DNA of 37,787 nucleotides from Rhodospirillaceae bacterium (GTDB taxonomy: Bacteria; Pseudomonadota; Alphaproteobacteria; Bin65), in NCBI GenBank assembly GCA_026709535.1, contig JAPOST010000132.1, positions 1 to 37,787 on the forward strand, in the 5' to 3' direction. Positions 1 to 37,787 of the stretch are shown here, piece by piece; within the stretch, counting starts at the first letter, position 1, and every line of letters starts with the position of its first letter. Under the pieces are notes generated by a model. It did not search any database and had not been told where the DNA came from. It saw only the letters and a list, made by a program, of their open reading frames with translations. The position numbers and the translations under genes are program-made.

Positions 1-369
1 CCCTGGAACCGTTTGGCTGACCATTTGCGCGTGATGCTGCCGGACTTAGGTTATCTCGGTCTCTCGCGCTTTGGACCGCGGGACATGCCCGCCTTGGGCC
101 CCATGCGGATTGTGAACACCCATGTCGATGTCATCGACTGGAAGGGGTCGCGTGGCTTCGTGGGGACGAGCGCGGCCCTGACCCAGATGACCGCACACCT
201 GCAGGCGCGTCGCCAGAGGCAGGTCGATCCTGACGAGCCCACCGGGCTGCTGACTCATCATTTGCTTCATGATGACGACTGTTGGATCTTCCTGGCGCGC
301 CTGTTTGACGAGACCAGCCGGCATGCTGCTGTCCGTTGGCGCGATGCGGCGTCGTTGTTCTACCATTGA
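1..369 (+). CDS. Polysaccharide-deacetylase-like protein, C-terminal part (5' truncated)
   Basis: The frame is open from the first base of the window to a TGA at 367-369, so only the last 122 codons are present and the start lies outside. The readable part contains VNTHVDVIDWKGSRGF followed by GLLTHHLLHDDD and an FLARLF segment. This resembles the C-terminal half of alphaproteobacterial polysaccharide deacetylase (NodB-fold) proteins, where a conserved THH motif sits near the end of the barrel. The metal-binding Asp and HxxxH motifs of the N-terminal half are not in the window, so catalysis cannot be judged. The next gene starts 3 bases after the stop, which suggests one transcript. The family call rests on recalled similarity of this tail only. 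Confidence 0.55.
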   Translation, partial: PWNRLADHLRVMLPDLGYLGLSRFGPRDMPALGPMRIVNTHVDVIDWKGSRGFVGTSAALTQMTAHLQARRQRQVDPDEPTGLLTHHLLHDDDCWIFLARLFDETSRHAAVRWRDAASLFYH

Positions 370-372
370 GCC

Positions 373-885
373 ATGACGATCCACCGTTACCCGCACGAAA
401 CCCTGCGTAATGATTATCTGCGTGCCGGTGCCGGTCTCTTAATCTGCGCACCACTTGCGATCGTTGCCTGGGGCACGTCATTTGGCATGTGGCTGTTCCT
501 GGGAATGTCGGCCTTGTTTGCTGTCTATGGCTTGCGCTCGTGGTTGCGTTCCATCACTGAATATCGATTGACTGGAGACGGCCTGACGCTCACAAATACA
601 GTACTTTCAAGTCTGTCTGGGCGGTATGTGCCTTGGACTGATCTGAACAAACTGACGCTGCGATTCTTTCCCCTGCGTCGCGACAGATCTGAGGGGTGGA
701 TGCAACTGACTGTCCGTACGGCGCACGTGCGATTTTCTATCGACTCGACATTGGAAGAGTTCAACGCCATAGCCAAGGCGGCACTCGCGGCCGGACTGCG
801 CAATGAACTGCCGATGACACAGGCAACGCTGGAAAATTTTCAGGCTTTGGGAGTCGACCCAGCGCACATGAACGAGTCTGCCTGA
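373..885 (+). CDS. Small inner-membrane protein with PH-like domain, unknown function
   Basis: 170 residues starting at ATG 373, only 3 bases after the preceding stop. Residues about 18-56 form two adjacent hydrophobic segments (LLICAPLAIVAWG and MWLFLGMSALFAVYG). They are followed by a soluble beta-rich part with ITEYRLTGDGLTL and VPWTDLNKLTLRFF, the layout of bacterial PH-like (bPH/DUF304-type) membrane proteins with a TM hairpin and a cytoplasmic domain. No catalytic motif is visible. The ABC ATPase starts 16 bases downstream in the same direction, so the gene may be transcribed with the transporter, but nothing in the sequence links it to transport. Codon use looks like that of the neighbours. 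Confidence 0.6.
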   Translation: MTIHRYPHETLRNDYLRAGAGLLICAPLAIVAWGTSFGMWLFLGMSALFAVYGLRSWLRSITEYRLTGDGLTLTNTVLSSLSGRYVPWTDLNKLTLRFFPLRRDRSEGWMQLTVRTAHVRFSIDSTLEEFNAIAKAALAAGLRNELPMTQATLENFQALGVDPAHMNESA

Positions 886-901
886 TCGGCAGGGGCGCGT
901 G

Positions 902-2782
902 ATGGCCGAACCACTGATTGATATCCGCGACCTGCACGTTTCCTTCAGCATACACGGCAGCGAAGTCCCTGCGGTCCGTGGCGCCTCGTTCAAGATTCCG
1001 ATTGGCGGTACGGTGGCGCTGGTTGGCGAAAGCGGCAGCGGCAAGACGGTCCTTTCGCAGACCCTGATGGGCATTCTCCCCAACAACGCGGTCATCAAGC
1101 ATGGTGCGGTGTTGTTTCGTGATCCGAAGCTGGACGGGCGCGTGTTCGATCTGGCCAAGGAAAGTCCGGATGGCAAGCGCATGCGCGCCATCCGCGGTGG
1201 GCGGATATCGATCATCTTTCAGGAGCCGATGACTTCGCTATCGCCGCTTCATACCATCGGTAGCCAGATCGGTGAAGCGCTGAGCCTGCACAGCAAGGTG
1301 ACGCCTAAGGAACGTGACGCCGCTGTACTGGATATGTTGCGCTGCGTCGGGTTTCCGGAACCGGCGCGCGCCGTAAAGACCTATCCATTCGAGCTTTCCG
1401 GCGGCCTGCGCCAGCGGGCCATGATCGCCATGGCTCTGGTATGTCAGCCAGCCTTGCTGGTTGCTGACGAGCCGACAACGGCTCTGGACGTGACGATCCA
1501 GGCGCAGATCCTGAAGCTAATTCGGGATCTGCAGCGGCAGTTCAATATGGCCGTCCTGATGATCACCCATGATCTGGGCGTCGTGGCCAATGTCGCCGAA
1601 GAAGTGGTAGTGATGTATCATGGCGAGATAATGGAGATCGGTACGACGGAGCAGATCTACCGAGATCCGCAACACCCCTACCTGAAGGCCTTGATGAAGG
1701 CTGTACCGCGGTTCGAGATGGATCGGGGTGAACGGCTGACTCCCTTGCGGGAAATCAAGGCCGGAGCCAGTCACTTGTTGCAAACCCGGAAGGAATGGCC
1801 GCAAGGCGCCGATATCTTGCTGAAGGTGAAGAACCTCACCAAAACATTCCGTACTCGCAAAGGCGACGAAGCCGACGTGGTGCGCGCGGTGAATCATGTC
1901 AGCTTCAATGTGCACCAGGGCGAATGCCTCGGTCTGGTCGGCGAAAGCGGATGCGGCAAAACCACTTTGAGCAAGATAATCATGCGCGCCCTGACGCCGG
2001 ATGCCGGCGCGATCACCTATAATCACCAGGGACAGGCTCTTGACGTCTTGGGCCTGCGCCGTGACGCGTTGAAGCAATACCGCCAGAAGGTCCAGTTCAT
2101 CTTTCAGGATCCGTTCAGCTCGTTGAACCCGCGTATGACAGTATTCGATATCGTGAGCGAGCCGCTCAAGATTCACGAGATTGGAAATCCCGCCCAGCGC
2201 CGCGAAATGGTCAGCGATCTCCTGCAACAGGTAGGGTTGGACCCGCGCTTCCTGAACCGCTATCCACATTCCTTCTCAGGCGGACAGAGGCAAAGGATTG
2301 GCATCGCCCGAGCTCTGGCACTGCGCCCAGACTTCCTGATCTGCGATGAACCGGTCTCGGCGCTGGATGTATCGATCCAGGCGCAAATCCTGAATCTTCT
2401 GCGCGACCTGCAAAATGATCTGGGTCTTACCTATCTGTTCATCTCGCATAATCTGGCTGTGGTGAACTATGTAGCTGATCGTATTGCCGTGATGTGCGCT
2501 GGCCGCATCGTCGAAGTTGCCACGGGCGAGAAGCTATTCCGTCGCCCGGTCCATCCCTATACCAAAGCGCTCGTCGCCGCAGTGCCGGAGCCGGATCTGG
2601 ACCACAAGCTGGACTTTGCTGCGTTGATGGAAGGCAAGGCCTCGCAACCCGAAGAATGGCCCGAGCCGTTTGCCCTGCGCGGCCCGGAACAGAAAGAAGC
2701 ATTCCACGATGTCGGCGGCGGTCATCTGGTCCGTGCGTGGGAGGATGCGCAGTTGGACGAGTTGGTTGTCCTGAAAAGGTGA
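902..2782 (+). CDS. Dual-domain peptide ABC transporter ATP-binding protein (YejF-like)
   Basis: A 626-residue protein holding two complete ABC ATPase domains in one chain, as in YejF of the microcin C/peptide importer YejABEF. Domain 1 has Walker A GESGSGKT (about 43-50), signature LSGGLRQR (about 163) and Walker [13 protein letters not shown] (about 184). Domain 2 has Walker A GESGCGKT (about 347), signature FSGGQRQR (about 457) and Walker [13 protein letters not shown] (about 477). Each is followed by a short oligopeptide-transporter C-terminal extension with HPYxKAL. A GTG at 899 is in frame, but AGGGG at 891-895 is better spaced for ATG 902. The binding protein and two permeases follow in the same direction, so this ATPase should energise that importer from the cytoplasmic side. 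Confidence 0.93.
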
Positions 2783-2789
2783 CAAGCTG

Positions 2790-4724
2790 ATGCGATCGAT
2801 CCGAACTCTTTTGGGTGCGGCCTTGTTGCCGCCAGCAATTGCCGCCAGCGCGCTCTCTCCCTGCATCGCCACGGCTTATGTCGAGCCGCCGTGGTTCAGG
2901 AAAGACATCGCCAGCGGCAAGCTGCCGCCCATCGCCGTACGGCTGCCAGAAACGCCGTCGCTGGTTACCTACAAGGGTACAGACCGGAAGCCGGGTCAGT
3001 ACGGCGGCTCGCTGAATATGCTGATGGCTCGGGCGAAGGATACGCGCATGGCCGTGGTTTATGGCTATGCCCGTCTGGTCGCCTACGACGAAAACTACAC
3101 GCTGGTACCGGATATCTTGGAGCGTTTCGAGGTGGAGGGTGACCGTGTATTCACCTTCTATCTGCGTAAGGGCCATCGCTGGTCCGACGGCAAGCTCTTC
3201 ACAACGGACGATTTCCGCTACTGGTGGGAAGACGTCGTCAACAACCAAACCCTATCTCGGTATGGGGTTCCCCGAGCCCTGCTGGTTCAGGGCAAAACGC
3301 CGAAAGTGGAGTTCATCGACGCGCACACTGTCCGCTTTTCATGGGACAGGCCGAACCCGTATTTCCTGCCGGCCTTGGCGGGGCCGAGACCGCTGTATCT
3401 GTACATGCCACGCCACTATATCAAGCAGTTTCACGAGAATTATGCACCGAAGAAACTTTTTCAGAAGATGACGAAGAAGGGCAAGGAACCTAGAAGCTGG
3501 GCCAAGTATCATCGTAAACTCGGGCGGATGTTTCGATTTCAAAACCCGAAACTGCCGACATTGCAGCCATGGGTTCCCACGACCAGGCCGCCGGGTGATC
3601 GCTACGTCTTCGTTCGTAATCCATACTTCCACCGGATCGACGCGAACGGGCGTCAGATGCCCTACATTGACCGCCTGGTTTTCGTGATCGCCGACAGCAA
3701 GATCATCCCTGCCAAGGCTGGCGTCGGCGAAACCGACTTGCAGGGGCGTTACTTGCGCTTTACCGACTTCACCTTCCTGAAGCGCGGTGAGGACCGGGGT
3801 AAACACAAGGTTTATCAGTGGAAAACCGCGGTCGGGTCTCAGATCGCACTGTACCCGAACCTGAACCACAAGGATCCTGTGTGGCGGAAGCTGTTCCGCG
3901 ATGTAAGGTTCCGGCGGGCGCTGTCCCTTGGGATAAACCGGCGCGAAATCAATCATGTGATGTATTACGGCCTGGCCGATGAAGGCGGCAATACGATCCT
4001 TCCGAGCAGTCCGCTGTTCAAGCCGGAGTATCGCGCGGCTTGGACCCAATATGACATCAGGAAAGCCAATGAACTGCTGAATCAAATCGGTCTGACCAGT
4101 CGCGGCGCCGACGGATACCGTTTGCTGCCTGACGGGCGACCGCTGGAAATCATTGTCGAGGCTGCATCAGAAGGCAGCGAGTACACGGATGCGATGAACC
4201 TGGTCAAGGATTCCTGGCGTCAGATCGGCATTCGCCTGTTCCCGAAGAATACCCGCCGCGAAATGTTCCGGCGGCGCGTCTATGCCGGCCTTACCCATGT
4301 TGCAATGTGGACAGGCATGGACTATGCCAATGTCAGGGCCGATACGCCGCCATTGGAACTGGCGCCCACGGACCAGGTGCAGCTTCAGTGGTCGCAATGG
4401 GGCCTGTACTATTCCAGCAAGGGAAAATCTGGCCAGAAGCCGGACGACCCCGGTGCCATCGAACTGATCAAATTACTGTACAAATGGGAGATGGCGACCT
4501 CGGTTGCCGCGCGCCGCGATATCTGGAAGCAGATGCTCAAGATCTGCGCTGAGCAAGTTTATACGATCGGTATCGTTGGCGGTGTCATTCAGCCAGTCGT
4601 GGTAAATGTTCGGTTGCGGAACGTTCCAAGGAAGGGGGTTTGGGCATGGGACCCCGGCGCGCATCTTGGCATCTACCGGCCTGACACGTTCTGGTTCGCC
4701 AAAGCCAAGAAAGCGATACATTGA
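2790..4724 (+). CDS. Peptide ABC transporter substrate-binding protein (SBP family 5, YejA-like)
   Basis: 644 residues starting at ATG 2790, 7 bases after the ATPase stop. Residues 1 to about 30 form a signal peptide (MRSIRTLLGAALLPPAIAAS), so the protein is periplasmic. The mature part shows the family 5 hallmarks: YGYARLVAYDENYTLVPDILERFEV, then FYLRKGHRWSDGKLFTTDDF, and later FRRALSLGINRREIN. At this length it belongs to the long YejA-like group rather than the shorter DppA/OppA type. There is no lipobox cysteine, so it is probably soluble. The ligand cannot be read from the sequence; peptides, peptide-like antibiotics or opine-like compounds are all possible. It should hand substrate to the two permeases that follow. 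Confidence 0.88.
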   Translation: MRSIRTLLGAALLPPAIAASALSPCIATAYVEPPWFRKDIASGKLPPIAVRLPETPSLVTYKGTDRKPGQYGGSLNMLMARAKDTRMAVVYGYARLVAYDENYTLVPDILERFEVEGDRVFTFYLRKGHRWSDGKLFTTDDFRYWWEDVVNNQTLSRYGVPRALLVQGKTPKVEFIDAHTVRFSWDRPNPYFLPALAGPRPLYLYMPRHYIKQFHENYAPKKLFQKMTKKGKEPRSWAKYHRKLGRMFRFQNPKLPTLQPWVPTTRPPGDRYVFVRNPYFHRIDANGRQMPYIDRLVFVIADSKIIPAKAGVGETDLQGRYLRFTDFTFLKRGEDRGKHKVYQWKTAVGSQIALYPNLNHKDPVWRKLFRDVRFRRALSLGINRREINHVMYYGLADEGGNTILPSSPLFKPEYRAAWTQYDIRKANELLNQIGLTSRGADGYRLLPDGRPLEIIVEAASEGSEYTDAMNLVKDSWRQIGIRLFPKNTRREMFRRRVYAGLTHVAMWTGMDYANVRADTPPLELAPTDQVQLQWSQWGLYYSSKGKSGQKPDDPGAIELIKLLYKWEMATSVAARRDIWKQMLKICAEQVYTIGIVGGVIQPVVVNVRLRNVPRKGVWAWDPGAHLGIYRPDTFWFAKAKKAIH

Positions 4725-4776
4725 CCATGGCCATACCGGCTGCCCACCGTCCTAGCTGATCGACGCCTGCTCGCCT

Positions 4777-5775
4777 ATGTTCCGCTATATTGCTCATCGC
4801 TTGTTGATCATGGCGCCGACGCTGGTCGCGATCAGCTTCGTCGTCTTTGTCGTAATCCAGCTGCCGCCCGGCGACTATCTGACTACATTGATCGAAGAAC
4901 TGCGGGAGCTTGGCGAGCCGGCCGACCTCAAGCAGATTGAGGCGCTACGAGAAGAATACGGCCTCGACAAGCCGTTCATGCTGCAATATCTCGATTGGGC
5001 AGCTGGTCTGCTTCAGGGCAATTTGGGCTATTCCTTCGAATATGAACAACCCGTCGCCGAAGTGGTGGGCGATCGCCTATGGCTCTCCTTCATCGTCTCC
5101 TTCGCCACGATCATTTTCACCTGGATTGTCGCTTTCCCGATCGGTGTTTATTCCGCGACACACCAGTATAGTTGGGCAGACAACTCGCTGACCTTCATTG
5201 GCTTCCTAGGTCTGGCCACACCCAACTTCCTGCTGGCCTTGGTGATGGTTTATCTGGCCAATGTCTGGTTTGGGACCGAGATCGGCGGCCTGATGGATGA
5301 AAGGTACATCGGGCAGCCTTGGACTTGGGGCAAGATCGTCTCCATACTGGAGCATCTGTGGATACCGGTGATCGTCATCGGCACCTCGGGGACGGCCGGC
5401 ATGATTCGCCGATTGCGCGCCAACCTCTTGGATGAATTGCAGAAGCAGTACGTAGTAACCGGGAGGGCCAAGGGGCTGCCGCCGTTCAAGCTGCTGATGA
5501 AATATCCTTTGCGGATGTCTCTTAATCCATTCATCTCGGATATTGGCGACTTGCTGCCCCAGGTGATTTCTGGCGCCGTGATCGTGTCAGTGGTCCTGAA
5601 TCTGCCGACGACCGGAAAAATGCTGTACGACGCGCTGTTGAGCCAGGACATGTTCTTGGCGGGCTCTTTCCTGATGTTCCTGGCGCTTTTGACGGTGATC
5701 GGGGTTCTGATATCCGATCTGGCGTTGGCGTTGCTTGATCCCCGAATTCGATTGCAGGGACGGCCCATCAAATGA
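4777..5775 (+). CDS. Peptide ABC transporter permease (YejB/DppB type)
   Basis: 332 residues with an N-terminal TM segment (RLLIMAPTLVAISFVVFVVI), the conserved PPGDYL loop and several further membrane segments. The EAA-type coupling loop (TGRAKGLPPFKLLMKYPLRMSLNPF, read in two pieces about residues 227-251) contacts the ATPase. The C-terminus DLALALLDPRIRLQGR is typical of DppB/YejB permeases. It starts at ATG 4777, 52 bases after the binding-protein stop, without an obvious strong Shine-Dalgarno sequence. Its last bases overlap the next permease by ATGA at 5772-5775, so the two half-channel subunits are translationally coupled. It forms the inner-membrane channel with the next gene product. 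Confidence 0.93.
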   Translation: MFRYIAHRLLIMAPTLVAISFVVFVVIQLPPGDYLTTLIEELRELGEPADLKQIEALREEYGLDKPFMLQYLDWAAGLLQGNLGYSFEYEQPVAEVVGDRLWLSFIVSFATIIFTWIVAFPIGVYSATHQYSWADNSLTFIGFLGLATPNFLLALVMVYLANVWFGTEIGGLMDERYIGQPWTWGKIVSILEHLWIPVIVIGTSGTAGMIRRLRANLLDELQKQYVVTGRAKGLPPFKLLMKYPLRMSLNPFISDIGDLLPQVISGAVIVSVVLNLPTTGKMLYDALLSQDMFLAGSFLMFLALLTVIGVLISDLALALLDPRIRLQGRPIK

Positions 5776-6941
5776 TCGGCAAACCCAAGACCCCTGCGAA
5801 CGAGCATTACGTTTCCCGGGCGCCGTTTGACCCCTATTCGATCGAAACGCTGACCCCGGAGCAGGAACGTTATTATCTGGCTGGGCAGTGGACGCTGATG
5901 TGGTGGAAGCTGCGTCGACACAAGATCGCGGTATTCTGCGCTGGCGTGCTGGTATTTATGTATTTCTGTGCGCTGATCGCCGAGATGCTCGTGCCGTACA
6001 ACATGGAGTCACGCAATACGGAATATATTTACGCGCCTCCCCAAGCCGTTCGCTTATTTCATGATGGTCAATTTATAGGACCGTTCGTATATGGTCTGAA
6101 ATACAAGCTAAATAAAGACTCCTTGCGACGAATATATATTTCAGATCGTTCAAAAATTTATCGAATCCGCTTCTTCTGCACTGGAGAGAAATACGAATTC
6201 CTTGGCTTGGCAACGATGGATTTCCACGTATTTTGCGCGGCAAAAGGCGGATCGCTGTTTCTGTTGGGAGCGGATCGGATGGGTCGCGATATGTTTTCCC
6301 GTCTGGTGGTGGGGTCGCGAATTTCCCTGACGATCGGGTTCGTGGGCGTTGCCATCAGCTTTTTCCTGGGCATCGCGATCGGTGGGCTGGCCGGTTATTA
6401 CGGCGGGTGGGTGGACTCCATCGTCCAGCGGATCATCGAAGTCTTGCGATCCTTCCCGGTTCTGCCGCTTTGGATGGCGCTTTCTGCGGCATTACCGGTA
6501 ACCTGGTCGCCTCTGTCTATCTACTTTGGCATCACCTTGATTCTGGGCCTGCTGGACTGGACCGGCCTGGCGCGTGCGGTCCGTTCCAAGTTGTTCGCCT
6601 TGAGAGAAGAGGATTTTGCCACTGCAGCACAGCTAATGGGCGCCAAGCCGCGCCGCATCATCGGCCGACATCTTTTACCCAGCTTCATGAGCCACCTCAT
6701 CGCCAGCGCCACCTTGTCAATTCCGGCTATGATCCTGGGCGAGACGGCCCTGAGTTTTCTGGGCTTGGGATTACGGCCGCCGATCACCAGTTGGGGTGTC
6801 CTGTTGTCCGAGGCGCAGAATATCAACGTGGTGGCGTTGTATCCTTGGCTGATGTTGCCCGTTGTGCCTGTAATCATCACCGTTCTGACCTTCAACTTCT
6901 TGGGCGACGGTCTGCGGGATGCGGCGGACCCCTACAGGTAA
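5772..6941 (+). CDS. Peptide ABC transporter permease (YejE/DppC type) with periplasmic insert
   Basis: 389 residues, second permease of the importer, starting inside the stop codon of the first (ATGA overlap). It has a cytoplasmic N-terminus ending in QWTLMWWKLRRHKIAVF, then TM1, LLGADRMGRDMFSR, the membrane core, the EAA loop (AAQLMGAKPRRIIGRHLLPS, about 283-302) and a C-terminus FNFLGDGLRDAADPYR. Between TM1 and the core lies an extra segment of roughly 85 residues (about 75-165) with PPQAVRLFHDGQFIGPFVYG and YRIRFFCTGEKYEFLG. I recall the same insert in related alphaproteobacterial permeases, so it is a family feature and not a local insertion. The DNA for part of the insert (about 6010-6190) is visibly more AT-rich than its surroundings. 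Confidence 0.92.
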   Translation: MIGKPKTPANEHYVSRAPFDPYSIETLTPEQERYYLAGQWTLMWWKLRRHKIAVFCAGVLVFMYFCALIAEMLVPYNMESRNTEYIYAPPQAVRLFHDGQFIGPFVYGLKYKLNKDSLRRIYISDRSKIYRIRFFCTGEKYEFLGLATMDFHVFCAAKGGSLFLLGADRMGRDMFSRLVVGSRISLTIGFVGVAISFFLGIAIGGLAGYYGGWVDSIVQRIIEVLRSFPVLPLWMALSAALPVTWSPLSIYFGITLILGLLDWTGLARAVRSKLFALREEDFATAAQLMGAKPRRIIGRHLLPSFMSHLIASATLSIPAMILGETALSFLGLGLRPPITSWGVLLSEAQNINVVALYPWLMLPVVPVIITVLTFNFLGDGLRDAADPYR

Positions 6942-7330
6942 CGAAGTCCTGTCATCCGCGATTCAGAGCGCTTTCCATGCGGGAAGAACGGTGGTGTCTC
7001 GGGACGCAGACCGCATGAAGCCTTCGGGAGCCAATGTCGGCAAAAGCATCGGGGGACGGGAAATGTCGTCGGATGGCAAACACCGAGGGTCGCCGACTGC
7101 CATTACTGGCCATCGTGCCGGGTCTGATCCGCGGAACGCCCGCGCAAGACGCTCCTGTGTATAGGCAGGTACCTTTTACCTTTGCGCTTTGGGACGCGAC
7201 CGACATCTTTCGGCCTCGGATCAATCTGTGGTGTTCGTGTTCTCGTTCCCGTCCCCGTATTGCCGGTCGCGCCGGATGACATTTCGCGCCCGTGGCGCCC
7301 GGCTTCAAAACGGAGCGGCGGCACATGAAC
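6942..7330. other. Gap between convergent genes, no supported gene
   Basis: This 389-bp stretch separates the plus-strand ABC operon from the minus-strand hydrolase gene. Several short frames are open on both strands, including a Arg/Thr-rich minus-strand frame at 7103-7324, but none has a convincing ribosome binding site or a recognisable protein. I saw no strong terminator hairpin followed by a T-run, although one is expected between convergent operons. Confidence 0.5.
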
Positions 7331-8179
7331 TCAAGGACGGATAATGAGTCCTTCGCGCGCCACAATAGAAGCCTCGAACTTAATGCGCGACCGGTCGGCG
7401 ATAAGGTCCATATCACTGTCGGTATGATCGGGCGCATGGTGAAAGATCACGTATCGTCCCACTTCCGCCAACGTGGCGAGTTCTGCGCCCACTTCCCAAG
7501 TGGAATGGCCCCAGCCCTTGAAATCCGGATATTCCTCGGTCGTGTAGGTCGCGTCATAGATGAAAATGTCAGCGCCCCGGATCAGGGACAGAATATTCGC
7601 GTCGACCTTTCCCTCGACATGTTCGGTATCGGTTACATAGCAGATTGACTTGCCGCCATGTTCAATACGATAGCCGGTGGCGCCATTGGGATGATTTAGC
7701 GGCGCAGTGCGGATCGTCACGTTTTTGTGCAAGGTCAGCGTATCGCCGGCACGGAATTCTTTGAAGACAATGTCGGCTGCCAGAGCTTCCAGCGGAACCG
7801 GAAATATCGGAGTAGCGATCATGCGCAAGAACACCTGTTGCAAGCGCTCCTCATTGTCCCACAGATGACCCGCGTGAACTCGTATCTTGTTGCCGGGCCT
7901 GAACATCGGAATGAAGAAAGGCATTCCCACAATATGGTCTATATGGGTGTGCGTCAGCAGGATATCTGTATCGATCAGGCCCTCAGCACCCAGTTCGATC
8001 CCCAGTTGCCGCAGGCCAGTTCCCGCATCAAGGATGAACAGGTGTCCGCCGCACCTCAACTCGATACACGACGTGTTGCCACCGTAGCGTGCATATTCGC
8101 TACCCGGACAGGGAATCGTGCCACGCACACCGTGAAAGCGAATAAAGAAATCATCCTGATCGGGAGCAGACACGGTCAT
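7331..8179 (-). CDS. Metallo-beta-lactamase-fold hydrolase
   Basis: 282 residues. The metal-binding HxHxDH motif is present as THTHIDHI (H77, H79, D81, H82). Later ligands are represented by VTDTEH (about 181) and the late histidines in GWGHSTWEVG and FHHAPDHTDSD. The N-terminus HGVRGTIPCPG...RYGGNTSCIEL is typical of the branch related to phosphoribosyl cyclic phosphodiesterases (PhnP) and RNase Z, so hydrolysis of a phosphodiester such as a cyclic nucleotide is the likely chemistry; the substrate is unknown. The gene lies 48 bases after the response regulator on the same strand, so the two are probably co-transcribed and may be functionally linked. No signal peptide, so cytoplasmic. Confidence 0.85.
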   Translation of the reverse strand: MTVSAPDQDDFFIRFHGVRGTIPCPGSEYARYGGNTSCIELRCGGHLFILDAGTGLRQLGIELGAEGLIDTDILLTHTHIDHIVGMPFFIPMFRPGNKIRVHAGHLWDNEERLQQVFLRMIATPIFPVPLEALAADIVFKEFRAGDTLTLHKNVTIRTAPLNHPNGATGYRIEHGGKSICYVTDTEHVEGKVDANILSLIRGADIFIYDATYTTEEYPDFKGWGHSTWEVGAELATLAEVGRYVIFHHAPDHTDSDMDLIADRSRIKFEASIVAREGLIIRP

Positions 8180-8227
8180 GAGTCTGTGGGCATCGCTTCG
8201 GTTATCAGGCGGACAGCGACGGACCGG

Positions 8228-8932
8228 TCACGGTACCAGACGGTATCCGCCCGGCTCTGTAACCAGTATCTCTGCCCGGGCCGGTTCTTTCTCGATTTTC
8301 TGGCGCAGGCGGTAGACATGGGTTTCCAGCGTGTGCGTGGTGACTTTGGCGTTGTATCCCCAGACGTCTGTCAGCAGCGTCTCGCGCGATACCACTTCAC
8401 CATTGGCGCGATACAGAAACTTGAGGATTGCGGTTTCCTTTTCCGTAAGCCGCACCTTCTGACCAGTCTCCTCGGCTACCAGCAACTTCATGGCTGGATG
8501 GAAGGTGTAGTGGCTGATGATGAAGACAGCATCCTCACTGGACTCATGCTGACGCAGGTGAGCTCGCAGCCGAGCCAGCAAAACGCCCAAACGGAAAGGC
8601 TTTGTCACATAGTCATTGGCACCGGCATCCAAGCCCAGGATGGCATCGGCGTCGCTGTCGGAGCCTGTTAGCATAATGATCGGGGCCCTGACGCCGTTGC
8701 GGCGCAATAGTCGGCACAACTCACGGCCATCCATATCCGGCAAGCCGACATCCAGCAGCATAATGTCGTATCGGCCTTCCTTTGTCTTCTCCAGCGCTTC
8801 CGCTGCCGTGAAGGCTACGTCGGTGTTGAACTCCTCGTGTAGCCGAAACTGTTCCACCAGCGAATCCCGCAGGTCTGCATCGTCGTCAACGAGTAGGAGT
8901 TGTTTTCCGGAAACGGAAGTCCGTTTGTTCAC
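8228..8932 (-). CDS. OmpR/PhoB-type DNA-binding response regulator
   Basis: 234 residues. The receiver domain (about 10-125) has the acidic pocket DDDAD, the phospho-acceptor aspartate D61 in LLDVGLPDMDG, the switch threonine T89 in MLTGSD and the lysine K111 in YVTKPF. The C-terminal winged helix (about 135-234) has KETAILKFLYRANGEVVSRETLLTDVWG and THTLETHVYRLRQKIE, so it binds DNA when phosphorylated. The start is GTG 8932; no in-frame ATG lies before the receiver core, and the Shine-Dalgarno is weak. No sensor kinase is encoded nearby, so this is an orphan regulator within the window. It heads a probable two-gene unit with the metallo-hydrolase. Confidence 0.93.
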   Translation of the reverse strand: MNKRTSVSGKQLLLVDDDADLRDSLVEQFRLHEEFNTDVAFTAAEALEKTKEGRYDIMLLDVGLPDMDGRELCRLLRRNGVRAPIIMLTGSDSDADAILGLDAGANDYVTKPFRLGVLLARLRAHLRQHESSEDAVFIISHYTFHPAMKLLVAEETGQKVRLTEKETAILKFLYRANGEVVSRETLLTDVWGYNAKVTTHTLETHVYRLRQKIEKEPARAEILVTEPGGYRLVP

Positions 8933-9051
8933 TTAAAGAGCCTACAATGCTGACTGAACAACAAAAATACGAGTTGGAACTGAGCGCCTCCATCAATAAC
9001 ACCCGACAAGATAGGCCGGCAACCGCAGCGGAGGCAATCTTTTCCAAAGGT

Positions 9052-9723
9052 TTACGGCGCGGTTCCGCCACGTCGCCCGAAGATCGCTGAACCGATCCGG
9101 ACATGGGTCGCTCCCTGTTCGATGGCAACAGCAAAATCAACGCTCATCCCCATGCTCAGGTAGTCGACTCTGACATCGCAGGCAAGTTTGGCCAGCAGGG
9201 CGAAGTGCGGCGCCGGTTCCTGGTCTGCAGGAGGTATGCACATCAAACCGGTTACGATGAGGCCTGCCGCGCGGGCCGATGCTACCAGCCCGGCGGCTTC
9301 TCCGGGCGCCACGCCGCCCTTTTGCGGTTCCTCTCCGGTATTGACCTGAATGAAGCACTCAATTTGTCGTTTCTGCTTCTTCTGTTCGCTGGCAATCACC
9401 CGGACTAGTTTCGGCCGGTCAACAGTTTGAATCAGATCGAAGCAGGATACGGCCTCAGCTACCTTGTTGGTTTGGAGATGGCCGATTAGATGCACGCGGA
9501 CATCAGGGAATATCGCCTTAAGCACCGGCCACTTGGAGACCGCTTCTTGAACGCGGTTTTCGCCGAACAGGCGATGGCCGGCCTCCAGGGCCTGGCGCAC
9601 TACGGGTTCATCCCAGGTTTTGGATACGGCGATCAGCGTCACATCACTGCTAGCCCGACCGGCGCGCCGACAAGCTTCGGAGATGGCGGCGTTGAGGTTC
9701 GCTAGATTTTCCGCAACGGTCAT
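9052..9723 (-). CDS. yggS: YggS/PLPBP family pyridoxal phosphate homeostasis protein
   Basis: 223 residues counted from ATG 9723 (an in-frame TTG lies two codons upstream). It binds PLP as a single-domain alanine-racemase-like barrel and buffers vitamin B6 and amino-acid/keto-acid pools; no enzymatic activity is established for the family. Motifs in order: the PLP lysine K35 in LIAVSKTW, LFGENRVQEA, HLIGHLQTNK, FIQVNTGEEPQKGG, LMCIPP, and the phosphate-binding end LSMGMSVDFAVAIEQGATHVRIGSAIFG. All family signatures are intact and the length is normal. It lies 119 bases upstream of the response-regulator gene on the same strand; that spacer contains no gene I can support. Confidence 0.95.
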   Translation of the reverse strand: MTVAENLANLNAAISEACRRAGRASSDVTLIAVSKTWDEPVVRQALEAGHRLFGENRVQEAVSKWPVLKAIFPDVRVHLIGHLQTNKVAEAVSCFDLIQTVDRPKLVRVIASEQKKQKRQIECFIQVNTGEEPQKGGVAPGEAAGLVASARAAGLIVTGLMCIPPADQEPAPHFALLAKLACDVRVDYLSMGMSVDFAVAIEQGATHVRIGSAIFGRRGGTAP

Positions 9724-10618
9724 GATCAAATGAGTTTGAATCGCCCGGTCACATATTCAACATCTGATCCGGTGGCTCGTCGAGCGAAGGTGCATTGGTA
9801 TCGGAAGACAACCTCGATCGGCATGGCGCGCGATAATGTCGAAAGCGACATGCCTGACTTCGACAGGCCGTTCGCCGACAAACAGGACAAGAAAGCGAGG
9901 ACCTGTTTCTTGACGAAGACCGGGTCAAGCTTCCACACGATAGCAGAACATCCCATGATTGAAAGCAATGTCGCCAATCCTTCGCCCAAACGCGATCACT
10001 TGGAAACTCGCATTATCAAACCGGCTTCAACACTTTAACGACTGGTCCACGCCGTCTTCTCCTCGGGGAAAACCTGTCAGTCCCTGCGCGCCGCCGGGGG
10101 CAGAAAGCTGGTACCGGAAGGAGAACAATGACACTCAGGCAAGCACGCAAGTATAATCTCAATTCCTGGCCGTGACAGCGCTCTGTATTGACTTGTTGAT
10201 CGCAGACTGGTCAGCTTTCCGTGATTTGGGCATTCTTGATATTCCATCAATCGGCGCGCGGCAGCCACTCTGGCACGATGCAGAAACGGTTGCGGAACTA
10301 GATGATGTCGGGCCGCTCTACTGATCACATCAAGGGCCAGCAATCCTTGTATCCGCTCACCCGCAGGCCTGACGACACCTTCACCGCCGTGAGCCATGTC
10401 TTCATGGCGGTGTCGCGGAAGACCCACACGCCGTTTCTGGAGTTTTGCCCGGTGTCCTTGCCGCGGCTTTTGGGCCCGCACGGCCGACGTGCCAGGCTGG
10501 CGATTCGCGTCCTGCTTCGGCGATTCTCTCAATCGTTGCTGATGGGGCGTTCGAAGACAGGGTTCGGTACAATGAGGAGCATGCGCCTGTTCCTGTCACG
10601 AAAGTGGCACGAGGCGTT
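9724..10618. other. Long gap with no recognisable gene
   Basis: This stretch of about 0.9 kb lies between divergent yggS and the polysaccharide genes. Open frames exist on both strands at 9726-10038: a hydrophobic 87-codon minus frame and a charged 102-codon plus frame that mirrors it. I recognise neither. At 10128-10175 a 15-codon frame (MTLRQARKYNLNSWP) follows a good AAGGAG with 6-base spacing and could be the preserved beginning of a lost gene. At 10572-10622 a 16-codon frame ends in GTGA with the GT4 start codon. The rest shows no motif, tRNA or clear promoter. It probably contains decayed coding sequence, but that is inference. Confidence 0.4.
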
Positions 10619-11761
10619 GTGACGCCGGGCGCACGATCAGCTACCCTCGTGTTCGTCGTAACCGAGGACTGGTACTTTTGCTCGCACCGTCTCGCGCTTG
10701 CGCGGGCCGCACGGGCGCAGGGATGGCGGGTAGTGGTGGCCACGCGTGTTGATCGCCATGGCGCGAGTATCCGTGATGCTGGCCTGGAGTTGTACCCGCT
10801 GTCGATACGCCGAGGCAGCATGTCGCCACTGGGCGAGTTGCGAACGTTGCTGGAACTGATTTTCCTGTACCGGCGTGAGCGGCCGGCGCTGGTTCATCAC
10901 GTTGCCCTGAAGCCGATCATCTATGGTTCTCTTGCCGCGTTTCTTGCCCGTGTCCCGGCGGTAGTCAATGCCATTGCCGGGCTCGGCTTTGTATTCGTGT
11001 CTCGCAGTGTCATGGCCCGCGCGCTCCGTCCGCTGGTGCGTAGCGCTTACCGTCTTGCCTTTGTGGGTCGCGGCACTTGGATCCTGGTCCAGAACGCGGA
11101 TGACGCAGTAGCCGTGCGGTCTCTGGGCGCGCCTGAGTCGCGAGTCGCACTCATTCCTGGTTCCGGCGTGGACCTGGCACGCTTCGTGCCGACAGCGGAA
11201 CCGGACGGGCCGGTGGTGGTCGCGATGGTGTCGCGGATGCTTCGCGACAAAGGTGTGTTCGAACTGGTGGAGGCCGCGCGGACCTTGTCACGCTCTCATC
11301 CCTCTCTGCGCGTCCGGCTGGTGGGCCCTCCGGACCCGGCGAACCCGTCCAGCGTACGCGCCGAGGCCCTCGCAGGGCTGGCGCGGGAGGGTGTTATTGA
11401 GTGGTGTCCGGGTACTGATGACATTCCCGGGGTGTGGGCGCGCAGCCATGTGGCCGTGCTGCCCTCGTATCGGGAAGGTTTACCCAAGTCGCTCCTTGAG
11501 GCGGCTGCCTGCGGCCGTCCCATGGTGTCTACCGACGTACAAGGTTGCCGTGAATTGGTGCTGCACGAGCGTACGGGCCTTCTGGTGCCGCCTAAGAACG
11601 TGAGTGCCCTTGCCAGAGCCATCGCCCGCCTTGCTGATGATCCCGAACTGCGTGGCCGCCTTGGCCGCGGAGCGCGTAAGCATGTGCAGAGGTTCTCCGA
11701 AACCCGGGTCGTCGGTCAGACCCTTGATCTTTATGCCCAAGTCGTCGAGGTTGTAAGGTGA
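10619..11761 (+). CDS. Glycosyltransferase family 4 (surface polysaccharide)
   Basis: About 380 residues from GTG 10619. The conserved N-terminus of this group, LVFVVTEDWYFCSHRLALARAA, begins about ten codons after it, so the open frame further upstream (to about 10445) is unlikely to be protein. The C-terminal GT-B half has VALIPGSGVDLARF, VVAMVSRMLRDKGVFELVEA and the EX7E motif in EGLPKSLLEAAACGRPMV, which binds the nucleotide-sugar donor. It is a retaining GT-B enzyme, probably acting on the cytoplasmic face to add a hexose or HexNAc to a lipid-linked glycan. A GTG at 10604 is an alternative start. The stop overlaps the next gene by GTGA, giving tight coupling with the downstream sugar-nucleotide and initiating-transferase genes. 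Confidence 0.88.
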   Translation: MTPGARSATLVFVVTEDWYFCSHRLALARAARAQGWRVVVATRVDRHGASIRDAGLELYPLSIRRGSMSPLGELRTLLELIFLYRRERPALVHHVALKPIIYGSLAAFLARVPAVVNAIAGLGFVFVSRSVMARALRPLVRSAYRLAFVGRGTWILVQNADDAVAVRSLGAPESRVALIPGSGVDLARFVPTAEPDGPVVVAMVSRMLRDKGVFELVEAARTLSRSHPSLRVRLVGPPDPANPSSVRAEALAGLAREGVIEWCPGTDDIPGVWARSHVAVLPSYREGLPKSLLEAAACGRPMVSTDVQGCRELVLHERTGLLVPPKNVSALARAIARLADDPELRGRLGRGARKHVQRFSETRVVGQTLDLYAQVVEVVR

Positions 11762-12732
11762 CCTCTATGCAGGCGGTAGTCACCGGGGCCGGGGGCTTCA
11801 TAGGGCGTGCTCTGTGCGAACGGCTGTGCAGTGCTGGTACACGGGTGATCGCGCTGCACCGACGCTCCCGGCCGGGACCTTGGGCCGCCGAGATAATCCA
11901 CGATCTGGTCACAGGTCCCCCGCCCGCCGATGCGCTGGCTGGGGTCGACACCGTGTTCCATTTGGCTGGAAATGCTCATGTTTCCGGCGGCGCAAAGTGC
12001 GACGGTTTGCACAGGGAAAATTCGGTCATTGGTACGAACAACCTGCTGACGGCATGCGGGCCAAAAATACGCCGCTTCACTTACATCAGCAGCGTCAAGG
12101 CGATAGGAGAGTCGACGCCTGTCGCCGGGCTCGACGAGTCGGCAACGCCGCGCCCGACAACGGCCTACGGTCGCGCCAGGCTTGAAGCGGAAGGGCTTGT
12201 ACTCGCCACGGCGTCGACCCGCCATGCGGTGGTGCTGCGCCTCCCGTTGGTTTACGGCCCGGGTATGAAAGGTAACTTGAAGCGTATGCTGCACGGCCTC
12301 GCCTCCGGTCACATGCCGCGATTCCCGGACCTCGGTAGCCGCCGCTCGATGGTGCATGTGCAGGATGTGTGCAATGCCGCCATCGCCGCCATCGCAAATA
12401 CGGCTCTCACGGGCCGCGTTTACTTGATCGCCGACGGCGAAGCCTACAGCCTGCCCAGATTGCAAGCGGCCATGTGCGCCGCGCTTGGACGACCGCTGCC
12501 GCGCATCGCATTGTCGCACTGGATGCTGCGTCTGGCTGCTGCCGGTGGGGATTTGCTGGGCACATTGGGGCGTCGCCCCGTACCTTTCGACTCCGTTGCC
12601 TTGCAGCGCTTGACGCAATCGGCTCTGTATCACGGCGATCGTGCATGCGCCGATTTCGGTTTTGCGCCGCGGCGACAGTTTGAGGATGCCCTTGGCGAGG
12701 TGGTGGAGGTTATGCGAGATTCGGCCTCGTGA
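11758..12732 (+). CDS. NAD-dependent sugar-nucleotide epimerase/4-reductase (WbpV/WreQ-like extended SDR)
   Basis: 324 residues from GTG 11758, which overlaps the previous stop (ATG 11767 is also possible). The Rossmann motif VTGAGGFIGRAL is at the N-terminus, followed by VFHLAGNAHV, the catalytic-serine region FTYISSVKAIGE and VVLRLPLVYGPGMKGNL. In context it is expected to reduce or epimerise at C4 the 4-keto-6-deoxy-HexNAc made by the WbpM-type enzyme at 13747, giving UDP-QuiNAc or UDP-FucNAc. The active-site tyrosine Y137 is present, but the lysine of YxxxK is arginine: TAYGRARLEAE, codon AGG at 12178-12180. Related proteins have YGRSK. This is a conservative change but touches a catalytic residue. 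The final GTGA overlaps the next gene. Confidence 0.85.
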   Translation: MTSMQAVVTGAGGFIGRALCERLCSAGTRVIALHRRSRPGPWAAEIIHDLVTGPPPADALAGVDTVFHLAGNAHVSGGAKCDGLHRENSVIGTNNLLTACGPKIRRFTYISSVKAIGESTPVAGLDESATPRPTTAYGRARLEAEGLVLATASTRHAVVLRLPLVYGPGMKGNLKRMLHGLASGHMPRFPDLGSRRSMVHVQDVCNAAIAAIANTALTGRVYLIADGEAYSLPRLQAAMCAALGRPLPRIALSHWMLRLAAAGGDLLGTLGRRPVPFDSVALQRLTQSALYHGDRACADFGFAPRRQFEDALGEVVEVMRDSAS

Positions 12733-13736
12733 CTGCGTTTGCTCTCTCAGGTGGCATCACTTTGGCGGTCGCGTGGGGTCTGACCTTCGCGCTCTGCCGA
12801 GGTACAGGACCGGTGCTTCTCGACATGCCCAATGCCCGTTCCCTGCATGCTACGCCCAAGCCGCGTAGCGGCGGGCTTGCCATCTTCAGTGGCATCTTGG
12901 TCGGATATCTGGCGCTTGCGATGAAAGGGGCTCTGCCGGATGTCATGATTGTGATGATGGGATGCACGACCTTGGTCTTCATTGTCTCCATCGTCGACGA
13001 CGTTCGTCACGTCTCGCCTGTTCTGCGCTTGGCAGTGCACGCAGCCGCGGCGCTGGGACTTGTGGCAGCGGGACTGGTTTCCAGCAACCTCGCCCTGCCG
13101 GGCTTAGAGATTCATCTGTCTGCTACCGTCGGGACGGTCTTTACGGTTCTGTTTGTCGTCTGGATGACCAATCTCTACAACTTTATGGATGGTATGGATG
13201 GTTTCGCCGGCGGCATGGGAGCTATCGGCTTCGCCGCTTGCGCCGTGCTGGCAATGTTGGGCGGGAGCGCCGATCTGGCGCTCGCGGGTGGGGTCGTCGC
13301 GCTGGCTTGCGTCGGCTTCCTGTGCTTCAATTTTCCACCTGCACGCATCTTCATGGGAGATGCGGGAGCATCGGTACTGGGGTTCGCGGCCGCCGCTCTC
13401 CTTCTGGCTGCAGATCAGGCGCAGGCCTTCCCCTTGTGGATCGGCATCCTCGTCTTCTCACCCTTCATAGCGGACGCAACGCTGACCCTGTTTCGGCGCG
13501 CTTGGCACCGGGAGCGGGTTTGGGAGGCGCATTGTGGCCATTGCTATCAAAGACTTGTGCAACTGGGCTGGAGCCACCGTCGCACGACCCTGTGGGCATA
13601 TGCTCTTATGTTCGCCTGTGCCGCAAGTGCACTGTTAATGATGCATGCCACCAGTGGATGGCAGTGGGTTGCACTATGTGGCTGGGGGAGCGTCTATACT
13701 GTCCTTGTTATTCTCGTTGGCAAGCTGGAAGGCTGA
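12729..13736 (+). CDS. Undecaprenyl-phosphate sugar-1-phosphate transferase (WecA/WbpL/MraY family)
   Basis: 335 residues, polytopic membrane enzyme with about ten hydrophobic segments. It transfers a sugar-1-phosphate from a UDP-HexNAc to undecaprenyl phosphate, the first membrane step of O-antigen or exopolysaccharide assembly. Visible family motifs: NARSLHATPKPRSGGLA after TM1, the Mg-binding aspartates in VSIVDDVRHVSP, the catalytic loop NLYNFMDGMDGFAGG (about 148-162), and the cytoplasmic His-rich loop WEAHCGHCYQRLVQLGWSHRR near the C-terminus, close to WbpL-type enzymes. It starts at GTG 12729 with a 4-base overlap of the preceding stop. With the 4,6-dehydratase and the reductase it makes a complete initiation set for 6-deoxy-HexNAc glycans. 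Confidence 0.92.
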   Translation: MTAFALSGGITLAVAWGLTFALCRGTGPVLLDMPNARSLHATPKPRSGGLAIFSGILVGYLALAMKGALPDVMIVMMGCTTLVFIVSIVDDVRHVSPVLRLAVHAAAALGLVAAGLVSSNLALPGLEIHLSATVGTVFTVLFVVWMTNLYNFMDGMDGFAGGMGAIGFAACAVLAMLGGSADLALAGGVVALACVGFLCFNFPPARIFMGDAGASVLGFAAAALLLAADQAQAFPLWIGILVFSPFIADATLTLFRRAWHRERVWEAHCGHCYQRLVQLGWSHRRTTLWAYALMFACAASALLMMHATSGWQWVALCGWGSVYTVLVILVGKLEG

Positions 13737-13746
13737 AGAGAGCGGC

Positions 13747-15687
13747 ATGGACCTGATTGATCGTATCCGCAGTCGCGCTGCAGCCTTCGTCTGCGATCTG
13801 ATGGCGATTCCGCTTGCTTGGATGGGCGCCGTCTGGCTGCGCTTCAATATGGATCGTATTCCGACTGCTTTTCTTGAGGCGTCACTGGACGCTCTGCCGA
13901 TGGTGATCGTCGTGCAGGCTGCCGCTGCGTGGTCCTTCGGGCTGTATCGCGGTGTGTGGCGCTTCGCTTCGGTACCGGACCTTGTACGCATCGTCAAGGC
14001 GATCGCCACCGGGGTTTGTTTGATCTTGCTGGCGCTGTTTCTGCTGGCGCAAATTCAGGGCATCCCGCGCTCCATCTTCCCGCTCTACGCGGTCATCCTC
14101 CTCGTACTCCTGGGTGGTCCGCGTCTACTCTACCGTTGGAGCAAGGACCGTGGGTTCTATCGACCACAAGGGCGCAAGGCTCTCGTTATCGGCGCTGGCG
14201 AAGCGGGCGAGATGCTGGTGCGAGAATTGCTTCGTAACCGGAATTCCGGTTACGAAGCAATCGGCTTCGTCGACGATGCTTCCGCCAAGCAGGGCCGGGA
14301 GATTCATGGTGTTCGGGTTCTGGGCGATACCGCGAAGATTCCGCGTCTCGTTGAGCGCCTGAGTGCCGATGTCGCTCTGCTTGCGATCCCTGCGGCGACA
14401 TCAAGCCAGATAAGGCGTATTGTGGATTATTGCGAGCAGGCCGGGGTACCCATGAAGACCCTGCCCAGCATCAGGGACTTGCCCTCCGGACGCGCTGGCC
14501 TCGAGTTGTTGCGTGAAGTCTCCATTGAAGATCTGCTGGGTCGCGAGCCGGTGTCACTGAACTGGGCAGGCATTCGCGAAGGCATTGCTGGACGCACCGT
14601 GTTGGTCACAGGCGGCGGTGGCTCCATCGGTGCGGAACTCTCTCGTCAGTTGGCCCGCCTTTCTCCAGCGCGTCTGGTGATCGTCGATGTTAGTGAATTC
14701 AATCTCTTCGAGATCGACCGGGAGCTGAACGAGATCTGGCCTGAAGGAGAGATTCACGCCTTGCTTGGTAACTGCACAGACCGAGTTCGGATGGAAGATA
14801 TCTTCGTACGATTCCGACCATCGCTGGTGTTGCACGCCGCCGCCTACAAGCACGTCCCGCTGCTTGAACACCAAGTCCGCGAAGCGGTGTACAACAACGT
14901 TATTGGTACGCGCCGGACCGCGCATGTGGCAATGCAAAACGGCTGCGAAACCTTTGTGCTCATCTCGACGGACAAGGCCGTGAATCCCAGCAACGTTATG
15001 GGTGCGAGCAAGCGTCTTGCGGAGTTTTGTTGTCAGGGCCTCAACCGGCGTTCCAGCGCTACCCGCTTCGTCACGGTCCGATTCGGCAACGTACTCGACT
15101 CTGCTGGCAGCGTGGTTCCCCTATTCAGGCGCCAGATTGCCCAGGGGGGGCCGGTCACGGTAACGCACCCGGAGGTCATGCGCTACTTCATGACGATTCC
15201 GGAGGCATGCGAACTGATTCTTCAGGCCGCGTCAGTCGGGAAGGGTGGGGATATCTTCGTTCTGGATATGGGCGAGCCGGTGTCGATCAAGTACCTCGCC
15301 CATCAGATGATTCTGCTGTCGGGGCGTAAGCCGGGCAGAGATATCGACATTGTCTACAAAGGACTTCGCCCCGGCGAGAAACTGTTCGAAGAACTGTTTC
15401 ACGAGAGCGAGGCGCTGCGACAGTCCGGCCATCCGAAGCTGCTGCTAGCGGGTCTCAGAGATTTGGACTGGAACGCGTTTGATCGTGAACTGGAGGCGCT
15501 CGAAATGGCTTGTGAGAGCGGGAACGGTGCGCAGGTTCATCAGTATCTTTCGAATCTCGTACCGGAATTTGAAGCTGTGTTCCGTGAAGACAGCAAGATC
15601 ATCCCTATCGGTAAAGCGCAGCGCCAACACAGGGACCGGTCGGTTGAATATCCAGACCGGAGAGTGGATCGAGAAGATCCCGCCTGA
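13747..15687 (+). CDS. Membrane-bound nucleotide-sugar 4,6-dehydratase (WbpM/CapD/FlaA1-like)
   Basis: 646 residues from ATG 13747, close to the size of WbpM. Earlier in-frame starts would run into the previous gene, and AGAG precedes this ATG. The N-terminal part (about 10-120) carries four membrane segments. Next comes a first Rossmann domain (VIGAGEAGEMLVREL, about 148-162), then the extended-SDR catalytic domain (VTGGGGSIGAEL, about 286; AAYKHVPLLE; STDKAVNPSNVMGASKRLAE, about 407-426). The usual SDR tyrosine is methionine (MGASK), as in WbpM, so the expected reaction is UDP-GlcNAc to UDP-4-keto-6-deoxy-GlcNAc. The last ~20 residues (after GKAQRQ) look unconstrained and run toward the IS debris that follows. 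A 36-bp palindrome lies inside the first Rossmann domain. Confidence 0.93.
   Translation: MDLIDRIRSRAAAFVCDLMAIPLAWMGAVWLRFNMDRIPTAFLEASLDALPMVIVVQAAAAWSFGLYRGVWRFASVPDLVRIVKAIATGVCLILLALFLLAQIQGIPRSIFPLYAVILLVLLGGPRLLYRWSKDRGFYRPQGRKALVIGAGEAGEMLVRELLRNRNSGYEAIGFVDDASAKQGREIHGVRVLGDTAKIPRLVERLSADVALLAIPAATSSQIRRIVDYCEQAGVPMKTLPSIRDLPSGRAGLELLREVSIEDLLGREPVSLNWAGIREGIAGRTVLVTGGGGSIGAELSRQLARLSPARLVIVDVSEFNLFEIDRELNEIWPEGEIHALLGNCTDRVRMEDIFVRFRPSLVLHAAAYKHVPLLEHQVREAVYNNVIGTRRTAHVAMQNGCETFVLISTDKAVNPSNVMGASKRLAEFCCQGLNRRSSATRFVTVRFGNVLDSAGSVVPLFRRQIAQGGPVTVTHPEVMRYFMTIPEACELILQAASVGKGGDIFVLDMGEPVSIKYLAHQMILLSGRKPGRDIDIVYKGLRPGEKLFEELFHESEALRQSGHPKLLLAGLRDLDWNAFDRELEALEMACESGNGAQVHQYLSNLVPEFEAVFREDSKIIPIGKAQRQHRDRSVEYPDRRVDREDPA
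14226..14261. repeat. Perfect 36-bp palindrome inside the 4,6-dehydratase gene
   Basis: The left arm 14226-14243 reads ATTGCTTCGTAACCGGAA and the right arm 14244-14261 is its exact reverse complement, with no spacer and an EcoRI-type GAATTC at the centre. The two flanking bases (A 14225, C 14262) do not pair, so the symmetry ends there. It codes for residues LLRNRNSGYEAI of the Rossmann domain, which look normal for this family, so the protein is not visibly disturbed. It could extrude as a cruciform or fold as an 18-bp RNA hairpin without loop. Confidence 0.95.
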
Positions 15688-15740
15688 CGGGGCGAAACGC
15701 TGTCCGGGGATGCAAGCCCAGTATCTTGTCCGCTTTCTAA

Positions 15741-15865
15741 CTGAAGCACATTGTTCACTGATCTGATGATCTCTTCGGCAGATTTGGGCCCAGTGGAATG
15801 GCGGCAACTTCTCGTTGCGGGTCTTCAGATAGCCGCGGATCGTCGACGACGGAACGACTGCAACC
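15741..15865 (-). pseudogene. IS630-family transposase C-terminal fragment
   Basis: On the minus strand the frame reads STIRGYLKTRNEKLPPFHW and then, after a one-base shift at the GGGCCC near 15785-15790, KSAEEIIRSVNNVL. This matches the usual C-terminal end of IS630 transposases, where a Y-x3-NxxPKPFxWTK(S/T)AxEIl sequence closes the protein. Only this tail remains; the DDE catalytic core is absent and the frameshift confirms decay. It abuts an unrelated istB remnant on the opposite strand at about 15862. The family assignment is from memory of the motif; another transposase family with a similar tail cannot be excluded. Confidence 0.6.
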
Positions 15866-16200
15866 TGTCGAGCCGCCTGCGCGTGTCGACATATTCCGCC
15901 CTCCTCGTGGTCGACGAGATCGGCTATCTGCCGGTCAGCTAGGACGATGCCTTGCTGCTCTTCCAGCTCATCAACGCCAGGCACGAAAAGGGGTCCACCG
16001 TGCAGACCTTGAACAAGGGCATTAAGGACTGAAGCGGTGTGCTCGGTGGCAAGGTGATGGCAGCGGTGCTTGTCGACTACATGGTCCACCACGCCACATC
16101 GTCAACATCCGGGCGAACAGCTACAGAATCCGGGATCATCGGAACCTGCTGCAATCCAGCTCGGACCGAGCGCTGCAAGATGGCTGCGTAGTGATCGACG
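15862..16200 (+). pseudogene. istB: IS21-family helper ATPase istB remnant
   Basis: In plus frame 1 the sequence reads RLRVSTYSALLVVDEIGYLPVS, then a TAG at 15940, DDALLLFQLINARHEKGSTV, a TGA at 16030 and VMAAVLVDYMVHH. After a one-base deletion near 16093 the frame continues IVNIRANSYRIRDH. This is the C-terminal half of IstB in correct order: Walker B (LLVVDEIGYLP), the FQLxxARYEKGST segment and the VNIRGNSYRxR end. Both stops correspond to positions that are normally sense (the TGA replaces the Trp of the usual WGEVL). The Walker A half and istA are missing. The sequence GGGTTCAGTTTTTCG at 16255-16269 may be the old right end of the element. Confidence 0.85.
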
Positions 16201-16404
16201 GCCCAAATGCAAGCCGTGCCAACACCCGTTCGGGGGCACGACCCGACTTACATAGGGTTCAGTTTTTCGTTTGCCATCGGCAGCGCGCGATCCGGTAGTG
16301 GCGATACCTTCAGCTACACCCGCCATGAACAGGCTGTCCATGGTCGCCTTGGTACCATGGGGCAGCGACGGAACCTGCTGGCCTGTCTATCAGGAAATCG
16401 CGGA

Positions 16405-16947
16405 TCACCGCTTCTTACGGAAGTAATCCAAGTTTACGACTTCGCCCATCTGCGTCGCTTCTCCGCTCTTCTTGTTCTTCGCGTCGGGATCGATGCTCTT
16501 GTCCTCATTACTGGCAGCCGGGGCAGTGTTGCCAGCATCCAAAACGCTATCCGCGAGAGAGGACCCGATACTTTCGTCTTCCGAGGCTGTCTTGGTCAAC
16601 TCAAACTTGAGCCCGAACGGCACGGACGGATCGGCAAAGGATGTGACGGTGGCGAAAGGCACTTCAAGCTGCTCCTGTCGGCCGCTGAAGCTCAACTCGA
16701 CGAAAAATCGGCCTTTTTCTACTTGGAGATTCCAGAATTGGTGCTCCAAGACGATCGTCATCTCTTCCGGGTAGATGTCGATTAAGCGTTGGGGAACGTC
16801 AACCCCCGGGCCGGTTGTCAGAAAAGTGATATACAGACTGTGCCCTTCGGGCAGGCCGAATGCCATCACCTGTTCCAGCGCCGTTCGGACAACACTGCGC
16901 AAGGCTTCCTCGACGATCTTCTCGTAATGCAGAAGTTCCGGTTCCAT
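16405..16947 (-). CDS. sspB: SspB, ClpXP adaptor for ssrA-tagged proteins (alphaproteobacterial type)
   Basis: 180 residues from ATG 16947, which gives MEPELLHYEKIVEEALR; an open frame extends nine codons further to a TTG but family members start here. SspB binds the tmRNA-encoded degradation tag and delivers tagged polypeptides to ClpXP. The folded domain (about 1-120) has ALRSVVRTALEQV, SLYITFLTTGPGVDVPQRL, the strongly conserved YPEEMTIVLEHQFWNLQV and the tag-binding-groove segment VPFATVTSFADPSVPFGLKFEL. A low-complexity linker follows (about 125-172), ending in GEVVNLDYFRKKR, the short C-terminal ClpX-docking tail typical of SspB proteins. The tmRNA gene itself lies about 165 bp upstream on the same strand. 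A promoter candidate lies between them. Confidence 0.95.
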   Translation of the reverse strand: MEPELLHYEKIVEEALRSVVRTALEQVMAFGLPEGHSLYITFLTTGPGVDVPQRLIDIYPEEMTIVLEHQFWNLQVEKGRFFVELSFSGRQEQLEVPFATVTSFADPSVPFGLKFELTKTASEDESIGSSLADSVLDAGNTAPAASNEDKSIDPDAKNKKSGEATQMGEVVNLDYFRKKR

Positions 16948-16988
16948 CACCCGGCCGAATTTTCTCTCTTTCAAGTCTCAGTTATTCC

Positions 16989-17016
16989 ATTATGCGGTTG
17001 CCGCCCGCTGCGGCAA
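16989..17016 (-). promoter_or_regulatory. Candidate sigma70-type promoter for sspB
   Basis: On the minus strand TTGCCG (17016-17011) and CATAAT (16994-16989) are separated by 16 bases. They match 4/6 and 5/6 of the sigma70 consensus. A start about 7 bases later would leave a leader of roughly 35 bases before ATG 16947. If used, sspB can be expressed apart from ssrA. Confidence 0.4.
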
Positions 17017-17111
17017 GCTTGGAATGTGGCACAGCGGCCGGGTCTCTGACCTACTGCAGTTTCTGTCGACGCGTCATGCAAGATCAGTGGGGCAAGGCAG
17101 CATGTTCTGAA

Positions 17112-17416
17112 AGTGGGAGGCTTCTGTTGCCCGGTGCCTCCCGAACCGCGCTTGCTCAGAAACTAAGCAGCGAGTGCCACACGATCATTGTCGTTAGCAT
17201 TTGTAGTATCAGCCCGATAACGGTGGTACAATACCGGGTGAAAAGCATACCTTTTACTGCACGTCGATCCTGGTTCGCCCCCGTCTTGAGCCGGATCCCG
17301 AGCGGCGCACGGCCACTCGGTCCGAACGAAACTGGTGGAGGCGCCGGGTACTGCCCCCGGGTCCGCAACAGCTATTCCGCAAGCCATTTATCACCATAGT
17401 CATCCAAGGATGACAT
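17112..17416 (-). ncRNA. ssrA: tmRNA (ssrA), circularly permuted two-piece form
   Basis: Transcribed right to left. The acceptor piece comes first (about 17416-17333). It contains a CCGGG/CCCGG arm with a 7-base loop GGCAGTA and ends CGCCTCC followed by encoded ACCA (17336-17333). A spacer of about 50 bases (17332-17283) follows and would be excised. The coding piece begins GGGGGCG at 17282-17276, which pairs with the CGCCTCC strand over 7 bp with one G-U, and continues ...GGATCGACG, the conserved tmRNA 5' element. The tag frame at 17198-17163 reads ANDNDRVALAA then TAG, so the degradation tag is (A)ANDNDRVALAA. A GGGAGGC/GCCTCCC hairpin (17142-17115) closes the piece. Exact ends are inferred. 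tmRNA rescues stalled ribosomes and tags the product for ClpXP. Confidence 0.93.
17163..17198 (-). other. tmRNA tag-peptide reading frame
   Basis: Eleven codons plus TAG: GCT AAC GAC AAT GAT CGT GTG GCA, then CTC GCT GCT TAG, giving ANDNDRVALAA. With the tRNA-borne alanine the tag becomes AANDNDRVALAA. The AANDN start is what alphaproteobacterial SspB recognises, and the terminal LAA is the ClpX signal. The tag is shorter than the common alphaproteobacterial AANDNFAEEFAVAA. Confidence 0.92.
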
Positions 17417-17449
17417 CTTGAATATAAGGCATTGTTCAGCGGATTGGAA
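17399..17449 (-). promoter_or_regulatory. Candidate tmRNA promoter and start-proximal hairpin
   Basis: On the minus strand TATATT (17426-17421) is a good -10; the best-spaced upstream hexamer is TTCCAA (17449-17444, spacing 17), a weak -35. Just downstream, GTCATCC-TT-GGATGAC (17414-17399) is a perfect 7-bp hairpin at the expected 5' end of the precursor, which may protect or guide processing of the acceptor piece. Confidence 0.4.
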
Positions 17450-18287
17450 GAGTGTCGTGCTCCAGCAGTTAACGGCATCTGTGGCCGAACGCTTGATGAA
17501 TTTTCAGAGAGTTTACAGAACCTGCTCGATATCGTGGGCGCGGTAGCATTTGCCAATCGACGTCGAGAGGCCCCGCGCAGCAAAGAAAATGGTCATAAAT
17601 CCTGCCGCTGATCTGGCACGCCGGATCAAGTCCTTTTGGCTGCTGCCGTTAGCTCGCGGCGAAGTCGAGGACAAGGTATAGATTTTTCCGCAATAGCGTG
17701 CTCGGGGCTGCAACTCCTTGCGCCGGTCTTTGGTGCTGGCCAACATGCTGATGGCTAGACCAATGATACCAAAAGCGGGACGGATGCCATCCTTGACTCC
17801 AATTCGCTCTGCTGACGGCCGCCGTCATCACAGGCTTGATACGATGTTGCGCTTGGCGCGATGCAAATAGCTCCGGTACCCGTCGGTCTGTGCATCTTGT
17901 GCGCTGAAAACTAGGAAGAGCGACTTACTTGCTCGGCCCGAGAGTGCAAATAGATTGCGACTGGCGGTGTGCCGCGCCGCAATGAAGCACAGCGCCTGAG
18001 GGCCTGAATCACAAGTCCTTGATATCATGATGTTCTTGTGGATCAGGCCCTGGTCCTCGCGCGAACCTGCGCATGAGGAAGCGGCATGCGGACGGCCATG
18101 CTGCGCCCGGGTGGCCTCGGTCCAGGCCATGGCACCCTCCAGCGTCGGTCGCCAATCTCCCGACAGAGGGCCACAGCCCGAGGCCGCAGGAACAGGCTCT
18201 GAGGCAAGCCTTGCCAACGAATTTTCCGGCCCCGTATCGAACGGTATCGGCAGAGGATCGCGTTGCCGCAACCAGGTTGCTCTCCTG
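17450..18287. other. Gap of about 0.8 kb without a recognisable gene
   Basis: Between ssrA and the UDG gene I found no gene I can name. A minus-strand frame at 17513-17746 (77 codons, from MLASTKDRRKELQPRA to YRAHDIEQVL) reads smoothly. Sixteen more sense codons lie upstream of that ATG in the same frame, so it could be a fragment of a former gene. A minus frame at 17828-18385 overlaps the end of the UDG gene in another frame and looks like a shadow there. No tRNA, IS end or terminator was seen. Confidence 0.4.
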
Positions 18288-19193
18288 TCATGCCTCCATT
18301 CTTGCAACCTCTCTTGCAATCGGAGCATGCGTTTCGTGGGCGTCAAGCTTGTCCTTGATCGCCAGCAGGTCACGCCAGGCGTCACGTTTTTTCAGCGAGC
18401 TGCGTAACAGATAGGCCGGATGAAACAGTGGCATGGCCGGAATCGGCGCGGCTTCCATTTCCGCCATGGTCGGCGTGCAAAAATCGAACCACCGACCGCG
18501 CAACCGGGTGATGCCTTCTGTTCGGTTCAGCATGGTCTTGGCTGACGGCCCGCCAAGAAAGACCAGAATCGACGGTTTCTTCAGCTCAATATGTCGCTCC
18601 AGAAAAGGGCGGCAGACAGCGGTTTCGCTTGCCGAAGGTTCACGATTGCCCGGTGGCCGCCAAAAGACGATGTTGGTGATGTACGCATGTTCTCTTCGGT
18701 TCAGGCCGATGGCTGCTAGCATCTTGTCAAGCAACTGGCCGCTGGCTCCGACGAAAGGTTTGCCTTCCTTGTCCTCTTCCGCGCCTGGCGCTTCACCGAT
18801 CAGCATGACGGGGCCTTCCGGCGCACCGTCGGAAAAGACCGTATTCATGGCGGTATTTTTCAGGGGGCAGCCATTGAAGGCCCTGACGGCGGCTTCCAGT
18901 GCCTCCAGGGATTGGGCAGCTCGGGCTATTTCCTGTGCTGTGGACACTGTGGCGTCTGTCGATTCGAGCCGAATCGGATTTCGTGGTCGGCTTTCGCGCC
19001 GAGCGTCGAGATCGGTGCCCGATTCTGGCGTCGACCTGTCTTGCCGGAATTTTTCGGCAGTGGGCGCGGACAATGTCAGCCGGTTGACGGACTGTTCACC
19101 GATCGCTTCGTCAGCACCGGCGTCGATCTGGAGCGTCAACGCTGCGTGCAGGGCAGGCAAAGTTCCTTCATCCGGCGGCTGGCGATCGGGCAT
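18288..19193 (-). CDS. Uracil-DNA glycosylase, family 4-like, with reduced Fe-S ligand set
   Basis: 301 residues from ATG 19193. It should excise uracil from DNA in base-excision repair. The N-terminal ~100 residues are low-complexity and probably unstructured. The catalytic domain has NTVFSDGAPEGPVMLIGEAPG (motif 1 GEAPG at 133-137), EDKEGKPFVGASGQLLDKML, YITNIVFWRPPGNREP and the late LFHPAYLL (H258). Family 4 enzymes carry four cysteines for a 4Fe-4S cluster. Here only C109 (NGCPL) and C194 (TAVCRPF) remain; the CxxC partner is missing and the usual KCRPP is FWRPP (W178). The cluster is therefore probably absent, as I recall for other alphaproteobacterial members. It is divergent from the ETF-QO gene. 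Confidence 0.88.
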   Translation of the reverse strand: MPDRQPPDEGTLPALHAALTLQIDAGADEAIGEQSVNRLTLSAPTAEKFRQDRSTPESGTDLDARRESRPRNPIRLESTDATVSTAQEIARAAQSLEALEAAVRAFNGCPLKNTAMNTVFSDGAPEGPVMLIGEAPGAEEDKEGKPFVGASGQLLDKMLAAIGLNRREHAYITNIVFWRPPGNREPSASETAVCRPFLERHIELKKPSILVFLGGPSAKTMLNRTEGITRLRGRWFDFCTPTMAEMEAAPIPAMPLFHPAYLLRSSLKKRDAWRDLLAIKDKLDAHETHAPIAREVARMEA

Positions 19194-19350
19194 AGCGTCA
19201 AAGGCTCCTCTGCGCTATTTGTCTCTTCTCGTGCGCACGATCTGCTCATGGCGACGCACATTCAATGAGTTTCAACGAAAGCCGCAGTGGTTACAACCCT
19301 TTGGCGGAACCAGTCTGCCGCCGCGCGGACAGTGGATGGGATAGATCAGT

Positions 19351-21012
19351 ATGTCCGAAAACGGGGTCGCCCGGGAAGCGATGGAATATGATGTGGTGAT
19401 TGTCGGCGCGGGTCCTTCGGGCCTTGCCGCTGGAATTCGCCTCAAGCAGCTGGCCGAGGAGCAAGGCGCAGAGATCAATGTCTGCATCCTCGAAAAGGGC
19501 TCCGAAGTAGGTGCCCATATACTCTCCGGCGCCGTGCTGGATCCCAGGGCGCTGAATGAACTGCTGCCGGACTGGAAGAAGCGAGGCGCACCACTCAAAA
19601 CACCAGTGACAGAAGATCGCTTCTTCATGCTGTCGGAAGAGGGCGGCTTCAAGGTGCCAAACCTGATGCTGCCCAACTGTTTCATGAATCACGGCAACTA
19701 CATCATCAGCCTCGGCAATCTGTGTCGCTGGCTGGCCGAACGAGCCGAGGCGCTGGGTGTGGAAATCTATCCGGGCTTTGCTGCCGCCGAGGTGCTATAC
19801 AACGATCAGGCACAGGTTTACGGCGTTGCCACCGGTGACATGGGGGTCGGCCTTGATGGTGAGCAGACTGCCAGCTACACGCCGGGAATCGAACTACACG
19901 CAAGATATACCTTATTTGCCGAAGGCTGCCGCGGTTCGCTGGGCAAGCAGTTGATCGGCAAATTCGGCTTACGCGACCATGTTGATCCGCCGTCTTATGG
20001 AATCGGTATCAAGGAACTGTGGGAGATCGATCCCACCAGGCACACGCCGGGTCTGGTAATGCACACCGCGGGTTGGCCATTGGATCGGTCAACCTATGGC
20101 GGATCGTTCCTGTATCATTTCGACGACAACCTGGTTTCGATCGGCTTTGTTGTCGGTCTGGATTACAAGAATCCCTATCTCAGCCCCTACGAAGAATTTC
20201 AGCGTTACAAGCACCATTCCAAGGTCAAGGGATTCCTCGAAGGCGGCCAACGGATTGCCTATGGCGCTCGGGCCATCTACTCTGGCGGCCTCCAGGCCCT
20301 CCCGAAGCTGGCGTTCCCCGGCGGTTGTCTTGTTGGCGATAACGCTGGTATGCTGAACGCGCCTCGTATCAAGGGTACCCATACGTCGATGAAGTCTGGA
20401 ATGCTGGCTGCAGAAGCGGCATTCGATGCCATCACCGGCGGACGCAGCCACGATGAGTTGTCAGCCTATCCGGCCGCTTTCGACAAGAGTTGGGTCCGTG
20501 ACGAGTTGTATCGTGCGCGCAACTTCAAACCGCTGATGAAGAAGGGCCTGTTCACCGGTTCTTTCCTGTTCGGAGTCGATCAGAACGTGTTCCGGGGCAA
20601 GGCGCCATGGACGTTGCGTGCGACGAAGCCGGACCATGAAGCCATTGAACCCAAGGAAGATCACTCACCGATCGCCTATCCGAAACCGGATGGCGTTCTA
20701 TCCTTTGACCGGCTGACCAACGTTTCGTTCAGCGCAACCAATCACGAAGAGAACCAGCCTGTTCACCTGGTTTTGAAAGATGCCGACATCGCAATAAGAC
20801 ACAATCTGGCCAAGTATGATGCGCCGGAACAACGTTATTGTCCTGCCGGCGTCTACGAGATCGTGCGCGAGGATGACGGATCCAACCCTCGGCTACAGAT
20901 CAATGCCCAGAACTGCGTGCATTGCAAAACCTGCGATATCAAGGACCCGACCCAGAACATCAATTGGGTCGTGCCGGAAGGTGGTGGTGGCCCGAACTAT
21001 CCGAACATGTAG
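19351..21012 (+). CDS. Electron transfer flavoprotein-ubiquinone oxidoreductase (ETF-QO)
   Basis: 553 residues. It passes electrons from ETF, reduced by acyl-CoA and other flavin dehydrogenases, to membrane ubiquinone. The FAD-binding motif is at the N-terminus (YDVVIVGAGPSGLAAGIRL), followed by GAHILSGAVLDPRAL. The central quinone-binding region contains KGIKE-like GIGIKELWEI and LVGDNAGMLNAPRIKGTH. The C-terminal 4Fe-4S domain has CPAGVYEIV and then QNCVHCKTCDIKDPTQNINWV, supplying all four cysteine ligands, and ends GGGGPNYPNM as in mitochondrial and alphaproteobacterial enzymes. Start ATG 19351 is assumed; ATG 19381 (MEYDVV) is an alternative. It fits with the two crotonase-fold genes further along. 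The 3' end overlaps the start of the next gene. Confidence 0.97.
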   Translation: MSENGVAREAMEYDVVIVGAGPSGLAAGIRLKQLAEEQGAEINVCILEKGSEVGAHILSGAVLDPRALNELLPDWKKRGAPLKTPVTEDRFFMLSEEGGFKVPNLMLPNCFMNHGNYIISLGNLCRWLAERAEALGVEIYPGFAAAEVLYNDQAQVYGVATGDMGVGLDGEQTASYTPGIELHARYTLFAEGCRGSLGKQLIGKFGLRDHVDPPSYGIGIKELWEIDPTRHTPGLVMHTAGWPLDRSTYGGSFLYHFDDNLVSIGFVVGLDYKNPYLSPYEEFQRYKHHSKVKGFLEGGQRIAYGARAIYSGGLQALPKLAFPGGCLVGDNAGMLNAPRIKGTHTSMKSGMLAAEAAFDAITGGRSHDELSAYPAAFDKSWVRDELYRARNFKPLMKKGLFTGSFLFGVDQNVFRGKAPWTLRATKPDHEAIEPKEDHSPIAYPKPDGVLSFDRLTNVSFSATNHEENQPVHLVLKDADIAIRHNLAKYDAPEQRYCPAGVYEIVREDDGSNPRLQINAQNCVHCKTCDIKDPTQNINWVVPEGGGGPNYPNM

Positions 21013-22741
21013 GGAATTTCTGGTTTGCGTCTGGCTTGGCGGCGCGCTGGCGATCGCCTTGTGGTTCGCCGGATTCGGAGCATCGGCCCAATTCGTTGCC
21101 GCTCGAGACAGGCATGACGGCGGGTATCCGCCGCCCAGCACCAGTTGGGGTGCGTATCTTTCAGCTCTTCATGCTGCCCGGCAAAAAGACACGCCTCGGG
21201 CGTCGGCTTATTTCGTAACGGTCACGCCACTTATTCAAAAGCACGAAACGTTACTGATGCGCGCGCTGCGGGCCCATATTCTTGCAGGCCGCATGCGGCG
21301 GGCTCTCGATCTGTCCAGGCGGATCGTTGTGCTGGCGCCAGATCATTCCATGTCACGGCTGATGCTGGCACTGGATGCCGTCAGCCGAAAGAACTATACG
21401 GCTGCACGCAGCCATCTGGAACGGGTATCCGGCGAGGCCGTCAATCGATTGTTGCTGCCGATGCTGCGGGCATGGATTGTCCTTGGTCTGCACAACGACC
21501 CGGATCTGGCGCTGAACGAACTCATAGACCTTCGAAATGAGCCTCGGTTCCGGCTTTTTTTGCTGATGCATACGGCCTTCTTGCTGGATGTCGGCGGCAA
21601 GCGGGAGCGGGCGGCAAAGGCATACGAGAATGTGGCCTCCGCGGCACCGGCGGCCTCGCTGCGCCTGACCGAAACATCGTCCAATTTCAAGGCGCGCACC
21701 GGTGATCGCGTCGGCGCCATTCGGGATGTCGATCGCTATCTTGCTTCCAATCCCAACTTCACAGTCATCCAGGTTCTCCGCGACCGATACCAGTCCGGCG
21801 ACAAGATCGGGCCGTTGATCGGATCTCCGGCTGACGGTGTCGCCGAGGTGTTGCTGAACGTAGCCAGCGCATTGAAGGATGCGGATCGGGCAGCCGACGC
21901 CCTGCCCTTTGCCCGTCTTGCCGTGTGGATGCGATCACAGGATTCGTCTTCCATATTTCTGCTTGGCTCTGTGCTGGAACGAGACAGCCGTTATCGTGAA
22001 GCCATCTCTGCATTCAAGCGGTTGAGACCAACTGCCAATTACAACTGGGAAGCACGAAAGTCTGCCGTTGTCGCCATGGTGTCGCTGGAAGATTTCAAAC
22101 CTGCGCTTGCAACTCTCGAAAACATGGCTGTCGAAAAACCCGATCGTTACGATGCGTTATGGCTTCTGGGAAATGTCTATCGGAACCGGTCAAAATTTGA
22201 ACTTGCTGTGGAAGCCTACGACCGGGCCGTAGGGCGGATTCCGAAGATCAATCGTCGGCACTGGAACCTGCTCTACGTCCGTGGTATTGCGCTGGAGCGA
22301 TCAAAGCAGTGGAAGCGCGCCGAAGCAGATTTCCTTCGGGCGTTGAGGCTTAATCCGGGGCAGGCCGACGTATTGAACTATCTGGCTTATTCCTGGGTCG
22401 AGCGCGGCGAGAATCTTGAGAGAGCGCGAAAGATGCTGGCGGCGGCCGGCGGCAAGCGGCCAAGCGACGGCTATATCATCGATTCAGTTGGCTGGGTCGA
22501 ATACCGACTAGGTAATTTCGAAGCGGCAGTTCGTCACCTAGAGCGGGCGACGGAACTGTCGCCGCACGATCCGACGATCAACGATCATCTTGGTGACGCT
22601 TACTGGCGCGTCGGACGTCGGCACGAGGCGCGTTTTCAATGGCGACGCGCCTTGTCTCTGAATCCGGAGAAGGCGGACCGACCGAATATCGAACAGAAGC
22701 TTCGTGAAGGAATGCCGCCGTTCAAGCCGATCAATCAATAA
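20987..22741 (+). CDS. Exported tetratricopeptide-repeat protein
   Basis: 584 residues from GTG 20987, the third of three consecutive in-frame GTG codons (20981-20989). This one is 6 bases after GGAAG (20976-20980) and lies inside the end of the ETF-QO gene. This start gives a plausible signal peptide: RTIRTCR followed by a hydrophobic core FLVCVWLGGALAIALWF and a possible cleavage at ASA-QF. The remainder is a helical solenoid of about a dozen TPR-like units, clearest at YDALWLLGNVYRNRSKFELA, LLYVRGIALERSKQWKRAEA and IDSVGWVEYRLGNFEAAVRH. TPR proteins of this layout act as periplasmic or membrane-tethered scaffolds in alphaproteobacteria; the partner is unknown. IspE follows 23 bases later. 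Confidence 0.82.
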   Translation: MARTIRTCREFLVCVWLGGALAIALWFAGFGASAQFVAARDRHDGGYPPPSTSWGAYLSALHAARQKDTPRASAYFVTVTPLIQKHETLLMRALRAHILAGRMRRALDLSRRIVVLAPDHSMSRLMLALDAVSRKNYTAARSHLERVSGEAVNRLLLPMLRAWIVLGLHNDPDLALNELIDLRNEPRFRLFLLMHTAFLLDVGGKRERAAKAYENVASAAPAASLRLTETSSNFKARTGDRVGAIRDVDRYLASNPNFTVIQVLRDRYQSGDKIGPLIGSPADGVAEVLLNVASALKDADRAADALPFARLAVWMRSQDSSSIFLLGSVLERDSRYREAISAFKRLRPTANYNWEARKSAVVAMVSLEDFKPALATLENMAVEKPDRYDALWLLGNVYRNRSKFELAVEAYDRAVGRIPKINRRHWNLLYVRGIALERSKQWKRAEADFLRALRLNPGQADVLNYLAYSWVERGENLERARKMLAAAGGKRPSDGYIIDSVGWVEYRLGNFEAAVRHLERATELSPHDPTINDHLGDAYWRVGRRHEARFQWRRALSLNPEKADRPNIEQKLREGMPPFKPINQ

Positions 22742-22764
22742 TAGCCAGAGGCTCGGGCGCTATT

Positions 22765-23625
22765 TTGCCGGATATTCCAGAACCGTTGACCGAGCTTGCT
22801 CGAGCCAAGATAAACCTCTGGCTGCACGTCACTGGCCGCCGGCCCGACGGCTATCATGAACTGAGCAGTCTGGTCGCCTTCGCTTCGGTTGGAGATTGCC
22901 TGTCCGTGCATCCGTCCCGATCCTTCAGCCTGACCGCAACAGGGCGATTTGCAGCCGATCTTGGCGTACCGTCTGACAATTTGATCTTGCGTGCCGCACA
23001 GGCGTTGGCGGACATGGAGGGTATTCGCGAGGGCGCAGCATTCAAATTGATCAAGAATTTACCGGTATCTTCAGGCATCGGCGGCGGCTCAGCGGATGCG
23101 GCCGCCGCTCTTCGTCTGTGTCGGACGCTCTGGTCGTTGCGTACGAGCGCCAATGCGATGCGCGCAGTGGCGCTGCAGGTAGGGGCCGATGTGCCGGTAT
23201 GCCTGAGCAGTCAAACAGTTCACATGACCGGTATCGGAGAGCATCTGGAAACGCTGCGTCTGCCGCCGACGGCTACTCCCGCCCTCTTGGCCAACCCGGG
23301 CGTTCCGATATCGACCTCCGCCGTTTTCAGGGAGCTTGATGGCAAGTATTCGTTGTCTGCTGAAATGTCGACAGGCGCCGACCTGATCACACTCGTCGCC
23401 GATAACAGGAATGACCTTGAGGGGCCCGCGCGGCGCCTGGCGCCAGCAATTGAAGCGGTTCTTGATGCGATTGCCGGCACCAGCGGCTGCCATCTCGCCC
23501 GCATGTCGGGCAGCGGCGCGACATGCTTCGGATTGTTTGCCTCCGATACCGATGCAGAACAGGCAGCCGACGGCATCGCGATGGCGTATCCAGACTGGTG
23601 GGTTGCGCCTTGCCGGATTGGCTAG
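22765..23625 (+). CDS. ispE: 4-diphosphocytidyl-2-C-methyl-D-erythritol kinase
   Basis: 286 residues starting at TTG 22765; no ATG or GTG precedes the conserved N-terminus. IspE phosphorylates CDP-methylerythritol in the MEP pathway for isoprenoids. It is a GHMP kinase. The substrate-binding lysine is in ARAKINLWLHVTGRRPDGYHEL; the ATP-binding glycine-rich loop is PVSSGIGGGSADAAAALRL (about 93-111); the catalytic aspartate is in VGADVPVCL; and the C-terminal motif is RMSGSGATCFGLF. Length is normal. It lies directly after the TPR gene, a neighbourhood common in alphaproteobacteria, and converges with the crotonase-fold gene 43 bases further on. GCCAGA-TATCT-TCTGGC at 23632-23648 lies between the two stops but has no T-run. 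Confidence 0.96.
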   Translation: MPDIPEPLTELARAKINLWLHVTGRRPDGYHELSSLVAFASVGDCLSVHPSRSFSLTATGRFAADLGVPSDNLILRAAQALADMEGIREGAAFKLIKNLPVSSGIGGGSADAAAALRLCRTLWSLRTSANAMRAVALQVGADVPVCLSSQTVHMTGIGEHLETLRLPPTATPALLANPGVPISTSAVFRELDGKYSLSAEMSTGADLITLVADNRNDLEGPARRLAPAIEAVLDAIAGTSGCHLARMSGSGATCFGLFASDTDAEQAADGIAMAYPDWWVAPCRIG

Positions 23626-23668
23626 GTATTGGCCAGATATCTTCTGGCGAGGATCCTGTCTCCTGTCC

Positions 23669-24469
23669 TCATGCCTTGCCAGTGAAATTTACTTTCCGCT
23701 TTTCGACAAAGGCGTTGACGCCCTCGGCAAAATCCGGTTCCACGGCGCAGGCGGAGAAACTCTCCGCCTCCAGCTGAAGCTGGCGTTCCAGCGGATTGTC
23801 CATCGATCGTTGCAGCAACGCTTTCGTTCGACCGAATGCCACGGTCGGGCCTGCGGCCAGCCGGCTGGCCAGTTTTTCGGTTTCGGCTTCAAGATCGCTT
23901 GCCGGGACGACCCAGTTCACCAAGCCGTATTCTTTTGCTGTCACCGCGTCGAAACGGTCGCCCAACAACGCCAGTTCCGTCGCCTTTTTCAGACCGACCA
24001 ACCGCGGGAGAGCATAGGTCGAGCCGCCATCCGGACTGGTGCCGATCAGCGTGTAGGCCAACGTGTAATAGCTGTTATCGGACGCAATGGTAAGGTCGGC
24101 CGCGCACATGAAGCTCAGGCCGAACCCGGCGCAAGCCCCGCTGACTGACGCGACCACCGGCTTCGGCATCCTTCGGATTGCGATGATCAAGCCGTGCACC
24201 TGATGAATGAACGTTTCGAAGGCGACCAGATTATCCTGGCGTGATTGCTCCAACATGCCGTGGAAGGTCTTGAGGTCCCCGCCAGCCATGAAATGCGCGC
24301 CGCCACGCACCACGATACACCGGACGTCTTCGTCATATTCCAGCGGCTTGATGACCTTGACCAAAGCGTCTGTCATTTCGGCATTCAGGGCGTTCAGCGC
24401 CTTCGGCCGATTCATCGTTACCCAGGCGATGCCGTCGCGCAGGTCCAATCCAACGATGTTGTCATGCAT
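23669..24469 (-). CDS. Enoyl-CoA hydratase/isomerase family protein (PaaG/ECI-like, no hydratase glutamates)
   Basis: 266 residues from ATG 24469, which overlaps the stop of the upstream dehalogenase gene (ATGCATGA) and follows GGGAG at good spacing. The crotonase fold is clear: VTMNRPKALNALNAEM, the first oxyanion-hole segment HFMAGGDLKTFH and the second GACAGFGLSFMCAADL. True hydratases have a glutamate after the second oxyanion glycine and another in the PExxxG segment. Here these are L118 and the D147 region (LIGTSPDGGSTYALPRLVG). That pattern matches PaaG-type and delta3-delta2-enoyl-CoA isomerases, which use a single acid. An isomerase on an unsaturated or ring acyl-CoA is therefore more likely than hydration. 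Translational coupling to the dehalogenase suggests a shared pathway. Confidence 0.85.
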   Translation of the reverse strand: MHDNIVGLDLRDGIAWVTMNRPKALNALNAEMTDALVKVIKPLEYDEDVRCIVVRGGAHFMAGGDLKTFHGMLEQSRQDNLVAFETFIHQVHGLIIAIRRMPKPVVASVSGACAGFGLSFMCAADLTIASDNSYYTLAYTLIGTSPDGGSTYALPRLVGLKKATELALLGDRFDAVTAKEYGLVNWVVPASDLEAETEKLASRLAAGPTVAFGRTKALLQRSMDNPLERQLQLEAESFSACAVEPDFAEGVNAFVEKRKVNFTGKA

Positions 24470-25367
24470 GGCTTGATACTCCCTGGTCGTCATGCCGCGC
24501 AAAGAAACTAGCGCAGGCCTGACCGATTTTTGTCGGCGAATCTTCCTGGATGAAGTGCAGGCCCTTGACAGTGATTTCTTCCTGATTGGCCCATGTCCGA
24601 CAGAATTCGCGCTGTGTCCCCACCAGGATGCTGCCGGGCTCGGCATTGATGAACAGTTTGGGGATTGGGCTGGTCCTTAACGTTTCGCCATAGGCGGCAA
24701 CCAGAGCGACGATGTCGGCCGGCTCGCCGTCGATAGGGATCTGTCGCGGCCAGGAAAGCATCGGACGGCGCACTTCGCCGCCATCGACATAGGGCTTGCG
24801 GTAGGTATCCATCTCTTCGTCCGTCATATCTCGTATGACGGCATTTGGCAGAATGCCCTCAATGAACATGTTACGGTTCAGGATCAGCTCCTCGCCCTTG
24901 TCTGATCTCAAGCCCTGGAATATCCCACGGGCATTATCCGGCCAGTCGACCCAGCTTACCGGACATACAATGGTTTCCATATAGACGATCCCGGCTACGC
25001 GTTCCCGGTTTCGAGTGGCCCAATGGAAACCCAGCGCGCCACCCCAGTCATGAATGACCAACCGCACTTTGCCTTCTCGCAGAACGGTATCGAACCAAGC
25101 GTCCAGATAGCGTGCGTGTTCTGCGAATGTATAGATTCCCGAAGGATTCTTTCCGGAGCACCCCATGCCGATTAGATCCGGCGCCAGGCAGCGGTGGCGA
25201 TCCGTTAATTCGGTTATGATGTTGCGCCAGAGGTATGACGATGTCGGGTTGCCATGAAGCAGGACAACCGGCGGGCCACTGCCTGTATCGACGTAGCTCA
25301 TGGTCGAATCCAGCACTGAGACGTCAAGGCGCGGATGTGAATCCACGGCGGAGATGGATTGGTTCAT
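24462..25367 (-). CDS. Haloalkane dehalogenase (alpha/beta hydrolase)
   Basis: 301 residues from ATG 25367. The family cleaves carbon-halogen bonds of haloalkanes to give an alcohol and a halide. All five functional residues of the DhaA/LinB type can be read: halide-binding N40 in LLHGNPTSSYLWRN, the nucleophile D107 and halide-binding W108 in LVIHDWGGALGFHWA, the acid E131 in VYMETIVCP, and the base H271 in KGLHFIQED. The cap region FIEGILPNAVIRDMTDEEMDTYRKPYV also follows DhaA. The protein lacks a signal peptide. It overlaps the PaaG-like gene by 8 bases, forming a two-gene unit divergent from the photolyase gene. Other alpha/beta hydrolases lack this full set, so the call is fairly firm; the natural substrate is unknown. 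Confidence 0.88.
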   Translation of the reverse strand: MNQSISAVDSHPRLDVSVLDSTMSYVDTGSGPPVVLLHGNPTSSYLWRNIITELTDRHRCLAPDLIGMGCSGKNPSGIYTFAEHARYLDAWFDTVLREGKVRLVIHDWGGALGFHWATRNRERVAGIVYMETIVCPVSWVDWPDNARGIFQGLRSDKGEELILNRNMFIEGILPNAVIRDMTDEEMDTYRKPYVDGGEVRRPMLSWPRQIPIDGEPADIVALVAAYGETLRTSPIPKLFINAEPGSILVGTQREFCRTWANQEEITVKGLHFIQEDSPTKIGQACASFFARHDDQGVSSHA

Positions 25368-25482
25368 GGAGATCGTCCGAACGGGGGATGGGATATGGGC
25401 GCTGGCCAACTAGCCTGACGACCAAGTTGCACTATAAACGGGTTCGGCCGTGAAAACAGTCCTCGGAAGAAAGAGCCGCTAA

Positions 25483-26943
25483 ATGTCCTCTCGGGCGCCT
25501 GTCATCGTATGGCTTCGACAAGACTTGCGCTTGGCGGACAACCCGGCGCTGACGGCTGCGGCGAACACCGGCCGCCCGCTCCTGCCGGTCTACATCTTGG
25601 ACCAGGAGTTGCCCGGCGCATGGACGCTTGGTGGGGCTTCGCTGTGGTGGCTGCATCACAGTCTGAAGCGGCTGGAAATCGCTCTTCGTGCATTGGGACT
25701 CCCCCTGATCCTGCGTCGCGGCGCAGCCGACCAGGTCATGCTGGATCTCGCGACCGCATGCGGTGCCGCGATGGTGATGTGGAACCGCTGCTACGAGCCT
25801 TGGGCGGTAGACCGGGATACCAGATTGAAGTCGCAGCTTTTGGAGGCCGGCATCGCGGTGGCAAGCCATAATGGCGCGCTATTGTTCGAGCCGTGGACTA
25901 TCCGCACGAAATCCGGTGGTCCCTACCGCGTGTTCAGCCCGTTCTGGCGAGATTGCCAACAGGCATCCCCGCCCGGTGCGCCGCTGACCGCGCCTCCTCA
26001 CTGTCACACGCTTGGCGAACTACCGGCGAGCGACAACCTGGACACTTGGGCTTTGCTTCCGTCGGCCCCGGATTGGGCCGGCGGATTGCGCGAAGCCTGG
26101 ACGCCGGGCGAAGCGGCGGCTCGTGCACGACTTGCTGTCTTTATCGACCGCATCCTGGACGATTATGCCCGTGATCGTGAGCGTCCCGACATCGACGGTT
26201 CCTCGCGACTATCCCCCCACCTGCGTTTTGGCGAGATCAGTCCACGCCAGATCTGGCATGCAGTACACGCACGACTGGCGCAGGCCGGCGAAGCTGCCAT
26301 GGCAGAAAAAGCCGCCGCGAAGTTTCTTTCCGAAATCGGATGGCGAGAATTCTCCTGCCACTTGCTGTTCCAGTTCCCGCATTTGCCGTACCAGCCCTTG
26401 CAACCCGCCTTTGCCGATTTTCCTTGGGAGTCAGATCCTGTCGCGTATCAGCGATGGTGCCGGGGCCTTACCGGTTATCCCATTGTGGACGCTGGCATGC
26501 GCCAGCTCTGGCGCACGGGATGGATGCATAACAGGGCCCGCATGATCGCGGCATCTTTCTTGGTCAAGGACCTGCTCATCCCTTGGCAGGACGGGGCACG
26601 CTGGTTTTGGGACACGCTCGTCGACGCCGACCTGGCGAATAATAGCGCCGGCTGGCAATGGGTAGCTGGATGCGGTGCGGATGCCGCGCCTTATTTCAGG
26701 ATCTTCAATCCGGTGACCCAGGGCGAGCGATTCGATCCTGGCGGTCATTATGTTCGCGCTTTCGTCCCGGAGCTCGCCAAAATGCCGGACAAGTGGCTGC
26801 ATCGGCCGTGGGAAGCGCCACCCGATGTGCTGGCGGCTGCGAACGTGCAGTTGGGAGAGACCTATCCCGAGCCGATGGTCGATCACGCCCATGCTCGCAA
26901 GCTGGCACTTGAAGGTTACCAGCAGATCAAGACAACCAAATGA
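25483..26943 (+). CDS. phrB: Deoxyribodipyrimidine photolyase (CPD photolyase, class I)
   Basis: 486 residues. It repairs UV-induced cyclobutane pyrimidine dimers with blue light. The N-terminal antenna domain begins VIVWLRQDLRLADNPALTAAA and PLLPVYILDQE. The FAD-binding C-terminal domain contains SRLSPHLRFGEISPRQIWHAV, FLSEIGWREFSCHLLF, the strongly conserved TGYPIVDAGMRQLWRTGWMHNR and MIAASFLVKDLLIPWQDG. It continues with DADLANNSAGWQWVAGCGAD and FRIFNPVTQGERFDP. The tryptophans of the electron-transfer chain lie in these motifs. ATG 25483 directly precedes the conserved start of the domain. The gene is divergent from the dehalogenase gene, with 115 bp between the starts. There is no linked regulator. 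Confidence 0.97.
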   Translation: MSSRAPVIVWLRQDLRLADNPALTAAANTGRPLLPVYILDQELPGAWTLGGASLWWLHHSLKRLEIALRALGLPLILRRGAADQVMLDLATACGAAMVMWNRCYEPWAVDRDTRLKSQLLEAGIAVASHNGALLFEPWTIRTKSGGPYRVFSPFWRDCQQASPPGAPLTAPPHCHTLGELPASDNLDTWALLPSAPDWAGGLREAWTPGEAAARARLAVFIDRILDDYARDRERPDIDGSSRLSPHLRFGEISPRQIWHAVHARLAQAGEAAMAEKAAAKFLSEIGWREFSCHLLFQFPHLPYQPLQPAFADFPWESDPVAYQRWCRGLTGYPIVDAGMRQLWRTGWMHNRARMIAASFLVKDLLIPWQDGARWFWDTLVDADLANNSAGWQWVAGCGADAAPYFRIFNPVTQGERFDPGGHYVRAFVPELAKMPDKWLHRPWEAPPDVLAAANVQLGETYPEPMVDHAHARKLALEGYQQIKTTK

Positions 26944-27044
26944 ACGTTCAACAGAAAGTTTATGGAAATCACACGCTATCGCACAGGTTCTGCCTGCGCC
27001 TATCCCGATTGACCACAGTGACAGGGAGGCGTGGGTCCAAAGCC

Positions 27045-27173
27045 CTATTTCACATTGGAAGTGAGGCCTTCTTCATGCCGCAGCCTTCCGGTCATATCCC
27101 GACAGATCAAACGTTCAACGATCATTCTGGTTGCCTCAACCATCCGGTCAATGGTTTTGCCGCTTTGCGGCAT
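27045..27173 (-). CDS. Small 42-residue protein, unknown
   Basis: A short minus-strand frame with ATG at 27173 preceded by GGGAG at suitable spacing, ending in TAG at 27047-27045. The peptide begins MPQSGKTIDRMVEATRMIVE and ends RHEEGLTSNVK. It is mostly predicted helix with alternating charged and hydrophobic residues. It lies 61 bases after the stop of the enoyl-CoA hydratase gene on the same strand, so it could be the last gene of that unit. I do not recognise it. The rest of the 26944-27234 interval holds nothing else I can support. It could also be chance. Confidence 0.35.
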   Translation of the reverse strand: MPQSGKTIDRMVEATRMIVERLICRDMTGRLRHEEGLTSNVK

Positions 27174-27234
27174 AACTCCCACCGTAGTGATGTGGAATCA
27201 GATCCAATACGGCCGGGTTCCTCGGTGGTGCCGA

Positions 27235-28011
27235 CTACCGGTTCTTGAACTCAGGTTCGCGCTTTTCTACAAAAGCGGCCATGCCTTCCGACCGGTTTTC
27301 AGTCGCAAAGGCGGCGTGAAAAGTTCGGCGCTCAAACAGGACGCCCTCTCGAAGGGTAGTTTCATAGGCCCGGTCGACGGATTCCTTGGCCATATAGACG
27401 GCAGTGCGGGACAGCTTGGCGATTGTCTCTGCGGTCTTGACGGCTTCATCGACCAAGTCGTCTGCCGGTACAATCCGGCTGACGAGGCCGGAGCGCTCAG
27501 CCTCCTCGGCGTCCATCATGCGGCCCGTCAGGCACATCTCCATGGCCTTGGACTTGCCGACAAATCGCGTCAGCCGCTGAGTGCCGCCCGCGCCTGGCGT
27601 GACGCCCAGATTGATTTCCGGCTGACCAAACCTGGCGTTCTCCGCTGCGAGAATGAAGTCGCACATCATGGCCATTTCGCATCCGCCGCCAAGCGCATAC
27701 CCTGCAACCGCCGCGATCACCGGCTTCCGGATGGTGGTGACGACTTCCCAGCCGTTCGTGATGAAATCTTCCAGATACACGTCCTGAAAGGATTTTTCCT
27801 GCATCTCCTTGATGTCGGCGCCAGCGGCAAAGGCTTTCTGACTTCCAGTGATGACGATAGCGCCGATCGCGTCATCGGCCTGTGCGTTATTCAACGCGTC
27901 GCCAATTTCGGCAACCAGAGGAGAACTCAAGGCGTTCATCGCCTTCGGCCGGTTCAGCCTAATCAATTCTACCAGACCACGCGTCTCGCATATGATGTTT
28001 TCGTAAGCCAT
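27235..28011 (-). CDS. Enoyl-CoA hydratase (crotonase)
   Basis: 258 residues. It hydrates trans-2-enoyl-CoA in fatty-acid beta-oxidation. Motifs in order: [17 protein letters not shown], the first oxyanion-hole segment [10 protein letters not shown], the second with catalytic E112 in [15 protein letters not shown], and the second catalytic glutamate E132 in [20 protein letters not shown]. Both glutamates are present, unlike the crotonase-fold protein at 23669. The C-terminus [30 protein letters not shown] is typical. GGAG precedes the ATG. The gene follows mutM on the same strand after 174 bp. In many alphaproteobacteria mutM-echA is followed by rpsT and dnaA, which are absent here. ETF-QO in the same window would take up electrons from the partner acyl-CoA dehydrogenase. 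Confidence 0.95.
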
Positions 28012-28185
28012 TTGGTTTCTCCGCTGATCTTCCAGTCGAGGCGCGCATCATGGCGATGTCTGGAATGTTCATCTGATTAATGGTCAAGACTGTGCCGATT
28101 CGGCAAACGCCGCACCTGTTTTCCTGCGCCGACGGACATGTTTCGGCCGGAGAAATGATGCCGTCTCAGAGGCTGCATTTCTAGC

Positions 28186-29025
28186 TTACCGCTGGCGTCT
28201 CGGACAATAGAAAGTGGAGCGGTTCGATTGCACGATCTTCCTGATTCCACCGGTCTCGGCTATCAGGCAATCGCAATCGGGGCAAGCTTTTCCCTCTTTG
28301 CCATACACCGTCCATTGATGCTGGAAATAGCCCAGTTCACCGGTCGGCTGGACGTAATCACGCAAGCTCGACCCACCGGCCGAGATGGCATTTTCCAAAA
28401 CCCGCTTGATTGCCGTGACCAACGTTTCGGCCTGGCGCGCTGAAACGTTTGCTGCCAGCCTTCTGGGTGACAGACCCGCCATGAATAATGCCTCGCTGAC
28501 ATAAATGTTGCCCAGACCAGCTACGGTTTTCTGGTCCAACAGAGCGGCTTTCAAAGGCGATCTCCGTCCTTTCAGCCGCTTGGCCAATGCCGGTCCGTTG
28601 AAAGCGTTGCTCAAAGGCTCCGGGCCGGCGCCAGCGAACAGCGGATTCCGATCCAAGGAGTCGACATGACCCAGTGTCACGAGGCCGAAGCGTCGGGCAT
28701 CGTTCAAGCGTATCGTATCGCCCCGATCGGTCTTCCAGACGACATGATCATGTGTCAGCAAATCCGGATCGCCCGGGTCGATATACATCCGGCCGGACAT
28801 GCCCAGATGGATGATCAACAGCATGCCATCTGTCATTTCCACCAGAATGTACTTGGCCCGGCGGCGCACCGCGCGCACTTGTTTGCCCGTCAACTGCTGC
28901 GACAGGCCTGGCGGGATCGGAATGCGCAGATCCGGTCTTCGGGCTTCGACACGAACCAGACGAGTGCCCTCCAATACAGGCTGCAGGCCGCGGACAATTG
29001 TTTCGACCTCCGGCAGTTCAGGCAT
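28186..29025 (-). CDS. mutM: Formamidopyrimidine-DNA glycosylase (Fpg/MutM) with altered zinc finger
   Basis: 279 residues from ATG 29025, giving MPELPEVETIVRGLQP with the catalytic P2 and E3. It removes 8-oxoguanine and ring-opened purines and nicks the site. K58 in AKYILVEM matches the conserved Lys57 of E. coli, and the H2TH region NIYVSEALFMAGLSPRR is intact. The C-terminal zinc finger should be C-x2-C...C-x2-C. Here it is CPDCDCLIAE...STFYCPRRQR: C248, C251 and C274 are present, but the fourth ligand is R277 (codon CGC where TGC is expected). The finger is also several residues longer, with an additional C253 that might replace it. The start overlaps the SDR stop by one base (TGATG), so the two genes are coupled. 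Confidence 0.93.
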   Translation of the reverse strand: MPELPEVETIVRGLQPVLEGTRLVRVEARRPDLRIPIPPGLSQQLTGKQVRAVRRRAKYILVEMTDGMLLIIHLGMSGRMYIDPGDPDLLTHDHVVWKTDRGDTIRLNDARRFGLVTLGHVDSLDRNPLFAGAGPEPLSNAFNGPALAKRLKGRRSPLKAALLDQKTVAGLGNIYVSEALFMAGLSPRRLAANVSARQAETLVTAIKRVLENAISAGGSSLRDYVQPTGELGYFQHQWTVYGKEGKACPDCDCLIAETGGIRKIVQSNRSTFYCPRRQR

Positions 29026-29768
29026 CAATCAATCACCAACCCGCCAGAGATATTCAGGCATGCGCCGGTAACGCTGGCTGCATGGTCGGCACACAACCAG
29101 GCGACGCCGGCCGCAATTTCCGCCGCACTCGACAGGCGACGTTCAAACATCTTTTCCTTCAGCGCGCTCCGGTGATCTTCGGACAGGCGGTCCAGCATCG
29201 GCGTATCGACCGGGCCAGGTGCGAGGCAATTGACCCGAACGCCTTCTGCCGCCCACTCTCGGGCCAAATATCGTGAGAGATTGAGCACCCCAGCCTTCGC
29301 CGCTGCATAGGCTGGTCCCGACAAAACATTGCCTCCATTCCGCGCGTTGGTTGACGCGATAAACACTACGCTGGCTCCCGGCTTTCGCAGTCGTGTGAAG
29401 GCTTCTTTCGCGACCAGGAACGCGGAAGTCAGATTGACCGCCAACAACTGATCCCAGTCGTCACGGGCAACGTCAGCGAAAGGCCCGCTACCCGTTGCCC
29501 CCACCGCGTGGACAAGGAAATCGATAGCGCCATACCGATGTGCCACCGCGCCCACAGTCGCCTTGACCTGCCGTTCGTCGGTACAGTCCGTTTTCAGGGG
29601 CCAATACCCTTCTTCGGGGTCGTCCAGATTGACTATATCGGCAGCCGCCACTTGCACGTCAGCTTGCCGAAACAAATCAATGGTAGCCCGGCCGATGCCA
29701 CCGCCGCCGCCGGTCACCAAAGCAATTTTGCTGACTGCGCCCGACAGGAGAGCGATATCATTCGTCAT
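29025..29768 (-). CDS. Short-chain dehydrogenase/reductase (SDR)
   Basis: 247 residues from ATG 29768. Classical SDR with the cofactor motif IALVTGGGGGIGRATIDLF, the acidic AAADIVNLDD after strand 2 (favouring NAD), NNAG-equivalent LVHAVGATG, catalytic serine in VVFIASTNARNG and the YxxxK pair in PAYAAAKAGVLNLSRYL. It continues with VRVNCLAPGPVDTPML and ends with GACLNISGGLVID. The oxidoreductase substrate cannot be read; 3-hydroxyacyl-CoA or a small alcohol are common in this group. It is translationally coupled to mutM, which is likely a shared transcript rather than a shared function. An open frame extends 12 codons upstream to 29804, but the protein aligns best from MTNDIALLSG. Confidence 0.9.
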   Translation of the reverse strand: MTNDIALLSGAVSKIALVTGGGGGIGRATIDLFRQADVQVAAADIVNLDDPEEGYWPLKTDCTDERQVKATVGAVAHRYGAIDFLVHAVGATGSGPFADVARDDWDQLLAVNLTSAFLVAKEAFTRLRKPGASVVFIASTNARNGGNVLSGPAYAAAKAGVLNLSRYLAREWAAEGVRVNCLAPGPVDTPMLDRLSEDHRSALKEKMFERRLSSAAEIAAGVAWLCADHAASVTGACLNISGGLVID

Positions 29769-30339
29769 CGTGTTGTCTTGGCACAAAGCTCGGGTGAGCG
29801 CCATGCGAATCCGCGCTTGGGCGTGATGGCCCCGGCATCTTGGACAAGAACCATCAAATGGTCTCGGTTAGACCATGAACAAACAACAGGAATCTCGCGG
29901 AAACGGCTTTGACGCTGTCCCGGCACTTCCGTAGCGCCCCGCAGGGTGCCTGATGCCTGGACACACTTGTTGCAGCAGGTGTTGTCCTGGTTGACAAGCG
30001 GCCGGATCGGAGGGCGCGTGGTCGGTTGCGGTGGGCCACAAGGCCACCTCATATACCCGATGCCGGGCCGCATCTGCGCGTTTCGCAAATCGGTCGAGGC
30101 TGCCCGGCAGGTGTGCAATCGGTTGGACAGCGAGGTCAAGCCCGAAACTCCGCCTATGTGGGCAATGTGATGGTCTTCAGCACCTTCCCCGAGGAGGAAT
30201 TCGACGCGGACCGTGAAACTGGTGTCAGATTCATTTCGCAACTGTGCTCCGTAGCCCAGAGCGAGAGGAATGCCATTCCATTTCATCGGAAAAGCAAAGA
30301 AGCGCCCGCATCTTTCGAGATCAATCTTGGATTGAAAAG
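29769..30339. other. Gap of about 0.57 kb without a recognisable gene
   Basis: Upstream of the SDR gene and downstream of the ABC operon. The minus strand is open from 30370 to 29765 (about 200 codons), with NESDTSFTVRVEFLLGEG and DNTCCNKCVQASG. The plus strand also has open frames at 29946-30170 and 30026-30562. I recognise none, and the minus frame overlaps the end of the ABC ATPase gene at one end and the SDR start at the other, so it is not a clean gene. It may be a decayed gene or IS. No terminator with a T-run was seen for the ABC operon. Confidence 0.4.
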
Positions 30340-31299
30340 TCAGCCGTCGCCCGCCAGGTGGCACGAACAAAGCCGATTGCCGTGCGTGGCCAAGTCTGGA
30401 CGTTCAATGCTGCAACGCTCGACGGCAATGGAGCAGCGCGGATGGAAGGGGCAGCCGGTAGGTGGGTCGATCGGATTCGGGAAGTCCCATCTGGCATCAA
30501 TCTCCGGGAGCCCAAGTCCGGGAAAAGTCGGAAGCGCTGCGGCGAGCAGGGCTTGTGTGTAAGGGTGGGCAGCGCTCTCAAACAGGGCTTCCGTGTCCGC
30601 CTCTTCGACCACGCGCCCAAGATACATCACGACCACGCGGTCGGCCATATGGCGGATGACCGAGAGATCATGGCTGACAATCAGATAGGATAGATTGAGT
30701 TCCGTCCGCAAGTCCTGAAGCAGGTTCAGGATTTGCGATTGTACGGATACGTCCAGCGCCGAGGTCGGTTCGTCGCAGATCAACACGCGGGGTCGTGAGA
30801 TCAGAGCGCGTGCGATCGCAACCCTTTGACGCTGTCCTCCCGACATCTGACTAGGATAGGCATTCGCCGCGTGCTGCGGCAATCCGACATGGTCGAGAAT
30901 TTCCCGAACGCGGCGTTCACGTTCGGCCAAAGCGACACCGGCAAGATCCAGCGGCAGACCGACGATGCGGGATACTGTCTTGCGAGGATTGAGCGATGAA
31001 TATGGATCCTGAAAAACCGGCTGGACCAATTGCGCGCGCTGAGCTGGAGATACCTGTCGAAGATCGTGACCGGAAATCGTCACGTCTCCGGCGCTCGGGT
31101 CCAGGAGGCCCAGAAGGATTTTTGCCAGCGTGCTCTTGCCGCAACCCGATTCGCCAACCAAGCCGACGGCTTCACCCTCTCTGATGTGAAGCGAAACGTC
31201 GAAAAGAGCGTGCAGCGGCAGCCGTTTGCCGAACAGGCCCTGCTTGAGTGCATAGGTCTTGCGGACGTTCGAAAGCGAGAGCAGGACCTGCGGCTCCAT
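30340..31299 (-). CDS. Dipeptide/oligopeptide ABC transporter ATP-binding protein (DppF/OppF type)
   Basis: 319 residues from ATG 31299, one base after the stop of the partner ATPase and preceded by AGGTAG; the longer open frame to 31407 would overlap that gene by over 100 bases. It has Walker [16 protein letters not shown]-loop VFQDPYSSLNPRKTV, signature QMSGGQRQRVAIARAL and Walker B VLICDEPTSALD. The C-terminal oligopeptide-transporter extension includes HPYTQALLAA and CPFHPRCSIAVERC, a Cys pattern that in this family can hold a 4Fe-4S cluster. It dimerises with the DppD-type ATPase at 31301 to drive import through the permeases at 32275 and 33195. It is the last gene of the operon. Confidence 0.94.
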   Translation of the reverse strand: MEPQVLLSLSNVRKTYALKQGLFGKRLPLHALFDVSLHIREGEAVGLVGESGCGKSTLAKILLGLLDPSAGDVTISGHDLRQVSPAQRAQLVQPVFQDPYSSLNPRKTVSRIVGLPLDLAGVALAERERRVREILDHVGLPQHAANAYPSQMSGGQRQRVAIARALISRPRVLICDEPTSALDVSVQSQILNLLQDLRTELNLSYLIVSHDLSVIRHMADRVVVMYLGRVVEEADTEALFESAAHPYTQALLAAALPTFPGLGLPEIDARWDFPNPIDPPTGCPFHPRCSIAVERCSIERPDLATHGNRLCSCHLAGDG

Positions 31300-31300
31300 A

Positions 31301-32278
31301 TCAGCTACCTGTTGCGCCCGCTGGCTGGCTTGCGATCGTGCATCGCCAGCTATGGCCGCCTGGGTCTCTATGGACGGGGATGTCGTCGCGACAGGGATCG
31401 GTTGCATGAGGGCATCGGGTTCGGAAGGCGCAGCCTCTCATGTCTCCGATCAGGGAAGGAACCACGCCCGGAATCTGCCCGAGCCGCCCGCTTCTTGATG
31501 CATCGGGCATGCAGGAGAGCAGACCCGCCGTGTAGGGATGTTTGGGCGCCGAGAAAATGGCGTGAGTTGGGCCGGCCTCGACCACGTTTCCGGCATACAT
31601 GACGGCAACCCGATCCGCCATTTGTGCGATCACGCCTAGATCGTGCGTGATGATGATGACACCCGCTGACATTTCCTCTTGGATATCCTTGATCAGGCTC
31701 AAAATCTGCGCTTGGACGGTCACGTCGAGGGCGGTCGTCGGTTCGTCGGCGATGATCAACTCGGGCTCGCACATCAGCGCCATCGAGATTACGATTCGCT
31801 GTCGAAGGCCTCCCGATAGCTGATGCGGATACTGGGACAGGCGGTTCCGGGCTGCGGTGATCCCGGTCCGGTTGAGAAGATAGACAGCCCGTTCCTCAGC
31901 CTCTTTGCGCGTCGCGTGCCTATGATGCAGGTAGCCTTCCATCAGCTGGTTGCCAATCGTATAGCTTGGATTGAGCGTGGTCATGGGATCCTGGAAGATC
32001 ATGCCGATTTGGTTGCCGCGGATTGCGCGCAACTCCGCAGCGCCGACCAGCGTAAGATCGCGCTCGAGAAACTCGATCTTGTCAGCGGATCGGCGCGCCG
32101 ATTTGGGCAGGAGCCCGAGCAGCCCCATGGCAGTCAGCGACTTGCCGCAGCCGGACTCACCGACGATGCCGAGCACTTCTCCCTTCCGTATATCGAGGTC
32201 GACGCCGCGCACGGCCTGCAGGATGCCGTTTTGCGTTGCGATACTTATATGCAGGTTCTCGACTTTCAACAGCGTCAT
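31301..32278 (-). CDS. Dipeptide/oligopeptide ABC transporter ATP-binding protein (DppD/OppD type)
   Basis: 325 residues. Walker A is [15 protein letters not shown], the Q-loop is MIFQDPMTTLNPSYTIG, the signature is [16 protein letters not shown] and Walker B is [16 protein letters not shown]. The switch histidine is in IIITHDLGVIAQ. The C-terminal extension has HPYTAGLLSCMP and the Cys-containing CAFRTRCPHATDPC. The ATG at 32278 overlaps the stop of the upstream permease by ATGA. Together with the DppF-type subunit it forms the heterodimeric motor on the cytoplasmic side. All ATPase motifs look intact. Confidence 0.95.
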   Translation of the reverse strand: MTLLKVENLHISIATQNGILQAVRGVDLDIRKGEVLGIVGESGCGKSLTAMGLLGLLPKSARRSADKIEFLERDLTLVGAAELRAIRGNQIGMIFQDPMTTLNPSYTIGNQLMEGYLHHRHATRKEAEERAVYLLNRTGITAARNRLSQYPHQLSGGLRQRIVISMALMCEPELIIADEPTTALDVTVQAQILSLIKDIQEEMSAGVIIITHDLGVIAQMADRVAVMYAGNVVEAGPTHAIFSAPKHPYTAGLLSCMPDASRSGRLGQIPGVVPSLIGDMRGCAFRTRCPHATDPCRDDIPVHRDPGGHSWRCTIASQPAGATGS

Positions 32279-33198
32279 GCTCTGCCCTCCGGGGCGGAAA
32301 TGTCCCGCAAGCCGTCACCGAGCAGGTTGATTGAGAGAACCAGAATCAGAAGGGCGACGCCAGGGATCATGATCAACCAGGGTTCGAAGAGAAGGAAGTC
32401 CTTGCCCTCGGCGATCATCAGCCCCCACGAGGGCAGCGGCGGCTGAACGCCCAGCCCGAGAAACGAGAGGGCCGCCTCCAGCAGGATCGCGTGCGCCATC
32501 TCCAGCGTGGCGACGACGATCAGAGCGTCCATGATGTTCGGCAGGACCTCCGTCACAATGATCCGCCAGCGCGGCATGCCAAGCGCCCGCGCAGACAGGA
32601 GATAGTCGGCGTCGCGGAGCTGCATTGTCGTCGAGCGCGCCACGACCGCGAACCTGTCCCAGAGCAACAGGCCGAGAATCAGGATCACGATCACCAGCGA
32701 CGATCCGAGCAATGCTGCTATCGCCAGCGCGATCAGGACGATCGGCATGGACAGGCGCGTGGTGATCAGAAATGTGATTATCAGGTCGAGTCGTCCTCCG
32801 AAATATCCCGCGATGACGCCAAGAGTCGTGCCGATGACGCCAGAGATAACCATCGCCGTGAAGCCGATGAGAAGGGAAAACTGGGCACCATAAAACAGTC
32901 GACTGAGATAGTCGCGTCCGAGCTGGTCAGTGCCGAGTGGATGGTCCCATGCGCCGCGGTCCATCCAGACCGGAGGTTGCAGCCGGCTCAGCAGTTGCTG
33001 GGCGTAGGGATCATGCGGCGACAGCAGCGGCGCGAACAATGCCAGCAACGTTATCGCGAGGATTGTCCCGAGGCCGAAAAGGAAACCGCGATGCTTCCTG
33101 GCCCGGCGAAAAAAGATCTGCCGGGGCGTGAGCGGCGCCACATCCTCCAGATCGTGCGAGAAATCCGGCGTTACGGGCGCGGGGTGCGGCTCGTTCAT
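32275..33198 (-). CDS. Dipeptide-type ABC transporter permease (DppC type)
   Basis: 307 residues from ATG 33198, which overlaps the DppB stop (ATGA); an open frame extends further up but lies inside the DppB gene. It has a cytoplasmic N-terminus, TM1 (FGLGTILAITLLALFAPLL), the conserved PHDPYAQ and DHPLGTDQLGRDYLSRLFYG loop, five more membrane segments and the EAA coupling loop SARALGMPRWRIIVTEVLPN. It ends with SINLLGDGLRDISAPEGRA. It forms the channel with the DppB-type subunit. It has no large periplasmic insert, in contrast to the permease at 5772. Confidence 0.94.
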   Translation of the reverse strand: MNEPHPAPVTPDFSHDLEDVAPLTPRQIFFRRARKHRGFLFGLGTILAITLLALFAPLLSPHDPYAQQLLSRLQPPVWMDRGAWDHPLGTDQLGRDYLSRLFYGAQFSLLIGFTAMVISGVIGTTLGVIAGYFGGRLDLIITFLITTRLSMPIVLIALAIAALLGSSLVIVILILGLLLWDRFAVVARSTTMQLRDADYLLSARALGMPRWRIIVTEVLPNIMDALIVVATLEMAHAILLEAALSFLGLGVQPPLPSWGLMIAEGKDFLLFEPWLIMIPGVALLILVLSINLLGDGLRDISAPEGRA

Positions 33199-34112
33199 GC
33201 AATGCGGATCCGCGGATCCAGCCAAGCATTGATGAGGTCGGCCGCCAGGTTGAGCCCGACATAGATGAGGGACAGCACAAGAACGATCGCCTGGACCGTA
33301 GGCAGGTCGGCCCGGGAGATGCTCTCCCATGCAAGCTGGCCGATCCCGTGCAACGCGAAGATGCTTTCGATGATGATTGAGCCGCCGAGCATGTAGCCGA
33401 ACTGGACCGACGCGATACTAACAACCGGCAGGATCGCGTTGCGCATGGCGTGCTTGAACAGGATATTCCGCGCCGGAATGCCCTTTGCATGCGCGGTACG
33501 GATATAGTCGGCGCCAAGCACCTCAAGCATTCCGGAGCGGGTGAGCCGCATGATCGCCGGGGTCGCGTAGTAGCCGAGAACAATCGTCGGCATGATGAAG
33601 TTCCGCCACTCCGCATTACCGGATGCCGGAAGGAGCGGATACCAGACCGCCAGAACGACGATGAGCATCAGCGCGAACCAGAAGTTCGGCATCGCTTGTC
33701 CGAGTACGGACAGGGTCAGGGCGAAACGGTCGATAATGCTGTTCGGATAGACCGCTGCCAGCATCCCGAGCGGAACCGCCAGCAGGATCGAGAAGACAAG
33801 CGCCGCCAGTCCGAGACCGAGCGTCACCGGCAGGCGTTCCGAGATCAGCAGCGAGACCGGCTTGGCAAAATAGGAACTCTCACCGAAATCTCCGGATAGC
33901 GCGCCGCCCAGCCAGGAAAGATACTGTTCGGCTACCGGTCGATCAAAACCGAACCGCTGGCGAATGAACTCGATATCGGCGGCCGTGGCGCCTTCGCCGG
34001 CCATGGCGATAGCGGGGTCGCCGGCGGCGCGTAGCATGAAGAAGCTGAACAATGAGACGACAAGTGCGACCACGATCGCCAGTCCCATTCGCTTCAGCAG
34101 GAAAACACTCAC
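33195..34112 (-). CDS. Dipeptide-type ABC transporter permease (DppB type)
   Basis: 305 residues from GTG 34112; the Shine-Dalgarno is weak. TM1 is LAIVVALVVSLFSFFMLRAAGDPA. The loop IRQRFGFDRPVAEQYLSWL is typical of the family, as is the EAA loop TAHAKGIPARNILFKHAMRN. The C-terminus LNLAADLINAWLDPRIRIA matches DppB/OppB proteins. It is separated from the binding-protein gene by about 100 bp that contain a long hairpin (34134-34182), which probably lowers expression of this and the following genes relative to the binding protein. Confidence 0.94.
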   Translation of the reverse strand: MSVFLLKRMGLAIVVALVVSLFSFFMLRAAGDPAIAMAGEGATAADIEFIRQRFGFDRPVAEQYLSWLGGALSGDFGESSYFAKPVSLLISERLPVTLGLGLAALVFSILLAVPLGMLAAVYPNSIIDRFALTLSVLGQAMPNFWFALMLIVVLAVWYPLLPASGNAEWRNFIMPTIVLGYYATPAIMRLTRSGMLEVLGADYIRTAHAKGIPARNILFKHAMRNAILPVVSIASVQFGYMLGGSIIIESIFALHGIGQLAWESISRADLPTVQAIVLVLSLIYVGLNLAADLINAWLDPRIRIA

Positions 34113-34133
34113 GGCGCTCGCCGCAGATTACCA

Positions 34134-34182
34134 CCCGGGGAGTCGCCGACGGTGGCTTTTGACACCGCCGGCGATCCCCGGG
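34134..34182 (-). promoter_or_regulatory. Long intercistronic hairpin between binding-protein and permease genes
   Basis: CCCGGGGAGTCGCCGACGGTG (split 34134-34154) pairs almost completely with 34163-34182 (CACCGCCGGCGATCCCCGGG) around an 8-base loop. Apart from one mismatch with a bulged base and one G-U pair the stem is continuous, about 19 bp. On the transcribed strand no T-run follows, so it is not a standard terminator. Such stems after binding-protein genes are known to stabilise the upstream mRNA and set the stoichiometry in ABC operons. Confidence 0.75.
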
Positions 34183-34214
34183 CGCCCCACAAAATCACCA
34201 GCGGCGTCCGATGG

Positions 34215-35726
34215 TCATTTCCAGCCGGCCGCGAAAAAACGGGGGATTTCGTCAGGGGTTGGCGTGAAGTCGAGCTTGTCGCTGAAAGCGTAGTTGACGT
34301 TGTAGGTGAACAGCGGCACCCAGTAGGCATTCGCCGCGATGGTCTTGAGGGCGCGGGAATAGGCCGCCTTGCGCACCTTACGGTCGACCGAACTGTCACC
34401 CAGTTCGAGATCAGCAATCAGCTTTTTGTTGCGGGCGTAGTCGTCCCGCGTTCCCTTGAAGAAATGGCTGGTGATGGCTGACACGTCGTTGAACGAGTAG
34501 CTGCCCCAGGTCATGAAGTTGAAGTCGATCTTGCCAGCATAGACCTTGTCGCGCAGGGCCGCGTATTTGAGGTAGACGAGATTGGTCTTGATGCCCACAG
34601 CTTGCAGAAAGCCCATGATGGCTTCTGCGTAAGGCCGGTTCCGATAAGCGTGAAAGTCGATCGTGAAACCGTCGGGATAGCCGGCTTGTGCGAGAAGCTT
34701 CTTCGCCTTCTTGGGATCGTATTCGTATTTTGTGACGGCCTGTTCGCACCCGAACTGGTCCGGATGACAGGCCGAATGAACCACGACGGAACTGCCTCCC
34801 ACCAGTTTGGTGACAATCGCGGTGCGGTTGATCGCATGCGCGATCGCCTTGCGCACGAGCGGATTGTTGACCGGAGAGTTGTTGCCGGTGCGATTGGAGC
34901 TATCGAAAGACAGGTAGCCGATACGGAGCGTCTGCTCGTTGACAACCTGAATTCCGGGCCTCCCCGCGAGGCGTTCGGCCTGGTCCGCGGGCACTTTCCA
35001 TATCCAGTCGATCGTGCCGGAAAACAACTCGGTGATCTGCGTGTTCCGGTCGGGGATCGTGCGCTGCACGATTTTGGAGATTTTCGGCTTACCTTTCGGG
35101 CTGCCGTCAAAATAGCTGTTGTTCCGCTCGAAGCTGATCGACTCGCCCGGCTTGAAACCAACCACCCTGTACGGACCGGTGCCGACCGGCTTGGTGCCCA
35201 TGCCCTTCGGGCCGACCTTGGCGTAGTACTCGTTGGGGTAGATCAGCAGCGGGCCGGCCAGAAACTCAAGCGCCGTCGGCGTCGGCTGCTTCATCGTGAG
35301 GCGGACCTTGTAGTCGCCGAGTTTCTCGACCGACTTGATCCACTTCACATTTCTTTGCGTCAGGACGCCGTTCTCCGGGTTGGAGACATAGGTCAGGGTA
35401 TAGACGACGTCATCTGCATCGAAGCGTTCGCCGTTGTGAAAGACGATGCCCTGGCGCAACTCGAATTCCATCGTCGTCGGGTTGACGAAACGGAAGGATT
35501 TGGCGAGCAGCGGTTTGAATTCGAGGGATTTCGGATCCTTGTAAAGCAGAGAATCCCAGACCAGCCGGCCGACCACAATTCCTTCGCGCAATACATTGTA
35601 ATAGCGATCCAGGGTCGCCAGTTCGCCGCCCCAAGCGATCCTGAGAGTATCGTCGTTGGGGCCAGCATTCGCTGTTCCGACGTTCAATGTCAGCGCCAAA
35701 GCGATGCCAAGTGCGTATTTCCTCAT
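34215..35726 (-). CDS. Dipeptide-type ABC transporter substrate-binding protein (SBP family 5)
   Basis: 503 residues from ATG 35726, which has a textbook GGAGG 7 bases upstream. The signal peptide is MRKYALGIALALTLNVGTANA, cleaved before GPND, so the protein is periplasmic. Family 5 motifs: LRIAWGGELATLDRYYN, FELRQGIVFHNGERFDADDVVYTL, GTGPYRVVGFKPGESISFERN, and VRKAIAHAINRTAIVTKLVGG. There is no lipobox. It captures the ligand for the Dpp-type importer; the ligand is unknown, and the family includes peptide, opine, glutathione and sugar-binding members. The IclR gene ends 2 bases upstream of this start, so the Shine-Dalgarno sits inside its last codons, suggesting co-transcription with the regulator. 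Confidence 0.93.
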   Translation of the reverse strand: MRKYALGIALALTLNVGTANAGPNDDTLRIAWGGELATLDRYYNVLREGIVVGRLVWDSLLYKDPKSLEFKPLLAKSFRFVNPTTMEFELRQGIVFHNGERFDADDVVYTLTYVSNPENGVLTQRNVKWIKSVEKLGDYKVRLTMKQPTPTALEFLAGPLLIYPNEYYAKVGPKGMGTKPVGTGPYRVVGFKPGESISFERNNSYFDGSPKGKPKISKIVQRTIPDRNTQITELFSGTIDWIWKVPADQAERLAGRPGIQVVNEQTLRIGYLSFDSSNRTGNNSPVNNPLVRKAIAHAINRTAIVTKLVGGSSVVVHSACHPDQFGCEQAVTKYEYDPKKAKKLLAQAGYPDGFTIDFHAYRNRPYAEAIMGFLQAVGIKTNLVYLKYAALRDKVYAGKIDFNFMTWGSYSFNDVSAITSHFFKGTRDDYARNKKLIADLELGDSSVDRKVRKAAYSRALKTIAANAYWVPLFTYNVNYAFSDKLDFTPTPDEIPRFFAAGWK

Positions 35727-35728
35727 GT

Positions 35729-36505
35729 CTATCCTCCGTAGATTTGGTCGTTGAGTCTCAGCAGAGACCAGTCGTGGCTCTCGAATTGAGCTTTCAGGAG
35801 CCGTTCGAGTTCGATCCGCCGTTCTTCGGTCATCCGCGCTTCGTTTGTTGCGAGAGAGACGGCTGCCACTGGCGGTTCCGAGGGTGGGCCGACAGTCATC
35901 CCCACGGCTCGCACGCCGGTTTTCAGGCGACCGTCGTTGAAGGAGAAACCGCGGCGCCTTGAGTCGTCTACCCAACGACGGATTTCGTCGACCGGCGCGT
36001 CGAAATAGTCGCCATAGAATTTGACATTACTCCTGAGAATCTTTTCGACAAAGCGATTCGATTGAGCGGCAAGCAGGGCCAGTCCTCCGGCGCCCACGCC
36101 CAGCGGTCGCCGCGATCCTTCGGTCAAGGTTAGAGAAGGTATCGCAGTTTCCCCGTCGATTCGCTGCAGGCAAAGGCTGTCTGCCCCCGACCGGACGAAC
36201 AGAAGCACAGTCTCTCCAGACAATTTCTTCAGATTTTTCAGATGGATAACAAGATGCTCGCGCACCGCAAAGTCATGAGCGGCGTTTCCGAGCGAATAGA
36301 GTTCAAGGCCGAGATGATATTTTTTCGAATACGGATCGATTGTAAGAATATTTTCGCTCAATAGCACCTGAAGGAGACGATGCGTCGTTGCCAGTGTCAG
36401 GTCAAGTTCGTCGCACAGCGCCGTTACCGTAACGCCGGTGTGGTGATGTCTGGCTACGCCGCGGAGAACAGCGATCGCGCGATAGACACTCTGCGAACCC
36501 TTCAC
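35729..36505 (-). CDS. IclR-family transcriptional regulator
   Basis: 258 residues from GTG 36505 with GAGG just upstream. The N-terminal winged helix-turn-helix (about 1-68) reads SVYRAIAVLRGVARHHHTGVTV, then LTLATTHRLLQVLLSENIL. The C-terminal effector domain (about 80-250) has YSLGNAAHDFAVREHLVIHL, RPLGVGAGGLALLAA and the late GRLKTGVRAVGMTVG and PPVAAVSLA typical of IclR ligand pockets. It is the first gene of the ABC operon and very probably regulates it, with the transported compound or a metabolite as inducer. Two 9-bp repeats upstream (36576-36605) are candidate binding sites. IclR proteins can repress or activate; which applies here is not visible. Confidence 0.93.
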   Translation of the reverse strand: MKGSQSVYRAIAVLRGVARHHHTGVTVTALCDELDLTLATTHRLLQVLLSENILTIDPYSKKYHLGLELYSLGNAAHDFAVREHLVIHLKNLKKLSGETVLLFVRSGADSLCLQRIDGETAIPSLTLTEGSRRPLGVGAGGLALLAAQSNRFVEKILRSNVKFYGDYFDAPVDEIRRWVDDSRRRGFSFNDGRLKTGVRAVGMTVGPPSEPPVAAVSLATNEARMTEERRIELERLLKAQFESHDWSLLRLNDQIYGG

Positions 36506-36575
36506 GGTCCTCGCTGAGTACTTCGTCTCTCTCGACCGGCTTGATTAACGAACCCAGGTCCGCATGCGATACGAT

Positions 36576-36605
36576 CATATTATGAAAAAATCAGCCCATA
36601 TCATG
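36576..36605. promoter_or_regulatory. Candidate IclR operator: two near-palindromic 9-mers 21 bp apart
   Basis: CATATTATG at 36576-36584 and CATATCATG at 36597-36605 differ at one base, each is nearly its own reverse complement, and their centres lie 21 bp apart, two helical turns. They sit in an AT-rich patch 71-100 bp upstream of the iclR start codon in otherwise GC-rich DNA. This arrangement suits a dimer-of-dimers regulator. The binding is inferred, not shown. Confidence 0.45.
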
Positions 36606-37086
36606 AGAGTCAAGTAGAATAATGCATTTTATCTGTATCCGTTTGGCTCGCCGTATCGTTCGGCGCCGTGCGTCCTCCGCAGCGACAGAGGTGCTGTAAC
36701 CTTATTCTCCCGATGGCTTTCCCGTCAGAATGTCGTACAGGAATCGCCCGACCGTCTGATCGACGTGGATAGAGCAACCAAAACCACCCCTCCTCTCTCC
36801 AACTCAAGCGGACCGAGGCTCTTGCCGAGCCGACGATCGAACAGACCCTCTAGGCCCTCTTCCTCGTCACGGCGTCGCCAGTCGCCCGCCCGCCGCCTGT
36901 ATCGGGGCACGGGCGACGCGCCATCCCGCCACCGCGCGGGCCGCTGGTTGGGGCGGGAAAAAGGGCGGTCCGAAGACCGCCCCGCTGCGTCCGGCAATAG
37001 CCGTCAACGACACCCCAAACTGTCCCGGAAATTGGTGTTATCCTGTGGCGCGGCGAACGAGCGCTTGGTTGACTGACAAACCTGCG
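36606..37086. other. Gap without a gene, containing a minus-strand terminator
   Basis: From the iclR start to the end of the secreted-protein gene (36506-37086) I find only the AT-rich operator patch, short unconvincing frames on both strands, a purine/pyrimidine-biased stretch around 36780-36900 and the terminator at 36958-36982. An AT-rich segment at 36606-36640 (CAAGTAGAATAATGCATTTT) may belong to the iclR promoter region. Confidence 0.5.
36958..36982 (-). terminator. Intrinsic terminator for the secreted-protein gene
   Basis: On the minus strand GGGCGGTC-TTCG-GACCGCCC followed by TTTTT. The 8-bp stem is perfect and closed by the very stable TTCG (UUCG) tetraloop. It lies about 105 bases after the stop at 37087, in the right orientation to end that transcript. 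Confidence 0.88.
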
Positions 37087-37767
37087 TCATTCAATACATC
37101 CGTTATGTGCGCGAACAGCCACGTTTTGCGTTTCGTTGGTGAACAGTCCCAGAACCCGGGGGCTGTTGTTCCCGCGCCCGCACAGGCAGTTGCGAACGTG
37201 CTGCTGGGTGAGGGGAGAGATCGAGAAGCAGCCGCTCGTCTGTCCAGTAGCGGGGGCGACAGTCATGGTGTAGGTTCCCCCCGTCATGAAGCAGCGTCTC
37301 GCCAAAACCTGGACGGGCCTTCCCTGTGGAACCGCTCGAACTTCGACATAGTAAGGAGTCCTTGCCGCTAAACCCGTGCGGCTCAGGCTCCCTCCGGCAT
37401 AATCCGTTCCGCTCGAAATTGTCATAACTGGAACACCGGACTCTGTGCTATTTACAAGCACCCCTGTTCTTCCATTGTAAACGCCAACATAGATAGAGGC
37501 GAATAACGGCGCCTGCCCGTCGCCCAGCGGCGCCGTAACCTGGCTCCATGTGACTTGCGGGGCTGTGACGGTCACGCTGCTTGTCGACAATGCCGTGATG
37601 GGCATATTGCCGACCTCAGCCTGGCCTACGCAGGTCGTCTGCCCCACCCGTCCGTTGGACGTCACGGTTGTCTGCGCCCACACCGGCCCGGCCATCAACA
37701 TCACCACCAACGCGACGGCGGCCAGGCCGAAAAACCGGCGAACGGCGGAAAGGAACGAAAGGGACAT
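37087..37767 (-). CDS. Secreted cysteine-containing protein of unknown function
   Basis: 226 residues from ATG 37767, with AGGAGG 8 bases upstream. Residues 1 to about 32 are a clear signal peptide: basic AVRRFF, a hydrophobic core GLAAVALVVMLMAG and an AxA-type site PVWA-QT. The mature protein is rich in Thr, Ser and Val and is probably beta-structured; LAARTPYYVEVRAVPQG resembles a strand of a fibronectin-type-III or Ig-like domain. Six cysteines (in QTTCVG, ARRCFM, SGCFSI, RNCLCG and NGCIE) could make three disulfides. I recognise no family. It stands alone, with a strong ribosome site and its own terminator, so it may be well expressed. The promoter lies beyond the window end. Confidence 0.75.
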   Translation of the reverse strand: MSLSFLSAVRRFFGLAAVALVVMLMAGPVWAQTTVTSNGRVGQTTCVGQAEVGNMPITALSTSSVTVTAPQVTWSQVTAPLGDGQAPLFASIYVGVYNGRTGVLVNSTESGVPVMTISSGTDYAGGSLSRTGLAARTPYYVEVRAVPQGRPVQVLARRCFMTGGTYTMTVAPATGQTSGCFSISPLTQQHVRNCLCGRGNNSPRVLGLFTNETQNVAVRAHNGCIE

Positions 37768-37787
37768 GGGCGGGGCCTCCTGTACTT

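Follow-up and report, generated by a model that had tools for sequence, protein, structure and literature searches.

The locus raises the question of how a long and perfect palindrome came to lie within the reading frame of a polysaccharide gene, i.e., by coincidence, through selection for a DNA or RNA element, by insertion, as an artefact of amplification or assembly, or through an error of replication.

A 36-bp palindrome in a WbpM/PglF-type gene

In the window (i.e., the whole stretch of 37,787 nucleotides that was analysed), the original prediction had placed a perfect, spacer-free 36-bp palindrome at 14226-14261. This was borne out, since the sequence concerned (ATTGCTTCGTAACCGGAATTCCGGTTACGAAGCAAT) equals its own reverse complement, with 18 of 18 pairs matched and no spacer between the arms. 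The features of the locus are as follows:

13645 to 15687, plus strand: gene for a WbpM/PglF-type membrane nucleotide-sugar 4,6-dehydratase (CoA_binding_3 PF13727 and Polysacc_synt_2 PF02719)
14226 to 14261, no strand: perfect 36-bp palindrome with two 18-bp arms, its centre between 14243 and 14244
14226 to 14243, plus strand: left arm, codons GAA (last base) TTG CTT CGT AAC CGG AA(T), i.e., E L L R N R N
14244 to 14261, plus strand: right arm, codons (AA)T TCC GGT TAC GAA GCA AT(C), i.e., S G Y E A I
14241 to 14246: EcoRI-type GAATTC at the centre of the palindrome

The peptide encoded across the palindrome reads E-L-L-R-N-R-N-S-G-Y-E-A-I, and the 680-codon frame stays open across both arms and past them. 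As read from the sequence, each codon position 1 pairs with a position 1 in the other arm, and each position 2 with a wobble position. The same register is known as "phase 1", which is both the least constraining and the commonest one among long coding inverted repeats (PMC6649704).

The assignment of the host gene to the WbpM type stood as well, with PF13727 and PF02719 both scoring above cut-off in one 680-aa protein. The palindrome is situated inside the PF13727 domain, and the solved chains nearest to the dehydratase half of the protein are the WlaL/PglF dehydratase domain 5bju and its relatives. Upstream of the host gene lie genes for a glycosyltransferase, an epimerase, and a family 4 glycosyl transferase, an arrangement also seen where many polysaccharide clusters end.

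The host gene (13645-15687) had no DNA match in six genomes of the same genus, and the nearest relatives of its protein were found outside its own class, including a Chromatiales draft genome and a Legionella plasmid gene. On both these grounds, the host gene looks horizontally acquired. Further along the window, a permuted, alphaproteobacterial-type tmRNA gene was identified on the minus strand at 17072-17453 (RF01849; ARAGORN tag ANDNDRVALAA), adjoined by an SspB (PF04386) gene on the same strand at 16405-16974. The type of the tmRNA gene suggests an alphaproteobacterial genome. SspB hands tmRNA-tagged proteins to ClpXP, and the proximity of both genes may therefore be meaningful.

Expected numbers of spacer-free palindromes

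Under a composition null, with a pairing probability of 0.257 derived from the base composition of the genome, spacer-free palindromes with arms of at least 18 bp are expected 9 × 10^-7 times per window and 9 × 10^-5 times per genome. The second-longest spacer-free palindrome of the window has 8-bp arms. In 0.94 Mb sampled from the same genome, spacer-free arms reached 11 bp at most; those of 7 and 8 bp were observed 65 and 14 times, respectively (51 and 13 expected), and arms of 9 bp were somewhat commoner than expected (11 vs. 3.4). The longest spacer-free arm in 0.57 Mb of other genomes measured 12 bp, and no other long perfect spacer-free palindrome in bacterial coding DNA was seen in the approximately 1.5 Mb examined.

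A codon-aware null was also constructed, in which the proteins were kept fixed and synonymous codons were drawn at the window's own usage, covering 22 genes and 26,403 centres. These genes were picked by eye from the table of open reading frames, so that a wrong start or a spurious frame is possible among them, which leaves the order of magnitude unaffected. Arms of at least 4, 5, 6, 7, and 8 bp were expected 129, 34, 9.3, 2.4, and 0.66 times under this null, and were observed 116, 41, 12, 3, and 1 times, respectively. For 18-bp arms, the expectation was 2.7 × 10^-7 in the 22 genes, upholding the original claim of a vanishing chance probability. The observed palindrome exceeds what chance and ordinary codon drift would give by about six orders of magnitude, and the shorter palindromes fit the same null. 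That ordinary substitutions simply happened upon the symmetry is scarcely credible given this expectation for the genes examined, even though a few such coincidences would be expected over very many genomes (at approximately 9 × 10^-5 per genome of this size).

Moreover, the amino-acid sequence permits a palindrome with 18-bp arms at only 1 of the 26,403 coding centres, namely the observed one, although this count is descriptive because the site was chosen for its symmetry, the expected number being the actual test. Since only this single site is permissive, residues and codons look as if they were set jointly, as in one templated event.

The homologous loop and known classes of element

The tract that carries the palindrome corresponds to a variable loop between a conserved G-E-x-L-x-R block and a conserved G-F-x-D-D block. 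The 57 nearest homologues are about 47-56% identical to the host protein. In 56 of them, the loop is two codons (6 bp) shorter, and only L003/L173, from the Chromatiales draft genome, has a loop of equal length, which is asymmetric. The closest homologue found shows 56% identity, in collections that sample rather than exhaust genomes. In the protein tree, the window gene groups with L003/L173, the Legionella plasmid gene, and two others, and this five-row group has a bootstrap of 97-100%. Judging from these alignments, the tract probably gained 6 bp, either along with the palindrome or earlier; the longer loop of L003/L173, being devoid of symmetry, suggests that the 6 bp may predate the palindrome.

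Both arms nevertheless carry residues typical of the family. In the 57 nearest homologues, the Leu at the second position and the Arg/Lys at the fourth position, both in the left arm, are conserved at 91% and 95%, respectively, and the Tyr of the right arm at 96%. The view that the palindrome lies in conserved coding sequence thus holds for the flanking blocks, whereas the site itself is a variable loop. Likewise, the claim that the protein is undisturbed is correct as far as Leu, Arg, and Tyr are concerned, all of which are retained, but 56 of the 57 nearest homologues have a loop shorter by two residues.

The symmetry itself is confined to the window gene among the homologues compared. In the 57 nearest homologues, outer pairs were matched on average in 2.79 of 11 cases, vs. 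2.88 of 11 when the arms were taken from different genes. A first set of homologues mostly showed 2 to 8 of 18 pairs matched at the homologous position (with one at 10), and no symmetry was seen in a further alignment, which carries little weight by itself as it had one gap-free homologue only. The same codons therefore drift in homologous genes and the symmetry is not kept, which argues against a conserved function, and not against the reality of the palindrome.

Searches for further copies were equally negative. Neither the 18-mer half (with up to 2 mismatches) nor the 22-bp core (with up to 3 mismatches) has a second site in the genome, the inner 34 bp (with up to 3 mismatches) are absent from the other genomes of the phylum among 398 searched, and a similarity search against plasmid DNA returned only one 25-bp match at chance level. 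A 17-bp match in viral contig L079 was set aside as a lone half-site without symmetry. No Rfam family was found at the palindrome, and no promoter-like sites were found in 13500-16000.

Three further candidates were rejected. An intrinsic terminator would present a G+C-rich hairpin followed by a T run, whereas the bases after the palindrome are CGGCTTCG, and no terminator-like site was detected there. A dispersed repeat is at odds with a palindrome that is single-copy in the genome. Finally, an EcoRI cloning linker, as might be suspected from the central CCGGAATTCCGG, does not account for a symmetry that runs 12 bp past the hexamer core on each side, nor would a linker encode residues of the family. 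The palindrome is real, is not due to chance, and is not any known element.

An inserted palindromic repeat (i.e., a Rickettsia-type coding element, a REP or MITE, or the footprint of a mobile element) would fit with the tract being 6 bp longer than in most homologues, and Rickettsia, which are also Alphaproteobacteria, carry palindromic elements in coding genes, as far as these are described where PMC6649704 cites them. However, at most 6 bp are extra rather than 36, both arms align with conserved family residues, and the sequence is single-copy in its genome and absent from the 398 phylum genomes at up to 3 mismatches, making an insertion very improbable. The Rickettsia elements, going by the same citing source, share with the present case that palindromic DNA is translated within an alphaproteobacterial protein, but they are dispersed block insertions, whereas the palindrome reported here occurs once and lengthens its tract by 6 bp at most.

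Selection for a DNA or RNA element within the gene also has to be weighed, be it an operator bound by a protein, a cruciform, or a hairpin in the mRNA that tunes expression of the gene. The symmetry is perfect across 36 bp, and for the RNA of 14196-14291 the folding energy is -49.4 kcal/mol, compared with -30.8 (sd 3.6) for shuffled sequences (z -5.1); this low folding energy nevertheless results from the palindrome itself, as any perfect palindrome would fold so. Other long inverted repeats of the genome are intergenic, one of them beside a TetR-like regulator gene, from which it follows that such elements exist in this genome. On the other hand, a binding site rarely needs 18 perfect bp per arm, no second genomic site exists for the 18-mer half or the 22-bp core, the symmetry is absent from every homologue examined, and the locus offers no promoter-like site (13500-16000), no terminator-like site at the palindrome, and no RNA family. 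The selected origin entertained in the original prediction thus found no support, and we consider such an element rather unlikely. Similarly, it seems improbable that a functional intragenic element (binding site or cruciform) controls the polysaccharide gene and was selected together with the protein sequence in this lineage only. The palindrome probably does not act as a switch but was left as a scar of evolution.

With regard to the other inverted repeats of the genome, the one at L123 (G000:C96), 11758-11792, has 16-bp arms and a 3-bp spacer and lies between divergent genes, one of which has a TetR-like start; it looks like an ordinary operator. Two near-perfect palindromes with a one-base spacer were found at L132 (G000:C105), i.e., at 3-49 and 156-204, with arms of 23 and 24 bp, respectively. 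Their arms differ, but they have the centre GTCCTTAGGAC in common, and these two centres are the only exact copies of this 11-mer in the genome. Both palindromes lie within 210 bp of the contig end, and a relaxase-like reading frame was noticed by eye in their vicinity.

Template switching as the probable origin of the palindrome

Among the three origins originally proposed, a recombination product fits best, or more exactly a replication template switch. We regard it as probable, if by no means assured, that the palindrome is the scar of such a switch, of the quasipalindrome type, within a polysaccharide gene and in a loop that tolerates change. During copying of the tract, which is assumed to have been partly complementary already, the growing strand would have moved to the nascent or the opposite strand, used one arm as template for the other, which thereby became its reverse complement, and then returned to the original template, leaving perfect symmetry behind. 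The same event would probably have added the 6 bp (two codons) to the loop. Its product could have survived by virtue of a retained frame and the preserved Leu, Arg, and Tyr. One event of this kind would fix codons and residues together, and would require no function at the DNA level. The template switch itself, the earlier partial symmetry, and the gain of 6 bp in the same event are what we infer.

As for the geometry of the event, a few bases in the loop of the hairpin would stay uncopied if the strand merely folded back on itself, so that a product without spacer calls either for loop bases complementary to themselves (AATT) or for the opposite strand as template. The best homologue is only 56% identical, too distant for reconstructing the ancestral tract or for locating the points at which the strand switched. 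Codon usage in the left arm is somewhat less favoured than in the right arm (the 13-codon stretch ranks 166 of 668, which is not extreme), and the residue profiles, in which homology is kept in both arms, indicate no donor direction.

When the copying of one arm onto the other was simulated in present homologues, right-to-left copies yielded PAH, PAG, and similar residues, usually with loss of the conserved ones, and left-to-right copies yielded RAA or stops. Since such copying usually destroys the conserved residues, the starting sequence must have been favourable beforehand, or else only a rare compatible event survived.

These simulations also bear on an artefact, i.e., an in vitro template switch during amplification or a wrong join in the draft consensus. 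The assembly is a draft in 203 contigs, and switches of this kind are also made by polymerases in vitro. Yet a random fold-back normally breaks the frame or the conserved residues, as the simulated copies do, whereas here the 680-codon frame is intact, with homology on both sides and with the conserved Leu, Arg, and Tyr kept in the arms. In addition, the palindrome lies far from either end of the window, which is a single continuous contig. A simple assembly fold-back is unlikely in view of the intact 680-aa frame with its conserved residues running through both arms, and an artefact in general is unlikely too, if still deserving some weight.

A replication template switch, on the other hand, has precedents of several kinds. 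For quasipalindromes of Escherichia coli, it is established that template switches make inverted repeats perfect (PMC7202029, PMC6357072), such switches alter coding sequences in yeast genes (PMC8604942), and template switching gives birth to perfect stems (PMC8794818). The E. coli thyA hotspot and lacZ quasipalindrome reporters (PMC7202029, PMC6357072) resemble the present locus in having a perfect inverted repeat within a gene, and with an 18-bp lacZ quasipalindrome reporter, the arm length found here is in the same range. However, the E. coli events are laboratory-selected with known states before and after, whereas here the product alone is seen and is spacer-free. The yeast mutations (PMC8604942) likewise share homogenised inverted-repeat arms in coding DNA and neighbouring amino-acid changes, but were inferred from close strains, in contrast to a nearest homologue of 56% identity here.

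Coding palindromes of Nematomorpha mitochondria (PMC6649704) offer a further parallel, in that a perfect inverted repeat lies in an open frame with conserved residues encoded by both arms. Nevertheless, those palindromes are numerous and up to 284 bp long, whereas the present one is single, 36 bp long, bacterial, and without spacer. An abundance of that type was not encountered, as no other spacer-free arm longer than 11 bp was present in 0.94 Mb of the genome.

Regarding the repair background of the organism, the exonuclease I C-terminal family (PF08411) had no match in the genome, and was found in only 1 of 14 control genomes. Exonuclease I reportedly aborts template switching, according to a study cited in PMC6357072. 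Since its absence is ordinary among the control genomes, it lends weak support at most to a template switch. For SbcCD, matches to SbcD-like proteins were weak and below cut-off.

If the palindrome were functional, it would be all the more surprising. As the scar of a template switch, it would show in a clean natural case how about a dozen codons could be rewritten together by one replication error without loss of a plausible protein. Moreover, the codon-aware null, combining permitted sites with an expected number, would allow the frequency of such events to be estimated across genomes.
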